This document shows positions 1 to 64,000 of a stretch of DNA of 64,000 nucleotides, piece after piece. The translations under genes were made by a program, and so were the position numbers. The notes under the pieces were generated by a model. The model was not told where the DNA came from. It saw nothing but the letters and a program-made list of their open reading frames with translations, and did not search any database. The first letter of the stretch is position 1; each line of letters opens with the position of its first letter. Source of the DNA: Gemmatimonadota bacterium (GTDB taxonomy: Bacteria > Gemmatimonadota > Gemmatimonadetes > Longimicrobiales > Gaopeijiaceae); contig JAPPNN010000004.1 in the NCBI GenBank assembly GCA_028873815.1, positions 144,829 through 208,828 of the forward strand. Direction: 5' to 3'.

Positions 1-253
1 CGTCGGCGTCCATCATCCACAGCGCCGACTCGCGCCGGTCGCTCCTCTCGTCGATCCACCCCTTCGTGTACACGATCCGTGCGCCGTCCGGCGAGATCTG
101 CGGGTTCGAAACGGTCTCCATGTCCATGTACTGGTCCAGGGAGAGGCGCTGCTGCGCGGTGGTGGGGGCGGGCGAGAGCGCCAGCGTGGCGAGCGGCGCG
201 GCAAATGCCAGGAGCAGGATGTTGGCAATTGGAACGGGGCAGGGGCACTTCAT
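1..253 (-). CDS. S9 family peptidase, N-terminal fragment (cut by window edge)
   Basis: This is an open reading frame running off the left edge; it is absent from the ORF track because it has no stop in the window. Reading the minus strand from ATG at 253 gives a signal peptide (hydrophobic stretch 'ILLLAFAAPLATLAL' followed by 'TTAQQ') and then 'LDQYMDMETVSNPQISPDG' and 'IVYTKGWIDERSD', the first PD40/WD40-like blade of an exported prolyl-oligopeptidase-type peptidase. The same sequence pattern occurs in the complete S9 peptidase at 43.5 kb ('LDWERVSDPRISPDG'), so the two are paralogues. A GGAGAAC ribosome binding site lies about 5 bases before the ATG. The catalytic domain is outside the window. 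It lies 102 bp downstream of the RND pump gene on the same strand. Confidence 0.85.
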   Translation of the reverse strand, partial: MKCPCPVPIANILLLAFAAPLATLALSPAPTTAQQRLSLDQYMDMETVSNPQISPDGARIVYTKGWIDERSDRRESALWMMDAD

Positions 254-355
254 GGTAGTTCTCCGGACAAGTCGGACGTTTGCGACAGCCCGAAAAGTGG
301 TCTGCCGGCGGTTCCGGGACAACATGGGGTGCCCGGGCCGGGCCGAACGGGTTGC

Positions 356-3300
356 CTATTCCGCCCTGGCCTCTGCAATCATGACCAGCGACGGCAGCAG
401 GTAGAGTATGAAGAAGCCGGAGAATACCAGTCCGCCGAGCATGCTCACAACGAATGGCACGAGAATCATCAGTTCCTCGCTCCGCACGTAGAGCAACGGT
501 GCGAGTGCCAGGATCGTCGTCAGGCTGGTCAGAAACACGGCCCGGAAACGATGGCGGGTTGCGGCGGATGCGGCGGCGATCGCCGGGATCATACTGCTCT
601 CCCGACGCAGCACGTTGTAGCGATCCATCAGCACGAGCGCGTCGTTTACGATGACGCCCGCGACTCCGATCACCCCAAACAGCGACATGGCGCTGAAGTC
701 CCATCCCAGGATCCAGTGACTCACGACCGCTCCCGAAAACGCGATCGGAATACCGGCTACGGCGATCACGGGTTTCCAGTAGCTACGGAGAAAGGCGGCG
801 ATCAGGACATACATCGCGATGAGCAGCAGGGGAATCACCACGGCCAGGGTCCCGAGCAGGTTGCCCTCCGTGCGGGCGCTGCCGTGGGGTTCGATTCGGA
901 GATTTCGGTATCTCTCGAGCAGCTCCGGAACAAAGCCCTGGTTTATCTCGCGCCTGGCCTGAAGGGGCGTCAGCAGTGCAGGGTCGGCTTCGGCGCTCAC
1001 GAGGGCGGTTTGCTGGCCGTCTATACTGACCAGTGCAGCCAGTTCGCGCCGCTCGCTCAGATCGGCCACCGATGATAGAGGGACCGCTCCTCCGGATGCC
1101 GGGGGGGGCGGGCTGGCGCGATTCTCCCCGGTGCCGGGCCGATGGATCCGTTCCGTGCCAAGCTCGCGCATGCTCTGGCGCCGTTCCCTGGGGTATCTCA
1201 CCATCACCTTGATCTCGTCGTGGCCGCGCTGAATGCGCTGGACCTCCGCCCCGTGGAAACTGGCACGGAGCTGTACCCCTATCCCCGCGGGCGTCAACCC
1301 CGCCGCCATTCCTGCGGGAGTCAGCTCGATTTCGAATTGGCGCTTGCCCAGGACCAGATTGTCGGAGATTCCGTACATCCCCGGCATGGACGCCATCGAT
1401 GCGGTCAGCTCGTTCGTGGCGGCTCGCAAGCTGTCCAGGTCGTCGTGCTTGAGGGCATACGCAACACCCGACTCGGACTGCGTGCGTTGCGTGTAGTAGG
1501 TCACGCTTTGCAGGTACGACACATCGCCGATGTTCTCACGCCATTGACGCGTGACCTCCAGTACCGGCGAGCGCCGGATCGGCCGCTCATTCAGATGGAC
1601 CACTACGGATGCCAGGTGGCTTCTGTTGGGACCAGCTTCGGCTGTTCGCCGCGAGAGGACGTTGCCGGCCATGATGCTGACCGCCTCGACCGACGTCCCT
1701 TCGCTCTGATCATTCACCGCCAGTGCCGCGTCGGAGAACCGCTCCGCAGCGGCGAGCGTCACTTCGAACGGCGTGCCCACGGGCAGCGTGAGATCGGCCT
1801 GGATGTTCTCGGAGGCATTCAGCACTTCGTCGAAGTAGACGATGCGCACGACGTCGGCCCGGAGCAGCAGAAGCGCGAACAGGACGAGCAGGGTTCCCAG
1901 GACGGGCGCAAACCAGAGGTGGCGAATGGACCAGGAGACCGCGGGCACTACGACCAAGTCGCGAAGCGTCTGCAAGCGACCGTGTGCCCGACGCTGAAGG
2001 TCCGACAGCGGCGGCAGGCTCCAGCGCCCCGGATGGGACAGGTGGGCCGGCAATATGAAGAATGCCTCGATCAGCGAGACCGTCAGGACAAACAGTGCCA
2101 CATACGGAAACACGTTGACGATCTGGAGTCGTGGGGGGGTGATGAAGAGCAGCGGGATGAAGGCGAGCATTGTGGTTGCCGCGCCGATCGTGATGGGCCC
2201 CACCATGGCACGTGCGCCCGACACCGCGGCCTCAAGTGGTTCCTTCCCGCCCTCTCGTTCGGCCGCGATGCTGTCGCCGACGACCACCGCGTCGTCCACG
2301 ACGATGCCCACCATGAGGAAGAAGGCGAAGATCGTTCCCAGATTGAGCGTGAGGCCACTCATTCCGAAGAAGATCAGGGAACCCAGAAAGGACAGGGGAA
2401 TGCCCAGGGTGACCCAGGTGGCCACACGAAGGTCAAAGAACACGACAAGGCACAGCAGGACCAGTATCGTGCCCACCACTGCGTTTCCGACGATCGACGA
2501 TATCGTGTCGACGGCATCGCCCGCCCGGTCGTTCCAGATGCCGATCTCCACGTTCGGAGGAGGTTGGTAGCTGGCAAGCCAGCTTCTGATGTCCTCGCCC
2601 ATGGTCACGATCGACTGCTGCCCGGTCGCGTCGACGCGAACCAGTATGGCGGGGTCTCCATCAACTCGGGTGATGATGTCTTCGTCCACGAACCCGTCAC
2701 GAATCTCCGCAACCTCGCCCACGGTGAGAATCGAGCCATCGAGCCGCGTGATTACCGGAATGTCCTCAAACTCCTCGCCGAACTGCCGCTTTGAGACGGT
2801 GTGCAGCACGAGGCCTCCGGCGTCCGTACGCAGTTCGCCGAAGGTCAAATTCAGGGAGGCGCGCCGAATCGCATCTGTGATCTGGTTGATGGAGAGTCCG
2901 TTGCGGCGCAGTTCCACCTCGCTCAACTCGATTGAAATCTCGCGATCCCGCGTGCCGAGGAGCGTCACCTGGGAAACGGACGGCAGCTCAAGCAGCCCTT
3001 CCCGCAACGCCTGGGCGGCCAGCCGCAATTCGTTCTCGGTGGCCGATGCGGACGAGACGGAGAGCGTCAGCACCTCGATCTCTACCCGACTGTATTCGAT
3101 CTCGGGCTGTTCCGCGGAAACCGGCGGAAAATTCTCGATGCGGTCCACTGCATTCTTGACGTCGTCCAGGACGGCGGCGGCGTCCGCAAAGGTGGCCAGT
3201 TCGACCGTGACCAGGGCGAGCCCTTCATAGGCCGTTGCAACGACACGCTCGACCCCCGGCAGACCGACGACGTTTTCCTCGACCCGCCGTACGATGTCCT

Positions 3301-3487
3301 CCCGAACCTCCCTGGGCGAGGAACCGGGCGACCTTACAGAGACGGTGACGCTGCGGAGGTCGATCTCCGGAAAGTTCTGGACAGGGAGGTTGGAGCCCGC
3401 GATCAGCCCGCCGACGATGAAGAACACCATAAGGAGGTTCGCGGCGACCGGATTCCCGGCGAAATATGCGATCAGCCCGTTTTTCAC
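356..3487 (-). CDS. RND family efflux transporter, inner-membrane permease (HAE1/AcrB-like)
   Basis: The 1043-aa product has the usual length of an RND permease. It starts with a GTG (an AAAGGA-type site is upstream) and the first transmembrane helix 'NPVAANLLMVFFIVGGLIAG', followed by a porter domain, a central membrane block with the TM4 proton-relay pair in 'MVGIVVDDAVVVGDSI' (around residue 400), a second porter domain, and a C-terminal membrane block containing 'GVIVNDALVLMDRYN'. These are hallmarks of proton-driven export of drugs or lipophilic compounds from the periplasm or inner membrane through a tripartite complex. Its partner membrane-fusion gene lies immediately upstream with a 44-bp gap. 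No outer-membrane TolC gene is nearby. The substrate cannot be told from the sequence. Confidence 0.93.
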   Translation of the reverse strand: MKNGLIAYFAGNPVAANLLMVFFIVGGLIAGSNLPVQNFPEIDLRSVTVSVRSPGSSPREVREDIVRRVEENVVGLPGVERVVATAYEGLALVTVELATFADAAAVLDDVKNAVDRIENFPPVSAEQPEIEYSRVEIEVLTLSVSSASATENELRLAAQALREGLLELPSVSQVTLLGTRDREISIELSEVELRRNGLSINQITDAIRRASLNLTFGELRTDAGGLVLHTVSKRQFGEEFEDIPVITRLDGSILTVGEVAEIRDGFVDEDIITRVDGDPAILVRVDATGQQSIVTMGEDIRSWLASYQPPPNVEIGIWNDRAGDAVDTISSIVGNAVVGTILVLLCLVVFFDLRVATWVTLGIPLSFLGSLIFFGMSGLTLNLGTIFAFFLMVGIVVDDAVVVGDSIAAEREGGKEPLEAAVSGARAMVGPITIGAATTMLAFIPLLFITPPRLQIVNVFPYVALFVLTVSLIEAFFILPAHLSHPGRWSLPPLSDLQRRAHGRLQTLRDLVVVPAVSWSIRHLWFAPVLGTLLVLFALLLLRADVVRIVYFDEVLNASENIQADLTLPVGTPFEVTLAAAERFSDAALAVNDQSEGTSVEAVSIMAGNVLSRRTAEAGPNRSHLASVVVHLNERPIRRSPVLEVTRQWRENIGDVSYLQSVTYYTQRTQSESGVAYALKHDDLDSLRAATNELTASMASMPGMYGISDNLVLGKRQFEIELTPAGMAAGLTPAGIGVQLRASFHGAEVQRIQRGHDEIKVMVRYPRERRQSMRELGTERIHRPGTGENRASPPPPASGGAVPLSSVADLSERRELAALVSIDGQQTALVSAEADPALLTPLQARREINQGFVPELLERYRNLRIEPHGSARTEGNLLGTLAVVIPLLLIAMYVLIAAFLRSYWKPVIAVAGIPIAFSGAVVSHWILGWDFSAMSLFGVIGVAGVIVNDALVLMDRYNVLRRESSMIPAIAAASAATRHRFRAVFLTSLTTILALAPLLYVRSEELMILVPFVVSMLGGLVFSGFFILYLLPSLVMIAEARAE

Positions 3488-3531
3488 AATGACTATCGGG
3501 TTCCTTTTGTCCTCGACACAGGGGCGCGGCC

Positions 3532-4616
3532 CTAGGACCCTGCGCCCGCCAACTCGACCGCCAGTCCTTCCCGTGCTCCAGGCAGGGCGCCGATGACAAT
3601 TCCGTCGGCCGCGTCAAATGCCTCGACAACAAGCCCTCGCTGGTCCACCCGATCGCGTTGGGGACAACCCGGCGCAGGGCGCCGTTTTCGACGACCCACA
3701 CGGCGTCGTCCTGCTGCAGAACCGATTCCGGCAGCAGATAGACGTTTCGGTGTGGGGGGCCCTCGATCTCAACTTGGGCGAAGGTGTTCGGCAGAGGCAG
3801 CGAGCTGGCGCGCCGAGCGCCCGAGAACCGCAGGAAGATCGTCGACAGACGCGTCCTCGGCGCAAGCACGGATGAGACACGGGCAATCCTCGCGGCATGA
3901 ACGCCGGATTCCGTGGATACCCGGGCGGAGCGGCCGATTGCCGGGGCCAGATAGGCCAGGTCGGCCACTTCGATCGGTGCATTGACCTCCAGTGCTTCGG
4001 TACTGTAGACGATGCCCAGAATCGCTTGGGCGCCGACAAGCTCCGGCGGGCCGACCAGCTCACCCACGCTCACATCCGCGCTGATCACGCGAGCATCGTA
4101 GGGCAAGGAGATTTCTGTGCGGCTGAGCGCGAGCTCGGCCAGGCGCAGCGCGGTTCGAGCGCTCTCGAGCGCGGCTGCGGATGCGGCCCCGGGCTGTGTC
4201 GACAGTCGCGCCTCGGCCTCCGCAACCGCGTTTTGCGCGGCTTGTACCTCGAGCGAGTACCTGGCCGTATCAATCCTCACGAAGGGCTCGTCCGCCGCGA
4301 GTCGTCCCCCGTTGGTGAACTCCGGCGATACCCAGGTCACGCGGCCTCCCACTTCGGCCATCACCGAGACGCGGTCCGCGAGTGTGACCGTACCGGTCAG
4401 TTCCACGGTCATCGACTCTTCGGTCACGACCGGGTCGAGTGTGCTGACCGTGGGCGTCCCGGATTCGACCGCGGCTCTGGAACCCACTTCGACTTCGACT
4501 CGGGCAGGCGCCCGGGCCAGGCGCAGGGCGACTACGACCAGAAACGCGATGAGGAGTAGTTGCGCGTACCCACGCCACCTGGATCGAACATTCCCGTCAG
4601 CAGAATCGCCTGGCAT
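3532..4616 (-). CDS. RND efflux membrane-fusion (periplasmic adaptor) protein, with apparent frameshift
   Basis: The N-terminus has a membrane anchor ('LLLIAFLVVVALRLA'), then a biotinyl-lipoyl half ('VSVMAEVGGRVTWVSPEF'), an alpha-helical hairpin rich in Ala/Glu and a beta-barrel domain, as in HlyD/AcrA adaptors that link an RND pump to an outer-membrane channel. The track ORF runs on to 3225 with an arginine/proline-rich non-homologous tail overlapping the pump gene. Switching frame by one base near 3627-3633 gives '...GWTSEGL' followed by 'VEAFDAADGIVIGALPGARE' and a TAG at 3532-3534, a much more natural end that leaves 44 bp before the pump. One base therefore seems missing in the 'cgacaacaagc' stretch, either an assembly error or a real mutation. 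About 361 aa if corrected. Confidence 0.85.
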
Positions 4617-4853
4617 CTCTTAACCATTGCGTCGTGAAAGGGTCGGGTAGCCATCTTAACCGCTTGTGTGAGCAACCACAACAGCGCTCCCCCCTATCTG
4701 CCGCCAGCATCGCGCACGGAGTTCGCAGTGAGCGGTTTCGGCCCTTACGTTCCTGTATTGACAGCTGGCAAGACGACATCTTTGTGGGAGCCAAGGCAAC
4801 AAGGTACCGGCGGATCCCACTGCATGCGGCCAAGGACACGAGGATGGGGTCCC

Positions 4854-7553
4854 ATGACAACCCCATCACGGCTTGAAGGTCTCGTTTTTGTCGTTTTCGC
4901 ATTTGCGTTCGCGGCAGCGAGTCTCATTCCGGCAGGCGCCCAGGCCCAACAGGGCAGGATCACGGGCCAGGTCACGGACGCCGAAACGGGAGAGGCCCTT
5001 TCCGATGCGGCGGTCGAGGCGCTTGGGGCGGCGGGGCCGATCGCGACCAACCAGGCAGGACGTTTCAGCCTTGGCGTGGCTCCCGGAACGCACACGCTCG
5101 TGGTCACGCTGATCGGATACGAAACCGCCCGGGCCGATGGTGTCGAGGTGGTCGCGGGCGGCACTGCGGAAGTCTCCGTGTCGCTGCGCTCGCAGGCGCT
5201 GCTCCTCAATCCCCTCGTCGTCACGGCGTCGCGCCGTCAGGAGAAGGCGCTCGACGCGCCGGCGTCGGTTTCCACCGTTTCGTCCAGCGACGTGGCGCGA
5301 AAGGCGGCGGTCACCGTTGCGGAACACGTGCGCACGCTGCCCGGGATCGACGCGGCCCAGACCGGACTGAGTCGGACAGCGCTTGTGGCGCGCGGGTTCA
5401 ACAACGTGTCTTCCGGCGCGCTTCTGACGATCATCGACAACCGCTATGCACGCATTCCTTCGCTTCGGTTCAATTCGTACAGCCTGTTCCCGACGACAGA
5501 TCTGGACATCGAGCGGATCGAGGTCTCGCTGGGTCCGGGAGCCGCGCTCTACGGCCCGAACGCGTCGAACGGCGTGATGCATCTGATCACTTCGTCGCCG
5601 CTCGACAAGCAGGGCTCCACCATTTCACTGGCCGGAGGCGAACGTTCGGTTTTTCACGGTCAGTTCCGCACCGCCCATGCCGCTTCCGAGAACTTCGGCG
5701 TCAAGATCTCGGGACAGTATCAGCAAGGGAACGACTGGGAGTATGACGATCCGTTCGAGATTGTCTCTCGCAACTATGAAACGTCCAGGTACAGTGCCGA
5801 TGCCCGGTTCGACGTGCGCTTCGGCGATGACGGCGCATTCATCCTGAATACCGGAACCAGCAAGATCGGCAGCGGCATCTCAATGACGCGGATCGGCGCC
5901 AGCCAGGTGAAAGACTGGGGCTACAACTTCGTCCAGACGCGCCTGACGAAGGGTCGGCTCTTCGCCCAGGCGTTCCTGAACCAGACGAACTCCGGTAGCA
6001 CGGCAACGGGGGGATCGGCTGAAACGGGAACCTTCCTGCTCCGGACCGGCAGCCCGGTGGTGGACCAGTCGCGCACCATGGCGGCCCAGTTTCAGTACAG
6101 CTTCGATGTCGGACCATGGCAGAGCTTCATCTACGGCGTCGATTGGCAGCGGACCGAGCCGCGCACCGGCGGTACGATCTTCGGGCGGAACGAGGATGAC
6201 GACATCGTCTCCGAAGCCGGCACGTACGTGCACTCGGAGACGTCTCTGGGCGACCGGGTGGACCTCGTCACGGCCATCCGCCTGGACGATCACAACCGCC
6301 TTTCCGACGTGAACATCTCCCCTCGCGCCGCCCTCGTGCTCCGCCCGGCCGACAACCAGAGTTTCCGCCTCACCTACAACCGGGCCTTCGCGACTCCGAC
6401 CACCACCAATCTCTTTCTGGACATTATCGCGGCACGGGTCCCCGTGGCCGGAGACATCAGCTACAACATCCGCGCGCTTGGCGCGCCCCCGGGTGGCTTC
6501 ACCTTCGGGGCCCAGTGCCCGGGCGGCGTCATGTCCTACTGCATGCGCTCGCCCGTGGTTGCCGGCACTGTCCCGGCAAACGCCGCGTTGCTCTGGGAGG
6601 CGCTCCTCCAGCTGCTGCCCTCGCTCGATCCCCGGACGGCTCCGCTCGTCAATTTCCTGAAAAACCCCGGGGCCCGCCCCGGGGATCCGGCGCTCGGCAC
6701 GGTGCTCCGCCTCCTGGACCAGTCGGCCACCGATCCCTCCATGAGGTTTCCGCTGGACAACTCGCCGCCGGAGAACACGGCCGAACTCGCCCCGACCGTC
6801 AACAACACCTACGAGGTCGGCTACAAGGGCCTGATCCAGAACAAGGTGCTCCTGTCCGTGGACGCCTGGTTCAGCCGTGTGCAGAACTTCATCGGCCCGC
6901 TGCAGATCATCACGCCGAACGTGTTCCTGGATCCCGCCAGCACCGGGGCATTCATCGTCCATCGTCTGACCCCGCTTATCCGCGCGGGCCGCATGACCCG
7001 GGAGAGCGCTCTGGGAATCGCCGAACTCCTCTCTTCAGCGCCGCTGGGCACCGTCGTGCCGGATCAGTCGGAGTCCGCCGACCTCATCGTCACGTATCGG
7101 AACTTCGGCGAAGTGGATTTCTGGGGGACGGACCTTGCAGCGCAGATTCTCGCATCGGACCGACTGCGTATCAACGCGAACTACTCCTTCCAGAGCGACG
7201 AATGCTTCGATTTCAACGAAGACGGCCTGTGCACCAGTTCGGACGACATCGCGCTCAATGCCCCCAATCACAAGGGATCGGTGGGGTTCACCTTCGACGA
7301 CCGGGCCGCGGGTTTCTCCTTCGGCGGACAGCTGCGGATGACCAGCGCCTTTCCGATGAACTCCGGCGTGTACAGGGGTGACGTGGACGGATACAGCCTT
7401 CTGGATGTCCAGATCGGATACCGCCTCCTCTTCCAGCCCGACACGCAGGTCTCGCTGACGGCGAACAACGTCCTCAACAACCTGCACCAGGAGTTCGTAG
7501 GTGCGCCGGAGATCGGCAGGATGCTGTTGGCGAGGGTAAGGTACGACTTCTGA
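4854..7553 (+). CDS. TonB-dependent outer-membrane receptor with N-terminal carboxypeptidase-regulatory domain
   Basis: I take the ATG at 4854, 62 codons inside the track ORF, because it is followed by a signal peptide ('FVVFAFAFAAASLIPAGAQAQ') and preceded by a GAGGA site; the longer ORF has no signal peptide at its start. About 899 aa. After the signal comes a CarboxypepD_reg-like domain ('GRITGQVTDAETGEALSDAA'), a plug domain ('NPLVVTASRRQEKALDAPAS' through 'IERIEVSLGPGAALYGPNA') and a long beta-barrel ending in an aromatic residue ('LLARVRYDF'), as needed for BAM insertion. Such receptors import siderophores, vitamins, peptides or glycans using TonB energy. No substrate-specific gene is adjacent except an amidohydrolase downstream on the other strand. 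Confidence 0.92.
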   Translation: MTTPSRLEGLVFVVFAFAFAAASLIPAGAQAQQGRITGQVTDAETGEALSDAAVEALGAAGPIATNQAGRFSLGVAPGTHTLVVTLIGYETARADGVEVVAGGTAEVSVSLRSQALLLNPLVVTASRRQEKALDAPASVSTVSSSDVARKAAVTVAEHVRTLPGIDAAQTGLSRTALVARGFNNVSSGALLTIIDNRYARIPSLRFNSYSLFPTTDLDIERIEVSLGPGAALYGPNASNGVMHLITSSPLDKQGSTISLAGGERSVFHGQFRTAHAASENFGVKISGQYQQGNDWEYDDPFEIVSRNYETSRYSADARFDVRFGDDGAFILNTGTSKIGSGISMTRIGASQVKDWGYNFVQTRLTKGRLFAQAFLNQTNSGSTATGGSAETGTFLLRTGSPVVDQSRTMAAQFQYSFDVGPWQSFIYGVDWQRTEPRTGGTIFGRNEDDDIVSEAGTYVHSETSLGDRVDLVTAIRLDDHNRLSDVNISPRAALVLRPADNQSFRLTYNRAFATPTTTNLFLDIIAARVPVAGDISYNIRALGAPPGGFTFGAQCPGGVMSYCMRSPVVAGTVPANAALLWEALLQLLPSLDPRTAPLVNFLKNPGARPGDPALGTVLRLLDQSATDPSMRFPLDNSPPENTAELAPTVNNTYEVGYKGLIQNKVLLSVDAWFSRVQNFIGPLQIITPNVFLDPASTGAFIVHRLTPLIRAGRMTRESALGIAELLSSAPLGTVVPDQSESADLIVTYRNFGEVDFWGTDLAAQILASDRLRINANYSFQSDECFDFNEDGLCTSSDDIALNAPNHKGSVGFTFDDRAAGFSFGGQLRMTSAFPMNSGVYRGDVDGYSLLDVQIGYRLLFQPDTQVSLTANNVLNNLHQEFVGAPEIGRMLLARVRYDF

Positions 7554-7667
7554 GGGCAGTCACCTCGACGCCGAGGCCTCCACCCCTGCCACAACCACCG
7601 CATTTGTCGCGGCAACCGCGGCCTGCGCCGCAGCTACCGCGCTCTTCGCCGCAGGATGAGCCAACTT

Positions 7668-9140
7668 TTACATCGCCGTAGCACGTTCCCGCCGTATCGC
7701 CCGCCCGGGGAAGACGCCTTCGACCAGGCTCCCGTCGCGCACCACCGGGGTCCCGCCCACCAGCACATGCATGAAGCCGCGCGACGGAGTCGCCGGAGCG
7801 TCGTAGTCGGCCATGTCCAGCACGGTCTCCGGGTCGAGTAGCGCCAGGTCCGCGTCGGCGCCGACCTGAACGCGGCCCTTCCGGGCCATCGCCGGTGCCG
7901 CACCCTCCACGCGTCGCGCGGGGAGGATCGTCATCTTGGCCAGTGCGTCCATCAGGCTGATCACGCCGCGGTCCCGCGAGTAATGGCCCAGAATGCGCGC
8001 GAACGTTCCGGCTCCGCGCGGGTGAACCGCAAGGTGCAGGAAGGGTATCCCGTCGCTCGCCGCGATCACGTCGGGTTGGGCCACGATCCACTCGTTGGTC
8101 TCTTCGTTGCGGCCGTGAATGACCACCCAGCCGCCCTGTTCGCGGTACTCGGCGAAGGTGCGGGCGTTCAGCCGCTCTTCCTGTCCCGGCCATTGCAGCC
8201 GCTGGTACGCCTCGTCGTCGAGGCCCACCCAGGGGTCGAAGAGGGCGGACTCGATGAAAGTCGACGAAGCCGTGTACGGATAGGCCTCGGTCGTGACGTC
8301 GAGTCCCCTTTCCGCGGCGCCGCGGACCAGGGCGACGGCGTCCATGGCCGACTCGTCGGCGGACGAGTTGAGGTGGACGATGTGCAGCGACGCGCCGGTC
8401 GCGGCCGCGTTGGCGATCACTTCCTGGAAGGGTCCCAGGTTGCCGCCCTCGTCCGCGGCCCTCAGGTGCACGTACGCTGGCACGCCGTGCGCTTCGGCCG
8501 ACGCGAACAGGTCGAGGATCTCCTCGCGCGAGGCTCCCGGCGTGTAGGTGATCCCGAACCCGTAGCCTAGACCGCCTTCGGCCAGCCCCAGCTCCATCAG
8601 GGCCGCGAGTTCGGCGACCTGAGCGTCGTCCAGTTCCTGATAGATCACATCCGATCCCATGGACTCGTTTTCGCCCGGGGGGAGCGTCGGCTGGTGGCCG
8701 ACATCGATTCCCAGCAGCAGCTTGGTCCGCGCGTTCGGGTGGCTCACCGTCGCCCCGAAGTTGAGCAGCGTGCGGCCCTCGCGGGACGCGTACCAGGACG
8801 CCACCGGGTAGACGCCGATCTCCATTTCCAGCGCCGTGGTCACGCCGTCCAGCGCCTGCAGGCGTTCGCTTACCGAATCCTGGCCGTGCGCATGCAAGTC
8901 GATGAAGCCCGGCGCGACCACGAGGCCCGTCGCGTCGAGGGTGTCCCGACCGGCCAGTTCGTCTTCGGTAACCGACGCGATGGTGCCGTCGCGGATCCCG
9001 ACGTTGCGGGGGGCGTCCAGTCCGGTCTCCGGATCCATGACGCGCCCGTGCAATATGACAATGTCGTGGGGCGACGAGCAGGCTACCGTGAGCAAGAGAG
9101 CAGCGATGAGGTGGTGGGGCCGGAGAGTGGGGCGAGGCAT
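7668..9140 (-). CDS. N-acyl-D-amino-acid deacylase-like amidohydrolase (lipoprotein)
   Basis: The 490-aa product belongs to the amidohydrolase superfamily, D-aminoacylase/DAN family. It begins with a lipoprotein signal ('LIAALLLTVACSS', lipobox Cys at about residue 21), then the small beta domain ('ILHGRVMDPETGLDAPRN'), the metal-binding HxH in 'APGFIDLHAHGQDS' (His 83 and 85), further metal ligands in 'YVHLRAADEGG' and 'LHIVHLNSS', and a C-terminal 'KGRVQVGADADLALLDP' return to the beta domain. Members hydrolyse N-acyl-D-amino acids, and some act on related amides or dipeptides. The lipobox places it in the periplasm or outer membrane, consistent with peptide or cell-wall scavenging alongside the neighbouring receptors. 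The specific substrate is not determinable. Confidence 0.88.
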   Translation of the reverse strand: MPRPTLRPHHLIAALLLTVACSSPHDIVILHGRVMDPETGLDAPRNVGIRDGTIASVTEDELAGRDTLDATGLVVAPGFIDLHAHGQDSVSERLQALDGVTTALEMEIGVYPVASWYASREGRTLLNFGATVSHPNARTKLLLGIDVGHQPTLPPGENESMGSDVIYQELDDAQVAELAALMELGLAEGGLGYGFGITYTPGASREEILDLFASAEAHGVPAYVHLRAADEGGNLGPFQEVIANAAATGASLHIVHLNSSADESAMDAVALVRGAAERGLDVTTEAYPYTASSTFIESALFDPWVGLDDEAYQRLQWPGQEERLNARTFAEYREQGGWVVIHGRNEETNEWIVAQPDVIAASDGIPFLHLAVHPRGAGTFARILGHYSRDRGVISLMDALAKMTILPARRVEGAAPAMARKGRVQVGADADLALLDPETVLDMADYDAPATPSRGFMHVLVGGTPVVRDGSLVEGVFPGRAIRRERATAM

Positions 9141-9245
9141 GGCGCGGCTCCGATGGGATGGTCAACGTGGTCCTTGAGACTTGGAGCGTGGGTGAGGCGG
9201 GCGCAAGCGGGCGCAGCCGGCCACGCAACTTTTTGTGGCGTGGCG

Positions 9246-9863
9246 CTACCGGCCCTCCATCACGCGGGCCCAGTCGTCCGGGATGGCCAGCCACCTGGAC
9301 GCCCACTCCGACTTGACCCGAGGCGACGGGTGGTACGACTGGAAGACGCGCCAATCCCCGTCTTCGAACAACGCTGCGGCGCGAGCCGCCCTGTCGCCCA
9401 CCAGAACGATCGAGTCGTGCAACGGCAGTTGATCCACCAGTTTCCTGCACCGCTCCGCGCCCACCTCGAGCTCCTCGGGAGTCGCGATCCGACGCCGGTC
9501 CCACCAGGGTACGATGTTCCAGAGAACCGTCAGTTGTCGGGGAATTCCGGCGAACCTCATCAATCGGAAGGTCCATTCGGCAGTGCGGCCGTCGTTGTCC
9601 CGTGACATGAAGCCCGACCCTCCCATGGACCCGGCGTCCGTCTTGGGCCCGGGCTTGTCGAATAGGAACAGCACGCGGGCCGCGGTGCCACCGTCGAAGG
9701 GATCGAAATGGGGGACCGTCGCGTCGGGTCGTTCCGCCTGCAAGGCGCTTGCGAATTCGTTCAGCGGTCCGACGTGCGGCAGGTTCAGGAGGCTGAGCCG
9801 TTGCTCACGGACCTTGGGGAGTCGGAGGGTACGCGGTACGGCGGGATCGTATGGGAGTGACAT
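9246..9863 (-). CDS. Uracil-DNA glycosylase superfamily-like protein
   Basis: The track ORF starts at 9965, but the conserved part starts at 'MSLPYDPAVP' (ATG at 9863), giving 205 aa and leaving a 100-bp divergent promoter region to the next receptor gene. The sequence 'RVLFLFDKPGPKTDAGSMGG', 'LTVLWNIVPWW', 'SIVLVGDRAAR' and 'VFQSYHPSPRVKS' follows the order of motifs in UDG-fold proteins, where the last is the His-containing loop. The canonical Family 1 water-activating sequence GQDPY is not seen, so this is a divergent family whose glycosylase activity is unproven. It is a likely cytoplasmic protein and has no obvious functional link to its neighbours. Confidence 0.72.
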   Translation of the reverse strand: MSLPYDPAVPRTLRLPKVREQRLSLLNLPHVGPLNEFASALQAERPDATVPHFDPFDGGTAARVLFLFDKPGPKTDAGSMGGSGFMSRDNDGRTAEWTFRLMRFAGIPRQLTVLWNIVPWWDRRRIATPEELEVGAERCRKLVDQLPLHDSIVLVGDRAARAAALFEDGDWRVFQSYHPSPRVKSEWASRWLAIPDDWARVMEGR

Positions 9864-9963
9864 GGGCTTCGGGTCGGTTAGGTTTCTTCTGTCGCATTCT
9901 ACAGCCGAGCAAACTCGCCGTGCCAGCCTGCGGCGGAGAGACTCACCGTTGCCAAGGCCGTCC

Positions 9964-12900
9964 ATGCGCCGATTTTGTCGTATACTTGGCCGATTTTGTC
10001 ATATTCTGATCCTGGGTTTGGCGCTTGTCACCCTCGGGTGGTCACCGGCTGCCGCCATTGCGCAGTCTCAGGCGTCCACCGGCGTCATCCGTGGATCGGT
10101 ACTCGATCCGGCCGGCACGCCGGTGGCCGGTGCCGTGGTGCGAATGACCCACCGCCAGACCGGGCTCGTGACGACCGTGCTTACGACCCGTTCCGGCACT
10201 TTCGTCCGCCCTCTCCTCCCGCTGGGCACCTACGATGTGGCCGCGCAGTCGGAAGACCAGCTCGGCACGGCGACCGCCCAGGGTCTCGTCCTCCGGGTCG
10301 GGGAGGAACTCAACCTTGCCTTGCGGTTCACAGCGGTGGAGCTCGAGGGAATCACGGTGGAGGGAGACCGCGAGCAACTCGTGCACCCCGAGGACGTGAC
10401 CAGCTCGACCCGGCTCTCCGAAGAAGTCGTGGACGGGATTCCCAACAACGGGCGCAACTACCTGGACTTCGCGCTCCTGACCCCGGGTGTTGCGATTTCC
10501 CAGGGGCCCGACGGAGACGAGCTCAACATCAGCGGCCAGCGCGGCATCTTCAACAACTTCATTGTCGACGGCGCCGACTTCAACAACCCCTTCTTCGGCG
10601 AGCAGCGCGGCGGCCAGCGCCCCGCGTTCACCTTCAGCCAGGATGCGATCGAAGAGGTGGTGGTCGTCAATCAGGGCGCGTCGGCCGAGTTCGGACGCTC
10701 GGCGGGCGGGTTCGTCAACGTGATCACCAAATCGGGGACCAACGCGCTGGCGGGTTCCGCGCACTACTTCGGGCAGTGGGACGGCATCTCGGCGGCATAT
10801 CCCGTCGCGGCGCAGGCGGGTGAGCCGGATTTCCTGCGCAATCAGTTCGGGTTCACGCTGGGCGGGCCCATCGCACGCGACCGGGCCTTCTTCTTCGTGG
10901 CCTACGACCAGCAGGACGCGACGGAGACGAAGCAGATGCACCGCGTGGTCGAAAGCCCGGCGAATCTGGCGAAGCTGCAGGACTTCCTGGCCTCACGGTG
11001 GCCGGGGCTCTTCGAGGACGAGTTCGGACCCATTTCCCGCACCGACGACGCCCGCGCGCTGCTTGCGAAGGCGGACTATCATCTCGACGGTCGCAATCAG
11101 GTCTCCTTCAAGTACAACTACAACTGGTCGGAACAGGTCAACGGGACGTTCGACGTGGACTCGTGGGGACTGTCGGCCAACGGGATCGAGACGGACGAGG
11201 CGCACGCCTTCAACGCCAGCTGGCGTTCGCTACTGAGCAGCACCCTGTCCCACGAGTTGCGGGTGCAGTGGGCGCGCGAGGACCGCGTGCGCTGGTACGA
11301 CGGCCCGCTGATGCCGGGAGCCACGCCGCCCGCGACGCCGCAGTTCGTCTCCCTCGGCGGTCGCCCGTTCCCCGATATCGGCATGGACTTCGCCGACGGC
11401 TTCCGTATCGGCCTCCCGTTCTTTCTTCCCATCGATCCCGCGTACGACACGCGTCTGCAGGTCGTGGACAACTGGTCCTGGCTCCGGGACCGGCACCTCT
11501 TCAAGGCGGGCGTCGAGTACAACCGCACGGCCGTGTCGCAGCAGTTCATCGGGTTCGCCAACGGCCGCTACGTCTTCGATTCGGTTGACGGGTTCATCAG
11601 CTTCGTCACGCACGGCAGCCGCTACGTCACCTGCTCGGACGGGTCCGACAGCGCCACGGGAAGCTGTCCCGAGGGTGCTGCCATAACCGGACCAGTGCTC
11701 CTTTACCTGCAATCGGGAACCGTCCCCGGAGTGGCGCCGGACCGACTGGGCCGGGGGGACTTCGGCGTGAACGAGCTGGCGTTCTACCTCCAGGACACCT
11801 GGAAGCCGACCGACCGGCTCACCCTGAACCTGGGGGTGCGCTGGGAGGGGACATGGCACCCGCAGGTCGCCGTGCAGCCGAACGCGACCTTCTTCGCACC
11901 CTATCTGGGCGACCCCCGCTTCCCGTCCGACGGCACGATCCCCGACGACCTCGACAACTTCCAGCCGCGCCTCGGCCTCGCGTGGGACGTGTCCGGGGAC
12001 GCCAGCACGGTTATCCGGCTCAACGCCGGTGCATACCACGCGCGCATACCCATGCTGGTTTTTGCGCAGAGCGTGACCACCAACGGCGCCTTCCAGCAGA
12101 TCTTCTTCCGCAACAGCTTCGGGCTCCCGGAGCAGGGGCCGCCCGCGGTCGGGGAACTCATCGACGGAAGCGCCACGGCGCCGTTCCTTCCCGACATTCA
12201 CGTGACGGCCAAGGACCTGGAGCTGCCCCGCACCTGGTCGTTCTCGGCCGCAGCCGAGCGGCAGCTGGCCGGCGAGGTGGCCGTGAGCATTTCGTACCAG
12301 CACGCCCGGGGCGACAACCTCTTCCGCTTCGTCAACCGCAACGATGCGGCGTTCGGGTCGCCCTTCAGCCTGGGCACCCACACCGGCGGAGGCGGGATTG
12401 GCGCGCTCACCGTGGCCGAGAGCACGGCATTTTCGCGCTACCACGCGGTAACGGCCGGGCTGCGCGGCCAGGATGCCTGGGGCGGACGCCTGACCTTCGA
12501 CGTCGGCTACACGCTGTCCTTCGACCGGTCCGACGACGACAACGAACGCGATCCCTTCACGTTCCGTTACGCGGACGCGTCCAGCCTGACGTCGGAATAC
12601 GGCTGGTCCGACCGCGACCGGCGGCACAAGGTCACGGGCTACCTGGCGTTCGACCTTCCCGGAAACGTCGCCTTCAACAACGTGGTGCGGTATCTGTCCG
12701 CGTCGCCCGTCTCCGAGAACTGTGCCCGGCGCGGCGAGCGGGCCAGTCAGCCGACCGACCGGATCTGCACGGACGGCACCATTCTCGAGCGCAACACGCT
12801 CCGGCGCGCCAACGAGTTCTTCACCTGGGACGTCAAGCTGTCACGTCCCTTCGAGGTCGGCGCCGGCCGGACGGTCGAGGCGGTCTTCGACGTCTTCAAC

Positions 12901-13026
12901 CTGACCAATGCCGACAACTCGCTGGACACCGCCCAGGGATCGCTCCTCTTCAACTTCGACGGGTCGATCAGAAGCGGCCTGGGGGATACGCGCCGGGCGC
13001 AGCTGGGAGCGCGCGTGCGGTTCTGA
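9964..13026 (+). CDS. TonB-dependent receptor, Oar-like, with carboxypeptidase-regulatory domain
   Basis: The ATG at 9964 is chosen over the track start at 9514 because it opens a signal peptide ('ILILGLALVTLGWSPAAAIAQ') and lies just upstream of an AAGG site; the upstream extension overlaps the divergent UDG-like gene. About 1020 aa. Domains in order: CarboxypepD_reg-like ('GVIRGSVLDPAGTPVAGAVV'), plug ('VDGIPNNGRNYLDFALLTPG', 'IEEVVVVNQGASAEFGRSAG', 'FVNVITKSGTN'), and a large beta-barrel ending 'RRAQLGARVRF'. The plug pattern is that of Oar-type receptors common in Myxococcota, Acidobacteriota and Gemmatimonadota, thought to handle peptides or large substrates. The signal peptide contains a 7-codon tandem duplication, described as a separate repeat. 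Confidence 0.92.
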   Translation: MRRFCRILGRFCHILILGLALVTLGWSPAAAIAQSQASTGVIRGSVLDPAGTPVAGAVVRMTHRQTGLVTTVLTTRSGTFVRPLLPLGTYDVAAQSEDQLGTATAQGLVLRVGEELNLALRFTAVELEGITVEGDREQLVHPEDVTSSTRLSEEVVDGIPNNGRNYLDFALLTPGVAISQGPDGDELNISGQRGIFNNFIVDGADFNNPFFGEQRGGQRPAFTFSQDAIEEVVVVNQGASAEFGRSAGGFVNVITKSGTNALAGSAHYFGQWDGISAAYPVAAQAGEPDFLRNQFGFTLGGPIARDRAFFFVAYDQQDATETKQMHRVVESPANLAKLQDFLASRWPGLFEDEFGPISRTDDARALLAKADYHLDGRNQVSFKYNYNWSEQVNGTFDVDSWGLSANGIETDEAHAFNASWRSLLSSTLSHELRVQWAREDRVRWYDGPLMPGATPPATPQFVSLGGRPFPDIGMDFADGFRIGLPFFLPIDPAYDTRLQVVDNWSWLRDRHLFKAGVEYNRTAVSQQFIGFANGRYVFDSVDGFISFVTHGSRYVTCSDGSDSATGSCPEGAAITGPVLLYLQSGTVPGVAPDRLGRGDFGVNELAFYLQDTWKPTDRLTLNLGVRWEGTWHPQVAVQPNATFFAPYLGDPRFPSDGTIPDDLDNFQPRLGLAWDVSGDASTVIRLNAGAYHARIPMLVFAQSVTTNGAFQQIFFRNSFGLPEQGPPAVGELIDGSATAPFLPDIHVTAKDLELPRTWSFSAAAERQLAGEVAVSISYQHARGDNLFRFVNRNDAAFGSPFSLGTHTGGGGIGALTVAESTAFSRYHAVTAGLRGQDAWGGRLTFDVGYTLSFDRSDDDNERDPFTFRYADASSLTSEYGWSDRDRRHKVTGYLAFDLPGNVAFNNVVRYLSASPVSENCARRGERASQPTDRICTDGTILERNTLRRANEFFTWDVKLSRPFEVGAGRTVEAVFDVFNLTNADNSLDTAQGSLLFNFDGSIRSGLGDTRRAQLGARVRF
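9969..10005 (+). repeat. 21-bp-period tandem duplication inside the signal peptide
   Basis: The sequence 'ccgattttgtc' followed by a TAT-rich trinucleotide step occurs twice with a 21-bp period, encoding RFCRILG then RFCHILI. It is AT-rich compared with its surroundings and lies directly after the start codon of the Oar-like receptor. It looks like a recent in-frame 7-codon duplication that lengthens the positively charged n-region of the signal peptide. Confidence 0.7.
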
Positions 13027-13034
13027 CCAGACCT

Positions 13035-13059
13035 GGCCAAGTATCTAGCCAACTTGGTC
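13035..13059. terminator. Hairpin between convergent genes
   Basis: CCAAGT (13037-13042) pairs with ACTTGG (13052-13057), with a possible G-T and G-C extension, around a 9-base loop. It sits in the 42-bp gap between the convergent Oar-like receptor and nucleobase permease genes and could serve both strands. No strong U-tract follows. Confidence 0.5.
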
Positions 13060-13068
13060 CGGGCCCCA

Positions 13069-14820
13069 TCACCTGCCCACCTTCACCGCCAGGATGTCCA
13101 CGTTGTGATACTCCCGGTGCTTCACGGACGCGGCGTGATGGCGCAGAAGCGCCAGTGAGAGATCCCGCTCGCTGGTCGGGTCGGGACGGTCGCCGAGCAG
13201 CATCATCTGGTTCTCCAGGTTGCCGGCGCGCGTGGCGGCCGTGAATTCCAGCGTGGCACCGTCGCGCGTGTCCTGGGCGATCACCCGCAGGCGACGTCCC
13301 TCGGCGGCTGGCGCATGCTCATCCTCTTCCTGGCGCAGGAGACAGAGCAGCGCTTCCTCGGTCGCGGCGCGCAGGCGTTCCGTCGCCTGGGCACCCCACC
13401 CGTACCGCGTTGCGAAATCGACAACGAAACGGTCGAGTTCCGGGAGGCTGTCCGGGCGCAGCGCCATCTCGGTCTTGCGCCGGCGAGGCCCGGTCAATTC
13501 GAGGAAGAGCGTCAGGAGCAGGACGGTCAGGCCGCCGGCCGTGAGGCCGTTCGCGAGCATGCGACCCGTCGGCGCGGCGAGGTGGCCCGGGAAGATGGCC
13601 TGGAACTGGATGCCGACGCCGATCCAGAACGCGAGGCCCGCGACGAGGGCGTTCTGCCTGTTGGCGCCTTCCCGGAAGACGATGCGCATCCCCTGGGCGA
13701 AGGTCACGCCGAAGATGACCATGATGTACGCGCCCAGCACCGGGGGCGGTATGGAGAGGATCAGGGCTGCGATCTTGGGCACGAAGGCGAGCGCGACGAG
13801 AGCGACGCCGATATGGACGCCCACCCTCCGCGCGGCCACACCGATGCCGTCCGCGAGTGCGATGCCAGCCGTGTACGGCCACGGCGGCAATACTCCGGCG
13901 AGTCCCGATAGCACGGTCCCGACGCCGCAGGCGTTGACGGCCCCTTCGACCTTGCGGAAATCGACGGCCTTCCGCTCCCGGTAAGAGAGTCGTTGCATGC
14001 GCACCGTGTCGCCGACCTGCCGAACCGTGATCACGAACGTCACGAAGAGGAAGCCGGGCAGCAGGATCCAGAAACCGGGACCGAAGCTCAGGTCCAACCC
14101 GGGTGAAGCCGCCGAAGGCACGCCGATCCAGGACGCATGGGCGACGCGTTCGAAGTCGAGGATCCCGAAGAATGCCGCAGTCAGGCATCCCGCGCCCATC
14201 CCGAGCACCGGGGTCCAGGCGCGCACGATCCTGGGCGCGCGAAGCATCAGGCCCACGACGACGACGATCGTCACGGCGGCGACCGTGGGGGCCGCGGTTG
14301 TGGGCGCCCCCTCCGACACCCTCGTGAGCATGGCGAACCCCATGGGCATCACCGTCACCGAGACGAGGGCGAGAAGCGTGCCGGACACAAGTGGCGTGAT
14401 CAGGCGCCTGAGGTGCGACAGGCTGGCCGCCAGGACGAACTGACAGAGCGCCGACGCCACGACCAGCGCTCCGAGCAGGGCAGGACCGCCCGTGATCAGC
14501 GCGAGCACGGCCACCCCGATGGCGGCCCCCGAAGCACCCATGACAGTGAGACTTCCGCCACCGATCGCGCCGAACCGGATCGCCTGCACGACCGTCACCA
14601 AGCCGCCGATCACCATGCTGGCGAAGATCGCCCAGGACAGGTACGCGTCGCCCTGGTTTGCGACGCGCGCGACGATCGTGTTGACCACGACCACCGGCAC
14701 ACACACCAGAACCGCCGTCTGCGACCCGATGATGAACGACGCCAGAGGGGGAGGCCGATCGTCGGCGGCGTAACGCAGTCTGCTTCGGGATTGTCCCGCT
14801 TCAGGTGTCATACCGCCCAT
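13069..14820 (-). CDS. NCS2-type xanthine/uracil permease fused to a C-terminal ATPase-like (HATPase_c) domain
   Basis: I prefer the ATG at 14820, which has an AAGG site 5 bases upstream, giving about 583 aa. The first roughly 420 residues form a polytopic membrane protein with the NCS2 (nucleobase:cation symporter-2) layout, e.g. 'LASFIIGSQTAVLVCVPVVV', 'GGGSLTVMGASGAAIGVAVL' and 'GPGFWILLPGFLFVTFVITV'. After the last helix the protein continues with a soluble domain of about 155 aa ('RPDSLPELDRFVVDFATRYG', 'TERLRAATEEALLCLL', 'GATLEFTAA') that resembles the RsbW/serine-kinase anti-sigma type HATPase_c fold in its first helix and N-box region, though the ATP-lid glycine motifs are not clear. 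The substrate is probably a purine or pyrimidine base; the soluble part may regulate transport or signal. It is convergent with the receptor and divergent from the reductase. Confidence 0.82.
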   Translation of the reverse strand: MGGMTPEAGQSRSRLRYAADDRPPPLASFIIGSQTAVLVCVPVVVVNTIVARVANQGDAYLSWAIFASMVIGGLVTVVQAIRFGAIGGGSLTVMGASGAAIGVAVLALITGGPALLGALVVASALCQFVLAASLSHLRRLITPLVSGTLLALVSVTVMPMGFAMLTRVSEGAPTTAAPTVAAVTIVVVVGLMLRAPRIVRAWTPVLGMGAGCLTAAFFGILDFERVAHASWIGVPSAASPGLDLSFGPGFWILLPGFLFVTFVITVRQVGDTVRMQRLSYRERKAVDFRKVEGAVNACGVGTVLSGLAGVLPPWPYTAGIALADGIGVAARRVGVHIGVALVALAFVPKIAALILSIPPPVLGAYIMVIFGVTFAQGMRIVFREGANRQNALVAGLAFWIGVGIQFQAIFPGHLAAPTGRMLANGLTAGGLTVLLLTLFLELTGPRRRKTEMALRPDSLPELDRFVVDFATRYGWGAQATERLRAATEEALLCLLRQEEDEHAPAAEGRRLRVIAQDTRDGATLEFTAATRAGNLENQMMLLGDRPDPTSERDLSLALLRHHAASVKHREYHNVDILAVKVGR

Positions 14821-14877
14821 AATACCTTGAGTGCGTTCCGAGGTCACGCACACCCCGTACCCGGGCCCGTCCCTGCC

Positions 14878-15981
14878 ATGCCCATGGTCGACCAGACGTC
14901 ACAACTCCGCGCTCCGGTCCTGGTCACGGGCGCCAACGGCTACGTCGCATCCTGGCTGGTCAAGCGACTGCTCGAACGCGGCTTCGACGTGCATGCCACC
15001 GTGCGGGACCGGCGCGATCCGCGAAAGACCGGCCACCTCGAGGCCATGGCGCATGGCTGTCCCGGCACGCTGTCCCTGTTTCGGGCCGACCTGCTTGATC
15101 GACAGGGGTTCGACCGGGCCATGGCGGGTTGCGGGTTGGTGTTTCACACCGCCTCGCCCCTCATTGTGCGGAATGTCCAAGATCCCCAGCGCGATCTTGT
15201 CGAGCCCGCGACGCAGGGCACCCACAACGTTCTGGAGGCCGCCAACCGTACCCCGTCCGTGCGCCGGATCGTCCTCACATCCAGCATCGTCGCGATCTAC
15301 GGGGACGCCGCCGACCTGGAAGGCATCGACGCGGACAGGTTCGACGAGAGCCACTGGAACACGACCAGCAACGAGCGCCACCAACCCTATTCCTGGTCCA
15401 AGACGCTGTCGGAGCGGCTGGCCTGGAAGATTGCCGGTGAACAGGCGCGCGCCGGCCAAAAGGCGCAGTGGGACCTCGTGGTCGTGAACCCCGGACTGGT
15501 ACTGGGACCGAGCCTGAGCATCCACACCAGCGCGGAAGGGGTCCTGGTCATGCGGGACTTCGGAAACGGCTACTACCGCTTCGGCGCCCCGGCACTCGAA
15601 TTCGCGATCGTCGACGTACGCGATGTCGCGGAAGGCCACATTCGCGCAGGGCTACTGCCGAACGCGCGCGGTCGCTACATCCTCGTCAGCGAGTCGTTGA
15701 GCCTGCTCGAAATCGCCGGGATTCTGCGTTCCCGGTTCGGCGACGCTTTTCCGTTCCCACGCCGAAAGGTCCCCAATGCCGCGGCGCTGATGCTCGCTTC
15801 CAGCAGGGGAATACCCCAGGCGGTCGCCAAGCGCAACCTCGGGTATCCGCTCAGGTTCGACAGCCGCCGGGCGAGGGACCGGCTCGGCCTGACCTTCCGG
15901 CCCGCCGCGGAATCGGTCGTCGACCACTTCCAGCAACTGCTTGACGATGGCCTCGTTCCCGCGACAGCACGGCGGCCTTGA
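14878..15981 (+). CDS. NAD(P)-dependent epimerase/dihydroflavonol-4-reductase-like SDR
   Basis: The conserved part starts at the ATG at 14878 ('MPMVDQTSQLRAP'); the 5' extension in the ORF track lies over the permease gene on the other strand and is a shadow. The 367-aa protein is an extended short-chain dehydrogenase with the Rossmann motif 'VTGANGYVASWLVKRLL' at residues about 16-32, the 'LVFHTASPL' segment, the catalytic serine region 'RIVLTSSIVAIYG' and the YxxxK motif in 'QPYSWSKTLSERLAW'. It most resembles DFR/anthocyanidin-reductase-type enzymes that reduce aldehydes or ketones with NADPH, but bacterial members have many substrates. It stands alone, convergent with the GcvT/DmdA-like operon, with a 19-bp gap. 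Confidence 0.86.
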   Translation: MPMVDQTSQLRAPVLVTGANGYVASWLVKRLLERGFDVHATVRDRRDPRKTGHLEAMAHGCPGTLSLFRADLLDRQGFDRAMAGCGLVFHTASPLIVRNVQDPQRDLVEPATQGTHNVLEAANRTPSVRRIVLTSSIVAIYGDAADLEGIDADRFDESHWNTTSNERHQPYSWSKTLSERLAWKIAGEQARAGQKAQWDLVVVNPGLVLGPSLSIHTSAEGVLVMRDFGNGYYRFGAPALEFAIVDVRDVAEGHIRAGLLPNARGRYILVSESLSLLEIAGILRSRFGDAFPFPRRKVPNAAALMLASSRGIPQAVAKRNLGYPLRFDSRRARDRLGLTFRPAAESVVDHFQQLLDDGLVPATARRP

Positions 15982-16000
15982 TTCCTGGATCTTCCCGCCG

Positions 16001-17170
16001 CTACGACTTCGGAATCTCCTTGTCCGGGTCCACGAACGGCTTCGGTACCACGGCAGCCTGCCGCTCCCCGTCCGGCGTGGCTACCCGCAGCCGCGTCCCC
16101 AACTCCGCCAACGCCGTTGGCACCATCGCGTAGCCGATATTCCGCTTCAGCCGCGGCGACCACACCGCTGAGGTCACGCGGCCGATCGCATCGCCATTGC
16201 CGCCCGCGCCCCCCACCCCGTCCGCCCACACCGGCCACCGCGTCATGTTCAGGTCCAGCGGCGCGCCCGCGATCTCGACGCCCGCCAGCCGCCGCCGCGG
16301 CCCTTCCGCCGCGATCCGCGCCAGCGCCCCCCGGCCGATAAAGTCGCCCTCCTGGCCGCGGTCCACCTGCCACCCCATCCCGACCTCGTACGGGTTCGTG
16401 TCCAGCGTCATGTCGATCCCGTAATTCAGGATCCCCGCCTCGATCCGCCGGATGTCCGACGGCCCCGTGGGTGCAATGCCCAGGTCGGCGCCCGCGTCTA
16501 TGACCCGGTCCCACAGTTCGACCCCCCGGCTCCCCTCCCGCAGGTAGATCTCGTAACCGACCTCACCGCTCCATCCGGTCCGGGTCACCACCACCGGGAT
16601 GCCGTCCAGGTCGGTCTCCGCGAACCAGTAGTAGCGCAGCCCCGCGACCCCGTCCCCGAACAGCCTTCGCACCACCTCCTTCGACTTTGGCCCCTGCACC
16701 TGCATCGGCGACACGTCGGGCTCGCGCAGCCGCACATCCAACCCCGAATTCAGCGCCACCCCCTTTGCCCACAGCAGCACGTCGCTGTCCGCCAGCGCCA
16801 GCCAGAAGTGGTTCTCCCCCAGCCGCAGCAGCACGGGATCGTTCACGATGCCCCCGTCCTCGGCCGTAATCAGCACGTACTTGCCCTGCCCGACGGCGCA
16901 CTTCGACAGGTCCCGCGGCGTCAGCATGTTCGTGAACGCGAACGCGTCCGGCCCGGTGATCTCGACCTGCCGCTCGACGCTCACGTCCCACACCGTCACC
17001 CCGGTCCGCAGCCGCTCGTACTCGGCGTGCAGGTCGTCGTACCGGGTAGGCAGAAACATGTGGTTGTAGACCGTATAGGCACGGCAGCCGGCGCGCAGGG
17101 TGGCGTCGAAATACGGTGAACGGCGGAGCCGCGCCCCGCGCTGGATGAGTGCCATGTCGAAGGTGGTCAT
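16001..17170 (-). CDS. GcvT/DmdA-like folate-dependent methyltransferase (possible DMSP demethylase relative)
   Basis: The start at 17170 has a GGAG site 9 bases upstream; the longer track ORF overlaps the gap and the upstream gene. The 389-aa protein has the full aminomethyltransferase (GCV_T plus C-terminal barrel) layout. Several segments match what I recall of dimethylsulfoniopropionate demethylase DmdA better than glycine-cleavage T protein: 'AYTVYNHMFLPTRYDD', 'VWDVSVERQVEITGPDAF', 'GGIVNDPVLLRL' (VNDPV instead of the DD of GcvT), 'LALADSDVLLWAKG' and 'EPDVSPMQVQGPKSKE'. Such enzymes move a methyl or methylene group from a sulfonium or amine to tetrahydrofolate in the cytoplasm. It is the last gene of a four-gene operon with two FAD oxidoreductases and a second GcvT-like protein. 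No gcvH or gcvP is nearby. Whether DMSP is the substrate is unproven. Confidence 0.85.
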   Translation of the reverse strand: MTTFDMALIQRGARLRRSPYFDATLRAGCRAYTVYNHMFLPTRYDDLHAEYERLRTGVTVWDVSVERQVEITGPDAFAFTNMLTPRDLSKCAVGQGKYVLITAEDGGIVNDPVLLRLGENHFWLALADSDVLLWAKGVALNSGLDVRLREPDVSPMQVQGPKSKEVVRRLFGDGVAGLRYYWFAETDLDGIPVVVTRTGWSGEVGYEIYLREGSRGVELWDRVIDAGADLGIAPTGPSDIRRIEAGILNYGIDMTLDTNPYEVGMGWQVDRGQEGDFIGRGALARIAAEGPRRRLAGVEIAGAPLDLNMTRWPVWADGVGGAGGNGDAIGRVTSAVWSPRLKRNIGYAMVPTALAELGTRLRVATPDGERQAAVVPKPFVDPDKEIPKS

Positions 17171-17220
17171 GCTTGTATCTCCGGGTATTGAGGATCGGGG
17201 GTTTGACATTGTGAACGTTT

Positions 17221-18825
17221 TCACGAGCGTCCGCTCAATCGCGCCACCTGCTTCCGTTCGCGCAAGATTGCGCCTGCGGCAAGGCGGCCCGGTCCTCCCG
17301 TCACGCCGCCCCCCGGGTGGCACCCCGAGCCGCACAGGAACAATCCCTCGACCGGCGTCGCGTATCGCGCCCAACCCGCGATCGGGCGCATGAAGAGCAT
17401 CTGGTCGAGGCCCATCTGCCCGTGGTATTCGTCGCCATTTGTGAGACACGGTTCGGTTTCGAGGTCGAGCGGCGTGATCAGGCGGTGGTCGACGATGCGG
17501 TCGCGCATGCCGGGCAGGAAGTCGTCGAGGACGGTGAGGACGTTGGCGAGCAGGGCATCGTGGGTCGAATCGTCCTGCCAGCTGCCCGCGCGCAGGTGGT
17601 AGGGCGCGTACCGCACCTGGATCGAGGCCAGGTGGCGGCCGGCGGGCGCGAGCGCGGGGTCGTGCAGTGTGGGCATCACCATGTCGAGGTGCGGGCGGGC
17701 CGAGGCGCGGCCGTACTTCGCGTCATCGGCGGCGCGTTCGAGGTAGTCCAGGGTCGGAGCCACCAGAGTGTGGCCGGCGAGGCGTTCGGCCGCGTCCGGG
17801 AGTGGCGGGAGCCCGTCGAGCAGCAGGTGCAGGACCGCCGTGGTGCCGCGCATCTGGATGTTGGCGACCTTGCGGTTGAACTCGGGGCCGAGCCGCGGCG
17901 CGCCCACCAGAGCGAAGAAGGTGCGGCGGGGATCGGCGCCCGAGATCACGCAGCGGGCGGCGATCTCTTCCCCGCCTGCCAGGGCTACCCCGGTCGCGGC
18001 CCCGTCCTCCATCAGAATGCGCTCGACCTCCGTCCCGGTGCGCACCTCGGCGCCGTGCGCGCGCGCCGCCGCGGCCAGCGCAGCCGAGAGCGCCCCGATC
18101 CCGCCCTTCACGAACGCCGACGAGCGGAAGCCGTGGGGATCGCATCCGGTGGCGTGGTACAGCATCCGCAACGCGCCGCCCATGGCGCTGGGGCCTTGAC
18201 GGGAGCCCGCCAGCGCGGTACTGGCGAGCATCCCCTTGAGGGCGTCGCTCTCGAACCAGTCGTCGAGGAGGTCGCGGGCCGGGAGCGGCGCCACGCGCAG
18301 CAGTTCCACGACCGTACGCTTGCCGAGCCTGCCCGCCCGGATGAGGGGGCGTAGGAGGCGGAGACGCTCCCGCGCGGTCATGTCGTGCGGGGCGGGGGCC
18401 GGGTGATCGAGGGCGACGCGCAGCACCCGCGCCATGGTGTGCAGGTGGTCGGCCCAGTCGGGGAAGCGGGCCGCGTCCGCGCGGCTGTGACGGGCGATGT
18501 CGTCACGGGTGCGCGCGGGGTCGCGCCACAGGGTGAGGGCCTCGCCGCCGCCGGTCAGCGAGGTCGCCAGCGCGGGGGGGTGAATCCACTCGAGACCGTG
18601 GGCGTCGAGGCCGAGGTCGGCGGCGAAGCCCGCGGGGAAGAGGCCCGCGTCCTGGGCGGCCACGTTGACGGCGCAGCCGGGGAAGATCTCCGCCGTCGAG
18701 GCTGCGCCCCCCAGGACCGCCCGCTGTTCCAGCACGAGGACCTTCCACCTCTCGCAGGCGAGGCGGGCGGCCGTCACCAATGCGTTGTGACCGCCTCCCA
18801 CGACGACCGCGTCGTACTGCTTCAC
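17221..18825 (-). CDS. PYROXD2/CrtI-like FAD-dependent oxidoreductase (second copy)
   Basis: The GTG at 18825 overlaps the stop of the upstream paralogue (GTGA) and follows a purine-rich GGAGGGGGAGG site. 534 aa. The N-terminus has the FAD-binding motif 'DAVVVGGGHNALVTAARLAC' and the C-terminus has the second FAD motif 'GLFLCGSGCHPGGGVTGGPG'. The overall layout is that of the phytoene-desaturase/PYROXD2 group of flavin amine-oxidase-like proteins. It is about 50% alike by eye to its upstream neighbour in the shared motifs ('YAPYHLRAGSWQDD' against 'YAPYELREGTWDEK'). The reaction may be oxidation of a C-N or C-C bond of a small metabolite that the adjacent folate enzymes then demethylate. Carotenoid synthesis is unlikely because no phytoene synthase or prenyltransferase gene is present. 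Confidence 0.85.
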   Translation of the reverse strand: MKQYDAVVVGGGHNALVTAARLACERWKVLVLEQRAVLGGAASTAEIFPGCAVNVAAQDAGLFPAGFAADLGLDAHGLEWIHPPALATSLTGGGEALTLWRDPARTRDDIARHSRADAARFPDWADHLHTMARVLRVALDHPAPAPHDMTARERLRLLRPLIRAGRLGKRTVVELLRVAPLPARDLLDDWFESDALKGMLASTALAGSRQGPSAMGGALRMLYHATGCDPHGFRSSAFVKGGIGALSAALAAAARAHGAEVRTGTEVERILMEDGAATGVALAGGEEIAARCVISGADPRRTFFALVGAPRLGPEFNRKVANIQMRGTTAVLHLLLDGLPPLPDAAERLAGHTLVAPTLDYLERAADDAKYGRASARPHLDMVMPTLHDPALAPAGRHLASIQVRYAPYHLRAGSWQDDSTHDALLANVLTVLDDFLPGMRDRIVDHRLITPLDLETEPCLTNGDEYHGQMGLDQMLFMRPIAGWARYATPVEGLFLCGSGCHPGGGVTGGPGRLAAGAILRERKQVARLSGRS

Positions 18826-20417
18826 CTCCCCCTCCTCCTCCCCAGGTCCGCCAGCACCCTGCCTGCCGCCAGCTTGCCCGGCGCGCCCATGATGCCCCCG
18901 CCCGGATGTGTGCCGGAACCGCACTGGTAGTAGCCGCGCACGGGCGTCCGATAGCCCGCGTACCCGGCGGCCGGCCGGAGAAAGAAGAGCTGCGACGGCG
19001 TCAGTTCGCCCTGGAAGATGTTGCCCTGGGTGAGGCCTGTGGTGCGCTCGATGTCGAGCGGCGTGACGACCTGACGGTGCACGATGATGTCCCTGATGTT
19101 GGGGATGTAGCGGGCCAGGGTGTCGACCACCGTGTCGCCGAAAGACTCGCGCTTCTCGTCCCAGGTGCCCTCGCGCAGTTCGTAGGGGGCGTACTGCACG
19201 AAGCACGACATGACGTGCTTGCCGGGCGGCGCCATGCCGGGGTCGATCGCCGAGGGGATGACGATGTCGATGTAGGGTTCGCGCGAGAAGTCGCCGTACT
19301 TTGCGTCGTCGTAGGCGCGTTCGAGGTAGTCGATGGACGGACTGATCGAGACGGCGCCTCGCAGGTGGGGTCCGTGGCCGGGCATGCAGGTGAAGTCGGG
19401 GGCGGCGTCGAGCGCCAGGTTGATCTTGCCGGAGGAGCCGCGGAAGCGGTAGGCGCGCACGGCGCTGACGAGGTCGGCGGGGAGGTCGTTTTCGTCGACC
19501 AGGTCGAGGAAGGTGCGGTGCGGGTCGAGGCTTGAGGAGACGACCCTGGCGTGCAGTTCATCGCCGTTGGCGAGCGCCACGCCATTGACACGCCCATTCT
19601 TTACCAACGCCCGTGCCACCGGAGCGTCCGTCCGGATCTCGGCTCCCGCCTCGCGCGCGGCGGATGCGATCGCGTTTGCCACGGCCCCGGTTCCACCCTT
19701 GGCGAAGCCCCACGCCCGGAAGTGACCGTCGATCTCGCCCATGTAGTGGTGCAGCAGGACGTAGGCGGTGCCTGGCGAGCGCGGGCCCAGGAAGGTGCCG
19801 ATGATCCCGCTCGCCGACAGGGTGGCCTTGAGCACGTCGGTCTCGAACCACTCGTCGACGAAGTCGGCGGCGCTCATCGTCATGAGCTTGACGAGCAGAT
19901 GAAGCTGCTCGGGTTCGAGGTCGAGGAAGTGGCGGGCGAGGCCGAGCAGGCCGCGGATGTCGTCCGGACCCAGCCGACCGGGATCGGGAGGAGCGATGCC
20001 GAGCAGGTGCTTCACGGCGCGCGCCATGTAGAAGAGCGACCGCCCATACTCGTCGTAGGCCTCTGCGTCGCGGATCGAGAAGCGCGCGATCTCGCGCCAC
20101 GTGCGGTGGTGGTCGGCGTCGCGGTATAGGCGGTCGCCGTCCGGCAGCGGCGTGAGGGTGCTCTCGAGCGGCAGGATGGCGAGCCCGTGGCGGGGGAGGT
20201 CCAGTTCGCGGATGATGTCGGGGCGCATCAGGCTGACCACGTACGAGAACACGCTGTACCTGAAGCCCGGGAAGATCTCCTCGGTGATGGTGGCGCCGCC
20301 CACGAGCGGCCGTGCTTCGAGGACGCACACGTCGAGGCCGGCGCGCGCCAGGTAGGCGGCGTGGACGAGGCCGTTGTGGCCGCCGCCGATGACGATTGCG
20401 TCGTATTTGCGGGTCAT
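18822..20417 (-). CDS. PYROXD2/CrtI-like FAD-dependent oxidoreductase (first copy)
   Basis: The start is the ATG at 20417, since 'MTRKYDAIVIGGGHNGLVHA' opens directly with the Rossmann FAD-binding motif; the longer track ORF is a shadow of the GcvT-like gene. 531 aa, close to the usual length. C-terminal FAD motif is 'GYYQCGSGTHPGGGIMGAPG'. Family members include mitochondrial PYROXD2 and bacterial phytoene-dehydrogenase-related proteins of mostly unknown reaction. It follows the second GcvT-like gene by 29 bp and its stop overlaps the start of the next paralogue by 4 bp, so the two are probably translated together and may form a heteromeric complex. Confidence 0.87.
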   Translation of the reverse strand: MTRKYDAIVIGGGHNGLVHAAYLARAGLDVCVLEARPLVGGATITEEIFPGFRYSVFSYVVSLMRPDIIRELDLPRHGLAILPLESTLTPLPDGDRLYRDADHHRTWREIARFSIRDAEAYDEYGRSLFYMARAVKHLLGIAPPDPGRLGPDDIRGLLGLARHFLDLEPEQLHLLVKLMTMSAADFVDEWFETDVLKATLSASGIIGTFLGPRSPGTAYVLLHHYMGEIDGHFRAWGFAKGGTGAVANAIASAAREAGAEIRTDAPVARALVKNGRVNGVALANGDELHARVVSSSLDPHRTFLDLVDENDLPADLVSAVRAYRFRGSSGKINLALDAAPDFTCMPGHGPHLRGAVSISPSIDYLERAYDDAKYGDFSREPYIDIVIPSAIDPGMAPPGKHVMSCFVQYAPYELREGTWDEKRESFGDTVVDTLARYIPNIRDIIVHRQVVTPLDIERTTGLTQGNIFQGELTPSQLFFLRPAAGYAGYRTPVRGYYQCGSGTHPGGGIMGAPGKLAAGRVLADLGRRRGR

Positions 20418-20446
20418 CGCGGTCGACAATCCGTGCCCATTGGCCA

Positions 20447-21655
20447 CTAACCCCGCTTGCGCGCCGGGTCGAAGAATGGCGTCTTCACTATCGTGGCGGG
20501 CACCCGGTGGCGCGCGAACTCGACAGTGAGTTCGACCTCGATGCGGGTACCGGGTTTGCCGAAGTCGCGGCGGATGGTGGCGAGCGCGATGTACTTCTTC
20601 AGGATTGGCGAGAAGGTGGCGCTGGTGACGTATCCGATCTGCCTGCCGGCACCCGGGCCCTTGTGCGCGTAGATCGGGACGGCTTCGCGCGAGGCCCGTC
20701 CGGCCACCAGCGGCGGCAGACCCACCGCAGCAAAGCGCTTCTCGATGCTCGGCCAGTCGGCCTCGAGACCGGCGAGCGCCCATCGCGAGGGACTGGCGGC
20801 TTCCCGCTCGAGCACCCTTTGGCCCACGAAATCGCGACCCGGCCGCGGCTGGACCGTCCACCCGAGGCCGGCCTCGTACGGCGACGACTTGCGCGACTCG
20901 ATCAACGCCGTCCAGCTCGACACGTAGTCCACCTCCTTGAGCAACAGGCCGGCTTCGATGCGGGCCACGTCCAGCGCGTCGAGGCCGGCCGGCGCGATCC
21001 CGTAGCCGCGTCCGGTTTCCATCAGTGCGTCCCAGACGGCGAGCGCGTGCTCGGGCGCGAGCCAGATCTCGTAGCCCAGGTCGCCGGTGTAGCCCGTGCG
21101 GGTGATCGTGACCGGGGCCGCGCCGATGTGGCCCTCGGTCACCGCGAAATACGGGAGCGCGGCGATGTCCGCACCGGTCACGAGCCCGACGAGGATGTCG
21201 CGCGAGGTGGGGCCCTGAAGGGCGAGCGCGGCGAGGTCGAGGGTAATGTCGCGCACGCTCGCGTCCATCCCGAGCGCGCAGTCCTGGAACCAGCGCAGGC
21301 ACGGGTCGGCGGCCGTGATGCGGAAGGTGTCGGCGCTCAGGCGTTGCACGGTGCCGTCGTCGATCAGCTTGCCGGCCTCGTCGCACCAGGGCGTGTAGAA
21401 CACCCGTCCCACCGGGCAGTCGAGTGCGCTCCGGGTCACCACGCGATCCACGAGCGCCGCTGCGTCTGGACCCGTGACCTCGTACTTGCGTAGCGGCGAG
21501 ATGTCGAAGAGCGCCGCTCCGCTGCGCACGGCGTAGTACTCGTACTCGTGGCCCGGCTCGTAGCTCAGCGCCGCGGCGTACCCGGACCAGTTGCGCCAGC
21601 GGCGGCTGCGGCAGAGGGGTGCGGTGCGCGAGTGGAAGGGGGTCTCGAGGAGCAT
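20447..21655 (-). CDS. GcvT-like aminomethyltransferase family protein
   Basis: The ATG at 21655 ('MLLETPFHSRTAPL') is preferred; the track start at 21799 adds 48 residues over the divergent regulatory region. An intermediate ATG at 21742 is possible. The 402-aa protein has the folate-binding GCV_T fold: 'ALFDISPLRKYEVTGPDAAA', 'DEAGKLIDDGTVQRL' (the acidic pair expected in GcvT), 'LALQGPTSRDILVGL', 'ITRTGYTGDLGYEIWL' and 'SPYEAGLGWTVQPRPGRDFV', then the C-terminal barrel. It is only distantly related to the downstream DmdA-like protein. It is the first gene of the four-gene operon and probably transfers a one-carbon unit from a methylated amine-like substrate to tetrahydrofolate. Not a glycine-cleavage component by context. 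Confidence 0.87.
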   Translation of the reverse strand: MLLETPFHSRTAPLCRSRRWRNWSGYAAALSYEPGHEYEYYAVRSGAALFDISPLRKYEVTGPDAAALVDRVVTRSALDCPVGRVFYTPWCDEAGKLIDDGTVQRLSADTFRITAADPCLRWFQDCALGMDASVRDITLDLAALALQGPTSRDILVGLVTGADIAALPYFAVTEGHIGAAPVTITRTGYTGDLGYEIWLAPEHALAVWDALMETGRGYGIAPAGLDALDVARIEAGLLLKEVDYVSSWTALIESRKSSPYEAGLGWTVQPRPGRDFVGQRVLEREAASPSRWALAGLEADWPSIEKRFAAVGLPPLVAGRASREAVPIYAHKGPGAGRQIGYVTSATFSPILKKYIALATIRRDFGKPGTRIEVELTVEFARHRVPATIVKTPFFDPARKRG

Positions 21656-21745
21656 GGCGGGGAACTTTGTCGCGAACCGGGAGGACGGCAAGGTGGGAAC
21701 CGAGGGTTGCCGGAGATTCCGCCAAGGAGGGCTTTGCCCCATGTA

Positions 21746-21830
21746 CGTTGAATGTTTGTCCCCAAGAACATTGAAATCGTGTTTATGTATTCGTTGCAAT
21801 CTTGTCTCTAGAAGTGTTGAAATTGTGTCT
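21746..21830. promoter_or_regulatory. Three imperfect direct repeats in a divergent intergenic region
   Basis: In an AT-rich island between the divergent GcvT-like and DUF4143 genes, related 17-mers occur at 21746 ('acgttgaatgtttgtcc'), 21769 ('acattgaaatcgtgttt') and 21814 ('agtgttgaaattgtgtc'), with spacing of 23 and 45 bp. The common core is TTGAA followed by a T/G-rich stretch. They could be operators for a regulator or ends of a small degenerate element. No regulator gene is adjacent. Confidence 0.35.
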
Positions 21831-21845
21831 CCGTTCTGTTAGTCT
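21818..21845 (+). promoter_or_regulatory. Possible sigma70-type promoter for the DUF4143 ATPase gene
   Basis: TTGAAA at 21818-21823 (5 of 6 to the -35 consensus) is followed after 16 bases by TAGTCT at 21840, a weak -10 match. It lies 46 bp before the GTG start of the ATPase gene. Promoter consensus in this phylum is not established, so this is only a suggestion. Confidence 0.28.
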
Positions 21846-21890
21846 AGTCCATCACAGCCCTTGGCAACTTCTGCTCCAGGAGCGTTCAAC

Positions 21891-23186
21891 GTGGGATCCA
21901 ACCCGGACAGGCCGTCTGCCAGGGGCAAGATCGAGCACTACACTCCACGTGTGGCCGACCAGGAACTGAAACAGTGTCTGGCTGCTGCCGGAGCTGTTCT
22001 GATTGAGGGCCCAAGAACCTGCGGCAAGACGGCGACCGCTCACCAGGTGGCCGCCAGCGAGGTCTTTCTGGACGTGGACCGAAGTGCGCAGGACATGATC
22101 GCGGTCCATCCCGACCTGGTGCTCGAAGGTCCGTCGCCTCGCCTGCTGGACGAGTGGCAAACCGCCCCGGTGATCTGGAACCACGTCCGCCGCGCCGTGG
22201 ATTCACGTCCCGGCAAGGGCCATTTCATCTTGACCGGGTCGGCTGTTCCACCCGATGACATCACCCGCCACACCGGGGCCGGCCGCATCGTCCGGATGCG
22301 CCTGCGCCCCATGTCGCTCTTCGAACTTGGGTCCAGCACCGGCACGGTGTCGCTCAGGAGTGTGCTTCAGGGAGTCCCGGTGCAAAACCCGTCAACCGAC
22401 CTGTCGGTAAACGAGCTCGCCAAGCTGATTTGCGTCGGTGGCTGGCCCGGACATCTCGACTCCTCGCCCGAAGCGGCCATGCGCGTGAACCGAGGCTATG
22501 TCGACGACATCTGCCGTGCCGATCTCCAGCGGGTCGATGGGGTGCGGCGAGACCCGGGAAGCGTCCACCGCTTCCTCCAGTCGCTGGGTCGAAACATCGC
22601 GACCTACGCATCCCTTGCGACCATCGCGCGCGATGTCTCTGGCCCGGACCACAAGTCGATGACAGGCCACACGGCGCGCTCGTACCTTACCGGACTGGAA
22701 CGCCTCCTGGTTGTGGAGGACCAGCCCCCGTGGGCACCCCATCTGAGGTCACGCTCCCGGTTGCACGTCTCTCCGAAACGGCACTTTGTTGACCCATCGA
22801 TCGCAGCCGCAGCACTTGGCGCCGGACCCGAACACCTGCTCGACGACTTCCCCTGGTTCGGTTTTCTCTTCGAGTCGATGGTGGTCCGGGATCTGCGCGT
22901 CCATGCTCAGGCCATCGGTGCAAGAGTGTACCACTACCGCGACAACACGGGACTGGAAGTGGATGCCATCGTGGACGCCGGGCCCGGCCGTTGGGCGGCT
23001 TTCGAGATCAAGCTCGGTGTGAGCCGGATCGACGATGCGGCGCGCTCACTCCTGAAGTTCGCGAATCGGATTGATACCAGCAGGTGCGGTGAGCCCGCCA
23101 CCCTCGGGGTCATCGTTGATCGCGGGTTCGGGTATGTGCGTCCAGACGGTGTGAGCGTGATCCCGCTAGGGGCGCTGGGGCCGTGA
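21891..23186 (+). CDS. AAA ATPase with C-terminal DUF4143 domain
   Basis: I choose GTG at 21891 because an AGGAG site ends about 8 bases upstream; the track start is a TTG ten codons earlier. 431 aa. It has a Walker A in 'LIEGPRTCGKTATAHQV', a Walker B-like 'PRLLDEWQTAPVIW' and sensor region 'HFILTGSA', then the DUF4143 domain with 'FLFESMVVRDLRVHAQ', 'VYHYRDNTGLEVDAIVDA' and 'WAAFEIKLG', whose D-E-K pattern recalls PD-(D/E)XK nuclease-like folds. Proteins of this family are widespread, scattered and of unknown function, often gained by horizontal transfer. It is a single gene flanked by an AT-rich region and convergent with an aminotransferase. Confidence 0.88.
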   Translation: MGSNPDRPSARGKIEHYTPRVADQELKQCLAAAGAVLIEGPRTCGKTATAHQVAASEVFLDVDRSAQDMIAVHPDLVLEGPSPRLLDEWQTAPVIWNHVRRAVDSRPGKGHFILTGSAVPPDDITRHTGAGRIVRMRLRPMSLFELGSSTGTVSLRSVLQGVPVQNPSTDLSVNELAKLICVGGWPGHLDSSPEAAMRVNRGYVDDICRADLQRVDGVRRDPGSVHRFLQSLGRNIATYASLATIARDVSGPDHKSMTGHTARSYLTGLERLLVVEDQPPWAPHLRSRSRLHVSPKRHFVDPSIAAAALGAGPEHLLDDFPWFGFLFESMVVRDLRVHAQAIGARVYHYRDNTGLEVDAIVDAGPGRWAAFEIKLGVSRIDDAARSLLKFANRIDTSRCGEPATLGVIVDRGFGYVRPDGVSVIPLGALGP

Positions 23187-23194
23187 AGATGAAC

Positions 23195-24466
23195 CTACAC
23201 CAACCCCGCCAACACCCCGAGCAGCCGGTCCACGTCGCTGCGGTTGTTGAACATCCCGACGGCTGCCCGCAGTAAGTTCCCGTCTTCCTGGAAGGTGATC
23301 GCGACGCCGGCTTCGGCGAGTGCCGGGCCCAGCCGCTCCGGGTCCAGCCCGTGGTAGAAGCTGACGATGGCGGACGGATTGTCGGGTGGCGTGAACATCC
23401 GCATTCCCAGCGCTTCGGCACCCGCGCGCAACTCGCCCGCCAACGCGTGGGTGTGCGACGCGATACGGTCTATTCCCACATCCTCCAGAAAGCCGAGCGC
23501 GGCGTCCATCGCGGCCACCGGTCCGTACGCCGGGTTGGCGTACTCAAGCTTCTCCGCACTCGTCTTGAGTCGAAAGCGGTGTCCAGGGAGCGTCTCGGCG
23601 ACCTGCCGGTGCCCGAACCGGTCGGCGGCCATCCACTCCAGGTGCTCGGCGCGAACATAGAACGGCGCACACCCGAAGTCTCCGTGCAGCCACTTGTATC
23701 CGTTCCCGCAGGCGAAGTCGACCTTTTCCTCGTGCAGGTTCGTGGGGAATGTTCCCCAGGCCTGGATCGCATCGGCGTACAGGTAGGCACCGTGGGCGTG
23801 CGCGAGGTCGGCCAGCTCAGGCAGGTCGTAGCGGAAGCCGTTGCGGTTCGATACCCAGGCCACGCTGATCAGGCGCGTCCGCGGGTCCGTGTGCGCGGCG
23901 AAGTCGTCCAACGTGACGACCCCGCCCCGCGAAGGGATGATCCTGAGCTCGATCCCGGCCTTCCGCTCCAGCTCTCGGTAGAGAACGAACGTCGTGACGA
24001 AGTGCAGTTCATCGACCACGACATTGTCCCCCGCGCGCCAGTCCATCGCACTGACGATGATGTTCTCCGCGCCGCTCGTGGCGTACAGGAACGCCAGTTC
24101 GTCCTCGTCGGCCCCGAAGAGCCGGCTGAAGCGTGTCCGAGCGCTTGCGATGGCCTCGCGTCCCACGGACGTGTTCCGCCGGTGCATCTTCTCGTCGGCG
24201 TATGCGTGGAGGGCGTCGCGTACCGGGACCGGTAGCGGGCCCACCGAGGCGGTGTTGAGGTACGCGAGCTTTTCGGTGACGGGGAAGCTGGCCCGCACGC
24301 CAAGCGGGTCGTCGTTCGAGCGGCCGGACTCACGCGCCGGACCCTCGGACACCGATGACGGGTCTCCGGCTGTCGACTCGGCCGTGAGGCTGCGGGTGAC
24401 AGGGAGTGCGGCGAGCCCGGCCGCGGCCGATCTCCCCAGAAAGCGCCGGCGGTTCAATGACTTCAT
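23195..24466 (-). CDS. Exported class V aminotransferase (isopenicillin-N-epimerase-like), PLP-dependent
   Basis: The ATG at 24466 follows a GAGGAA site and opens a twin-arginine signal ('[19 protein letters not shown]'), so this PLP enzyme should fold in the cytoplasm and be sent to the periplasm. 423 aa. The cofactor regions are '[12 protein letters not shown]', '[18 protein letters not shown]' and the Schiff-base lysine in '[15 protein letters not shown]'. The class includes cysteine desulfurases, isopenicillin-N epimerases and lyases; the substrate is unknown. It is divergent from cysD with a 113-bp gap, which weakly suggests a sulfur-amino-acid theme, and convergent with the DUF4143 gene. 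Confidence 0.87.
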
Positions 24467-24579
24467 GGATTCCTCGCTGTGTCGGTGCGGGCGCACGATC
24501 ATGTCGAAGGCTGATCCTAGTGTCGCGGTACGGAGGGGGCCAGACCATCCTTGCCGCCGTGGACGCTATCTTCGGAGTC

Positions 24580-25476
24580 ATGAGTTCCTGCCTTTCAGCC
24601 CTCGAATCCGAAGCCATCGAGATCATCCGTGAAGGCGTCGCGACCGCTGCCCGCCCGGTGATGCTCTACTCAATCGGCAAGGACTCGTCGGTCCTCCTGC
24701 ACCTGGCGCGCAAGGCCTTTTGGCCCGCTCAGCCGCCCATGCCGCTGCTGCACGTCGACACAACGTGGAAGTTCCGCGAGATGATCGCCCTTCGTGACCG
24801 GGTAGCGGCCGAGGCCGGTGTGCAACTCATCGTCCACACCAACCAGGAGGGCATCGACGCCGGCATCACTCCCTTCACCCATGGATCCGACCACTACACC
24901 GACATCATGAAGACGGTGGCGTTGCGCCAGGCCCTCGACGCCGGGCGCTACGACATGGTCTTCGTCGGCGCCCGCCGCGACGAGGAAAAGTCACGCGCCA
25001 AGGAACGCGTCTTCTCGCTTCGCAACGGTGCCCACCAGTGGGACCCCAAGGCCCAGCGGCCCGAACTGTGGAACCTCTACAACACCCGTCTCCACGCTGG
25101 CGAATCGCTCCGCGTCGCCCCGCTGTCCAACTGGAGCGAACCCGACATCTGGCGCTACATCGCCGCCGAGGGGATACCCATTGTGCCGCTCTACTACGCC
25201 GCCGAGCGCCCCGTGGTCGAGCGTGACGGCCAGTGGATCATGGTGGACGACGGCCGCATGCCATTGGTTCCCGGCGAGCGCCCGCAACTGCGCCGCGTAC
25301 GCTTCCGCACCCTGGGATGCTACCCGCTCACCGCCGCAATCGAGAGCAGCGCCGACACCCTCGACGCGATCGTCGCCGAAACCCTGGCCGCCGAGCATTC
25401 CGAGCGCCGGGGCCGGCTGATCGACCACGACGGTGAGGCCGCCATGGAGCGGAAGAAGCGGGAGGGCTACTTCTGA
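24580..25476 (+). CDS. cysD: Sulfate adenylyltransferase subunit 2
   Basis: The ATG at 24580 gives 298 aa, the usual CysD length; the track start is inside the divergent aminotransferase. The PP-loop for ATP is '[20 protein letters not shown]' and further family signatures are '[13 protein letters not shown]', '[20 protein letters not shown]', '[14 protein letters not shown]' and the C-terminal '[12 protein letters not shown]'. With CysN it forms adenosine-5'-phosphosulfate from ATP and sulfate, driven by GTP hydrolysis on CysN. Unusually, cysN is not adjacent: two unrelated genes and nearly 3 kb separate it from cysNC downstream on the same strand. Confidence 0.96.
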
Positions 25477-25500
25477 ATAGCGGTGGCCGCCCCGGTTGTG

Positions 25501-26877
25501 TTACCGGAGATAGATGAGCAAGACTCCGGCGGCACCGCGGGTACCGTAGAGGACACCGGCCTCGATCGGTGTGATGAACTGAATCCTGCGCACGTCCCGC
25601 GGATTCAGGTGGTGGAGGAACACGTGGGGGTTCGCGACGGGCGAGTCGTTGACCAGGACATAGACCATGTTGCAGCTGTTGGGGTCACCGCTGCGCCAAT
25701 TCCGACTCATCTCGATGCACAGGATCTCCTCGCCCCGCAACCTGGCTTCCTTGATCGACAACCCCGGCATGCGGGCTTCTCGCGCAATCCCGGCGAAGTC
25801 CACCACCCGGTGCGCGATCGAATCCACCTGCGCTTCGGTCAGCCCCGAAAAACGAGTTCCCGGCGTGGTGAAGACGGGCTCCTTCCTCCGGCCGACGACC
25901 ACCAGCGGCTCCAGGGCGATGGCTTCGGTGGAAAGTTCGATCTCGAGTCCGAGAGCCTCGTTGCTGAACACGGTCAGGGAATCGACGCGCGGGGCGTAGC
26001 CCAGCCGGCTGGTTTCGATGATCTGTTTGCCCGGCGGCACATCGGTGAAACCGAACACGCCGTCCGAATCCGTCAGTTGGGAGTGGTCGGATCCGACCAG
26101 TTGAACGTGGGCTCCCGGGATAAGCGCTCTCGTAGCGTAGTCGAACACGGAGCCGGTGATGGTCACAGGATCAGAGATGTCGATTGCGAAGTCCAGAATG
26201 TGCGCACCCGGGTCCGCGATCTGCACCGTTGTCCCGTCGCTGTTTCCGAACGCAACCGTGACTGTAAGCGGTTCCGACGCGTCCAGATTGCAGAGCCGGA
26301 ACTCGCCCGAAGCCTCCGTCCTGACCTCGCGCACCACGCGCCGCCTTTGCAGGATGCCCGTGCGGCTGCCGAGAGCCCGGACTGTTGCGCCCGGCAGCGG
26401 CACACCCGTCAAGGCGTCGGTCACGAAGCCCCCGGCGGACATAGGGCCTTCTTCTGGCTCCGCTGAACACCAGGCTGCCAGGATGGTGGACCGAGAGGGA
26501 ACCGCAAGGGTCACACGCGAGACGGATTCACTGTCCACAAGCACCGTGACCGGCGTTGTTCCAAGCCCCAGCTCTGCCAGGCGCGGGTGAAAATACACCA
26601 CACTGTGTTCTCCCACCGGTACGCCATCGAGCCTGAACCGTCCCTGCTCGTTGGACTCGGCGACCAGGCTCGTCCCGAAGACGGTCACTCGGGCGTTCGC
26701 CAGCGGAGCGGAGGTCGTGCTATCGAAGATGGAACCGAGGATGCTGCCCGTCGTGCTCGCTGTATCCTGGCCTGCTGCCGAGCTCCCCGCCGCTCCCGCA
26801 GAAACGACCGCAAGAAGGATGCTCATGGCGAGACATCGAGCGCTGTTGCTGATCGAAGTCCTGCTCAACGCGGGCAT
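25501..26877 (-). CDS. Exported carboxypeptidase-regulatory-like protein with TonB-receptor-plug-like C-terminus
   Basis: A signal peptide ('MSILLAVVSAGAAGSSAAGQ'; a start at 26826 is an alternative) is followed by at least three CarboxypepD_reg-like beta-sandwich repeats ('GSILGSIFDSTTSAPLANAR', 'GGFVTDALTGVPLPGATVRA', 'GSVFDYATRALIPGAHVQLV'). The last part, 'YVLVNDSPVANPHVFLHHLN' to 'IEAGVLYGTRGAAGVLLIYL', matches the plug domain of TonB-dependent receptors, but the protein ends there, at 458 aa, with no barrel. Such plug-only proteins are common in Gemmatimonadota and of unknown role; they may bind other cell-envelope proteins. It is on the opposite strand from the cys genes it separates. 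Confidence 0.8.
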   Translation of the reverse strand: MPALSRTSISNSARCLAMSILLAVVSAGAAGSSAAGQDTASTTGSILGSIFDSTTSAPLANARVTVFGTSLVAESNEQGRFRLDGVPVGEHSVVYFHPRLAELGLGTTPVTVLVDSESVSRVTLAVPSRSTILAAWCSAEPEEGPMSAGGFVTDALTGVPLPGATVRALGSRTGILQRRRVVREVRTEASGEFRLCNLDASEPLTVTVAFGNSDGTTVQIADPGAHILDFAIDISDPVTITGSVFDYATRALIPGAHVQLVGSDHSQLTDSDGVFGFTDVPPGKQIIETSRLGYAPRVDSLTVFSNEALGLEIELSTEAIALEPLVVVGRRKEPVFTTPGTRFSGLTEAQVDSIAHRVVDFAGIAREARMPGLSIKEARLRGEEILCIEMSRNWRSGDPNSCNMVYVLVNDSPVANPHVFLHHLNPRDVRRIQFITPIEAGVLYGTRGAAGVLLIYLR

Positions 26878-27065
26878 TGGGACGCCTTCACTTCGCTGCG
26901 TGTGGACCCGAATGAACGTCCTGGTATGGATTCCGCAAAGCTAGGGCCGAACCGCAGCGGGGTCGAGGACGTTTGCGCCACCCTGAGTCCATAACTAAAC
27001 TCCTAGTTGCTGACAATCCCAGGGTTCCCTCCTTCATTCAGGTTCAGTCCAGGAGTTTGTCCGAT

Positions 27066-28250
27066 ATGACCACACCCCCCCTGACCCGCATCACATTCCT
27101 GGCCCTTGTCGCCTTGAACCAAGACATCACGGCGGCTTCCCCAATAGCTGCCCAGGCGGTCGTGGAGAGCGATTCCCCTCGGGAGGCGGACCTTGTACTC
27201 GCCGACGAGCCGCTGTTGCGGATCGGCATGCTCGACGGCCCCGTCGAGTACCTTTTCGGCAGCGTCTCGGGCGCCATCCGGCTCGGGGACGGGAGCGTCG
27301 TCGTCGCGGACGAGCAGGGCCGGCACGTCCGAATGTTCGACTCGGGCGGGGAGCATGTGTGGACCAGTGGACGCGAAGGAGAGGGACCGGGCGAGTATCG
27401 GGGACTCTGGCTGCTGCGAGGGTGCCCGGGGGCGGCGGTCACGGTGTACGATTGGCGAATCAAACGAATCACCGAACTCGATTCGGACGGCAGCGTGGTT
27501 GACACAAAGGCGCTCCGAGGGGCTGACGGACCCGGCCCCTATGGGGCACCCGCATGCTCGCCGGGCGGCGACCTGGTTTTCACCGATTGGCCGGAGGCGG
27601 AGGAGGACCTGGCCGTGGGCGAGTTCCGCTGGGAGATGTCGCTGAGCCGGGAGCGAGACGACGCCGTGGCCACTCTGCGCTCAGGGATCCCGGGGACGGA
27701 CCTCTACCACCATGGCGGCGGGATCTCCGGACCGGTGACGTGGGGGAAGGACATGGCCTTCGCGGTCACGGCCACCGGCGTGTGGTACGGGTCGGCGGAT
27801 GACTATCAACTCGAACACGTCGACTGGACCGGCCGCGTCACACGCGTCGCGCGGTGGAACGGACCGGATCTCGAGGTCACGCGCGAGCACCTGAACCGCT
27901 ACCTCGACTCGCAGATGGCCCGTTTTGAGACGGCCGAGGAGCGCCGAGGCTTCGAGACGGAAAGGTGGCCGGGGATTCGGGACGGCCTGCCGGAGCGCTT
28001 TCCCGCCTTCGCCGCGAAGGGGCTCCTGCCGCTATCGGACGGGAGCGTGTGGGTAGTGCCGCACCCCTCGCGAGACCTTGGTGCCGCCGAGTTCCACCTG
28101 CTGGGTCCGGATGGCGCGTGGTTCCACCGCCTCACCATCCCGGCCGGCCGGACCCTCCTCGACGCAGGTCCGGGCTGGGTGCTGTTGCTCGAGGCAGGCG
28201 AGTTCGACGAACAGAGCGTCGCCGTCTACGAGTTGGTGGACCCCTCTTGA
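27066..28250 (+). CDS. Exported 6-bladed beta-propeller-like protein
   Basis: The ATG at 27066 has an AGGAG site 10 bases upstream and opens a short signal peptide-like segment ending 'AASPIAAQA'. The 394-aa remainder contains NHL/6-bladed-propeller-like repeats: 'GAIRLGDGSVVVADEQGRHV', 'FDSGGEHVWTSGREGEGPGE', 'RITELDSDGSVVDTKALRG' and 'GLLPLSDGSVWVVPHPSRDL'. The motif of a glycine-rich turn and 'F/Y-D-x-x-G' in each blade is typical of a large exported family in Gemmatimonadota with no known function. It lies between cysD and cysNC with no functional link that I can see and is flanked by imperfect inverted repeats (27043 and 28281). Confidence 0.72.
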   Translation: MTTPPLTRITFLALVALNQDITAASPIAAQAVVESDSPREADLVLADEPLLRIGMLDGPVEYLFGSVSGAIRLGDGSVVVADEQGRHVRMFDSGGEHVWTSGREGEGPGEYRGLWLLRGCPGAAVTVYDWRIKRITELDSDGSVVDTKALRGADGPGPYGAPACSPGGDLVFTDWPEAEEDLAVGEFRWEMSLSRERDDAVATLRSGIPGTDLYHHGGGISGPVTWGKDMAFAVTATGVWYGSADDYQLEHVDWTGRVTRVARWNGPDLEVTREHLNRYLDSQMARFETAEERRGFETERWPGIRDGLPERFPAFAAKGLLPLSDGSVWVVPHPSRDLGAAEFHLLGPDGAWFHRLTIPAGRTLLDAGPGWVLLLEAGEFDEQSVAVYELVDPS

Positions 28251-28325
28251 GCTTGCCTCCGAGGTCCGGTACGGTTTTGGAACTCCTGTCGGACTGAAGT
28301 AACACACGAGAGAGGGTTGCCTCTG

Positions 28326-30149
28326 ATGGATCCGCCGCTGCGTTTCGTCCTCTGCGGCAGCGTGGACGACGGAAAGAGCACGCTCATCGGACGGATCCTC
28401 CATGACTGCGGTCAGGTGTTCGCGGACCAGATGGAAGGGGTTGAAGAGGATTCGCGCCGATACGGCACTCAGGGCGACGCAACCGATCTGGCTCTCCTCC
28501 TGGACGGCCTGAAGGACGAGCGCCAGCAGGGCATCACCATCGATGTCGCGCACCGTGGCTTCGCGACAGCTCGGCGCCGCTTCATCGTCGCGGACGCACC
28601 CGGCCACGAGCAGTACACGCGCAACATGGCGACGGGTGCATCCACCGCGCGGCTCGCGGTCGTCTTGGCGGATGCACGCAAGGGGATCCTGCCCCAGACC
28701 GCCCGCCACACGCGGATTGCGGCGATGTTCGGGGTGGGCCATTTCGTGCTGGCGGTCAACAAGATGGACCTGGTCGGGTGGGATCATGACGCGTTCGAAA
28801 GCATCGTTTCGGGGTACCGCACGCTTGCCGAGGAGATCGGCATCCCCGACGTGGCGACGATTCCCGTCTGCGCCCTCACCGGCGACAACCTGACGCGTTC
28901 CTCCGGCCGCACTCCGTGGTACACCGGCCCCACGCTGCTCGAGCACCTGGAGGCCGTGGCCGTCGAGCCGCGCACCGCCGGACAGCCCTTCCGCATGCCC
29001 GTGCAGTACGTCAATCGGCCCGATGCGGGCTTTCGCGGCTACTGCGGCCGAGTGGTGTCCGGCACGGTGAAGCCCGGCGACCGGGTGCGCATCTCGCCCG
29101 CCGGAACCACCGCCACCGTTGAATCGATCATGGCATGGCAGGACACCCGGGCACGCGCCAAACGGGGCGATTCGATCACGCTCACCCTCCGGCCCGATGT
29201 CGACGTCACCCGCGGCGACGTGATCGTGGACGCAGACCGCCCCCTCGAAGTGGCGGACCAGTTCCAGGCGAAGATCCTGTGGATGGACGACGCGCCGCTG
29301 ACCGTGGGCCGTCGCTACCGGCTGAAGCTGCACACCCGCGAAGTGGAGGCCACCGTCACCCGCATCCGCCACCGGATCGACGTGTCCGATGGCAGCCAGC
29401 TCGCCGCGCCCCACCTCGGCATCAACGACCTGGGCGTCGTCAATCTCGCGACCAGCCGCCCCGTACCCTTTGCACCCTTCGACGAGAGCCGCGAACTCGG
29501 CGGCTTCATCCTGATCGACCGCGCGACCAACGCGACCGTCGGTGCCGGAACGCTGACCTTCGCGCTCATGCGCGCCGCGAACCTCAAGTGGCAGGACTTC
29601 GACGTCGATGGCGAAGTGCGCGCTGAACTCAAGCGGCAGCGCCCCCGGTGCCTGTGGCTGACCGGTCTGTCCGCGTCGGGGAAATCCACGATCGCCAACC
29701 TGCTCGAAAGGCAACTCGTCACCGAGGGCCGCCACACCTACCTCCTCGACGGCGACAACGTGCGCCACGGCCTCAACCGCGACCTGGGCTTCACCGAGGC
29801 CGACCGCGTGGAGAACATTCGCCGGGTCGCGGAGGTCGCCCGCCTGATGGTCGACGCCGGCCTGATCGTGATCGTGTCCTTCATCAGCCCCTTCCGGTCC
29901 GAACGCGACTTCGCCCGCAGCCTCTTCGAGCCGGACGACTTCATGGAGATTTTCGTGGACGCCTCGGTGGAAGCGTGCGCGGCGCGCGACCCGAAAGGCC
30001 TCTACGCCAAGGCAAAAAGGGGCGAGATCAGGAACTTCACGGGCATCGACAGCCCGTATGAGCCCCCGGAACGGCCGGATGTGCATCTGGACACGGAGGG
30101 GCTCTCGCCGGAGGAGTGCGTCGAGATCGTCATGCGGCGTCTGGCTTGA
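28326..30149 (+). CDS. cysNC: Bifunctional sulfate adenylyltransferase subunit 1 / adenylylsulfate kinase
   Basis: The ATG at 28326 follows GAGAGGG with 9-base spacing; the track TTG start is three codons upstream. 607 aa. The N-terminal CysN GTPase has the P-loop 'CGSVDDGKSTLIGR', 'ADAPGHEQYTRNMATGA' and the guanine-specificity 'NKMD', then two elongation-factor-like beta-barrels (to about residue 430). The C-terminal APS kinase has a second P-loop 'TGLSASGKSTIANLLE', 'DGDNVRHGLNRDLGFTEADR' and 'VSFISPFRSERDFAR'. It powers APS synthesis with CysD and phosphorylates APS to PAPS. No PAPS reductase or sulfotransferase gene is in the window, so the fate of PAPS is unknown. Confidence 0.96.
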   Translation: MDPPLRFVLCGSVDDGKSTLIGRILHDCGQVFADQMEGVEEDSRRYGTQGDATDLALLLDGLKDERQQGITIDVAHRGFATARRRFIVADAPGHEQYTRNMATGASTARLAVVLADARKGILPQTARHTRIAAMFGVGHFVLAVNKMDLVGWDHDAFESIVSGYRTLAEEIGIPDVATIPVCALTGDNLTRSSGRTPWYTGPTLLEHLEAVAVEPRTAGQPFRMPVQYVNRPDAGFRGYCGRVVSGTVKPGDRVRISPAGTTATVESIMAWQDTRARAKRGDSITLTLRPDVDVTRGDVIVDADRPLEVADQFQAKILWMDDAPLTVGRRYRLKLHTREVEATVTRIRHRIDVSDGSQLAAPHLGINDLGVVNLATSRPVPFAPFDESRELGGFILIDRATNATVGAGTLTFALMRAANLKWQDFDVDGEVRAELKRQRPRCLWLTGLSASGKSTIANLLERQLVTEGRHTYLLDGDNVRHGLNRDLGFTEADRVENIRRVAEVARLMVDAGLIVIVSFISPFRSERDFARSLFEPDDFMEIFVDASVEACAARDPKGLYAKAKRGEIRNFTGIDSPYEPPERPDVHLDTEGLSPEECVEIVMRRLA

Positions 30150-30226
30150 GCGACCGGCCACGGGTTACAATGGCGACCCCTGACCACACGGGGCGGAATT
30201 CGGCCCCTGGCGACGAGGCGGGCGCA

Positions 30227-30910
30227 ATGCCGGAGACACGCAGGTCGTTCCTGAAACAGTCGGTGGCGACGGTGGCCGCGGTCTCCGCAACGGGTTGCGC
30301 GCCCGATGGAGAAAGCTCTCGGCGCACGGGCGACCTGAGTGCAGACGATCCGGGCGCAGGGCCGGCCCCCCTCCCCGCCCCCACCCTCCGCGCCGTCGCC
30401 GAAGCCGTCCTCCCGGAGGAACTTGGCGCCGAGGGCCGCGAACGCGCCGTCACCGCCTTCGAACGGTGGTCGGACGGGCTGGAACCGGTCGCCGAGCTGA
30501 GCCACCCGTACCTCGTGCCGGAAACCCGCTATTCGGGCCCGGATCCCAGACCGGGATGGGCGGCGCAGCTTCAGGGCCTCGAGAAGGAGTGCCGCGCCCG
30601 CCACGGTACCAACCTGGCGGACCTCGACGTGGCCGGCCGCAGGCAACTGCTGGCGCGCGGCGTCGGGCAAGCCGGACCGGGCCTCGGATCGGCTGCGAAC
30701 GCGAATCACATCGCCGTCGCACTCATGGCCCACTTCTTCGCCTCGCCGGTCGCCACCGACATGTGCTACCGCCGGACCATCGCGAAACAGCAGTGCCGCG
30801 GGCTGGAGGGGGCGCCGGCCGAGCCCGAGGTGCTGGCCGCGCGGACGAATGGGGCCCCGTCAGAGGGGCGGCGGGGCGCGCTGACGATCGCTACCGGAGC
30901 CGCCCCGTGA
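30227..30910 (+). CDS. Gluconate 2-dehydrogenase subunit 3-like (small) subunit, Tat-exported
   Basis: I choose the ATG at 30227 because 'ETRRSFLKQSVATVAAVS' is a twin-arginine-type signal and a GAGG lies 8 bases before it; ATG 30170 is an alternative. 227 aa. After the signal, a Cys in 'ATGCAPDG' could be a lipobox. The body has the features of the gluconate-2-dehydrogenase subunit 3 family ('TLRAVAEAVLPEEL', 'SHPYLV', 'VALMAHFFASPVATDMCY'). This small subunit chaperones and co-exports the FAD-containing large subunit. The next gene overlaps by 4 bp (GTGA) and encodes that partner. Confidence 0.82.
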   Translation: MPETRRSFLKQSVATVAAVSATGCAPDGESSRRTGDLSADDPGAGPAPLPAPTLRAVAEAVLPEELGAEGRERAVTAFERWSDGLEPVAELSHPYLVPETRYSGPDPRPGWAAQLQGLEKECRARHGTNLADLDVAGRRQLLARGVGQAGPGLGSAANANHIAVALMAHFFASPVATDMCYRRTIAKQQCRGLEGAPAEPEVLAARTNGAPSEGRRGALTIATGAAP

Positions 30911-32499
30911 CCCGCGTCATCGAAAGCGACGTCTGCATCATCGGGGCGGGGATCACCTCCGCGATGGTCGCCGAACGCCTCGCCGAACGCACCGGCGCGT
31001 CCATCACGATCGTCGAGGCCGGCGGCCGCACCGCGTCCCTCGCCGAGCGCACCCACACCCGCGCCCGCATGCTGGCCTACGGCGAGAACCCGTACCCGAA
31101 CGACCACATCCCCGACCAGACCGGCACGGGCGAGATGTACCGCCAGATGGTCGTGGGCGGCTCGGCCATGCACTGGGGCGGTGCGATCCCGCGCTACTCC
31201 CCCGAGGACTTCCGCCTCCAGTCCCTCTACGGCCTCGGCTTCGACTGGCCCATCACCTTCGACGACCTGGAGCCCTACTACCAGGAAGCCGAGGAACGCA
31301 TCGGCGCGGCGGGCGAGCAAGGGCCTCCCGACTGCGACCCGCGCTCCAGGCCCTACCCCATGCCCCCGCTCCCGCTGTCCTACAACCTCGCCCGCATGCG
31401 CGAGTGGACCGACCGGGCCGAAGTCCCCTTCTGGACCCAGCCCTGGGCCCGCAACACCGAGCCGTACCGCGGCCGCAACGTCTGCCAGCGCTGCGACACC
31501 TGCGCCGTCTGCCCGACCGGTGCCAAGTACACGCCCGACTTCGCCCTCGACCAGCTCCTCACCGCAGGCCGCATCGACCTGATCCCCCGCACGCTCGTCC
31601 GCCGCCTCGCCCTGGAGCCCGGCACCGACCGCATCGCAGTCGCCGAAGCCGTGAATCGCGACGCTCCCGACGAGCCCGTCGAATTCCGCGCGGGCACCTT
31701 CGTGATCGCCGGCGGCCACGCCTGGAGCTCGCACCTGCTCCTGCTGTCCGCGAACAGCCGGTTCCCCGACGGCCTCGCCAACCGCACCGGCAACGTGGGC
31801 CGCTACATGACCGGCCACTGGTTCGTCAGCGGCTACATCGACCTCCCGATGCGCCTCTATCCCGGCATCTTCGTCAACAACAGCCTGCTTTCGCACCGGT
31901 TCGCGAGTCCCGGACCGCTCGATCGCTACGTGCGGCACGATATCCGCCTGTGGGAGTCGGATGTGGGACGAGCCCCGCGGCTCCGGAACGGGGACGGCAG
32001 CCTCCTGTGGGGAGACGAGATCATGGCAGACTGGCGTGAGCGCACCGAATCCGGCGCGACCGCCCGCATCCGCGCGTACTACGACGTGCTGCCCGACCGC
32101 GACAGCCGCCTCACCCTCGACGGCACGAACACGAACGTGCTCGGCGACCCCATGCCGCGCATCGACTATCGCCCCGACCCGACCACGCTCGACCTCGAAG
32201 ACCACACCCACACGACGATCCTGGGCCGCTTCGAACACCTGGCGCGCACCGCCGGCGGCTCGATCATGAGCACGCGCTCCTCCCGCCTCTACGAGCACCC
32301 GGGCGGCGGCTGCCGCATGGGCGACGATCCGGCGACGAGCGTGGTGGACCGCTGGGGCCGCACCCACGACCACGAGAACCTGTTCGTGGTGGGCGCACCG
32401 ACCATCGTATCGAGCGGCTGCGCCAACGGCACGCTCACCTTCTGCGCGCTGTCGCTCATGTCGGCCGAGGAGATCGGGAAGGGATTCGACCGGACTTAG
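30907..32499 (+). CDS. GMC-family FAD dehydrogenase large subunit with Cys-rich motif
   Basis: GTG at 30907 overlaps the stop of the small subunit. 530 aa with the FAD-binding motif 'DVCIIGAGITSAMVAERLAE', 'QMVVGGSAMHWGGAIPRYSP', and the GMC C-terminal 'YEHPGGGCRMGDDPATSVVD' and 'VGAPTIVSSGCANGTL'. It has no signal of its own, as expected for a hitchhiker on the Tat signal of the small subunit. Around residue 195 the sequence 'CQRCDTCAVCPTGAKY' has four cysteines spaced 2-2-2 ending in CPxGAxY; related FAD glucose dehydrogenases carry an Fe-S cluster at this place. A cytochrome c third subunit, usual in gluconate, sorbitol or fructose dehydrogenases, is absent. Substrate: probably a sugar, sugar acid or alcohol. 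Confidence 0.86.
   Translation: MTRVIESDVCIIGAGITSAMVAERLAERTGASITIVEAGGRTASLAERTHTRARMLAYGENPYPNDHIPDQTGTGEMYRQMVVGGSAMHWGGAIPRYSPEDFRLQSLYGLGFDWPITFDDLEPYYQEAEERIGAAGEQGPPDCDPRSRPYPMPPLPLSYNLARMREWTDRAEVPFWTQPWARNTEPYRGRNVCQRCDTCAVCPTGAKYTPDFALDQLLTAGRIDLIPRTLVRRLALEPGTDRIAVAEAVNRDAPDEPVEFRAGTFVIAGGHAWSSHLLLLSANSRFPDGLANRTGNVGRYMTGHWFVSGYIDLPMRLYPGIFVNNSLLSHRFASPGPLDRYVRHDIRLWESDVGRAPRLRNGDGSLLWGDEIMADWRERTESGATARIRAYYDVLPDRDSRLTLDGTNTNVLGDPMPRIDYRPDPTTLDLEDHTHTTILGRFEHLARTAGGSIMSTRSSRLYEHPGGGCRMGDDPATSVVDRWGRTHDHENLFVVGAPTIVSSGCANGTLTFCALSLMSAEEIGKGFDRT
31483..31512 (+). other. Four-cysteine motif (possible Fe-S ligand set) in the GMC dehydrogenase
   Basis: Codons for Cys at 31483, 31492, 31501 and 31510 encode C-x2-C-x2-C-x2-C-P followed by TGAKY. 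Spacing differs from the C-x5-C-x3-CP arrangement that I recall for the 3Fe-4S cluster of bacterial FAD glucose dehydrogenase, but the position before CPxGAxY is the same. Confidence 0.55.
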
Positions 32500-32516
32500 T
32501 CCACTGGACTTAGTCC
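32492..32516. terminator. Palindromic direct repeat embracing two convergent stop codons
   Basis: GGACTTAGTCC occurs twice (32492-32502 and 32506-32516) with ACT between. Each copy is nearly self-complementary, so the two pair into an 11-bp stem with one central T-T mismatch and a 3-base loop. The first copy holds the TAG of the GMC dehydrogenase and the second ends at the TAG of the convergent DUF3179 gene. A shared bidirectional terminator is likely. Confidence 0.6.
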
Positions 32517-33646
32517 TATCGTGAACCCGCCGACGCACCCAGCGGCAGCACCGTCCCGGGGTGAAACGCGGCCCATGCACCCCAGAACGCCACATACGCC
32601 TCGGCGATCGGCCGAAGCCGCCGGCCGGTTCCCGCCAGCGGGCCCGCAACGGGCGTCCCGTCCACCGCCCAGACCGTGCCGGTAAGACCGTCGCGCGCCC
32701 CTCCGTCCGCCGCCTCGAAGGTCGCCGCACGTCCCTCGACCTCCATGCGGTAGGCCATCGCCGCCTGCCTGGGACCGTCCCACAGAACCATTGCGGGGGC
32801 TCCGCCATACGTGATCTCGAAGACGGCGTGATCGCCCGACAGGGCCATGGCCGCGAACGAAAACGCGATCGGCGAGGCCCCGGGCACCTCGGCGGGCAGC
32901 CCCAGCACCCGTTCCTTCGGCGGCAGGCGATCGTCGTCGAGCACGATCGGATAGCCCTCGAAATCAGCGTTGTGAGGGTCGTCGTAGTCCTCTCCGTACG
33001 GGTTCCGCACGTACAGCCGCCAATCGGAGAGGCCGCTGCCGACCCCCACCATCTTCGTCTCCGGGTGAAGCTCCTTCCAGCCGGCCATGGTCATCTCGAC
33101 CACCGGCAGCCGCGCCAGCCGGGTGCCCGACCGGGGGCCGCAGCGCGCTTCTCCCAACATCTGCGGCCAGAACGACTCGTCGGGCTCGTTCCTGTCGTAC
33201 ATCACCAGGTTGGCCTGGTACAGGAAACCGGACACCCCGAATTCGGCGCCCCCGGTCCCGGTCCTGGTGAACGCCAGCGCCGTGCCGGTCAGGGGGCAGT
33301 AGGTGACCGACATGCGGTCCAGGCCGGAGGAGAAGTTCACGATCTCGTGCCGCCACATGATGTTGTGCGGAATCACGATCGTCTCCGTGCCCACGCGGAC
33401 GGCGATCACCCGGTCGGTGTCGCGCACGTAGGCGTTTTGCGGCACCACCGGCGAGATCGGGACGAGCAGCGGATCGGAGAGCGCGGGAATCCCGTCGCGG
33501 CCCACGCCGCCGTCGGCCAGGTAGGCGGGATCGAGGTCGCACACGAATTCGTCGTCCGCGACCGGGCCCACGCCGATACCGTCTCCGGACGCGCAGCCGT
33601 GCGCGGTCAGGGCAACGAGGATGATGCGCGCTGGGAAGGGTCTCAT
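32516..33646 (-). CDS. DUF3179 domain-containing exported protein
   Basis: The 376-aa product begins with a short hydrophobic export signal ('MRPFPARIILVALTAHGCAS', possible lipobox at Cys 18). The rest matches the DUF3179 layout: 'GIPALSDPLLVPISPV', 'DRVIAVRVGTETIVIPHNIM', 'HEIVNFSSGLDRMSVTYCPL', 'TGTALAFTRT', 'FGVSGFLYQANLVMYDR', 'ESFWPQMLGEARCGPRSGTR' and 'ETKMVG'. The family is common in marine and environmental bacteria and archaea and has no established function. The conserved 'TYCPLTGTA' Cys and His pattern has suggested metal or redox roles, but I know of no proof. It converges with the GMC dehydrogenase gene and shares its hairpin. Confidence 0.87.
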   Translation of the reverse strand: MRPFPARIILVALTAHGCASGDGIGVGPVADDEFVCDLDPAYLADGGVGRDGIPALSDPLLVPISPVVPQNAYVRDTDRVIAVRVGTETIVIPHNIMWRHEIVNFSSGLDRMSVTYCPLTGTALAFTRTGTGGAEFGVSGFLYQANLVMYDRNEPDESFWPQMLGEARCGPRSGTRLARLPVVEMTMAGWKELHPETKMVGVGSGLSDWRLYVRNPYGEDYDDPHNADFEGYPIVLDDDRLPPKERVLGLPAEVPGASPIAFSFAAMALSGDHAVFEITYGGAPAMVLWDGPRQAAMAYRMEVEGRAATFEAADGGARDGLTGTVWAVDGTPVAGPLAGTGRRLRPIAEAYVAFWGAWAAFHPGTVLPLGASAGSR

Positions 33647-33718
33647 TGTCAGACGGGGCCGGCGTAACGAGGATTGAAACGTAAAGTCACTTCCCCGTCA
33701 GGACGACCGCATCCTCCG

Positions 33719-34543
33719 ATGATGACCGCAGCCTCCCGGACCGCAGTCCTGCTCTGCGTGCTTCTGCTGACGCTCGCCGACTCCCTTGCGGGTCAGTGGG
33801 GAGGGCGCAGACGGTGGGCTCCCATACGCAAGCCGGTCGAGGCGGCCGAGCGCGGCGAATTCACCTTCTGCCGTCTTCAGTACCAGTCCGTTCGGCGCGA
33901 GTGGCTGGGGACGGGCTGGAACACGGACTATCCCGACGGCGACCGCAACCTGCCGCTGCGTCTTTCGCAACTGACCACCGCGGACATCGCCCGCAACGAG
34001 CGGGGCGACCCCTTTCACGCGGTCATCAGCGCCACCGAGTCCGACCTGTACGACTGCCCGTTCCTCTTCGTCTCCGATGTCGGGACCGTCGGCTTCTCGG
34101 AGCTCGAGGTCGTTCGGCTGCGAGACTATCTCCTGAAGGGCGGTTTCCTGTGGGCGGACGATTTCTGGGGCGAATTCGCCTGGCGAAACTGGACGCTGCA
34201 GATCAGCCGCATCCTGCCCGAGTACTCCATTGTCCCCCTGGCGCGCGACCACATCCTCTTTCACACGCTCTATTCGGTCGACAGCCTCCCGCAGATACCA
34301 TCGATTCAGTACTGGCGGCGGAGCGGACGAATGGGAACCTCGGAGCGGGGCGCCGAGAGCGCGACGCCCACCATACACGGGATCATGGACGACACCGGGC
34401 GGCTCATGGTCATCATGACGCACAACACGGACATTGCCGACGGGTGGGAGCGCGAAGGGGAGGATGACGAATTCTTCTACCAGTTCTCGCCGGACGCGTA
34501 CGCAGTCGGGATCAACGTGATCCTCTACATGCTCACCCACTGA
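33719..34543 (+). CDS. DUF4159 domain-containing exported protein
   Basis: The start at 33719 (ATG ATG) opens a signal peptide 'AVLLCVLLLTLADSLAGQ'; the track start is 15 codons upstream. 274 aa. The body has DUF4159 features: 'EFTFCRLQYQSVRREWLGTG', 'WNTDYPDGDRNLPLRLSQLT', 'PFLFVSDVGTVGFSELEV', 'RLRDYLLKGGFLWADDFWG' and 'VIMTHNTDIADGWERE'. DUF4159 folds like a glutamine-amidotransferase/ThuA-type Rossmann domain and is often next to AAA MoxR or DUF58 genes; none is found here. Function unknown. It precedes the DUF1326 gene by 11 bp and may be in the same transcript. Confidence 0.85.
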   Translation: MMTAASRTAVLLCVLLLTLADSLAGQWGGRRRWAPIRKPVEAAERGEFTFCRLQYQSVRREWLGTGWNTDYPDGDRNLPLRLSQLTTADIARNERGDPFHAVISATESDLYDCPFLFVSDVGTVGFSELEVVRLRDYLLKGGFLWADDFWGEFAWRNWTLQISRILPEYSIVPLARDHILFHTLYSVDSLPQIPSIQYWRRSGRMGTSERGAESATPTIHGIMDDTGRLMVIMTHNTDIADGWEREGEDDEFFYQFSPDAYAVGINVILYMLTH

Positions 34544-34554
34544 ACGGGACGCCG

Positions 34555-35172
34555 ATGAACGACTGGTGGGCAGAGGGACTGCTGTTCGAGAACTGCAACT
34601 GCACCGCTGTCTGCCCCGGCCACATCCACTTCAGCCAGAGGTGTACCCACGACGTGTGCAAGGGCTTCTGGGCGATCCGTTTCGAAGACGGACGGGTGGA
34701 CGCATCCGCTCCGGTGGACCTGGCCGGCATCGACGCCGTGATCGTGTACGAGACGCCGCCGGTGATGGTGGAAGGGGGATGGAAGCAGCTGATCATCGTC
34801 TCCGACCACGCCACGGAGGACCAGCGCAGGGCGGTGGAGGAGATCCTCACGGGGGTGCGCGGCGGGCCGTGGGCGGTGCTCGCACGCTTCGTCGCCGAGC
34901 CGCTGCCGACCCGGGCCGCGTCGATCCGCATCGAGGACCTGCCGGCGCGGAAGACCGTGACCGTGGCGGGCCTGCTCACGGGAGCGGTGGACGCGATTCG
35001 CGGCTGGAACCGGGACCGGCCGGTCACGTTCGAGAACATCTACAACAAGATCCACGATTCCACCCAGGTGATCGCCCAGGGCTCCACCCGCTACGACGAC
35101 GGGAAAATCGTGATCGCCAACGAGGGCACCCACGGGCTGTGGTCGCGGTTTCGCTGGACGGGTGACGAGTGA
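34555..35172 (+). CDS. DUF1326 domain-containing protein
   Basis: 205 aa, soluble, no signal peptide. The N-terminal 'WWAEGLLFENCNCTAVCPGH' with clustered cysteines and a His (C-N-C-x3-C-P-x-H) is diagnostic of DUF1326 and looks like a metal-binding site; the second Cys cluster is in 'QRCTHDVCKGFWAI'. The rest is a beta-rich domain ('GIDAVIVYETPPVM', 'EDLPARKTVTVAGLL'). The family is very often encoded next to DUF2182 membrane proteins, as here, with a GTGA 4-bp overlap, so the pair probably works together at the membrane in metal handling. No biochemical role is known to me. Confidence 0.9.
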   Translation: MNDWWAEGLLFENCNCTAVCPGHIHFSQRCTHDVCKGFWAIRFEDGRVDASAPVDLAGIDAVIVYETPPVMVEGGWKQLIIVSDHATEDQRRAVEEILTGVRGGPWAVLARFVAEPLPTRAASIRIEDLPARKTVTVAGLLTGAVDAIRGWNRDRPVTFENIYNKIHDSTQVIAQGSTRYDDGKIVIANEGTHGLWSRFRWTGDE

Positions 35173-35792
35173 GCGGAGGAGCCGGGCCGTACGCGCCGCT
35201 CCTGCTGATGTGGCTGGCCATGACAGGCGTGATGATGGCGCCGGTGGTGTGGCCCTGGCTGCGTGCGTTGAGTCGGATCGCGGAGGAGGGAGCCTTGGCC
35301 GCGGTCGGTCCCTTCCCGGCGGTCGGTTCCTTCGCGGCCGGATATGCGGTTGCGTGGGCCGGGTTCAGCGCCGCCCTGGCTGGATTTCACCTGGCGCTGT
35401 CACGCATGAGCGTTCCGGTGCCTTTCGGACTCGAGGCGCCGGTTCACTCCGCCGCAGCCCTGTGGCTCGCCGGAGGCTTCCAGTTCACGCGCCTCAAGGA
35501 GGCCTGCCTCTCTCACTGCCGCTCGCCCGCTGGCTTCCTCCTCTCGCATTGGCGCAGCGGTCCCGCCGGGCACGCGCGGCTCGGCTTCGGGCACGGTCTG
35601 CACTGTGTCGGCTGCTGCTGGGCCCTGATGGCGCTCGCCCTGGTGGTGGGGATGATCAACCTCGTCTGGATGGGCCTCCTCATGGCGGTGATGGTGGCGG
35701 AGACAACGTTGCCGGCGGGCGCGCGCCTTCGGAAACCGGTCGGGGCCCTGCTGTTCGCCGCCGGGCTGGCCGTTCTGGTCGTGGCGCATTGA
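35169..35792 (+). CDS. DUF2182 predicted metal-binding membrane protein
   Basis: GTG at 35169 overlaps the DUF1326 stop. 207 aa with about five transmembrane helices, starting 'LLLMWLAMTGVMMAPVVW'. Conserved DUF2182 segments are 'WLAGGFQFTRLKEACLSHCR', 'GHGLHCVGCCWALMALALVV' and 'NLVWMGLLMAVMVAET'; the Cys/His-rich cytosolic or lumenal loops are the reason it is annotated as metal-binding. Pairing with DUF1326 recurs across several phyla, but the exact metal and direction of transport or assembly are unknown. It ends 67 bp before the lutA start. Confidence 0.9.
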   Translation: MSGGAGPYAPLLLMWLAMTGVMMAPVVWPWLRALSRIAEEGALAAVGPFPAVGSFAAGYAVAWAGFSAALAGFHLALSRMSVPVPFGLEAPVHSAAALWLAGGFQFTRLKEACLSHCRSPAGFLLSHWRSGPAGHARLGFGHGLHCVGCCWALMALALVVGMINLVWMGLLMAVMVAETTLPAGARLRKPVGALLFAAGLAVLVVAH

Positions 35793-35859
35793 GCGGCGGC
35801 ACCAGGCGCGCGCGTTGGCCGGTGCTTTGCCACGTGCGCCGTGCGGCTACCTTTTCCCC

Positions 35860-36723
35860 ATGAGAGTCGCCCTCTTCGTCACCTGCCTCGCCGACCACTA
35901 CTTCGCTGAGGCCGCGGCCGACACCGTGCGCCTGCTCCGCCATCTGGGATGCGAAGTCGCCTTTCCTGCCGATCAAACCTGCTGCGGACAGCCCGCCTAC
36001 AACGCGGGACGGCTCGGCGAAGCGCGGCGGATGGCGGAGCACACGCTCGGGGTGTTCGCGGGTGCGGTGGGCGAACCGGGTGATCCGGCCGCCTCGGATG
36101 CCCCGGCCGCCCCGGATGGCCCGGCAGCTACAGATGCCGTCGTCCTCCCCAGCGGATCCTGCGCCACGATGGTCAAGAAGTTCTACCCGCGGCTTCTGGC
36201 TGGCGGCAGGGACACGGCTCCCCCCACCGCGCTCGCGGACCGCACCTTCGACCTGGCCGAGTTCATCGTCCACCGGCTGGGCGTTACCGAGCTGGGCAGC
36301 GGGCTCGCGGGCCGGCGTGTGGCCGTCCATCAGGGGTGCCATGCGCTGCGCGAATTGCGGCTGGAGACCGAGCCGGCGGTGCTCCTCGAGGGGGCCGGTG
36401 CCGAAGTCGTGCCTTGGGAGGCCCAGGAGGAGTGCTGCGGATTCGGCGGCCTGTTCTCCGTGAAAATGACGGCCGTGTCCGCAGCCATGGCCGACCGCAA
36501 GCTCGACACCCTGCCCGAGGTCGACTGGGTGGTTTCCGGCGATGGCGGCTGCGTGCTGCACCTCGACGGGCGAAACCGGGCGCGGGGCACAGGCGTCGAG
36601 TTCGTGCACCTGGCGACCGCGCTGTGGCGGGGGGTGGCGGGGGATGCCCGCGCGGCCGAAGGGAGCGACGTGGCCGCAGTCCGCGATGCCGCCGAGGCGG
36701 CCCGCCCGCTCGAGGCCCGCTGA
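35860..36723 (+). CDS. lutA: L-lactate oxidation complex, (Fe-S)-binding subunit
   Basis: The ATG at 35860 starts the conserved 'MRVALFVTCLADHYFAEAAA'; the track start is 15 codons upstream. 287 aa with two CCG-type cysteine-rich domains, 'PADQTCCGQPAYNAG' and 'WEAQEECCGFGGLFSVKM', plus 'VVLPSGSCATMVKKFYP' and 'VAVHQGCHALREL'. LutA is the hydrophilic heterodisulfide-reductase-like subunit that with LutB and LutC converts L-lactate to pyruvate in the cytoplasm. An insert of Ala/Pro/Asp repeats around residue 75-90 is unusual but likely just a linker. The next gene starts 1 base after the stop. Confidence 0.9.
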   Translation: MRVALFVTCLADHYFAEAAADTVRLLRHLGCEVAFPADQTCCGQPAYNAGRLGEARRMAEHTLGVFAGAVGEPGDPAASDAPAAPDGPAATDAVVLPSGSCATMVKKFYPRLLAGGRDTAPPTALADRTFDLAEFIVHRLGVTELGSGLAGRRVAVHQGCHALRELRLETEPAVLLEGAGAEVVPWEAQEECCGFGGLFSVKMTAVSAAMADRKLDTLPEVDWVVSGDGGCVLHLDGRNRARGTGVEFVHLATALWRGVAGDARAAEGSDVAAVRDAAEAARPLEAR

Positions 36724-36724
36724 C

Positions 36725-38116
36725 ATGCACACGCGAATCAGGGACTACCCGTCGCGTTCAAGCGAGATCATCCGCGACGACCCAGGTGTCCGCGATGCGG
36801 TCACGGGCGCCACTATCGCCTTCGACCAGAAGCGGCTGCAGGGTTATGCCGAGGTCGATGCCGACGCGTGGCGGCGCTGGGCCGAGGGCGTGAAGAGCCA
36901 CACGCTGACGCACCTGGACCGCTACCTCGCCGAAGCGGAGACACAGCTTGAGGCCAACGGCGCCGAGGTGCACTGGGCGGCGGACGCGGCCGAGGCCCGC
37001 GAGATCGTGATGTCGCTGGCGGCGAGGCACTCGGTGAAGAGCGTGGTCAAGGGCAAGAGCATGGTCGCCGAGGAGATCGACCTGAATCCGGCGCTGGAGG
37101 CCGCGGGGATCGAGGTCTACGAGACCGATCTGGGCGAATACATCCTGCAGCTCCTCGAGGAGGAGCCCAGTCACATCCTGGGGCCAGCCATCCACAAGAG
37201 CCTGCAGCAGGTGCAGGAACTGTTCGCCGACCGCCTGGGCTCGGAGCCGGGGGGCGATCCCGACACGCTCGCGCGGGCCGCTCGCCGCGTGCTGCGCGAC
37301 GCCTTCATCCAGGCGGACATGGGGATTACGGGCGGCAATTTCCTCGTCGCGGAGACGGGCACGGTGGCCCTGATAGAAAACGAGGGGAACATCCGCCTCA
37401 CGACTTCGCTGCCGCGCGTGCACGTCGCGGTCGTCGGCATCGAGAAGCTGCTGCCCCGCATGGCCGACCTCTCCGGCTTCCTCCAGCTCACCGCGCGCGC
37501 GGCGACCGGCCAGCCGATCGGCTGCTTCGTGTCGCTCGTCCAGGGGCCGGCATCCCACCCCGACGATGACGGGCCGGAGGCGGTGCACGTCGTCCTCGTC
37601 GACAACGGCCGCACGGATGTCCTGGCCCACGAGCACGCGTGGGAGGCACTTCGGTGCCTGCGCTGCGGTGCGTGCCTGAACGCGTGTCCGGTATACCGGC
37701 AGACCGGTGGGCACGCGTACGGCTACGTCTATTCGGGGCCGATCGGCTCGGTGCTCGACCCGGGGCTGCTGGGGTTGCACGAAGCCATGCCGCTGCCGTT
37801 TGCGTCATCGCTCTGCGGCGCCTGCGAGGACGCGTGTCCGGTGCGCATTCCCATCCCCGAGATGCTGCTCGAGTGGCGGCGCGAAGCGCAGGAGGAGGGG
37901 CTTACCCCGTGGAAGGAACGCGCAGCGCTGAAGGGACTCGCGAGTGTGGCGACGCGGCCGGGGCTGTACAGGCTCGCGGGCAGGATCGGGTCGCGGCTGG
38001 GGGCGACGGGCGTGGCGCGCGGGCTGCCCATGCTCGGCGAATGGGCCGCCGATCGCGCGTTGCCGCAGCCGAGCCGGCGGACGTTCCGCGAGCTCTGGCG
38101 CAAGGGGATCGAGTGA
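36725..38116 (+). CDS. lutB: L-lactate oxidation complex, iron-sulfur subunit
   Basis: 463 aa from ATG at 36725. It has an LUD domain ('ARHSVKSVVKGKSMVAEEID', 'ETDLGEYILQLLEEEPSHIL', 'ADMGITGGNFLVAETGTVAL') and a C-terminal pair of 4Fe-4S clusters, 'CLRCGACLNACPVYRQTGGH' and 'CGACEDACPVRIPIPEML', followed by a DUF3390-like tail. This is the classic LutB/YkgF layout, the electron-carrying subunit of the lactate oxidation complex. Its stop overlaps the lutC start by 4 bp (GTGA). No lactate permease lies next to it; the FMN hydroxyacid dehydrogenase at 48 kb may serve the same substrate class in another compartment. Confidence 0.94.
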   Translation: MHTRIRDYPSRSSEIIRDDPGVRDAVTGATIAFDQKRLQGYAEVDADAWRRWAEGVKSHTLTHLDRYLAEAETQLEANGAEVHWAADAAEAREIVMSLAARHSVKSVVKGKSMVAEEIDLNPALEAAGIEVYETDLGEYILQLLEEEPSHILGPAIHKSLQQVQELFADRLGSEPGGDPDTLARAARRVLRDAFIQADMGITGGNFLVAETGTVALIENEGNIRLTTSLPRVHVAVVGIEKLLPRMADLSGFLQLTARAATGQPIGCFVSLVQGPASHPDDDGPEAVHVVLVDNGRTDVLAHEHAWEALRCLRCGACLNACPVYRQTGGHAYGYVYSGPIGSVLDPGLLGLHEAMPLPFASSLCGACEDACPVRIPIPEMLLEWRREAQEEGLTPWKERAALKGLASVATRPGLYRLAGRIGSRLGATGVARGLPMLGEWAADRALPQPSRRTFRELWRKGIE

Positions 38117-38697
38117 GCGCGGCCTCGCGGGAGCGGATCATGGCCCGGGTCGCGCGGGCGACGGCAAGCCGTCCCGGGTTGCCGCACCCGGGTGCGCTCG
38201 CAACGCCGCGCTCGGACAATGCGGTGGATGCGTTTGTGAAGCGTTTCACAGGCAGCGGTGGCGAGGTGGCCAGGGCCGATCCGGAGCTCCCGCCGGGCGA
38301 GTGGCTCGCCCGCTTCCTGCGGGGACTCGAACCCCAGGTGACGGGCGTCGCCTTGGCGCCGGACGTGCCGCCCGAACTGAGGCCGCGGTTGCAGGAAGCG
38401 GCCGGCGCCCACGCGAGCGCGGGCATTTCACTGGCCTGGGGGGCCGCGGCGGACACGGGTAGCCTGGTCCTGCCGTCGACGGGAACACGGGCCGTGCAGT
38501 TGCTGCCGCCGGTTCATGTGGTGTGGTTGCCGGCGGGACGGGTGTTTGCTCGACTGGACGATGCGTTGCTCGAGCTCGGCGCGGGATTGCCTGCGGCCGT
38601 GGGACTGCACTCCGGGCCCAGCAAGTCGGCGGACATCGGCCGCACGGTCGTGACCGGGGTGCACGGGCCGGGGCGGTGCATCGCGGTGCTCAGCTGA
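38113..38697 (+). CDS. lutC: L-lactate oxidation complex, LUD-domain subunit
   Basis: GTG at 38113 is coupled to lutB. 194 aa, near the usual LutC length. The LUD domain is seen in 'ALAPDVPPELRPRLQEAAGA', 'AGISLAWGAAADTGSLVLPS', 'LLPPVHVVWLPAGRVFARLD' and the C-terminal 'HSGPSKSADIGRTVVTGVHG', where the Ser-Ala-Asp-Ile segment is the family signature. It completes the lutABC operon. The track ORF starting at 37639 is longer only because the frame is open through lutB. Confidence 0.92.
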   Translation: MSAASRERIMARVARATASRPGLPHPGALATPRSDNAVDAFVKRFTGSGGEVARADPELPPGEWLARFLRGLEPQVTGVALAPDVPPELRPRLQEAAGAHASAGISLAWGAAADTGSLVLPSTGTRAVQLLPPVHVVWLPAGRVFARLDDALLELGAGLPAAVGLHSGPSKSADIGRTVVTGVHGPGRCIAVLS

Positions 38698-38733
38698 ACG
38701 CCGCTTGCTCCACCCGCCTCCAGGGCGAAACTC

Positions 38734-38764
38734 GGCTAATTCAAGATGCGACTTTGAATCAGCC
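38734..38764. terminator. Hairpin between convergent lutC and acyl-CoA ligase genes
   Basis: GGCT-A-ATTCAA (38734-38744) pairs with TTGAAT-C-AGCC (38754-38764): ten base pairs with a single A/C mismatch and a 9-base loop. It overlaps the stop codon of the minus-strand ligase gene and follows lutC by 37 bp, so it probably ends both transcripts. Confidence 0.6.
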
Positions 38765-40336
38765 GCGATCTCCCGCCCCAGCCACCCCCCGCAACACCTC
38801 CAGAATCTCCGCCCGGTCCACCTTCCCCACACCCGTGAGCGGCATCTCGTCCGCCGTCACGATGTGCCTCGGGTGCGCATACGCCGGGCCCTCTTCCAGG
38901 GTGTACCGCTTCAGCGCCCCCGCCGTCAGCGCCGACCCCGACGCCAGCTTCACCATCGCCGCCGGCACCGCCCCCTTCAGCGCGTGCGGGACCGGCACGA
39001 CCGCCGCGTCCAGCACGTCCGGATGCGACAGGAGCAGGTCCTCGACCTCCTTGGGGTAGATGTTCTCGCCGCCCGAGTTGAACATGTCGTCGGTGCGGCC
39101 GCGGAAGTGGAAGAACCCGTCTTCGTCACGCTCGAAGAGGTCGCCGGTCGCCAGCCAGCCGTCCCGGATCCGGGCGGCGTTGACCTCGGGCAGGTTGTGG
39201 TATCCGGGCGTGACCCCGGGGTTGCGGACCCACAGCTCGCCTTGGCGAGGGTCCTCGACTCCGTCCCGTACGAGCATGATCTCGCCCTCGGGCCAGGCAG
39301 CACCACAGCTTCCCCTCGGCACGGGCCTTCCGTCGAGCGGGGGGCCGAGCATGACGGGGCCGCCCTCGGTGAGGCCGTAGCTCTCGCCGACTTCGACGCC
39401 GAACGCCTGCTCCACCGCGTCCATCAACTCCGGCTGCACCGGGGCTGACCCCAGCGTGACCCTCCTGAGCGCCGAAAAGTCCAGCCTCTGAATGAGGTTC
39501 ATATGGTCCAGGGCAATGGCGAAAACGGCCGGGACCGCGCCCACCTGCGTGCATCTGTATTCGCTCAGCGCCTGCAGAAAGGCCACCGGCTCGAACCCGG
39601 CCTGGATCACCACCGATCCCGCCGCTTGCAGGAGCGGCTTGACCGCGCCGGCCATCGCGTTCTTGTGGTAGAGGGGAACGGCTGCCAGCGCTCGGTCGCC
39701 GGGGTCGGCTGGCCAGTACTTCCGCAGGCAGCGCACCCACCAGAGCTGTCCCTCGTGGTCGAGCACGACGCCCTTGGGCTTGCCCGTCGACCCCGAGGTA
39801 TAGGGCTGGAACGCGGGGTGGTTTGCGCCGAGGCGGGGCGGCTCGAAGTCGGCTGACGATCCCGCCAGCGCACCCTCGTAGTCCACCCAGCCGGGGCTTG
39901 CCCGTCCGCGACCCGCGTGGTCCCCGCCGACCTCCCACCTCTTCTCGATCCCCAGCCGCTCGATCACCTGCGCCGAGCGTGCGGTGACTGCGGTTTCGAC
40001 GAACGCGGCCCGGCAGCCGGCGTCGGCAACGACGTGGGCGAGAGATTCGGCCGACAGCTTGAAGTTGAGGGGTACCGGGACGGCGCCGCAGCGCATCGCG
40101 CCGAACATGATCTCGACGAATTCGAAGCGGTTGCCGACGCTCAGCGCGACCCGCTCGCCCATTGCAACGCCCGCGTCCGTGAGCAGGTTGGCGACGCGGT
40201 CCATGCGCTCGTCGAGTTCGTGGTAGGTGACCTCGCGGGGCGTCGGGCGCGACAGGTCGATCAGCGCGGTGCGATCGGGGAATTCGGCGCGTGCTTCGCT
40301 GAGCCAGTATCCGAGGTTGTTCGTGCGGTTCTTCAT
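38759..40336 (-). CDS. AMP-dependent acyl-CoA synthetase/ligase
   Basis: The ATG at 40336 overlaps the stop of the small membrane-protein gene (ATGA). 525 aa of the ANL superfamily, with the AMP-binding P-loop 'FQPYTSGSTGKPKGVVLDHE', the A5 region 'GESYGLTEGGPVM', 'DGWLATGDLFERDEDGFFHF' and the hinge 'GRTDDMFNSGGENIYPKEVE', ending in the catalytic lysine region 'DEMPLTGVGKVDRAEI'. It joins a carboxylic acid to CoA via an acyl-adenylate. Being the last gene of an operon with a thioesterase, an oxidoreductase and a transporter, it probably activates an imported aromatic, branched or fatty acid. The exact acid cannot be read from sequence. Confidence 0.9.
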   Translation of the reverse strand: MKNRTNNLGYWLSEARAEFPDRTALIDLSRPTPREVTYHELDERMDRVANLLTDAGVAMGERVALSVGNRFEFVEIMFGAMRCGAVPVPLNFKLSAESLAHVVADAGCRAAFVETAVTARSAQVIERLGIEKRWEVGGDHAGRGRASPGWVDYEGALAGSSADFEPPRLGANHPAFQPYTSGSTGKPKGVVLDHEGQLWWVRCLRKYWPADPGDRALAAVPLYHKNAMAGAVKPLLQAAGSVVIQAGFEPVAFLQALSEYRCTQVGAVPAVFAIALDHMNLIQRLDFSALRRVTLGSAPVQPELMDAVEQAFGVEVGESYGLTEGGPVMLGPPLDGRPVPRGSCGAAWPEGEIMLVRDGVEDPRQGELWVRNPGVTPGYHNLPEVNAARIRDGWLATGDLFERDEDGFFHFRGRTDDMFNSGGENIYPKEVEDLLLSHPDVLDAAVVPVPHALKGAVPAAMVKLASGSALTAGALKRYTLEEGPAYAHPRHIVTADEMPLTGVGKVDRAEILEVLRGVAGAGDRG

Positions 40337-40590
40337 TCTCCGGGGTCGCTGGACCCGGCGGGCAGCGCCAGCGCCGAGATGCAGACGGCCGTGGCCACGC
40401 CGCCGATGACGATCCAGATCCAGCCGGCGCCCGTGCGCATGACCGACGCGACGCCCCAGAGAGCCATTGCATTGGCCGCCAGGTTGACAATCAGGCCCCA
40501 GACGCGCCCCGACCATGGCCCGATGCGCCGGTCGAGGAAGCGCTCGAGCGCGGTCCCGCCGTCTCCGCGGCCTCCCGCCCCGGGCGTCAC
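40333..40590 (-). CDS. Small membrane protein in the NRAMP-like/acyl-CoA ligase operon
   Basis: The ORF track hides this gene in a long shadow frame (40333..41712). Starting at GTG 40590, which overlaps the stop of the transporter gene (GTGA), it encodes 85 aa ending at TGA 40333, which in turn overlaps the ligase ATG. The sequence 'TALERFLDRRIGPWSGRVWG' is followed by two hydrophobic segments ('LIVNLAANAMALWGVASVM' and 'WIWIVIGGVATAVCISALAL'). The double overlap and constant reading suggest it is translated. It may be an accessory subunit of the transporter. I recognise no family. Confidence 0.7.
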   Translation of the reverse strand: MTPGAGGRGDGGTALERFLDRRIGPWSGRVWGLIVNLAANAMALWGVASVMRTGAGWIWIVIGGVATAVCISALALPAGSSDPGE

Positions 40591-41936
40591 CACAACCCCA
40601 GCCGGTTGAACACGTACGTGATCGCGATCGCGTTGAGCAGCGTCACCTGCAACAGGATCCCGAGATTCCACAGGTACGACTTGCTGCGGTCGGCGCCCAG
40701 CACCTTGCGGTCGTTGAGCAGCAGGTACATCGACCAGCCGACGACGTTGTTCGCGAGCGACAGGAATGCCGCGATGAAGATGACCAGCCAGACCGGGTTG
40801 GCGTTCCACGCGGCGAGGAACGCGACCTGCGGCAGGAGCGCGCTGATCTTCCAGCGCCACGACGCGGTGTCGGGCTCCCACCCGAAGGCCTCGTGGATGG
40901 CCATCGCGCCGGCCAGGCTCATGCCCACCGTGGTCGTGATGGGGACCGCGAGGAACCCGACGTAGAAGAGGATTTGCGACCAGGTGGGACCGAGCAATGG
41001 CATGAGCGCCGCCGCCAGCTCGGGTGCCGACTGCGGGGTGATCCCCTGCGGGAAGAGCGTCGCGGCGAAAACGCCGATCACCAGGAAGTTGACGACGACG
41101 AACGGGATGAAGAGTCCGGCGAACAGGTCGAAGCGCGCGAGCGACTCGTGGTTCCGGCCCCACCCCCGCCCCAGGCCCGCGTAGTGGAAGAAGACCCAGT
41201 CCATCACCCCGACGGCCGCCGCGGACGAAGCGATGAAGAGATCCAGCCCCTGCCCGCCGCCCGGCAGCCAGGGCACGAACGCGCCGCGGGCCGCCGCGCC
41301 CCAGTCGACGCCGACGACCACCAGGACGGCCCCGAACGCGATGATCATGAGCGCGATCGCGGCCTTCATCACCGTCTCGACCAGGCGCGTGCCGGTGCCG
41401 CCGCGGCGTCCGTAGCTGAGGATCAGCCAGCTGGTCACCCCCACGTAGAGGACCCAGTTGTACTCGGCCGGGAAGGAGAAGCCCGCGAACGGCGCGAGGG
41501 ACTCGATCAGGTGGGTGCCGAGGGCGACCTGGCCGAAGTTGAAGATCACGGCGACCGCCGCGGTTCCGACCAGTGCGGTGAGCAGCGAGCCGATCAGCCA
41601 GGAATGGCGCCGATTCTGGACCTGGATGACCCGGAAGCCGCCCTTGCAGGTGAAGCGGGCCATCGCGGCCATCATGAAGAGGCCGAGGCCGCACGCGAGC
41701 CAGATCAGCCACAGAGTGCGGTAGCCGAAGGTGGCGCCCGAGAGCATGGACGAGGTGAGGGTGCCGGCTCCGAGCGTGAGTGCGGCCCCCATGAACCCGG
41801 GGCCGGCCAGGCGGGCGTAGCCACCGATCCGCTTGTGGGCCGGGGCCTTGGCGAGAGCAGCCAGCCGGCCGGCTTCGCCGTCCAGCACTTCCGCTGGAAT
41901 GCGCTGGGCGATGGGATAGCTGGATGGGTCGTTCAC
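40587..41936 (-). CDS. NRAMP-family-like transporter lacking the DPGN metal-binding motif
   Basis: GTG at 41936 is coupled to the upstream oxidoreductase stop (GTGA). 449 aa and about eleven transmembrane helices with the LeuT/NRAMP layout: 'GPGFMGAALTLGAGTLTSSM' in TM1, 'VQNRRHSWLIGSLLTALVG', 'VPITTTVGMSLAGAMAIHEA' and 'SLANNVVGWSMYLLLNDRKV'. In true NRAMP metal transporters TM1 carries DPGN and TM6 MPH; here TM1 reads LGAGT, so manganese or iron transport is doubtful. Operon partners (thioesterase, MDR oxidoreductase, acyl-CoA ligase) point to an organic acid as the substrate instead. This is inference from context. Confidence 0.8.
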   Translation of the reverse strand: MNDPSSYPIAQRIPAEVLDGEAGRLAALAKAPAHKRIGGYARLAGPGFMGAALTLGAGTLTSSMLSGATFGYRTLWLIWLACGLGLFMMAAMARFTCKGGFRVIQVQNRRHSWLIGSLLTALVGTAAVAVIFNFGQVALGTHLIESLAPFAGFSFPAEYNWVLYVGVTSWLILSYGRRGGTGTRLVETVMKAAIALMIIAFGAVLVVVGVDWGAAARGAFVPWLPGGGQGLDLFIASSAAAVGVMDWVFFHYAGLGRGWGRNHESLARFDLFAGLFIPFVVVNFLVIGVFAATLFPQGITPQSAPELAAALMPLLGPTWSQILFYVGFLAVPITTTVGMSLAGAMAIHEAFGWEPDTASWRWKISALLPQVAFLAAWNANPVWLVIFIAAFLSLANNVVGWSMYLLLNDRKVLGADRSKSYLWNLGILLQVTLLNAIAITYVFNRLGLW

Positions 41937-42943
41937 AGGGTCAGTATCGACTTGCCGAACACCTGCCGCCTCATGAGTTCGCCCATCGCCGTGCGGACAT
42001 CCTCGACCGGTCTGACAGCGTGGATGACCGGCTCGAGCTCTCCGTCGGCGACCATCGCCAGCAGGCGCGCCAGCCCCTCGCGGCTCCATCCGTCCGACCC
42101 GATGATCGTCTGCTCGAAGCTCCAGATGTAGCGGATGTCGGTGGACGGGTCGTAGCCGGCCGTGGCCCCGCAGGTGACCATCCGCCCCTGGAACCGCAGC
42201 ACCTTGAGGCTGGCCGCCCAGGTGGCGCCGCCGATGTAGTTGACCACGACGTCCACGCCGCCGGACTCCGGGTCATGGTAGCGGGGCCGGCCGGCGATTT
42301 CGCGCACGAGCCGGACCAACTCATTGGAACGCGATGGCAGGACGTGGTCGGCGCCGATGGCCTGCAGGCGGTCCAGCTTGCCCGGCGAGCCTCCGGTCGC
42401 GATCACCCGGGCGCCGATGCGCTTGCAGAGCTGGACGCTACAGGTGCCGACGCCGCCTGTGGCGCCGAGGATCAGCACGGTTTCGCCGGCTTGTACGCGT
42501 GCGCGGTCCTCGACCATGCGAAGCGCGGTGCCGTACGCTACTGGAAGGGCGGCGGCATGCTCGAACGAGACGCCGTCGGGGATCGGCACAAGGTTGTCCA
42601 GGGGGACCGCGAGGTACTCCGCCGCCGCCCCGGGAGCCTTCTCGCCGAGCATGCCGCGGTCGTGGATGATGGGGTCGATCATTGCGCGGTCCCCGACCTG
42701 CCAACCCGCCGCGTCCGTCCCGGGACCGAACGCCGCCACCTCGCCGCCGGCGTCGCCGCATGGGGTCATGGGGAAGGGGATGCGCAGTCCCGTGGTCCCG
42801 GCCAGCATCATGGGATCGAAGCCGTTGAGAGCGCAGGCGCGAATGCGAATGAGCGCCTCGCCGGGGCCGGGCTCGGGCGTGGGGACGTCGGCCAGGTAGA
42901 GCTGGTCGACGTTGCCGTGTCGGTCGTAGAGGACGGCTTTCAC
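41933..42943 (-). CDS. MDR-family zinc-type alcohol dehydrogenase/quinone oxidoreductase
   Basis: 336 aa from a GTG at 42943. It has the GroES-like N-terminal domain ('VPTPEPGPGEALIRIRACAL', 'GDAGGEVAAFGPGTDAAGWQ') and the Rossmann domain with 'VLILGATGGVGTCSVQLCKR' and 'VDVVVNYIGGATWAAS'. The catalytic-zinc cysteine/His set of classical alcohol dehydrogenases is not evident, so a quinone-oxidoreductase or enoyl-reductase type reaction with NADPH fits better. It follows the thioesterase gene by 24 bp and overlaps the NRAMP-like transporter by 4 bp. Confidence 0.88.
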   Translation of the reverse strand: MKAVLYDRHGNVDQLYLADVPTPEPGPGEALIRIRACALNGFDPMMLAGTTGLRIPFPMTPCGDAGGEVAAFGPGTDAAGWQVGDRAMIDPIIHDRGMLGEKAPGAAAEYLAVPLDNLVPIPDGVSFEHAAALPVAYGTALRMVEDRARVQAGETVLILGATGGVGTCSVQLCKRIGARVIATGGSPGKLDRLQAIGADHVLPSRSNELVRLVREIAGRPRYHDPESGGVDVVVNYIGGATWAASLKVLRFQGRMVTCGATAGYDPSTDIRYIWSFEQTIIGSDGWSREGLARLLAMVADGELEPVIHAVRPVEDVRTAMGELMRRQVFGKSILTL

Positions 42944-42967
42944 GGTCGCGTGCAGTCCACGGTGGTC

Positions 42968-43390
42968 CTAGCCCACCATCGAGGAGTAGGTGCCGCGCCC
43001 CACCGCGCAGAGGCGCCCCTGGTCGTCGTGCACGTCCACGTCGGAGACCGAGATGGTGCGGCCCCCTCGCCGCAGCCGGGCCGTCGCCAGCAGGTACGGA
43101 CCGGTGCAGGGGCGCAGGTAGTCGACCCGCAACGAGATGGTGGGGACCCCGCCGCCCGCGCGCGCCGCCACGACCATGTCGCCGGCGATGTCGATGAGCG
43201 ACGCGATGGGGCCGCCGTGATAGATGGTGCCGTCTCCCCGTGTGAGGTCGTCCCGCTTGGCCATTCTGAGGACGATGGTCTCGCCGTCCTCGCTCATGTC
43301 GTGGAGAGTGATTCCAAGTGCGACGATGGCTTCGGCACCTGCCAGGACGGACTCGATCAGCCTCCAGGAATCGGTGTTTTTCGGTGGCAT
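42968..43390 (-). CDS. PaaI-like hotdog-fold thioesterase
   Basis: The ATG at 43390 is used; the track start at 43768 lies inside the divergent peptidase gene. 140 aa, the normal size of a PaaI/YbgC-type hotdog domain. The signature is 'DGTIYHGGPIASLIDIAGDM' (HGG loop and the Asp/Ser catalytic region) followed by 'ISLRVDYLRPCTGPYLLATA' and 'DQGRLCAVGRGTYS'. Such enzymes release CoA from stalled or unwanted acyl-CoAs in aromatic-acid catabolism. It is the first gene of the five-gene operon and divergent from an S9 peptidase gene. Confidence 0.87.
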   Translation of the reverse strand: MPPKNTDSWRLIESVLAGAEAIVALGITLHDMSEDGETIVLRMAKRDDLTRGDGTIYHGGPIASLIDIAGDMVVAARAGGGVPTISLRVDYLRPCTGPYLLATARLRRGGRTISVSDVDVHDDQGRLCAVGRGTYSSMVG

Positions 43391-43520
43391 GGCGTATGGA
43401 GTTAGTGTGGGGCCGAGTGGCGGGCAAGTGGAGGCACGGTGCCGGGGCAGGCTTGACCCGTGCGGACGTGCGCCCCCACTTGACTGGGAGTTCCCCTCAG
43501 TTCCGGAAGGAGCCGCTCCG

Positions 43521-45674
43521 ATGCGCATCGCCGCCCGCGTTTCGTTTCCGCCCGCCGTCCCGGCGCTCTCCCCCCGCGTACCGTTTCTGGCTGCCGCCCG
43601 CCCGGCCGCAGCCGCGTTATCGCTTGTCACGGGCACCCTGCTTGCGGTCACCGCAATTTCCACCCTTTCGTCCCCCTCGCTCCAGGCCCAGGACGCCGAC
43701 CGGCTCACCGTCGACCGGTACCTCGACTGGGAGCGCGTGAGCGATCCACGGATCTCGCCGGACGGCAATCGCGTCGTCTACACGAAGAGCTGGGTGAACA
43801 AGCAGGAGGATCGGTGGGACTCCGGCCTGCACATGATGAACACCGACGGTTCGCGAAAACGCTTTCTGGTGGAAGGCTCCGGGGCCCGCTGGTCGCCGGA
43901 CGGCACCCGCATTCTCTTCACCGCCGCGGACGACGACGGCGGGAGCCAGATCTTCGTGCGCTGGATGGACGACGAAGGCAACGTCACGCAGGTGACCCGG
44001 GTCCAGGGAACGCCCATGAACGCCATGTGGTCGCCCGACGGCAACATGATCTCCTTCACCATGGACACGCCCGGCGAACTGCCGAGCGACTGGTCCATCG
44101 ATCTCCCGGCCGCACCCGCGGGCGCCAACTGGACCGAGACCCCGCGCATCGTCGAGAACATGCACTTCCGCCGCGACTTCGTCGGGTTCACGGATCCGGC
44201 CTACCACCACCTCTTCGTCGTCCCGTCCACGGGGGGCACGGCCCGCCAGCTGACGCACGGCAAGTGGCACGTCGGAGCCCGGTTCATCGCCGTCTACTGG
44301 GGCGCCGGCTACGACTGGACGCCCGACGGCAGCACCATCGTCTTCGACGGACTGATGGAGGAGGACTGGGACAAGCGCTACTTCGAGTCGGCGATCAACG
44401 CAGTGGACGTCGCCACGGGTGAAATGCGCGAAATCACCACGACGCGCGGACTCTGGACCAGCCCGTCGATCTCTCCCGACGGCAGCACCATCGCTTTCAC
44501 CGGGTATGAATGGTCGCCGCAGACCTATCACGTCGGCGAGATCCACACGATCGGAATCGACGGCAGCGGCATGCGCATGCTCACGCCCGATCTGGACCGG
44601 GACATCGGGGGCATCATATGGGACGATGACGGCACCCGCTTCTACTTCTCCGTCCAGGACCGGGGCTCGGCCAACGTCTATTCCGCCACGACCGGTGGCG
44701 ACCTGCGGCAGCTGACCGACGACGTCCACATGCTGTCGCTCACGTCGGCGGCAGGCGGGACCGCGGTCGGCGTCCGCTCGGCTCCGCAGGCTCCGGGCGA
44801 CGTGGTCCGGTTCGGCCTGAATGCCGGCGCGGACGTCGAGCAGCTTACGCGGGTGAACGAGGATGTGTTGGAGGGCGTCGTACTCGGAGACCTCGAAGAA
44901 ATCTGGTACGAATCCACCGAAGGGGCGCAGGTACAGGGATGGGTCATCAAGCCGCCCGGCTTCGACCCCACGCGCCGCTACCCCCTCATCATGGAAATCC
45001 ACGGCGGCCCCCACGGCATGTACAACGTGGGCTTCAACTGGATGTTCCAGAACTTCGCCGCCAACGACTTCGTGGTCCTCTACACGAATCCGCGCGGCTC
45101 AACCGGCTATGGCACCGACTTCGGCAACGCAATAGATGACCAGTACCCCGGCCCGCGCGATCTCGCGGACCTGCTCAACGGCGTCGACGAGGTCGTGAGC
45201 CGGGGCTACATCGATACCGACCGGATGTACGTGGGCGGCTGTTCCGGGGGAGGCGCGCTTTCCAGCTGGGTGATCGGCCACGACAACCGTTTCGCGGGCG
45301 CGGCCGTACGCTGTCCGGTCATCAACTGGATGTCGTTCGCCGGCACCGCCGACGTGGCCATGTGGGGCTACCGCCGCTTCCGCGAGCTGCCGTGGGAGAA
45401 TCCGGACAAGTGGCTGCGCCACTCGTCGCTCATGTACGCGGGCAACGTCACCACGCCCACGCTGCTGCTGACCGGGGAACTCGACCTCCGCACGCCGATG
45501 TCGCAGACGGAGGAGTACTACCAGGCGCTCAAGATGGTCGGCGTTCCCACCGCCATCATCCGCTTCAACAACGAATACCACGGCACCGGGAGCCGCCCGT
45601 CCAACTTCATGCGAACCCAGCTGTACATGCGGAAGTGGTATGACCGGTGGGTGGGCAAGAGGCCGGTGAGCTGA
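43521..45674 (+). CDS. S9 family peptidase (prolyl oligopeptidase type), exported
   Basis: ATG at 43521 with AAGGAG upstream. 717 aa: a signal peptide ('ALSLVTGTLLAVTAISTLSS' to 'LQAQD'), a PD40/TolB-like seven-bladed propeller ('DPRISPDGNRVVYTKSW', 'ARWSPDGTRILFTA', 'MWSPDGNMISFTMD', 'SPSISPDGSTIAFTGY'), and an alpha/beta-hydrolase C-terminal domain. The nucleophile is in 'YVGGCSGGGALSSW' (GxSxGG), the acid in 'TGELDLRTPMS' and the base in 'NNEYHGTGSRP'. These exopeptidases/oligopeptidases cut short peptides in the periplasm. The stop codon overlaps the start of a transporter gene by one base (TGATG), suggesting that products are imported by it. It is paralogous to the gene cut at the left edge. 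Confidence 0.93.
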   Translation: MRIAARVSFPPAVPALSPRVPFLAAARPAAAALSLVTGTLLAVTAISTLSSPSLQAQDADRLTVDRYLDWERVSDPRISPDGNRVVYTKSWVNKQEDRWDSGLHMMNTDGSRKRFLVEGSGARWSPDGTRILFTAADDDGGSQIFVRWMDDEGNVTQVTRVQGTPMNAMWSPDGNMISFTMDTPGELPSDWSIDLPAAPAGANWTETPRIVENMHFRRDFVGFTDPAYHHLFVVPSTGGTARQLTHGKWHVGARFIAVYWGAGYDWTPDGSTIVFDGLMEEDWDKRYFESAINAVDVATGEMREITTTRGLWTSPSISPDGSTIAFTGYEWSPQTYHVGEIHTIGIDGSGMRMLTPDLDRDIGGIIWDDDGTRFYFSVQDRGSANVYSATTGGDLRQLTDDVHMLSLTSAAGGTAVGVRSAPQAPGDVVRFGLNAGADVEQLTRVNEDVLEGVVLGDLEEIWYESTEGAQVQGWVIKPPGFDPTRRYPLIMEIHGGPHGMYNVGFNWMFQNFAANDFVVLYTNPRGSTGYGTDFGNAIDDQYPGPRDLADLLNGVDEVVSRGYIDTDRMYVGGCSGGGALSSWVIGHDNRFAGAAVRCPVINWMSFAGTADVAMWGYRRFRELPWENPDKWLRHSSLMYAGNVTTPTLLLTGELDLRTPMSQTEEYYQALKMVGVPTAIIRFNNEYHGTGSRPSNFMRTQLYMRKWYDRWVGKRPVS

Positions 45675-47194
45675 TGGGCGCTCCCCACGACGGCGGCGCG
45701 GGCACGCCGGACGCCCCCCCACGCGAGGCACGCTCGGGGCTGAAGCCCTTCGAGAAGGCGGAGCTGCCGGCGCCGCCAAGGCCGAAGGGCCTCTCATGGC
45801 TGGGCGTTGTGGGGCCCGGCGTCATCGTGCTCGGCGCGTCGATCGGCAGCGGCGAATTCCTGCTCGGACCTGCGGCGTTCGTGCAGTACGGGCTGGTGCT
45901 GCTGTGGGTCACGCTGGTCGCCGCGTTCTTCCAGACCGTGTTCAACACCGAATTGATGCGCTGGACGATCGCCACCGGCGAGCCCGTCGTGACGGGATTC
46001 ATGCGCACGAAGCCGTGGTCCCAGTTCTGGGCGTGGGTGTACGCGCTGCTCTACTTCCTGCAGGTGGGCTGGCCCGGCTGGGCGGGTGCGGCCGCGGGCG
46101 CGATCTTCTTCCTCATCTTCCGTGACCTCGCGGGACCTGCGCAGGAGCACATCGTCTACTGGATCGGCGTGGGCACCTTCGGGCTGTGCGTAGGGATCCT
46201 GCTCTTCGGGAAGCGGATCGAACGCACGCTCGAGCTGCTGAACTGGGTGCTGGTGTCCGCGATCATCGGCGGCTTCCTGATCCTCGCGGCCATCTTCGTG
46301 GGGCCGGACACGTGGGTCTCGGCCGCGGCAGGGCTCGTCGGCTACGACACCGGCACCGGCGGCTTCCGCTTCATCCCGGAAGGCGTGGACTGGTTCCTGA
46401 TCGGCGCGTTCGCGGCGTACTCGGGCGCGGGCGGCGTCGTCAACCTGACGCTGTCCAACTGGGCCCGCGACAAGGGATACGGGATGGGGAAGCGCGCCGG
46501 GTACATTCCGGCCGCAGTCGGGGGTGAACGGACGAAGCTCGCGCCGACCGGCTACACCTTCGACACGACCTCGGACGCCATGGCGCGGTGGCGCGGCTGG
46601 TGGCGCATCGTGCGCGCCGACCAGTGGATCGTCTACTTCGTCGGCGCGATGCTCGGGATGATCCTCCCGGCGGTCATCTACGTCACGTTCATCGAGGCCG
46701 GCACCGACATCCGCGGCCTTTCGGTGGCGGCCACGCTGGCCAACGCGATCGCGAGCGAGGAGGGCGCCATATTCGGCGGAATCATCGCGATGATGGCCGT
46801 CTGGGTGCTCTTCAAGACCCAGCTCGACATCCTCGAGGGGATGACCCGCGCGATCACCGACATCCTGTGGACCGGCTCACGCACCGTGCGGCGGTGGCGC
46901 GGCGGCGATGTCCGGGTGGTGTACTACTCGGTCCTGGGGGTGCTGTGCGTGTGGGGAATCATCGCGCTGGGGGTGGCGCAGCCGATCATTCTGCTCCAGC
47001 TCGGTGCCAACATGGCCGGCGTCGTCTTCGTGATCTCGTCGCTGCACCTGCTGTACATCAACACGCGCTTTCTGCCCGAGGAAGTGCGGCCGCCGATGTG
47101 GCGCCGGGTTTCGCTGGTACTGATGTCGGTGTTCTACGGGGCGTTCGTGACGCTTTGGCTGCGCGGTGTGATCGGGGATTGGCTGGGCGGATAA
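45674..47194 (+). CDS. Second NRAMP-related membrane transporter, coupled to the S9 peptidase
   Basis: ATG at 45674 overlaps the peptidase stop. 506 aa with about eleven to twelve transmembrane helices. TM1 reads 'GPGVIVLGASIGSGEFLLGP', which aligns with the NRAMP TM1 but has SIGSGE in place of DPGN. Other segments are 'GAFAAYSGAGGVVNLTLSNW' and 'MMAVWVLFKTQLDILEGMTR'. Its relation to the transporter at 40.6 kb is distant. It belongs to the APC/LeuT-like superfamily; because it is translationally coupled to a peptidase, amino acids or small peptides are a reasonable guess for the substrate, rather than divalent metals. Specificity is unproven. Confidence 0.78.
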   Translation: MGAPHDGGAGTPDAPPREARSGLKPFEKAELPAPPRPKGLSWLGVVGPGVIVLGASIGSGEFLLGPAAFVQYGLVLLWVTLVAAFFQTVFNTELMRWTIATGEPVVTGFMRTKPWSQFWAWVYALLYFLQVGWPGWAGAAAGAIFFLIFRDLAGPAQEHIVYWIGVGTFGLCVGILLFGKRIERTLELLNWVLVSAIIGGFLILAAIFVGPDTWVSAAAGLVGYDTGTGGFRFIPEGVDWFLIGAFAAYSGAGGVVNLTLSNWARDKGYGMGKRAGYIPAAVGGERTKLAPTGYTFDTTSDAMARWRGWWRIVRADQWIVYFVGAMLGMILPAVIYVTFIEAGTDIRGLSVAATLANAIASEEGAIFGGIIAMMAVWVLFKTQLDILEGMTRAITDILWTGSRTVRRWRGGDVRVVYYSVLGVLCVWGIIALGVAQPIILLQLGANMAGVVFVISSLHLLYINTRFLPEEVRPPMWRRVSLVLMSVFYGAFVTLWLRGVIGDWLGG

Positions 47195-47215
47195 TCACCC
47201 GGCGGATAGTCACCC
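47186..47215. repeat. 15-bp tandem duplication at a convergent stop-codon junction
   Basis: GGCGGATAATCACCC (47186-47200) is followed directly by GGCGGATAGTCACCC (47201-47215), 14 of 15 bases the same. It spans the stop of the NRAMP-related transporter (TAA at 47192) and the stop of the convergent FKBP gene (47210-47212), so the duplication makes up the whole intergenic space. Confidence 0.7.
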
Positions 47216-47719
47216 CCGGCCGATCCTCAACATCTCGATCTCGAAGATGAGCGTTTCGTTGGGGCCGACCACGCCGTCGATGCCGGCCCGGCCGTAGCCG
47301 AGCCTGCCGGGCACGATGACCTCGAAGTGACTGCCGACCGGCATCAGCAGCAGGGCTTCCCGAAATCCCCGGATGAGATCCCGCGGCGAGAGGACGTCCG
47401 GGGCACCGCGCTCGTAGGACGAGTCGATCACTGTGCCGTCTTCGAGCCTGCAGCTGTAGTGGACCAGAACGCGGTCCCTCGCGCGGGGTGGCGGACCGGT
47501 GCCTTCGCGCAGGACCTTGTACCTGAGCCCGCTGCGGGTGGTGATGAAGCCGTCCGCGTCGGGGACCGGGTCTGCGGGGCTCGCGATGGGGACGCCGCCG
47601 CCGGAAGCGCAAGCAGAGGTCGCCGCGCCCGCCGCGAGCGCCAGCAGCAGGGTCGCGCGCGTCAGGAGGAGGATCGCGCGCGTCGGCCAGGTCGCCGCGC
47701 CCGTTCGGGTCGCCCTCAT
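47210..47719 (-). CDS. FKBP-type peptidyl-prolyl cis-trans isomerase, lipoprotein
   Basis: 169 aa. An export signal ('ILLLTRATLLLALAAGAATSAC', possible lipobox at SAC) is followed by one FKBP domain: 'TTRSGLRYKVLREGTG', 'VLVHYSCRLEDGTVIDSSYE', 'RGFREALLLMPVGSHFEVIV', 'LGYGRAGIDGVVGPNETLIF' and 'EIEMLRI'. It should assist folding of proline-containing proteins in the periplasm. It overlaps the upstream FKBP gene by 4 bp, so the two isomerases are produced together; they differ enough to have separate client ranges. Confidence 0.9.
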   Translation of the reverse strand: MRATRTGAATWPTRAILLLTRATLLLALAAGAATSACASGGGVPIASPADPVPDADGFITTRSGLRYKVLREGTGPPPRARDRVLVHYSCRLEDGTVIDSSYERGAPDVLSPRDLIRGFREALLLMPVGSHFEVIVPGRLGYGRAGIDGVVGPNETLIFEIEMLRIGRG

Positions 47720-48135
47720 CCCCCCTCGATTACTTCAAGCAGCTCGATCTCGAAGATCAGCGTCTCGTTCGGCCCGATCACGTCTCCCGCGCCGTCCTCG
47801 CCGTAGGCCAGCTCGGAAGGTATGGTGACGCGAATCTGCCCACCGGCCGACATCAATTGCAGCGCTTCCCCGAATCCGGCAATCACGCCGTTCACCGGGA
47901 AGGTTGCGGGTTCGCCGCGGTCGTAGGACGAATCGAATTGCGAACCGTCCGTGAGGGTGCCCCGGTAGTGCACGACGACCTCGTCGTTCATCGTGGGGCT
48001 GGCACCGTCTCCTTCGCGGAGCATCTGGTACTCGAGCCCGCTGTCGGTGGTCATCACTTCGGGTTCGCCCTCCGCGCATGCCGCGCCGACCGTGACGGCC
48101 AGAGCGGCGCAAGCTGCCTGAATTGCCTTTCGCAT
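47716..48135 (-). CDS. FKBP-type peptidyl-prolyl cis-trans isomerase, exported
   Basis: 139 aa with a lipoprotein-like signal ('ACAALAVTVGAACAEG') and a compact FKBP domain: 'DEVVVHYRGTLTDGSQFDSS', 'GVIAGFGEALQLMSAGGQIR', 'IPSELAYGEDGAGDVIGPNE' and 'TLIFEIELLEV'. The active-site aromatic and Tyr residues (Y in VHYRG, F in QFDSS) are present. It lies 32 bp downstream of the FMN hydroxyacid dehydrogenase on the same strand and may share its transcript. Confidence 0.92.
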   Translation of the reverse strand: MRKAIQAACAALAVTVGAACAEGEPEVMTTDSGLEYQMLREGDGASPTMNDEVVVHYRGTLTDGSQFDSSYDRGEPATFPVNGVIAGFGEALQLMSAGGQIRVTIPSELAYGEDGAGDVIGPNETLIFEIELLEVIEGG

Positions 48136-48167
48136 CCTGTCTCCTTGTTAACTGGAAGCACTGCTGC

Positions 48168-49430
48168 TCACCCCGTCCCTACCGACGACTCTACGATACT
48201 CGACAGCGAAGGTGTCCCCGCCAGCCGCATGGTGATTCGCAGTTCGTCGCTCAGGATCTCCAGCACCCGCTCGACGCCGGCCTGGCCGAAGGCGCCCAGC
48301 CCCCACAGGTAGGGCCGGCCCACCGCCACCGCGTCGGCGCCGCGGGCGATCCCCTTGAAGATATCGCTTCCGCGGCGAAAACCGCCGTCCACGATGACAG
48401 GAACCCGTCCCGCCACGACCGATGCGATCTCGGGCAGGGCGTCGATCGTGGCCTGTCCGCTGCCCTCCGCGCGGCCGCCGTGGTTCGAGACCCAGATCCC
48501 GTCGACGCCATGGTCCAGCGCCAGGGTCGCGTCTTCGTGCGTCATGAGGCCCTTCACCACGATCCGCTGGTCGGTGATCTCGCGCAGGCGCCCGATGAAG
48601 TCCCAGGTCATCCCCGGCGTGCGGAAGTCGCCGGGGCGGTAGCTGGTGCCCTGGAACATCGGCTTCACGGTGGGTGCGCGGCCGCGGGGGCGGTGGCAGC
48701 TGGTGCAGGTGCGGTCGTCGGTGCGCGACCAGCGCGCCAGCGTGAGGCGGTTGCTGCCGCCGGGGAGATCCACCGTGAGCACGATGACGGGGCATCCCGC
48801 GGTATGCACGCGCTCGACCACCGCCTGCGTGACGTCCCAGTTCGAGGTGGCGTAGAGCTGGTACCAGACCGGCTCGCCACGCGCTTCGTTCACATCTTCC
48901 ACCCCGGTCGAACTTACGGTCGACAGCGCCTGCAGGTGTTCGCGGGCCTGTGCGGCGCGCGCCGTGGCCAGTTCGCCCTCGGCGTGGAAACCGCGCTGGC
49001 TCCCGCACGGCGCGATGACGATCGGCGTCGGCCACTCGCGGCCGAAAAGCGTGACGCGGGTGTCAATCCGGCTCACGTCGATGAGGCGCCGGGCACGTAT
49101 GAACATGCGCTCCAGCGCAGCCCGGTTGTTGCGCTGGGTCTCCTCGCCGTCGACCCCGGTCTGGATGTAGCCGAAGTGCGCCGGGGGGACGGTGGTCTCG
49201 GCCACCTTCTCCATGTCGAAGACGTCTAGGGCGTCGCCGGCGGTGGTGACCAGGTCTTCCAGGGTCGGGGCGGGGACGGCGGCGGGAGGGGCGGCGCCCG
49301 GATCGCCTGGGCCGGAACCGGCGCTCGCTCGCGCACAGCCCGGGATGGTCGCCAGCAGCGGACTTGCCGCGAGCCAGCGCAGGAAGTCGCGTCGGCTGGA
49401 GACTGTGGTGTGGGTTGAGTGATGTCCCAT
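48168..49430 (-). CDS. Tat-exported FMN-dependent 2-hydroxyacid dehydrogenase with a CXXCH motif
   Basis: ATG at 49430 opens a twin-arginine signal ('VSSRRDFLRWLAASPLLA', then Cys 32 in 'IPGCARA'). 420 aa with the TIM-barrel FMN fold: 'AHFGYIQTGVDGEETQRNN', 'PTPIVIAPCGSQRGFHAEGE', 'VWYQLYATSNWDV', 'VIVLTVDLPGGSNR', 'RIVVKGLMTHEDA', the catalytic His/Arg in 'WVSNHGGRAEG' and 'VPVIVDGGFRRGSDIFKGIA'. Members oxidise lactate, glycolate or mandelate. In the loop after the fourth strand (residues 242-246) there is 'CTSCH', the classical heme c binding motif, in an otherwise heme-free family. As the enzyme is exported, heme attachment is possible and would give a flavocytochrome feeding the oxidase. 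Confidence 0.88.
   Translation of the reverse strand: MGHHSTHTTVSSRRDFLRWLAASPLLATIPGCARASAGSGPGDPGAAPPAAVPAPTLEDLVTTAGDALDVFDMEKVAETTVPPAHFGYIQTGVDGEETQRNNRAALERMFIRARRLIDVSRIDTRVTLFGREWPTPIVIAPCGSQRGFHAEGELATARAAQAREHLQALSTVSSTGVEDVNEARGEPVWYQLYATSNWDVTQAVVERVHTAGCPVIVLTVDLPGGSNRLTLARWSRTDDRTCTSCHRPRGRAPTVKPMFQGTSYRPGDFRTPGMTWDFIGRLREITDQRIVVKGLMTHEDATLALDHGVDGIWVSNHGGRAEGSGQATIDALPEIASVVAGRVPVIVDGGFRRGSDIFKGIARGADAVAVGRPYLWGLGAFGQAGVERVLEILSDELRITMRLAGTPSLSSIVESSVGTG
48693..48707 (-). other. CXXCH heme c-type motif in the FMN hydroxyacid dehydrogenase
   Basis: The codons read Cys-Thr-Ser-Cys-His at residues 242-246 on the minus strand, in an insertion 'RTDDRTCTSCHRPRGRAP' within the loop that covers the FMN active site in related enzymes. 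I recall similar Cys-x-x-Cys-His sites in some Tat-exported relatives but cannot check this here. Confidence 0.6.
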
Positions 49431-49587
49431 GGGCGCGTCCCGGAGGAGCATGGTTGCGTGACCGGTTCCCGACCCGGGCAATCTGGGTGCAAGCTGGACG
49501 CGGGGCCACCGGGGCGGGGCAACCGGAGTGCGGCAAAGCGTTGCGCCCGCCATTACCTCGCTGCGCTCGGGCTATTACTTATCCAGT

Positions 49588-50898
49588 GTGACGAACCCAC
49601 CCGCCGGACCCGAGCCCGCGTCGCCACCGACGCGCCGGGCACTTCATCGCAACGTCTGGGCCACGAGCGGCACCAGCTTCCTGACGGACGTGTCGAGCGA
49701 GATGCTCCTCAACGTCCTGCCGCTGTTCCTTTCCAACGTGCTGGGTGTGCGGGTGTGGGCCGTGGGCGTGGTCGAAGGGCTGGCCGAGGCGATGTCGAGC
49801 GTGCTCAAGCTGTATTCGGGATGGGTGTCGGACCGGCTGGGGACCCGCAAGTGGCCGGCGGTCGCCGGGTACGCGATCTCGGCGCTCTCGAAGCCGTTCT
49901 ACTACGTGGCGTCAACGTGGGGGGCCGTGGCCGCGATCCGGTGGGGGGACAGGGTGGGCAAGGGGATGCGCACGGCGCCGCGCGACGCCCTGCTCGCCGA
50001 TTCGACGCCGCCCGGGCGCCGGGGACTCGCCTTCGGGGTGCACCGGGCCGCCGATACCGCCGGCGCCGCGGTCGGGATCGGGGTGTCGATCTGGATCGTG
50101 CAACAGGTGCAGGGCGGAGGTGCGCTGCTGGAGGCCGAGACGTTTCGGAAGCTGGTTCTGTGGAGCCTCCTTCCCGCGTTCCTGGGCGTGGCGGTTCTGG
50201 CAGTGGCCGCGCGCGATGTGACGGGCAGGGGCGGGGGGCGGAGCGAGGACTCGGCGGTCGCCGGCAGGCGCCCCCGGCTTCGCCTGCGCGGCCTCGGCCG
50301 GGGCTTCGCGGCGTTCGTCGCCTGCTCGGTGATCTTCGAGCTTGGCAACTCCGCAGACGCCTTCCTCGTGCTGAGGGCCCAGGAGCGGGGGCTCTCGGTG
50401 GTCGGGATCCTGTGGCTGCTACTCGCCTTCAACGCGGTCTACGCGCTTGTGTCGACGCCCGCGGGCTCGCTGGCGGACAGGGCCCCGCGGAAAAGGCTCG
50501 TGGCGGCGGCGTGGGGACTGTACGCGCTCGTCTACCTCGGCTTTGCGCTTGCGGACACCGTGGTCCACGTGACCGTGCTGTACCTGCTGTACGGCTGCTA
50601 TCACGGCCTCGTGGCGGGCGCGGCGAAGGCCCTGGTCGCCGATCTGGTGCCGGCTGCGCGGCGTGGCACGGCCTACGGCGGCTATGCGGCGGCGGTCGGT
50701 CTGGCGACTCTGCCAGCGTCGTTGCTGGCGGGAGTGCTCTGGGAGGGAGTTTTCGCGTGGGAGGGCTTCGGCCCGGCTGCGCCCTTCCTGTTCGGCGCGG
50801 CGATGGCGGCCCTGGCGGCGGCGCTGCTGCTGCTCACCGTGCCCGGCGGGCGGCCAGACGGCCCGGATCGCCACGCGGACACGGCGCGGCGACCCTGA
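49588..50898 (+). CDS. MFS transporter
   Basis: Start uncertain: GTG at 49588 is taken because the protein before the first helix is otherwise long and non-conserved; the track GTG is at 49528 and no clear ribosome site exists for either. About 436 aa with twelve helices, an MFS fold with 'SGWVSDRLGTRKWPAVAGYA' and 'GSLADRAPRKRLVAAAWGLY' as the two loop 2-3 / 8-9 motifs (D-R-x-G/P-R-K), 'GDRVGKGMRTAPRDALLADS' and 'YGCYHGLVAGAAKALVADLV'. It resembles the subfamily with RCK-like gated exporters only weakly. Substrate unknown. It is divergent from the hydroxyacid dehydrogenase and convergent with the nuclease-like gene. Confidence 0.85.
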   Translation: MTNPPAGPEPASPPTRRALHRNVWATSGTSFLTDVSSEMLLNVLPLFLSNVLGVRVWAVGVVEGLAEAMSSVLKLYSGWVSDRLGTRKWPAVAGYAISALSKPFYYVASTWGAVAAIRWGDRVGKGMRTAPRDALLADSTPPGRRGLAFGVHRAADTAGAAVGIGVSIWIVQQVQGGGALLEAETFRKLVLWSLLPAFLGVAVLAVAARDVTGRGGGRSEDSAVAGRRPRLRLRGLGRGFAAFVACSVIFELGNSADAFLVLRAQERGLSVVGILWLLLAFNAVYALVSTPAGSLADRAPRKRLVAAAWGLYALVYLGFALADTVVHVTVLYLLYGCYHGLVAGAAKALVADLVPAARRGTAYGGYAAAVGLATLPASLLAGVLWEGVFAWEGFGPAAPFLFGAAMAALAAALLLLTVPGGRPDGPDRHADTARRP

Positions 50899-50905
50899 CC
50901 CCCCG

Positions 50906-51910
50906 TTACCCGCCAGGCCGAAACCGCACCAGCACCGGCAGGTGGTTGCTCGTGGTGTCCCGGTAGTCGGGGATGAATTCGTCCACGCGGTAGACCAGCG
51001 CGGATCCGTCTTCGTACCAGGCCATCGCTTCGTCGGAGGCCAGGATGTGGTCGATCATCTCCTCGAAGCCCAGAATCGAGCTGGCGCGCGCGGCGCTGAG
51101 TTCGGCGGTGGGGAATACCCATTCGGGCGCGGCGTCGACCAAGGCGCGATAGGGGGTGTCGCGTCCGCTCGTGATCGATTCGTCCACATCGTCGTTCCAG
51201 TCACCGGGAATCAGCACGAGGGTCTCTGGCCAGGCGGAATCGACATGCTCCTTGAGCCCGGTTGCGGCGGCGGCGCGCCTCTCCCAGGAGGAGACCTGCT
51301 CGTCCGCCTTCGCGTGAAGGACGATCACTACGGCATCGTGCTGCGCGCCGCCATGGCTCAAACGGACGTCTACTTCGAGGGGAGGGCGTCCCGCGAACTC
51401 ATGGTTCAATTCACCGAGGATCACCCGGGCGCCGGTGACCTCGAGCGCGGCGGCCTTGTAGATGAGGCCGACTTTCAATTCACCGCCGGTGTAGTAGTCG
51501 GCACCCTCGGTCACGATGGAGTCGTTTGCGAGCAGTCCCGCGTAACCCGGGAGGTTGGCAAGGAGCGTATCGAACGCGGTCGCGCTGGTGACTTCCTGCA
51601 CGCCCCACAGGTCCGCGTCCGTGCCCAGGATCACGTCGCGCACGCGAGCAAGTTGGAGCGCCTCGTCCGTCGGACCCTGATTGGCCGCGCCGAAGTAGAG
51701 GAGGTTCCAGGTGGCGATGTCCAACGCAGCCGCCGTCCCCCGGGCCGGGATCGAAATGGGTGCGGGCAGAGGCTCCTCAGGTGGCGGATCGGGTTCGGGG
51801 ACTACGGGCGAATCGGATCCGCAACCGGTTGCGGCGATGACCAGCGCGGTTGCAGCCACAAATCGCCGGAAATGGCGTTTCTTTCTCGCGGGAACGGCGC
51901 TTTCTGTCAT
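50906..51910 (-). CDS. Endonuclease/exonuclease/phosphatase-family lipoprotein
   Basis: 334 aa. A lipoprotein signal ('FVAATALVIAATGCGSD') and a Pro-rich linker precede an EEP (DNase I-like) domain: 'LDIATWNLLYFG' (Asn), 'LWGVQEVTSA' (metal-binding Glu), 'KVGLIYKA', 'AVVIVLHAKA' (His), 'VLIPGDWNDDVDES' (Asp/Asn pair) and 'DTTSNHLPVLVRF' (the S-D/N-H signature). The catalytic set is complete except that the last motif reads SNH rather than SDH. Such surface or periplasmic enzymes act as nucleases or phosphodiesterases and help with phosphate or nucleotide scavenging. The adjacent divergent porin is consistent with uptake of the products. Confidence 0.85.
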   Translation of the reverse strand: MTESAVPARKKRHFRRFVAATALVIAATGCGSDSPVVPEPDPPPEEPLPAPISIPARGTAAALDIATWNLLYFGAANQGPTDEALQLARVRDVILGTDADLWGVQEVTSATAFDTLLANLPGYAGLLANDSIVTEGADYYTGGELKVGLIYKAAALEVTGARVILGELNHEFAGRPPLEVDVRLSHGGAQHDAVVIVLHAKADEQVSSWERRAAAATGLKEHVDSAWPETLVLIPGDWNDDVDESITSGRDTPYRALVDAAPEWVFPTAELSAARASSILGFEEMIDHILASDEAMAWYEDGSALVYRVDEFIPDYRDTTSNHLPVLVRFRPGG

Positions 51911-51997
51911 ATTGACTTATCTTCGCAAAGGCCCGTGAACTGCTCGCAATCTGTAGTACGGTCAGACCTCCGAGCAATCATCCGCCAAGGAGACTCC

Positions 51998-53170
51998 ATG
52001 AGGAAGCCATCCACCAACCAGCGGATTCCGATGTCGGCACATGCCGCGCAGTGGCTCATGCCTGTGGTCGCGGCCGCACTGGTGGCGCCTGTTGCTCCGC
52101 TTGCGGCGCAGGACTTCAACGCCCGCGCCGGGTCCAGCGTGACCCTGGGGGGGCGCGTCCAGGCACAGTTCGAGGCCTCCAGCTCCGGGGAGTCGCCTTC
52201 GTCGTTCTTCATCCGGCGTGCGTGGATCACGGCAGACGGACGGCTGAACGACCTCGTGTCGGGCCGCCTGCAGTTCGACGCCAACGGCAACAAGGTGCTC
52301 GAAGCGTACCTCGCGTTCACTCCGTCGGACCGGTTTCGGATGGAGTTGGGACAGTTCAAGCGGGCGATCTCGACCTTCTGGCTCGCCGCCAACTTCGACC
52401 TTCCGCTGATCGAGCGCGATGGCCGGGTGCCGGGGTCCGATCCCTGTCCCGGAGTCGGCAACGTGTGCTCGTTCGGACGCCTTACGGGGGGACTGGGTCT
52501 CGACGCGTACGAGCCCGGGATCCTGATGAGCGGGCGACTCTCGGACAAGGTCGGCTTCCGGGTAACGGTGACCAACGGGGAGGGGATCAACGGGAAGGAC
52601 ACGAACAGCGCAAAATCGACTTCCGCGCGGCTGACCTTCAACCTCAACTCTGACAACCGCCTGCATACCTACGCCGTGTTCGACGAGACGGCCGATGGCG
52701 TTGGGGGCACGCTGTGGGCTCCGGCGTATGCGCTGGAATACGAACTCGGCACCTGGCGGCGGGGCCCCCACCTGGTGGTGAACGCGGCGACCGGCCGCAA
52801 CTGGAGGGCCGAGGCCGCGAGCGAGTACGGGGACAGCGAGGTGGGCTTCTTCGCCTTCCAGGCCATGGGACTGTGGTACCTGCCGATCGAGGGCGACGGG
52901 GCATTCGAGGCCATCGAGCCGCTGTTCCGCGTGAGTTGGGCGAGCACGCAGACCGGGGACAGCCTCTTCGAGGGTGACATTGTGGTCAACGACGACGTGA
53001 AAGGGCTGGTCATCACGCCCGGTTTCATGCTCTACGCGACCGGCCGCACGGGGATCTCGACCAACCTGGACATCTACACGTCGTCGCGCACCGTCGCCGG
53101 CAGCAATTACGAGAGCATGAGCTTCGACCCCCAGTGGTCGCTCAAGATGCAGGCGTTCGTGGCCTTCTAG
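51998..53170 (+). CDS. Outer-membrane porin (OprP/phosphate-selective-porin-like)
   Basis: ATG at 51998 follows AAGGAG with correct spacing; the track ORF start is far upstream in other genes. 390 aa: a signal peptide ('WLMPVVAAALVAPVAPLAAQ'), an early strand 'GSSVTLGGRVQAQFEA', 'FFIRRAWITADGRLNDLVSG', 'MELGQFKRAISTFWLA' and alternating beta-strands to a terminal phenylalanine ('KMQAFVAF'), all typical of 16-strand OprO/OprP-type porins. These are often selective for phosphate or polyphosphate, but specificity lies in loop residues that I cannot assign. It is divergent from the EEP lipoprotein gene, with an 87-bp shared promoter region. Confidence 0.88.
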   Translation: MRKPSTNQRIPMSAHAAQWLMPVVAAALVAPVAPLAAQDFNARAGSSVTLGGRVQAQFEASSSGESPSSFFIRRAWITADGRLNDLVSGRLQFDANGNKVLEAYLAFTPSDRFRMELGQFKRAISTFWLAANFDLPLIERDGRVPGSDPCPGVGNVCSFGRLTGGLGLDAYEPGILMSGRLSDKVGFRVTVTNGEGINGKDTNSAKSTSARLTFNLNSDNRLHTYAVFDETADGVGGTLWAPAYALEYELGTWRRGPHLVVNAATGRNWRAEAASEYGDSEVGFFAFQAMGLWYLPIEGDGAFEAIEPLFRVSWASTQTGDSLFEGDIVVNDDVKGLVITPGFMLYATGRTGISTNLDIYTSSRTVAGSNYESMSFDPQWSLKMQAFVAF

Positions 53171-53183
53171 CAGGCAGCTTCAG

Positions 53184-55643
53184 CTAGCGGTCCTCCGACT
53201 CCGGCCGGTCCTCGGGCTCCACCGCCGCCAGCGCTTCCAGTCGCGCCACCGCCTCGTCGAAGCGCGCTTCCAGCCGCGGGATGCTCGCGCCGGAATACCC
53301 AATGCGCAGACGGGCCCGGGACGCGATGAGCACTTCCAGCAGCTCCGCGGCCGCCTCACGCCGGGCCACCGGGTCCGTGCTGCCGCGTTCGCCGATCCAC
53401 ACGGGGGCCGTGTGCGCGAAGGGTGAGATGTCCATCGACGGCCAGCGTGTCTCGCCGCCCCGGGCGCGCGCCGCGACCCAGCCGCCTTGCGGCAGCGTCA
53501 GTTCGCCCGAGTAGGTGCGCTGGTCGGGCGAAGCAATGCCTGGCCGGGACTGCACGACTTCCCCGTTCACAAGAATCTCCACCGTGTCCACAGAGGTCGC
53601 GGTGGCGAGATCGAGCGTCCACTGCACCGTGCCGGGCGTGCCGTCCGAGCCCCTCACGGCCTCGACCACCTCGCCCGGACGCGCTCCCCCGACCCGGAAG
53701 TCGAGGAACGGCCCGTTGGTGACGAAGGACCTGCCCTCGCCCAACGCAGCGACGTACGCGGGCCAGTTGAGGCGATCACCGGTATGCGCATACACGCGGG
53801 TCGCACCCACGGCCATGGTTCGGTGGAGGTTCAGCATGACGTCGGTGCCCGCGGACGGCGCTACCGTCTCCCCGATGTTCAGGAAACGGTGCCAGAGTGC
53901 GGCAGTCCCTTCGGAGCTGCTCCACAGACACATCACCTCGAGGGCATCCACATCGCCCATGACCGCGTCGGCCACGAGCTCGACGGGCACCCCGGCCCGC
54001 GCCTCCGGGGCGAACGGGTCGGGCGACCCGACGGGGTGCACATAGTAGCCCAATCCGCCATGGTCATGCGCAAACGCCAGGACCTCTGCGTTGGTCCGGT
54101 CGTCGGTCCCGTAGACCTCGTAGCCGGGCCCCCAGACCCAGGGCCAGTGCAGTTCGGGGATTTCGATCAACCCCATGTGGCCCAGGAAGTGCGAACGTAT
54201 CTCCTGGCCGAAGCGAATCAGCGGCGATGCGTCCGACTTTTCCCATCCCCACAGGTCCTGGTCCTCGTAGCGGTTGTGCAGGTTGGCCAGCAGGGGGGAC
54301 GCGACATCGAGCTCCTCGCCCCTCATCATCGGCACCATGTCGGCCGGGTCCAGGTCGTACTGGCCGCCGTAATTGAGGTGGAAGTGATGGTCCCCCGACG
54401 CCCATCCCGCGGCGCGCGCGTCCCATACGGGGTCGAGCTCCAGTGCGACCTCGGTGACGGCACCGGGCGCGGCCGACAGCGTAACGCTCTCCTCGGGCGT
54501 GGCCAGACCGCGTACCGCCGACACCGTGACCTCGCCCGCCGGCACGGTGACCTCGATCTGCCCCGGGCTGTAGAAGAAGATGCGGCCGCTGGCACCCTCG
54601 GAATGGGCGATGCCCTCGTCGGGCACGGCGGGGTGCCCGGCCGCGTCGACGACGGTCAGGCGCGCGGCCATATTGGTGCTCACGCGCACGCGGGCCGTTT
54701 CGGCTCCCCACCTCCAGGTCGCAACGTCCACGTCCTCAACGGGACCGCCGGTCTTGCGGATCCGCTTGAGTCCCATGACCTCCCGGGCGTCGGCTTCGGA
54801 AAAGTAGACCCACTCGCCATCGGCGCTCCACGCGGGGGTCAGCGGCAGGCCTCCCCCGGTCAGTAGCACCGATGGGCCGGGCTGCCCGACGCTGTGGACC
54901 CGCAGCTCCCAACCATCCTGGGTGGGCCAGTTCAGCGCGAAGTCCGCCCCGTCCGGGGACACGGCCGGACGCGCCATGGACGCGATGCTGCCGGAAACGA
55001 GCACGGTGGGCGCACCCTCGCCGGGGTGCCGCAGCTCCACTCGGTCCCCGCCTCGCTTGGCAAGTACCATCACCGCGTCCGTTCCCGGAACCGGTTGCGG
55101 CCGGAGTTCGATCCCGGGCTCCGAGGTGACCGCGGCGGCGCTACCGGTGGCCAGATCAAGCGCCCACACGTCCAGGGTGCCGGCCTCGCCCGACGTGTAG
55201 TAGAGCGTGTTCCCGTCGGGGGACCAGGCCGGATCGAGGTCGATGGCCGGGGAGTCGACGGTGCGCAGCAGGTCGCCGGTATTCGCGCTCACGACGACGA
55301 TACGGGTGTCGTGATCGTTGTCTCGCACCAGGGCGATGCGGTTGCCGGACGGATGCCACGCCGGACGGGAATCCACGTCGCGCCCGCGGGTGAGCCGCCG
55401 GGCCGTGCGGGTCTCGAGGTCCATCACCCAGATCCAGCCTCTCGCTGCGAACGCGATATGGCGCCCATCCGGAGAGGGCGCGGGATCGATCGGCCCGTTT
55501 GTCAGGATCGGAAGCTCGTACCCTTCCAGGTAGACGTGATGCCCGTACCCGTCGACGCGCGGATACCGATTGCTCCATTGACCGGACCCGGGCTGTGGCA
55601 TCAGTACGGCGGCAAGCACAAGCGAAGTGCACAATCTGGTCAC
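53184..55643 (-). CDS. CehA/McbA-type metallohydrolase with N-terminal TolB-like propeller, exported
   Basis: GTG at 55643 has a CGGAG site and opens a signal peptide ('VTRLCTSLVLAAVLMPQ'). 819 aa. Residues about 40-330 are a TolB/PD40 propeller ('PAPSPDGRHIAFAARGWIWV', 'PAWHPSGNRIALVRDND', 'PAWSPDGNTLYYTSGEAG', 'PAVSPDGADFALNWPT'). Residues about 390-760 are a PHP-like metallohydrolase of the CehA/McbA family ('WASGDHHFHLNYGGQYDLDP', 'EVLAFAHDHGGLGYYVHP', 'VMGDVDALEVMCLWS', 'NGPFLDFRVGGARPGEVVE'). Family members split carbamate and other ester-type bonds in the periplasm. The substrate is not predictable. Confidence 0.85.
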   Translation of the reverse strand: MTRLCTSLVLAAVLMPQPGSGQWSNRYPRVDGYGHHVYLEGYELPILTNGPIDPAPSPDGRHIAFAARGWIWVMDLETRTARRLTRGRDVDSRPAWHPSGNRIALVRDNDHDTRIVVVSANTGDLLRTVDSPAIDLDPAWSPDGNTLYYTSGEAGTLDVWALDLATGSAAAVTSEPGIELRPQPVPGTDAVMVLAKRGGDRVELRHPGEGAPTVLVSGSIASMARPAVSPDGADFALNWPTQDGWELRVHSVGQPGPSVLLTGGGLPLTPAWSADGEWVYFSEADAREVMGLKRIRKTGGPVEDVDVATWRWGAETARVRVSTNMAARLTVVDAAGHPAVPDEGIAHSEGASGRIFFYSPGQIEVTVPAGEVTVSAVRGLATPEESVTLSAAPGAVTEVALELDPVWDARAAGWASGDHHFHLNYGGQYDLDPADMVPMMRGEELDVASPLLANLHNRYEDQDLWGWEKSDASPLIRFGQEIRSHFLGHMGLIEIPELHWPWVWGPGYEVYGTDDRTNAEVLAFAHDHGGLGYYVHPVGSPDPFAPEARAGVPVELVADAVMGDVDALEVMCLWSSSEGTAALWHRFLNIGETVAPSAGTDVMLNLHRTMAVGATRVYAHTGDRLNWPAYVAALGEGRSFVTNGPFLDFRVGGARPGEVVEAVRGSDGTPGTVQWTLDLATATSVDTVEILVNGEVVQSRPGIASPDQRTYSGELTLPQGGWVAARARGGETRWPSMDISPFAHTAPVWIGERGSTDPVARREAAAELLEVLIASRARLRIGYSGASIPRLEARFDEAVARLEALAAVEPEDRPESEDR

Positions 55644-55858
55644 GGGGTTGGCTCCGGTGCGGGGGGCGAGTGGTGCCGGTAACCATTGCGGGAACTCGTG
55701 GCAACGGGCAAGGGAGCGCCTGGCGCGGGGCGCCTGCGGGAGACGGACGCAGCGGGCACCGGGACGACTCGATGCAAGGAACCCGCGCTTCGCATGCGCA
55801 CGATGGCGCAATGGACCATATTGACCAACGCCCTCTCCGACGTCGAAAGGAAACCGCA

Positions 55859-56362
55859 ATGAACCCCCGTTTCACGACTTTGCGTGACACACGTTTTCGT
55901 TCCGCCGCGTGCATGCCCGGTGCGGTCGCCGCTGCAATCCTCCTGTTCGGGCTCACGGCCTCGCCTGTCCGGGCACAGGACGCGGATGGCAACGTTTTCC
56001 ATGACGGCGAGTCCCTGCCCTGGGGAGAACCGAGCAACGGCACGCGGTTCCTTCCGCTCTACGGCAACTACAGCGTCGGCGGCGAGGTCTTTGCATTCCG
56101 TCTCGAAGTCCAGCCCGGCTTCGAGATCCGGCCGCACACGCACCCCGTCACCGAGCACATGACGGTGCTTTCGGGCACGTTTTACGTCGGGATGGGCGAG
56201 ACCATGGACAAGGAGGCCGCGACCGCCTACGGACCCGGGAGCTATATTGCCGTAGCGGCCGGTCTGCCGGCGTACATGTGGGCCGACGAAGTGACGGTCA
56301 TCCAGGTCCACGGTGTGGGCCCGTTCTCGACCGATTTCGTGGAACCGCCTCCGGAGCGGTGA
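55859..56362 (+). CDS. Exported cupin domain protein
   Basis: ATG at 55859 after GAAAGGAAA. 167 aa with signal peptide ('AVAAAILLFGLTASPVRAQ') and one cupin barrel: 'FRLEVQPGFEIRPHTHPVTE' with the metal-binding H-x-H and Glu ('HTHPVTEHM'), and 'VIQVHGVGPFSTDFVEPP' with the second-motif His. A small exported cupin may be an isomerase, an oxygenase or only a binding protein. It overlaps the next gene by one base (TGATG) and the function of the pair is unknown. The 215-bp gap upstream holds divergent promoters for this gene and for the CehA-like gene. Confidence 0.87.
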   Translation: MNPRFTTLRDTRFRSAACMPGAVAAAILLFGLTASPVRAQDADGNVFHDGESLPWGEPSNGTRFLPLYGNYSVGGEVFAFRLEVQPGFEIRPHTHPVTEHMTVLSGTFYVGMGETMDKEAATAYGPGSYIAVAAGLPAYMWADEVTVIQVHGVGPFSTDFVEPPPER

Positions 56363-56913
56363 TGACGCCCGCCCGTCGGCTTCCCGCTGCCGCCCGTGCC
56401 CGCGCGCCGGTCGGCGGCGTACTTCTGCTCGTCGGCCTCGCCTTGACGACCTGCATCCCCTCCGAGTCCGTCACGCTGCGCGCCGGCGATCCTGCCCCGG
56501 CCTTCACGGCCACGTCGCTGGAAACCGGGTCACCCCTGTCCCTCACCGACTATCTTGGCCAGACCCTCCTGGTCAACCTCTGGGCCACCTGGTGCCATCC
56601 CTGCGAGACGGAGACGCCGTATCTCCAGTCCGTTTACGAACGCTACCAGGACCGGGGCCTGCGCCTGCTGGGCGTGTCGGTGGATCGGCGCGCCGACCAC
56701 GACGCCGTGATCGAATTCGTCGAGGAGTTTGGCGTGACCTACGACATCGCACTCGATCCCGATGCTCTGTCTCGTGACCTGTTTCGCGCGCGCGGCCTGC
56801 CCACTTCCGTGCTCATCGACCGCGAGGGCACGGTGGCGTTCAGCTGGATCGGCCCCATCCCCGAGGGCGACCCGACCTTTATCGGCGGCCTGGAGGCAAC
56901 GCTGGACCGTTAG
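56362..56913 (+). CDS. TlpA/ResA-type thioredoxin-like disulfide reductase, membrane-anchored
   Basis: ATG at 56362 overlaps the cupin stop. 183 aa with an N-terminal anchor or lipobox ('GVLLLVGLALTTCIPSES'), then the AhpC/TSA-TlpA thioredoxin fold: 'RAGDPAPAFTATSLETGSPL', active site 'NLWATWCHPCETETPYL' (Cys 78 and 81), the family insert 'GVSVDRRADHDAV', and the cis-Pro loop 'RGLPTSVLIDREG'. It reduces disulfides or cytochrome c apoproteins outside the inner membrane, which fits the oxidase operon that converges with it and needs heme c and CuA assembly. Confidence 0.9.
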   Translation: MTPARRLPAAARARAPVGGVLLLVGLALTTCIPSESVTLRAGDPAPAFTATSLETGSPLSLTDYLGQTLLVNLWATWCHPCETETPYLQSVYERYQDRGLRLLGVSVDRRADHDAVIEFVEEFGVTYDIALDPDALSRDLFRARGLPTSVLIDREGTVAFSWIGPIPEGDPTFIGGLEATLDR

Positions 56914-56922
56914 CCAGGTGGT

Positions 56923-56939
56923 GACGACTACGAGTCGTC
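56923..56939. terminator. Perfect hairpin between TlpA and oxidase operon
   Basis: GACGACT (56923-56929), loop ACG, AGTCGTC (56933-56939) give a 7-bp perfect stem with a 3-base loop. It falls 10 bp after the tlpA-like stop and overlaps the last codons of the convergent 87-aa gene. It is probably a terminator for both. Confidence 0.55.
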
Positions 56940-57191
56940 CAGGTGCGCGTACGCCTCCGGCTCTCCCGCCCCGTCCTCCACTTCCCGCGCCCGCTTCCGC
57001 AACCACCACCCCGTGCCTGCCACCAGCCCCAGCGGAAGCAGCGTCAAGAGTCCGGTGGTCGCGAGGAATGCGAGACGGGCCTCGTCGTCCCGGTCGAAAC
57101 ACACGGGACAGGCGTGCGCCACGTCGGGCAGTCCGGCGATCAGCGCCACGGCGGCCACGCCACCCAGAGCCGCGCTCATGAACTTGCGCAT
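56928..57191 (-). CDS. Small exported CPVC membrane protein of the oxidase operon
   Basis: 87 aa, found inside a longer shadow ORF. ATG at 57191 overlaps the stop of the subunit III-like gene by one base. Signal peptide ('VAAVALIAGLPDVAHA'), then 'CPVCFDRDDEARLAFLATTG', a single transmembrane segment ('LLTLLPLGLVAGTGWWL'), and a charged tail. The Cys-Pro-Val-Cys motif just after the signal cleavage site suggests a redox or metal-binding site on the outside of the membrane, possibly copper handling for the oxidase. I know of no named family. It is the final gene of the oxidase operon. Confidence 0.75.
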   Translation of the reverse strand: MRKFMSAALGGVAAVALIAGLPDVAHACPVCFDRDDEARLAFLATTGLLTLLPLGLVAGTGWWLRKRAREVEDGAGEPEAYAHLDDS

Positions 57192-57790
57192 CACAGGTAT
57201 ACCTGGAAGTACAGGAACGGCCATACCAGCACCACAAAGTACCAGAACAGCGCAACCACAGACAGGTGTTCCCGGGTGAGTCTGCCCGACTGCAGGCGCA
57301 GCCATGCCCATCCCAGGAGGCCGATCGCGACGACCGCGTGGGCGGCGTGCGCCCCGATGATCGTATAGAACAGGCTGCCGTAGAGGGACGAGGTGATCGT
57401 CAGGCCTTCCCGCAGGAGCGCCACCCACTCCACGCCCTGCATTGCCACGAACGCCGCGCCGAACAGGGTCGCCACCATGAGCGGCAGCCCGATGGACTTG
57501 TTGCCGCGCTGATAGGCGCGGTGCGCGAACAGAAGCACGATTCCGCTGAGGATCAGGAACGACGTGTTGACCGCGGTGCGCTCGAAGGGCAGCCGCGGCT
57601 GGTCGGGTGGCGGCCACACCGATCCCACGGCACGCGCCTTCACGATGAGAAAGCCCGAGATGAACCCCGCGAACAGCATGACCTCGACGAATACGGCGAG
57701 CAGCATGCCCAGCACGCCGTTCGACACCATCTTCTCGGGCCGGCGCGGCCTCGGCCGGAACGGTATGATCCTCGCCCCGGCGGTCATCAC
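57191..57790 (-). CDS. Second cytochrome c oxidase subunit III-like protein
   Basis: 199 aa, five helices. 'NGVLGMLLAVFVEVMLFAGF', 'ERTAVNTSFLILSGIVLLFA', 'EWVALLREGLTITSSLYGSL', 'TIIGAHAAHAVVAIGLLG' and 'VVALFWYFVVLVWPFLYFQV' are the heme-copper oxidase subunit III pattern. A second, different subunit III is encoded two genes upstream. It overlaps the subunit IV-like gene by 4 bp. It may replace or complement the first subunit III or belong to a variant assembly. Confidence 0.83.
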   Translation of the reverse strand: MMTAGARIIPFRPRPRRPEKMVSNGVLGMLLAVFVEVMLFAGFISGFLIVKARAVGSVWPPPDQPRLPFERTAVNTSFLILSGIVLLFAHRAYQRGNKSIGLPLMVATLFGAAFVAMQGVEWVALLREGLTITSSLYGSLFYTIIGAHAAHAVVAIGLLGWAWLRLQSGRLTREHLSVVALFWYFVVLVWPFLYFQVYL

Positions 57791-58494
57791 GCCTCCTGCG
57801 GTCCCACGAGCCGATCCCGGATCCGACTCACACCCGGCAGCCTCATCAGCATGCCCACCAGCGGCCCGAGCAGGCTGCGCACGATCGGAATGTGGCTGAG
57901 CGTCTCGAACAACAGGATCAGCACGCCGATCGACAGGATAATCGCCACGGCGTTGGTTCCGACCGCGACGAGCACGAGCACCGTCCAGAACGCGGCATGC
58001 GCGAAGTTGTAGCCTCCCGGCAGGAGGTTGTCGATGGACTTCTCGGTCGGCACGATGCTGGCATGCACGACATCATCGGCATGCTCGTCCTCGGCGTGCA
58101 CCTCCGGGAGCCCCCGGTCCACCGCCTCCTTGGCGGCCAGATTCTCCCACATGCGCCCGTCGTGCAGCTGCACGTCCGGCGCCACCCCGCCCCAGAAGAG
58201 CGCCAGCAGGAGCACCGATGCGGCCAGGAAGATCTTGGCGATCGGGCGCTCGATCGACAGGTGCATGAAGTGCTTCACGACCAGCCCGGCCTTCCAGACC
58301 GCGATCCCGAACGCCGTGATCAGGGTCAGGGTCAAACCGACGCCGATCTGCCGCCCGAAGATCTCGATTTGCGCGTCGATCCTCTCGCCCACCAGGGGGC
58401 CGGCGATGCTTATCGCCAGCAGGACGAGCAGCAGCAGGTAGACTTTGACGTAGTGGTTGCCGAAGAATCCCGAGTCTTCCGAGTGACCGGCCAT
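57787..58494 (-). CDS. Cytochrome c oxidase subunit IV-like (prokaryotic) membrane protein
   Basis: 235 aa. 'HYVKVYLLLLVLLAISIAGP', 'VGLTLTLITAFGIAVWKAGL' and 'VVKHFMHLSIERPIAKIFL' are the three-helix pattern of the bacterial CtaF/COX4-like subunit. It continues with an extra soluble loop of about 50 residues (Asp/Glu/His-rich 'LPEVHAEDEHADDVV') and further hydrophobic segments, making it about twice the usual length. This may reflect fusion with another small oxidase subunit. It lies 3 bp downstream of subunit III. Confidence 0.8.
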   Translation of the reverse strand: MAGHSEDSGFFGNHYVKVYLLLLVLLAISIAGPLVGERIDAQIEIFGRQIGVGLTLTLITAFGIAVWKAGLVVKHFMHLSIERPIAKIFLAASVLLLALFWGGVAPDVQLHDGRMWENLAAKEAVDRGLPEVHAEDEHADDVVHASIVPTEKSIDNLLPGGYNFAHAAFWTVLVLVAVGTNAVAIILSIGVLILLFETLSHIPIVRSLLGPLVGMLMRLPGVSRIRDRLVGPQEA

Positions 58495-58497
58495 GGG

Positions 58498-59067
58498 CTA
58501 TTTCGCGATGTAGAGCAGGGGGAACAGGAAGATCCAGACGATGTCCACGAAGTGCCAGTAGATCCCGATCAGTTCGACGCGGTGGAGCTCGATGTTCTTC
58601 GCAGCGTCGCGCGCAACGATGAACATGATGGCGGCCCCCGCGATCACGTGGAAGGCGTGCAGCCCCGCGGCCGAATAGTAGAACGCCCAGAAACCGTTCG
58701 AGGTGATCGTGTAGCCGTGGCTGATCTCGTACCACCACTCGTAGGTCTTGATGCCGATGAAGGTGGCGGCCCCCCCGATGGTGCAGTAGAGCCACCGCGC
58801 CGCCTTCCTGCCGTCACCGCGCTCGGCTGCCTGGTGCGCCAGCACGGCGGTGAGACTCGACGTAAGCAGAACGAAGGTGTTGACCGCCCCGATCGTGGTG
58901 TTCGTCACCGCGGCGGCGTCCGCCCACTCCGGGTGACCCAGGCGGAACATGACATACGACGCCAGCAGTCCGCCGAAGATGACGACTTCCGAGGCCAGGA
59001 CCCACCACACGGCGAGCTTGCCGGTGGCGATCCCGGTTGCGGCACGGGTGGTCGCGATCGGCCTCAT
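58498..59067 (-). CDS. ctaE: Cytochrome c oxidase subunit III
   Basis: 189 aa. 'GKLAVWWVLASEVVIFGGLL', 'NTFVLLTSSLTAVLAHQAAE', 'KTYEWWYEISHGYTITSNGF', 'SAAGLHAFHVIAGAAIMFIV' and 'IGIYWHFVDIVWIFLFPLLY' make this a short five-helix subunit III like those in bacterial aa3/caa3 oxidases. The lipid-binding and D-channel-entrance partner role is the usual one. It follows ctaD by 55 bp. Confidence 0.9.
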   Translation of the reverse strand: MRPIATTRAATGIATGKLAVWWVLASEVVIFGGLLASYVMFRLGHPEWADAAAVTNTTIGAVNTFVLLTSSLTAVLAHQAAERGDGRKAARWLYCTIGGAATFIGIKTYEWWYEISHGYTITSNGFWAFYYSAAGLHAFHVIAGAAIMFIVARDAAKNIELHRVELIGIYWHFVDIVWIFLFPLLYIAK

Positions 59068-59122
59068 GCCGTCGCGCTCGCGCTAGTGGGCAGGGATACG
59101 ACGCGGGAATGCGTGCGGAGCA

Positions 59123-60853
59123 TCAGGAGCCTCTTGGGGAGGGTTCGTTCTGCGGCCAGTAGTCGTCCTCGCGGTCCGGCACGCTGTATTCGTAGGGGCC
59201 GCGGTAGACGACCGGCATCTCGTCCGGACGCCAGTTGCCGTGCGGTGGGGGGGATTCGGTGGTCCACTCGAGCGAGTTCGCCTTCCACGGATTCTTCGGG
59301 GCCTTCGGTCCGTGGCGAATGGTCTTGTACCAGTTGTAGAAGAAGACGAACTGGAAGGCGAGCATGACCAGGAGCGACCCCGTGGCGAGCACGCGCATGT
59401 CCTGGAACCAGTCGAGCGCCAGTTCGGGGAAGTGGCTGTAGTTGTAGATCCTGCGGTGCTGTCCGCCCATCCCGAGCACGAAGAGCGGGATGAAGATCAT
59501 GTTGAAGGGTATGATGGTCCCCCAGAAGTGGATCTTGCCGAGCCGGTCGTCCATCATCTTCCCGAACATCTTCGGGAACCAGTAGGTGATGGCCGCAAAG
59601 GCCCCAATGATCGCGATCGGGAAGAACGTGTAGTGGAAGTGGGCCAGCACGAAGTAGGTGTCGTGGAAGTAGATGTCGGCACCCGCCGCGCCCAGGAAGA
59701 TCCCGGTCACACCCCCGATCAGGAATGTCGCCACGAAGGCGAGCGCCCACAGCATGGGCGTGTTGAGCGTGATCGATCCCCCATACAGCGTGGCAATGTA
59801 AACGAAGCACAACTCCGCAATGGGGACCGAGATCAATAGCGTGGTGATGGTGAAGATGTTCGCCATGCGCGGGTCGATTCCCGCGATGAACTGGTGGTGC
59901 GCCCACACGAAGAAGCTCAGCACGCCCGTGGCCACGACCGTGAAGATGACGGTCCGGTAGGCGAAGACCTTCTTGCGCGCGAAGGTCGTGATGATCTCGA
60001 TCACGACCCCCATCGCCGGGAGCAGCACGACGTAGACCTCCGGGTGGCCGAAGAACCAGAAGAGGTGCTGCCACAGGATCGGGTCACCGCCCATGGCCGG
60101 ATTGAAGAACCCGGTCCCGATCGTCTGGTCGAAGATGAGCATGATCGCGCCGGCCAGCAGCGGTCCGACGGACAGCATGAAAAGGATGCTGGCGACGACG
60201 ATCATCCACACCACGATCGGCACGTCGAAGGCGCGCATGCCGGGCGCACGCGAGTTCATCAGTGTGGTGATGAAGTTGATCCCGCCCAGCAGAAACGCCA
60301 CGAACTCCAGTCCCACCCCTATCACCCACAGGGTACTCCCAAGGGGTGTGAGGTTGTAGGTAGAGTCCGCCGATAGCGGTGGATAGGCGGTCCACGCGCC
60401 GGCGAATCCTCCTCCCTCGACCACCAGTGACGCAAGAATGACGATCGTGCTGACGAAGAAGACCTGGAAGGACAGCCGGTTGACCTTGGGGAACACCATG
60501 TCGTCGGCGCCGACCATGAGCGGGATCAGGTAGTTCCCGAAGGCGGCCAGCAGGACGGGCATGGCCACCCAGAAGATCATGATCGTGCCGTGGTTCGTGA
60601 CGAGGGCGTTGTATTCGCCCGGCGAGACCATCCCGAAGCCGGGCACGTCGATGCCCGGGAAGGCCAGTTGCATGCGGAACACGTACGCCATGAACCCGCC
60701 GACCAGCGCCATGAACATGCCCGTGAACATGTACTGCATGGCGATGACCTTGTGGTCCGTGGACCAGAGGTACTTCAGCCACCCCTGGGGACCGTGGTCC
60801 GCGTGGTCGTCGTGGTGATGGCCGTGTGTCAGATCGACCGCTGGCTCAACCAT
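59123..60853 (-). CDS. ctaD: Cytochrome c oxidase subunit I, A-type, K-channel lysine absent
   Basis: 576 aa, twelve helices. Heme and copper ligands are present: 'NHGTIMIFWVAMP' (low-spin heme His 88), 'FFGHPEVYVVLLPAMG' (His-Tyr cross-link at 270/274 and the A1-type Glu 272), 'FFVWAHHQFIAG' (CuB His 319-320) and 'FHDTYFVLAHFHYT' (heme a3 and a ligands). The D-channel Asn and Asp in 'GNYLIPLMVGADDMVFPKVN' are kept. At the K-channel, where 'VPTGIK' is expected, the protein reads 'VPIAEL' (343-348), so the usual lysine is missing. The rest is normal in length. It pumps protons while reducing O2 with electrons from CtaC. Confidence 0.95.
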   Translation of the reverse strand: MVEPAVDLTHGHHHDDHADHGPQGWLKYLWSTDHKVIAMQYMFTGMFMALVGGFMAYVFRMQLAFPGIDVPGFGMVSPGEYNALVTNHGTIMIFWVAMPVLLAAFGNYLIPLMVGADDMVFPKVNRLSFQVFFVSTIVILASLVVEGGGFAGAWTAYPPLSADSTYNLTPLGSTLWVIGVGLEFVAFLLGGINFITTLMNSRAPGMRAFDVPIVVWMIVVASILFMLSVGPLLAGAIMLIFDQTIGTGFFNPAMGGDPILWQHLFWFFGHPEVYVVLLPAMGVVIEIITTFARKKVFAYRTVIFTVVATGVLSFFVWAHHQFIAGIDPRMANIFTITTLLISVPIAELCFVYIATLYGGSITLNTPMLWALAFVATFLIGGVTGIFLGAAGADIYFHDTYFVLAHFHYTFFPIAIIGAFAAITYWFPKMFGKMMDDRLGKIHFWGTIIPFNMIFIPLFVLGMGGQHRRIYNYSHFPELALDWFQDMRVLATGSLLVMLAFQFVFFYNWYKTIRHGPKAPKNPWKANSLEWTTESPPPHGNWRPDEMPVVYRGPYEYSVPDREDDYWPQNEPSPRGS

Positions 60854-60868
60854 ACTCCGTACTCCGTT

Positions 60869-61630
60869 CTAGCTGCCGGGCGAGGGCGCATTCGCCTCCG
60901 CTGCCGCGGCTGTCACCGCCGGCGCGTTCGCCGCCACCCAGGCTGCGTGTTCTTCGGCCGTCTCCACCATCACCCTGGCCGCCATGACTCCGTGACCGAA
61001 GCCGCAGATCTCCGCGCACTGCACGTCGAACTCTCCCGTCACGGTCGGCTGGAACCAGCCGGTGATGCTGCGGCCCGGGATCGCGTCCTGCTTGATGCGC
61101 CATACCGGGACCGAGAAGCTGTGGAGGACGTCCGTCGCCTCCAGCTTGAAGTGGTACACCTTCTCGTTCTCGACGTGAAGCTCGTCCACCGTGAAGATGT
61201 CGTCCGGCGTATCCAGTTCGCCGTCCACGCCGGGGTGCTGGAACGTCCAGGCCCACTGCTGGCCGATGACCCGGATCACCGCGTCCGGATTGTCCGGCAG
61301 CGTCATCTTGATGTTGTTCCAGACCTTGAACGACACCACGATGATGAGCACGTCGAAGACCAGCACCGCCAGGTGGGGATAGGTGATCCACCGCTTGTGT
61401 TTCTTGTTCTTGCCGTCGATGTAGTCGGCCCTGCGTCCGTCCCCCTTCGCCCTGAACCGCATGATGAAGTACACGAATATGAGCTCGGCGGCGAGGAACC
61501 ACACCCCGACCACCACCAGCACGAGAAGGATCAGGAAATCGATGTCACCGGCGTAGGAAGACCCGATCCGGATCAGGCCGATGTCGTCGAAAAAGTACCC
61601 GGCGCGCTCCCAGAAGCTCATTTCGTTCAT
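60869..61630 (-). CDS. ctaC: Cytochrome c oxidase subunit II with CuA site
   Basis: 253 aa. Two helices at the N-terminus ('FLILLVLVVVGVWFLAAELI' and 'HLAVLVFDVLIIVVSF') are followed by the cupredoxin domain: 'QQWAWTFQHPGVDG', 'EATDVLHSFSVPVWRIK' (CuA His 170), 'AIPGRSITGWFQ' and the CuA loop 'QCAEICGFGHGVM' (Cys 205, Cys 209, His 213, Met 216). There is no fused heme c domain, in contrast to caa3-type subunit II; a separate triheme cytochrome is encoded upstream instead. A 15-bp gap separates it from ctaD. Confidence 0.95.
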   Translation of the reverse strand: MNEMSFWERAGYFFDDIGLIRIGSSYAGDIDFLILLVLVVVGVWFLAAELIFVYFIMRFRAKGDGRRADYIDGKNKKHKRWITYPHLAVLVFDVLIIVVSFKVWNNIKMTLPDNPDAVIRVIGQQWAWTFQHPGVDGELDTPDDIFTVDELHVENEKVYHFKLEATDVLHSFSVPVWRIKQDAIPGRSITGWFQPTVTGEFDVQCAEICGFGHGVMAARVMVETAEEHAAWVAANAPAVTAAAAEANAPSPGS

Positions 61631-61643
61631 TGCGGCAAATCGT

Positions 61644-61826
61644 TCATTGCAGGAAGAAGTTGTAGACGACCGCCGAGCCGATGAATCCCACAGCCAGCAA
61701 GACCGTCCAGCGCAGCGTCTTCTTCGCGAAGATGATCGCCTCGTTGCTCTCGTCAGAGGGCGCCGCGGGGATCTCGGCCGCCAGCTCGGCGTGCGTCGGT
61801 TTGTCCGAAGGCGGGTTTGCTGCCAT
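61644..61826 (-). CDS. Small single-helix protein of the oxidase operon
   Basis: 60 aa with an acidic/Pro-rich N-terminus and one C-terminal helix ('WTVLLAVGFIGSAVVYNFFL'). It sits between the cytochrome c gene and ctaC with gaps of 6 and 13 bp. Its size and position suggest a small structural or assembly subunit of the oxidase. No family is recognised. Confidence 0.72.
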   Translation of the reverse strand: MAANPPSDKPTHAELAAEIPAAPSDESNEAIIFAKKTLRWTVLLAVGFIGSAVVYNFFLQ

Positions 61827-61832
61827 GGCTGT

Positions 61833-62849
61833 TCAGCGGCTGAGGGTGTAGACGTAGGCGGCGACGGCGCGCACCTGCTCGTCGGTGAGCGGCATGCCCG
61901 CGCGGGGCTGCATGAGCCCGGGGTGCTCCACGGGCTGGGGAACCCCGGTCATGATGATGTCGACGATCGATTCGTACTCGCCGTCGATGTTGAGCCACAC
62001 GTCGTCGGTGAGGTTCGGGGCCAGCGGTCCGCCCGGGCCTTCGCGCAAGTGGCAGGTGAAGCAGATCCCCGTGTTGCCGTTGAAGATCTCCTGTCCCTCC
62101 TGGGCCATGGCGACCGTAACGCCTTCCGGCAGAATGGCGGGGTCGACCTCGAGCGGAGCCAGCGGCGGCGGCGGCGGGGCGGGCGCCCTGCGCGGCAGCC
62201 GCTGCATGGTCATGATGTAGGCGGTCACGTCGTCGATGCGCTCGTCGGTGAAGCCCGTCATGGCGGCGCGCATGTTCGCCCCGAAGCCGTCTCCGCCGGC
62301 GCCGCGCACGCCGTCCCGGTACTTCCGCAGCGACGATGCGATGTACCAGTCGCCCAGGTGAAGCAGCGAAGGAGCGGCGAGCGTCTCCAGGCCCCGGCCG
62401 TCCCGTCCGTGGCAGTTCGCGCAGAGAAGCAGGTAGTCCTCCTCGCCGGTCGCCACGTCGCCCTCGAAGGTAGCGGGCGGATCGGGGATCGGGAGACTGT
62501 ACACGTACGCGATGACGGCCTCGATGTCTTCGTCTTCCGCGATCAGCGCCCGCGACATCGGACGCATGCGCAGCCCCTCGGCGTCCTGGTAGTGATAGCC
62601 GCGCTGACCGCTGCGGAACTTGTCGATCTGGGTATTGAGGTACCACTGCGACGCCCCCGCGATGGCCGGCGCCCCCAGTACCTCGTCGCCCTCGCCCTCG
62701 TCGCCGTGACAGGGGGCGCAGGTGTCGAAGAGCTGCTCGCCGCGAGCCACCAGGGCGTCCGCACCGCTGCAGGCTGTGGTGATTGCAGACAGGATGACCG
62801 CTGCCAAGGCGGGACGGAAGGATGATTGCCCTGTCAGGAACCGCGTCAT
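61833..62849 (-). CDS. Triheme cytochrome c lipoprotein
   Basis: ATG at 62849 with a GAGGA site; the track start is 19 codons upstream. 338 aa with lipobox ('AVILSAITTACSGAD', Cys 27). Three class I cytochrome c domains each carry a heme motif: 'CAPCHGDEGEGD' (about 44-48), 'LLCANCHGRDGRG' (about 145) and 'ICFTCHLREG' (about 265). Axial Met candidates are in 'MRPMSRALIAEDEDIEAVIA', 'MRAAMTGFTDERIDDVTAYI' and 'MPLTDEQVRAVAAYVYTL'. The Pro-rich linker before the third domain ('RRAPAPPPPPLAPLEVD') allows it to reach. It is the first gene of the oxidase operon and the likely electron donor to CuA. Confidence 0.92.
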   Translation of the reverse strand: MTRFLTGQSSFRPALAAVILSAITTACSGADALVARGEQLFDTCAPCHGDEGEGDEVLGAPAIAGASQWYLNTQIDKFRSGQRGYHYQDAEGLRMRPMSRALIAEDEDIEAVIAYVYSLPIPDPPATFEGDVATGEEDYLLLCANCHGRDGRGLETLAAPSLLHLGDWYIASSLRKYRDGVRGAGGDGFGANMRAAMTGFTDERIDDVTAYIMTMQRLPRRAPAPPPPPLAPLEVDPAILPEGVTVAMAQEGQEIFNGNTGICFTCHLREGPGGPLAPNLTDDVWLNIDGEYESIVDIIMTGVPQPVEHPGLMQPRAGMPLTDEQVRAVAAYVYTLSR

Positions 62850-62904
62850 GAGTCCTCGCCCGGCGGGCTGTTGGTCCGGTAAATGTGCATCCCTTAAAGT
62901 CGCC

Positions 62905-62921
62905 AATCCGGCGCGCGGATT
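62905..62921. terminator. Candidate hairpin upstream of the cytochrome oxidase operon
   Basis: AATCCG (62905-62910), loop GCGCG, CGGATT (62916-62921), with outer CGC/GCG pairing after a mismatch. It lies in the 193-bp gap between the oxidase operon start (62849) and the end of the plug-like lipoprotein gene (63043), so on the minus strand it would end the latter transcript before the oxidase promoter. No other signal is obvious in the gap. Confidence 0.4.
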
Positions 62922-63042
62922 CTAGCGACCTGTGTTCCGGCGGGCAATCCCGGCAGCCGCCCGGCAGCCCCGGGAGCGGCCCGTCAACCGGTTGGGGCGG
63001 ACGGTTCGGGCGCGGGCGGATTGCGGCGGGACTGCGGCAGCA

Positions 63043-63486
63043 CTACGGCGCAGACGGCGGGCCGCGCCGCAATCTGCCCCGCGTGGTCACGACGATCGCG
63101 CCTCCGCCGTACCCCGTGCCGAACCGGATGGTGGCATCCGCCGCGCTCATGAACTCGATGAGCTGCACGTCTCCGATGGGGATCTGTGCCAGGTCCTCGC
63201 GCGTGCTTTGCACCCGGCCGTCTATCACGACACCCACGACGGGATTCGGGTTGGCGGGAGTCCGGCTGGGACGCGATCGAAGCCATTGGGGACGCAGGAG
63301 GCTGATCGCCTCCATGACGTCGTCCACCGAGGTTTCCTGGAGTTCCTCGGGCGTGAGCTGATTCCGGCGGGACGTGGGTGACGAGCCTTCTCCTGTGGTC
63401 GCGCACGCGGTCGCGCCTCCGAGCGTGATAAACGCCGCGAGGGCGAAAACCGTCGCCCTGCTTCCCAAATCATTGGACTTCGTCAA
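63043..63486 (-). CDS. Small lipoprotein with TonB-receptor-plug-like segment
   Basis: 147 aa. A lipoprotein signal ('ATVFALAAFITLGGATACATT', Cys 28) is followed by 'PNPVVGVVIDGRVQSTREDL', 'PIGDVQLIEFMSAADATIRF' and 'GTGYGGGAIVVTTRGRL', which is the plug-domain pattern (a short beta-alpha-beta with 'G-x-G-Y-G-G-G-A-I-x-V-x-T') of TonB-dependent receptors without a barrel. The same pattern ends the larger protein at 25.5 kb. Function unknown; such pieces may bind receptors or TonB. It is 4 bp downstream of the CocE-type gene. Confidence 0.78.
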   Translation of the reverse strand: MTKSNDLGSRATVFALAAFITLGGATACATTGEGSSPTSRRNQLTPEELQETSVDDVMEAISLLRPQWLRSRPSRTPANPNPVVGVVIDGRVQSTREDLAQIPIGDVQLIEFMSAADATIRFGTGYGGGAIVVTTRGRLRRGPPSAP

Positions 63487-63490
63487 GACA

Positions 63491-64000
63491 CTACTCCTTC
63501 TGTGCGGTAACGACCGGCAGCACCACGTAGGAAAGGTGGCCGGGCGAGTGATGAACCGAGTTGCGCGCGATCACCCACTCCGTCTCGTCGTAATTACTAC
63601 CACCGGTGTTCAGATTGCGTTCCCACCGGGGGAAGCTCGAAGAGGTGATTTCCAGGCGGATCCGGTGGCCCGGCATGAATTGATTCGCCGTAGCCTGGAG
63701 GTCGATCCGGACCTCGTACACTTCTCCTTCCTCCATCCAGACCTTGCGGTCGTAGCCTTCGCGGTAGCGGGCTCGCTGGATACCCTCTTGGACATTCACA
63801 GGGGTGCCGTTGGGTTGCACGTCCACCAGCTTGGCGACGAAGTCGGTGTCGCGCGCGTCCGAGGAGACATGCAGGATCAGCTCGATGGGGCCGGTCACCT
63901 CCAGCGCCTCGGCGAGCGGCTCCGAAGTGTAGACCAGAACGTCGTCGCGGTCCTCCACGGCCGACTGGTCGAAGCCTCCGGCGGGGGCGTCCGCGGTGCC
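63491..64000 (-). CDS. CocE/NonD-family hydrolase, C-terminal fragment (cut by window edge)
   Basis: The frame is open to the right edge ('GTADAPAGGFDQSAVEDRDD...'), so the track start at 63958 is not real. The visible 169 residues are the C-terminal jelly-roll of X-Pro dipeptidyl-peptidase/CocE enzymes: 'DVLVYTSEPLAEALEVTGPI', 'HVSSDARDTDFVAKLVDVQP', 'GYDRKVWMEEGEVYEVRIDL', 'FMPGHRIRLEITSSSFPRWE' and 'NLNTGGSNY'. The alpha/beta-hydrolase catalytic domain is outside the window. Family members hydrolyse acyl or peptidyl-proline bonds outside the cell membrane. It likely shares a transcript with the next lipoprotein gene. Confidence 0.9.
   Translation of the reverse strand, partial: GTADAPAGGFDQSAVEDRDDVLVYTSEPLAEALEVTGPIELILHVSSDARDTDFVAKLVDVQPNGTPVNVQEGIQRARYREGYDRKVWMEEGEVYEVRIDLQATANQFMPGHRIRLEITSSSFPRWERNLNTGGSNYDETEWVIARNSVHHSPGHLSYVVLPVVTAQKE

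Follow-up and report, generated by a model that had tools for sequence, protein, structure and literature searches.

The window, a stretch of 64,000 nucleotides, sits in contig 7 of a bacterial genome of 4.29 Mb that is 86% complete and belongs to Gemmatimonadota, the phylum already guessed in an earlier reading of the sequence alone. On the minus strand of the window, four genes form a compact array with gaps of 29 and 50 bases and one 4-base overlap, and a DmdA-like gene is the last of them. The genes of the array and the motifs of the DmdA-like protein are as follows.

20447..21655, minus strand: GcvT-like protein, with the TMAO demethylase C-terminal half as nearest match (NF053776 310 bits vs GcvT 221; PDB 9q5a, E = 1e-59)
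18822..20417, minus strand: CrtO/phytoene-desaturase-like FAD oxidoreductase 1 (best score CrtO)
17221..18825, minus strand: CrtO/phytoene-desaturase-like FAD oxidoreductase 2, GTG start (best score CrtO), with a 4-base overlap with the end of FAD oxidoreductase 1
16001..17170, minus strand: DmdA-like folate-dependent methyltransferase, 389 aa (NF009133 392.4 bits, PF01571 and PF08669, 3TFH fold)
17057..17077, minus strand: YTVYNHM motif, residues 32-38, common to the whole DmdA-like family in the 108-sequence alignment
16832..16846, minus strand: VNDPV motif, residues 109-113, with Asn110 at the GcvT-type Asp column
16562..16579, minus strand: TGWSGE, residues 198-203 (DmdA counterpart SG[WY]SKQ)
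16439..16465, minus strand: GPSDIRRIE, residues 236-244 (DmdA counterpart CPNLIERIE)

The DmdA-like gene is a complete open reading frame of 389 aa on the minus strand, which runs from the ATG at 17170 to the stop at 16001 and matches the interval 16001-17170 exactly. The sequence-only reading had thus pointed to a real gene, the strand of which it left unstated; a plus-strand reading of the same interval was ruled out, as it contains two stops. The three segments quoted in that reading were all found in the protein, namely AYTVYNHMFLPT at residues 31-42, VNDPV at 109-113 and EPDVSPMQVQGPK at 150-162. The Pfam domains of the protein are GCV_T and GCV_T_C. The top NCBIfam model was NF009133, the model of DMSP demethylase, with 392.4 bits (E = 1.8e-117), which is 18 bits short of its curated cut-off of 410 bits and below the score required of DmdA. 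The GcvT models gave 199.7 and 174.2 bits, both under their cut-offs of 300 and 235.85. The PDB sequence search placed 3TFH, the DmdA of Candidatus Pelagibacter ubique, at the top (E = 1.9e-76; best GcvT 5.9e-53), and a structure search with the AlphaFold model of the protein (mean pLDDT 91) also returned 3TFH first (TM 0.91, rmsd 1.8), followed by GcvT structures with TM of 0.85 and lower.

The residues were compared in an alignment of 108 sequences. YNHM-type and NDP motifs were present throughout the DmdA and DmdA-like proteins examined, and the column of Asn110 held Asn in every DmdA and DmdA-like row vs Asp in all four GcvT-type rows. Since the motifs quoted in the sequence-only reading are found in all DmdA-like proteins, they mark the family and not the DMSP substrate. 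DmdA and its sister group are characterized by SG[WY]SKQ and PNxxERxE, and the clade of the window protein by TG[WY][ST]xE and GPxxIRRIE. In the window protein, the DmdA signatures SG[WY]SKQGG and PNxIERIE have changed to TGWSGEVG and GPSDIRRIE. The DmdA-fixed residues K199, Q200, N235 and E238 (3TFH) correspond to Gly202, Glu203, Ser238 and Arg241 in the window protein, which speaks against the DMSP assignment. One Trp, 'W171', has been termed key for DMSP (PMC7487153); judged from its distance to the folate residues E178 and Y180, it most likely equals W197 of 3TFH, and this aromatic column is occupied in the window protein by Trp200. Trp stands in this column in many DmdA-like rows and roseobacter DmdA have Tyr. 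Trp200 was ruled out as proof of DMSP binding, because the genetically supported DmdA of Phaeobacter inhibens has Tyr there. The gene of the latter was recognised through an exact match to a published qPCR primer, and its deletion shows that it is needed for the DMSP response (PMC12366255).

Scored with NF009133, about 385 alphaproteobacterial genomes yielded two populations, 480-700 bits (DmdA) and mostly 345-411 bits, which are often present in one genome. The window protein, with 392 bits, falls in the second, non-DmdA peak and carries the TG[WY]x[GSA]E and IRRIE signature of non-DMSP DmdA-like proteins. The DmdA core including 3TFH formed a single clade both in a quick 108-row tree (support 99) and in a bootstrapped 78-row tree (100/100, branch length about 1.1 changes per site), and the window protein was outside of it. 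The verified DmdA proteins used for this placement were 3TFH and the one of P. inhibens. The phylogeny that the sequence-only reading had suggested as a check therefore largely contradicts the DMSP assignment. The clade of the window protein (99/99) comprises Gemmatimonadota, soil and groundwater MAG, Acidobacteriota, Chloroflexota and actinobacterial proteins, together with a second DmdA-like copy of the host. The sister of the DmdA core is an alphaproteobacterial group (97/81); its members (L174, L178, L184, L187, L190, L196 and others) have the SKQ and ERxE residues and score below the DMSP cut-off, and they are possible unrecognised DMSP or sulfonium demethylases.

The window protein resembles DmdA in its fold, in the YNHM and VNDP motifs and in the Asn that replaces the GcvT Asp, but it is only 36% identical to 3TFH (35-47% to the alphaproteobacterial DmdA set) and lacks SKQGG and PNLIERIE. 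Identity rises to 51-54% with the DmdA-like proteins of roseobacters and of SAR11-sized genomes, to 56-62% with actinobacterial relatives (60-62% for Rubrobacter and Nocardiopsis) and to 65-73% with close homologues held by groundwater and soil bacteria. Orthologues at 83-93% identity come mostly from Gemmatimonadota MAGs, including Candidatus Palauibacter and BD2-11-clade bins, and a few of these bins carry a Gammaproteobacteria label. The host is probably marine and sponge-associated, as judged from the isolate names, which point to a sponge or coral origin of the MAGs, and from the Gemmatimonadota literature. DmdA-like proteins also occur on haloarchaeal plasmids (Haloarcula, Halomicrococcus, Haladaptatus) and are 36-39% identical to the window protein. 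The protein is a member of the DmdA-like family and no DmdA orthologue; the earlier statement that it is DmdA-like and not GcvT thus stands for the wider family, on the evidence of NF009133, 3TFH and the fold, but not for DmdA proper.

A second alphaproteobacterial DmdA-like family shares with the window protein 51-55% identity, the SRTGWSSE and IRRIE pattern and the score range, but forms a clade of its own (100/99), and many of its members have Lrp, OsmC, enoyl-CoA hydratase and acyl-CoA synthetase genes as neighbours. One probable member of this family is SAR11_1265, an aminomethyltransferase without an assigned substrate whose gene adjoins metF (Sun et al. 2011, PMC3160333). Plasmids of Phaeobacter and Loktanella (L111, L112, L114, L115) carry a conserved operon of Lrp, DmdA-like, OsmC, enoyl-CoA hydratase and acyl-CoA synthetase genes, and a related copy (L116) has an SBP56 gene close by. 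This context resembles DMSP-type chemistry, and sulfonium compounds could be the substrates in that group.

The partners of the DmdA-like gene in the array are two flavoproteins and a folate protein. The GcvT-like partner (20447-21655) retains the GcvT-type Asp (LIDDG), and its nearest described kin are the GcvT-like domains of TMAO demethylase and of dimethylglycine dehydrogenase/oxidase, in which THF is the one-carbon acceptor. In those enzymes the domains are fused to other catalytic domains, whereas the GcvT-like protein of the array is free-standing beside the two CrtO-like flavoproteins. Both flavoproteins have an N-terminal GGGHN[GA] dinucleotide motif and are of the CrtO type, not of the DAO type as in dimethylglycine dehydrogenase; the predicted structure of flavoprotein 1 is poor (mean pLDDT 53). 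The array was intact in 18 of the loci examined, in Gemmatimonadota. In two more distant Gemmatimonadota (L042 and L045, 72-73% identity), the flavoprotein and GcvT-like genes are linked but divergent to the DmdA-like gene. Among 249 Gemmatimonadota genomes, 35 had both the DmdA-like and the GcvT-like gene, 2 the DmdA-like gene alone and 36 the GcvT-like gene alone; the GcvT-like partner was thus present in 35/37 genomes with the DmdA-like gene vs 36/212 without it (Fisher p = 1.8e-20, uncorrected for shared ancestry). No earlier description of the split flavoprotein arrangement was found in the open-licence literature. Elsewhere in the window, two genes of sulfate activation lie near the array, one for a phosphoadenosine-phosphosulfate-reductase-domain protein (CysD-like, 24406-25476) and one for a CysNC-like elongation-factor/APS-kinase fusion (28317-30149), and a xanthine/uracil permease (13069-14853) has about 175 additional C-terminal residues without a Pfam match.

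The neighbourhoods of relatives repeat the association with flavin and folate enzymes. The actinobacterial proteins (Rubrobacter, Nocardiopsis, Nesterenkonia, Actinomycetospora) belong to the same 99/99 clade, but their partners are a fused FAD-GcvT protein and MTHFR in place of the split flavoprotein pair of the window. In 15 actinobacterial loci the DmdA-like gene adjoins such an FAD-GcvT fusion of the dimethylglycine-dehydrogenase type, and several of these loci also contain MTHFR-like, FTHFS and sarcosine oxidase (soxA and soxB) genes. A Chloroflexota MAG relative has an FAD-GcvT gene and MTHFR as neighbours, and the Lichenihabitans DmdA-like gene adjoins MTHFR, purU and folD. The second DmdA-like copy of the host (42-44% identity) lies in contig 83 at about 77-87 kb (L108:7017-17261), next to an FAD-GcvT dimethylglycine-dehydrogenase-like protein and a gamma-butyrobetaine-hydroxylase (GBBH)-like dioxygenase, with a BCCT betaine/carnitine transporter within about 3 kb; contig 83 also has a sarcosine-oxidase-alpha-like gene at a distance of about 60 kb. 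This locus probably serves betaine catabolism. The recurring scheme, a DmdA-like methyltransferase together with an oxidative flavin/folate demethylase, fits a quaternary amine substrate. One universal operon for the DmdA-like gene was ruled out, because many soil and groundwater relatives have unrelated neighbours (radical SAM, BipA, MFS, ABC).

The reading to which we give somewhat better than even odds (about 0.55) is that the DmdA-like protein is a folate-dependent, redox-neutral demethylase of a quaternary N-methyl (betaine-type) compound, paired with a split oxidative demethylase. The DmdA-like protein would transfer one methyl group from the betaine-type compound to N5 of THF, yielding 5-methyl-THF. 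The two CrtO-like flavoproteins would then oxidise an N-methyl group of the resulting tertiary amine, and the GcvT-like protein may catch the one-carbon unit as 5,10-methylene-THF, like the fused FAD-GcvT enzymes such as dimethylglycine dehydrogenase. In this scheme the first methyl group would be lost by transfer to THF and the subsequent ones by oxidation. The MTHFR neighbours of the relatives fit a 5-methyl-THF product, and the same point has been made for SAR11_1265 beside metF (Sun et al. 2011, PMC3160333). We infer the substrate, the direction in which the methyl group moves and the cooperation of the four genes; no measured activity for any member of the 99/99 clade was found in the literature. 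Of the readings considered, that of a betaine substrate has the best support, without being proven. Several points temper it: the Phaeobacter group, at 51-54% identity, has an acyl-CoA synthetase, enoyl-CoA hydratase and OsmC context; the nearest matches of the CrtO-like pair are carotenoid enzymes, and its role in amine demethylation is a presumed one; the co-occurrence is uncorrected for shared ancestry; and the host genome is 86% complete.

With distinctly less assurance, the protein might represent a fourth type of first step in (glycine) betaine breakdown, which would depend on folate, set against the homocysteine, corrinoid and Rieske routes, and would in Gemmatimonadota be coupled to a novel split oxidative demethylase made of the CrtO-like pair and the stand-alone GcvT-like protein. 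Neither the host nor five relatives yielded a Rieske GbcA-type protein. A stand-alone homocysteine S-methyltransferase was present in 5/5 close relatives, so these may have a further route for betaine.

First among the alternatives, and itself unlikely, is the demethylation of another sulfonium or thioether compound, e.g. methylmercaptopropionate, S-methylmethionine or dimethylsulfonioacetate. It is favoured by the acyl-CoA synthetase, enoyl-CoA hydratase and OsmC genes beside the related alphaproteobacterial group and by the speculation of Sun et al. 2011 (PMC3160333) that SAR11_1265 acts in the DMSP pathway to take off the second methyl group. However, no such genes lie near the window gene or its relatives, and the flavin and GcvT partners indicate amine oxidation. 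The proposal of 'related sulfonium demethylation' in the sequence-only reading is retained as demethylation of an onium compound, in which the onium centre is most likely nitrogen.

The next alternative, also of low probability, is that the DmdA-like gene has no functional tie to the flavoprotein pair, which would make or modify carotenoids in an incidental neighbourhood. CrtO gives the best score for both flavoproteins, and the DmdA-like gene is apart from them in many relatives. This is opposed by the strong co-occurrence, by the GcvT-like folate protein in the same array and by the linkage that recurs in the differently arranged clusters of distant Gemmatimonadota (L042, L045).

Still less probable is a true DMSP demethylase, vertically kept or horizontally gained in marine Gemmatimonadota, which would bear out the claim that DMSP demethylation extends to a new phylum. 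DmdA is the nearest solved structure, the NF009133 score is close to the cut-off, Trp200 offers an aromatic residue at the W197 column, and DMSP is plausible where the host MAGs apparently originate, in marine animals. However, that Trp is not diagnostic given the Tyr of the working Phaeobacter DmdA, the protein is placed outside of the DmdA clade, residues fixed in DmdA have changed (including E238 to Arg), its 65-73% homologues live in groundwater and soil bacteria, and its relatives are flanked by N-methyl-amine catabolism genes. Moreover, neither an SBP56 methanethiol oxidase nor a full-length DmdC orthologue was found in the host (86% complete) and five related genomes, two of them single-contig, where partial DmdC matches reached only about 32%; both alphaproteobacterial control genomes had SBP56 and full-length DmdC at 40-50% identity. 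No dmdB, dmdC or dmdD genes were found beside the window gene. The ecogenomics papers on Gemmatimonadota that were consulted contained no mention of DMSP or betaine genes. An ordinary aminomethyltransferase of the glycine cleavage system, with which the protein has both GCV domains in common, is very improbable, as a strong GcvT (326.8 bits) is encoded elsewhere in the genome, the conserved Asp of the GcvT DD motif is Asn110, and the DmdA model scores 392 bits vs 200 bits for GcvT.

Summarizing, earlier work had already described aminomethyltransferases close to DmdA that lack an assigned substrate (PMC3160333; non-DmdA clade in PMC7487153), and the family is therefore not new. DmdA annotations are widely used for reading DMSP cycling out of metagenomes, and a large DmdA-like family of marine, soil and groundwater bacteria and actinobacteria scores near the DMSP model, yet is distinct by phylogeny and context. 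If this family were tallied as DmdA, DMSP estimates would be inflated. The betaine reading, if true, would add a folate-dependent route, so far missing, by which abundant nitrogen osmolytes are demethylated.

Follow-up and report, generated by a model that had tools for sequence, protein, structure and literature searches.

What does a transporter of the NRAMP family do when it lacks the family's DPGN metal motif and is encoded among enzymes of acyl-CoA chemistry? Many NRAMP-related proteins without a metal site carry the default annotation “divalent metal transporter”, so the question reaches beyond the present operon, which lies on the minus strand of the window (the whole stretch of 64,000 nucleotides analysed here). 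Read from 43390 to 38759, it encodes a hotdog-fold (4HBT/PaaI-like) acyl-CoA thioesterase (TE; 42968–43390, 140 residues; PF03061, 48 bits), a medium-chain dehydrogenase/reductase of the quinone/enoyl reductase-like kind (MDR; 41933–42943, 336 residues; PF08240 and PF00107, ADH_N and ADH_zinc_N), the NRAMP-related transporter (40587–41936, 449 residues, GTG start; PF01566, 119 bits against a cut-off of 29.8), a tiny two-helix membrane protein (40333–40590, 85 residues, GTG start; 15-ortholog alignment) and an acyl-CoA ligase of the ANL superfamily (38759–40336, 525 residues; PF00501, 259 bits, and PF13193). Coordinates and family assignments agree with those of a preliminary description of this DNA. 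We read the five genes as a probable cassette for the uptake and CoA activation of a specific carboxylic acid, with the tiny protein as a dedicated subunit, and give this reading, made from sequence, a probability of about 0.5.

Three of the junctions overlap by exactly 4 bp, as had been noted: MDR/transporter (GTGA), transporter/tiny (GTGA) and tiny/ligase (ATGA), while TE and MDR are separated by a gap of 24 bp. At the first two of these, a start overlapping the stop (GTGA or ATGA) is found in the window and in 15 related Gemmatimonadota loci. An overlap of 4 bp is the commonest type in bacterial operons, so the overlaps show that this is an operon; they do not show that its products are subunits made in step, as the preliminary description had proposed. 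In most of the 15 related loci an alternative ATG with a 1-bp overlap is also available to the tiny gene.

The transporter and its former metal site

The AF2 model of the transporter takes the NRAMP/LeuT fold and matches DraNramp with a TM-score of 0.70 by query length, at 20% sequence identity (Foldseek), and the best structures returned are DraNramp (6d91) and EleNRMT (7qji); the model is weakest in TM1, with pLDDT below 50 at residues 59–74. By sequence, the nearest solved protein is EleNRMT (1e-16 for the single sequence, 1.9e-19 for the profile), and sequence comparison with solved structures returned nothing for an L. plantarum PxpT-like protein, nor for a second NRAMP-like protein. In TM1, DPGN is replaced by TLGAGT (residues 54–59; 41760–41777, minus strand; invariant across 13 aligned orthologs), the position of the motif being GAGT, or a GAG-T/M variant of TLGAG, in 14/14 aligned clade members and never DPGN. 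The PF01566 score, the fold match to DraNramp and the presence of GAGT in the DPGN register bear out the earlier suggestion of an NRAMP-type fold without DPGN.

In TM6, the Met-Pro-His (MPH) motif is replaced in all members by x-D-W, within a G-V-x-D-W string (residues 243–247; 41196–41210, minus strand) whose G243, V244, D246 and W247 are invariant in the ortholog alignment; the sister clade has NM(T/V) at the MPH position. The conserved TM3 glutamate (DraNramp E134) is not retained either: phmmer against human DMT1 pairs the Gln of its QE with Q136 and the Glu with V137, in a register made less certain by gaps at this site in the MAFFT alignment. Judged from these motifs, no member of the clade keeps the metal site.

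The phylogeny places the transporter in a clade of its own within PF01566 (support 100/100), separate from the DPGN NRAMPs and from NRMT. EleNRMT groups with L125 (100/99), and the transporter clade with a sister clade carrying TLG(A/S)G (100/97); the L. plantarum PxpT-like protein (L130), a distant homolog on a long branch outside the clade, is the only PxpT-like representative in a tree from which C. glutamicum PxpT and B. subtilis YcsG are absent. No plasmid-borne clade members were found, the plasmid matches being haloarchaeal proteins, of which the two inspected were of another type.

Membership of the canonical SLC11/NRAMP family is ruled out by the absence of DPGN and MPH and by the tree. 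Identity to canonical Slc11 proteins is below 30%, and with PF01566, the NRAMP fold and neither motif the protein belongs with the large Nramp-related, or orphan, outgroup without metal motifs that has already been described (Cellier, PMC9606685 and PMC10606218; Ray et al., PMC12873925); the accessible parts of these papers name no substrate for the outgroup beyond NRMT. The present clade is distinguished within it by an invariant TLGAG(T)/x-D-W signature, an adjoining small protein and a CoA cassette. NRMT itself (EleNRMT, 7qia) shares the fold and the absence of DPGN, but it keeps an Asp (DxxG) and TxxA in its binding site and transports Mg2+ and Mn2+ (PMC8806188). Our protein has GAGT in place of DxxG and A-(V/I)-G-V-x-D-W in TM6, and EleNRMT lies elsewhere in the tree, so it is not an NRMT.

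These data bear directly on whether the protein might still import Mg2+ or Mn2+ in the manner of NRMT, through an altered site, with the CoA enzymes merely as operon neighbours. It is a PF01566 member whose nearest solved sequence transports these ions, and B. subtilis YcsG, which is outside canonical NRAMP, reportedly raises cellular Mn (PMC10448178). Against this, every member has Gly where the metal-coordinating Asp would be, TM6 has lost Met-Pro-His, both DPGN and the DxxG-TxxA motif of NRMT (as defined in PMC8806188) are absent, the tree sets the clade apart from EleNRMT, and the recurring neighbours are CoA enzymes rather than metal genes. We regard a metal importer as quite unlikely.

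A conserved two-helix companion

Transporter and tiny protein form a conserved pair. Of 23 loci, 22 have the tiny gene directly after the transporter gene, and these span Gemmatimonadota, Acidobacteriota, Aminicenantes and Alphaproteobacteria; in the other locus, that of Luminiphilus, the two are 2.6 kb apart, so that a small membrane protein is encoded with the carrier in 23/23 loci. Near transporters of the sister clade, no match to the tiny protein was found in any of 11 loci. Because its sequence retains 33–45% identity across phyla at a kept gene position, with dN/dS of 0.11–0.43, the short reading frame is a real gene. An alignment of 15 orthologs gives the motif R-x-W-x-L-x-x-N-x-x-x-N, and a weak AF2 model (pLDDT 65) places helices at 28–53 and 57–74.

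Small subunits of LeuT-fold carriers, such as MetS of MetPS and YjcH of ActP, are likewise encoded next to their transporters. The tiny protein differs from these two in matching no Pfam or NCBIfam family, in carrying R-x-W-x-L-x-x-N and in having an NRAMP-related partner. It had been proposed as an accessory subunit: the companionship stands, and the subunit role is the probable reading of it. The protein is thereby a candidate for the small subunit of an NRAMP-type carrier; the literature on Nramp and small subunits yielded no earlier example.

Recurrence of the CoA enzymes

The five-gene order is retained in the Gemmatimonadota operon loci despite differing flanks: one family has an S9 peptidase, in most cases with LutABC, and Palauibacter has Mrp-type antiporter genes. 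Beyond this phylum the CoA enzymes recur, rearranged: MDR, TE and ligase lie, reordered, beside the transporter/tiny pair in Thermoanaerobaculia, Parvularculaceae and an alphaproteobacterium, and MDR and ligase lie near the transporter in Luminiphilus. When the MDR and ligase of the alphaproteobacterial cluster were searched in the window's genome, the operon copies were the best matches (292 bits against 174 for the next MDR, 241 against 110 for the next ligase), and in Luminiphilus the best matches of both were again the cluster copies.

An ordinary operon with no common pathway, in which the tiny protein is a chaperone specific to the transporter and has no wider significance, seems highly improbable on this evidence, since the same three enzyme families would hardly re-associate, reordered, in other phyla without a functional link, and MDR and ligase keep their best-match relation across phyla. 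Short overlaps and mixed operons are nevertheless common, and two lineages have the pair without the cassette: Aminicenantes, where a single-contig genome holds no orthologous MDR or ligase with the pair, and one Gemmatimonadota genome (G861), with no CoA cassette nearby. The CoA enzymes are therefore not obligatory partners.

The cassette includes a thioesterase in Gemmatimonadota and in loci L016, L018, L019 and L020, as would suit an exporter, in which the thioesterase frees an acid made by the cassette and the NRAMP-like protein and its small partner expel it. The direction of transport is not readable from sequence, but uptake is what the characterised members of the NRAMP family perform and what PxpT supports, and the TonB receptors and secreted hydrolases also encoded in the marine clusters speak for it as well; we consider export distinctly improbable.

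Hydrolases suggest a further alternative, namely that the carrier imports an amino-acid-like or amide/ester-derived solute freed by a secreted hydrolase, the CoA cassette acting further downstream, on a product rather than on the imported molecule itself. In most contexts the pair has, next to it or close by, a gene for a hydrolase with a signal-like or membrane segment at its N terminus: an S9 peptidase (window, L018), S15 peptidases and amidohydrolases (Luminiphilus), an amidohydrolase (L016, L020), an M28 peptidase (L021), a beta-lactamase-fold hydrolase (L019) or an alpha/beta hydrolase (L118). An ammonium group could also pair with the invariant TM6 Asp. The hydrolase families are, however, heterogeneous and common in these taxa, the pattern is a raw tally without statistical control, and the Palauibacter operon has no adjoining hydrolase, so that we think this alternative unlikely.

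Proposed pathway and known systems

Since a transporter without a metal site, a tiny partner and acid-CoA enzymes occur together in unrelated bacteria, the uptake and activation of an organic acid is probable, and an organic acid is a plausible substrate of the transporter. Many organic solutes are transported by carriers of the wider LeuT fold. Within the NRAMP family (TC 2.A.55), C. glutamicum PxpT is required for growth on 5-oxoproline, according to a 2026 report (PMC13274462); organic acids would therefore not be the new substrate class for this fold that the preliminary description had suggested.

PxpT, YcsG/MntG of B. subtilis and PxpG of C. difficile are similarly NRAMP-family proteins in operons for the enzymes of one organic acid, but they are linked to pxpABC and not to a CoA ligase, MDR and TE, and the available portion of the report mentions no two-helix companion (PMC13274462). 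Our transporter is not linked to pxpABC, its neighbours being TE, MDR and ligase: in the window's genome pxpB/C/A lie on another contig, with no transporter within 3.7 kb there. Haloarchaeal homologs lie in hydantoinase/oxoprolinase operons.

The new elements here are the clade of transporters, the small partner dedicated to it and the CoA cassette; no earlier account of the cassette was found in the literature on Nramp and organic acids or small subunits. With its constant partner and recurrent acid enzymes, the clade offers a testable case for organic-acid carriage in part of PF01566, which it would extend past the single example of 5-oxoproline, and the cultured host Luminiphilus syltensis makes the cassette accessible to such tests. 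A bolder formulation is a new two-component transporter, in which an NRAMP-related carrier would bind carboxylate in place of metal at a remodelled GAG/Asp site, function only with an obligate two-helix subunit unlike described families and supply a dedicated CoA-ligase/reductase pathway, the whole spread between distant phyla by gene transfer; this we put forward tentatively, at somewhat less than even odds.

In the proposed pathway, the NRAMP-related protein would import a carboxylic acid across the inner membrane jointly with the tiny protein, which would serve it as a dedicated subunit in assembly, stability or gating, and the former metal site would consist of the TM1 GAG segment and the invariant TM6 Asp. 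BasC binds the carboxyl of its substrate through backbone nitrogens in TM1, those of Ala20 and Gly21, which adjoin Gly19, and APC-superfamily amino-acid carriers of this kind share a Gly-Ala-Gly in the unwound TM1 segment (PMC6472337). The G-A-G of TLGAGT is the same string and may act likewise, although BasC belongs to another sequence family and the equivalence is one of motif and register only, for a short motif in a poorly modelled TM1.

The ligase would then trap the imported acid as its CoA thioester, and the MDR would reduce the thioester, with an alpha,beta double bond as the likeliest site. No substrate follows from the subfamilies of these two enzymes, and the cluster contains no beta-oxidation genes. 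The nearest solved structure to the ligase is feruloyl-CoA synthetase (8wev), but many ligases score alike, so no substrate is read from this match and hydroxycinnamates stay a guess. Of the NCBIfam models, the MDR best matches the PIG3 type, at 168 bits and below the cut-off; as AcuI/acryloyl-CoA reductase it reaches 80 against a cut-off of 440, and acrylate was not adopted. The hotdog thioesterase, which may recycle CoA or clear dead-end thioesters, scores 67.6 bits against TIGR00369, over the cut-off, carries the HGG motif and has 3e29 as its nearest solved structure.

Operon layout and conservation

Re-reading of the sequence reproduced the five genes and coordinates of the preliminary description: a thioesterase, an MDR reductase, a transporter (449 aa), a tiny protein (85 aa) and a ligase run along the minus strand (43390–38759). 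Pfam and NCBIfam upheld the family calls (4HBT thioesterase, Zn-ADH-type MDR, PF01566 Nramp at 119 bits, AMP-binding ligase) and gave no match for the 85-aa protein. The thioesterase comes first, 24 bp ahead of the MDR gene, and each further junction overlaps by 4 bp: MDR/transporter (41933–41936), transporter/tiny (40587–40590) and tiny/ligase (40333–40336). The first two of these junctions retain, in the window and in 15 related Gemmatimonadota loci, a start codon that shares bases with the preceding stop (GTGA or ATGA). Because four-base overlaps are commonplace in operons, the proposal of products made in step holds as far as an operon and translational coupling, and the overlaps are not evidence of a complex.

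The five-gene order is intact in the Gemmatimonadota operon loci (L002 is cut by a contig end) with differing flanks; in the window's genus these hold genes for an S9 peptidase and a second NRAMP-like protein and, in most cases, LutABC. We consider the operon a conserved functional unit, with a probability of about 95%. Downstream of the transporter/tiny pair, L016, L019 and L020 each carry the complete enzyme trio in an order other than the window's; in Luminiphilus, MDR and ligase lie ~5 kb off on the opposite strand. The top matches of the alphaproteobacterial cluster's ligase and MDR in the window genome are the operon copies (241 bits vs. 110, and 292 vs. 174), and in Luminiphilus the copies in its cluster. 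In the L017 genome, the top ligase and MDR matches sit at the termini of contigs other than the transporter's, which would hide any linkage. The Aminicenantes genome has no comparable ligase or MDR copies, and no cassette enzymes were seen near the transporter of G861, a genome of another Gemmatimonadota family, or at sister-clade loci with longer flanks. Marine clusters carry extra TonB receptors, amidohydrolases, Glyoxalase_3 proteins, AraC-type regulators and S15 peptidases.

Elsewhere in these neighborhoods, LutA/LutB/LutC-like lactate oxidation genes (35815–38697, plus strand) converge on the window's operon, the Palauibacter operons (L010:1–6558, L012:292–6561) lie, by eye, directly 3′ of multi-subunit Mrp-type Na+/H+ antiporter-like genes, and an ATC_hydrolase–nitroreductase fusion (PF14196 + PF00881) directly follows tiny in Aminicenantes (L095:8067–9476).

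The transporter clade and its small partner

The nearest solved sequence to the transporter is EleNRMT (profile E 1.9e-19), and its AF2 model (13 sequences, pLDDT 71, pTM 0.78), of low confidence at TM1 residues 59–74, best matches DraNramp 6d91 and EleNRMT, then other LeuT-fold carriers. Canonical members carry DPGN/MPH and EleNRMT DAGG/APW; the window's clade has TLGAGT with x-D-W, an Acidobacteriota and Gemmatimonadota clade TLG(A/S)G with N-M-(T/V), and other homologs from Gemmatimonadota and haloarchaea IGPGT with VPYN or VGYN. In the sampled sequences, members without metal motifs have G-x-G at the site of the metal transporters' D-x-G. Nramp-related PF01566 proteins that lack DPGN and MPH are already on record as an orphan outgroup (PMC9606685, PMC10606218, PMC12873925). 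IQ-TREE supports the window's clade at 100/100 and the TLG(A/S)G clade as its sister at 100/97, with DPGN proteins and EleNRMT outside; deeper branching is unsure because some rows are long branches. The transporter is very likely not a metal importer.

Screening 84,980 species genomes in one pass turned up 22 related loci (58–98% identity) in Gemmatimonadota, Acidobacteriota (including Thermoanaerobaculia), Aminicenantes, Parvularculaceae, an alphaproteobacterium and Luminiphilus syltensis; G861 adds a member at 62%. The clade is rare: it occurs in 1/396 Acidobacteriota, 1/369 genomes of Luminiphilus' class and 1/289 of the alphaproteobacterium's, each of these three samples including the seed genome, and in 17/298 Gemmatimonadota once two remote sister-type matches are set aside. 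This scatter suggests horizontal transfer.

A tiny ortholog lies immediately downstream of the transporter at 22 of 23 loci, the exception being Luminiphilus (~2.6 kb upstream, same strand). Profile searches found no copy near sister-clade loci (flanks ~1.4 kb, several kb for 11 loci) and no second copy within the window. The alignment has nine invariant positions, including R29, W31, N36 and N40; dN/dS among Gemmatimonadota copies is 0.11–0.43, and the AF2 model (pLDDT 65) predicts two helices (residues 28–53 and 57–74). On sequence grounds, tiny is best read as a clade-specific obligate partner, and probably a true subunit.

Possible substrate and related NRAMP-like genes

In BasC, an APC amino-acid carrier, the substrate carboxyl is held by the TM1 backbone N of Ala20 and Gly21, beside Gly19, and TM6 Asp202 supplies a carbonyl (PMC6472337). 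The window's clade likewise has G-A-G and a TM6 Asp, a lead, not proof, pointing to possible carboxylate binding. The solute is somewhat more likely than not to be an organic acid activated by the ligase. At even odds for the whole scheme, the transporter would take up a carboxylic acid, which would be activated with CoA and reduced by the MDR enzyme, the thioesterase cleaning up.

Such import had been proposed as a new substrate class; in principle it is not, since an organic substrate is already supported for one NRAMP-family protein, C. glutamicum pxpT, needed for 5-oxoproline growth (PMC13274462). For B. subtilis YcsG, 5-oxoproline versus Mn2+ is disputed (PMC10448178). Gene contexts found here point the same way: hydantoinase/oxoprolinase genes immediately follow haloarchaeal plasmid NRAMP-like genes with TM1 IGPGT (L116:4578–10203, L117:3902–8730), suggesting another organic-substrate branch of PF01566, and a PxpT-like gene follows pxpA in L. 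plantarum. We found no earlier report of the clade, small partner and CoA cassette among the open-access papers searched.

In the window genome, pxpB, pxpC and pxpA adjoin a beta-lactamase-fold hydrolase (G000:C72, around 71574–72281), with no NRAMP-like gene within the 3.7 kb read. The second NRAMP-like protein (45647–47194, plus strand) matches NCBIfam NF037982 (190.8 bits) and not PF01566, and has TM1 IGSGEF without DPGN; its gene overlaps the end of the S9 peptidase gene (43224–45674), a pair kept across the genus. The sister-clade loci L082–L091, L119 and L120 (Acidobacteriota, Gemmatimonadota; TLG(A/S)G / NM(T/V)) lack tiny, and several copies adjoin twin-arginine-type secreted proteins that by eye resemble Gfo/Idh/MocA oxidoreductases.
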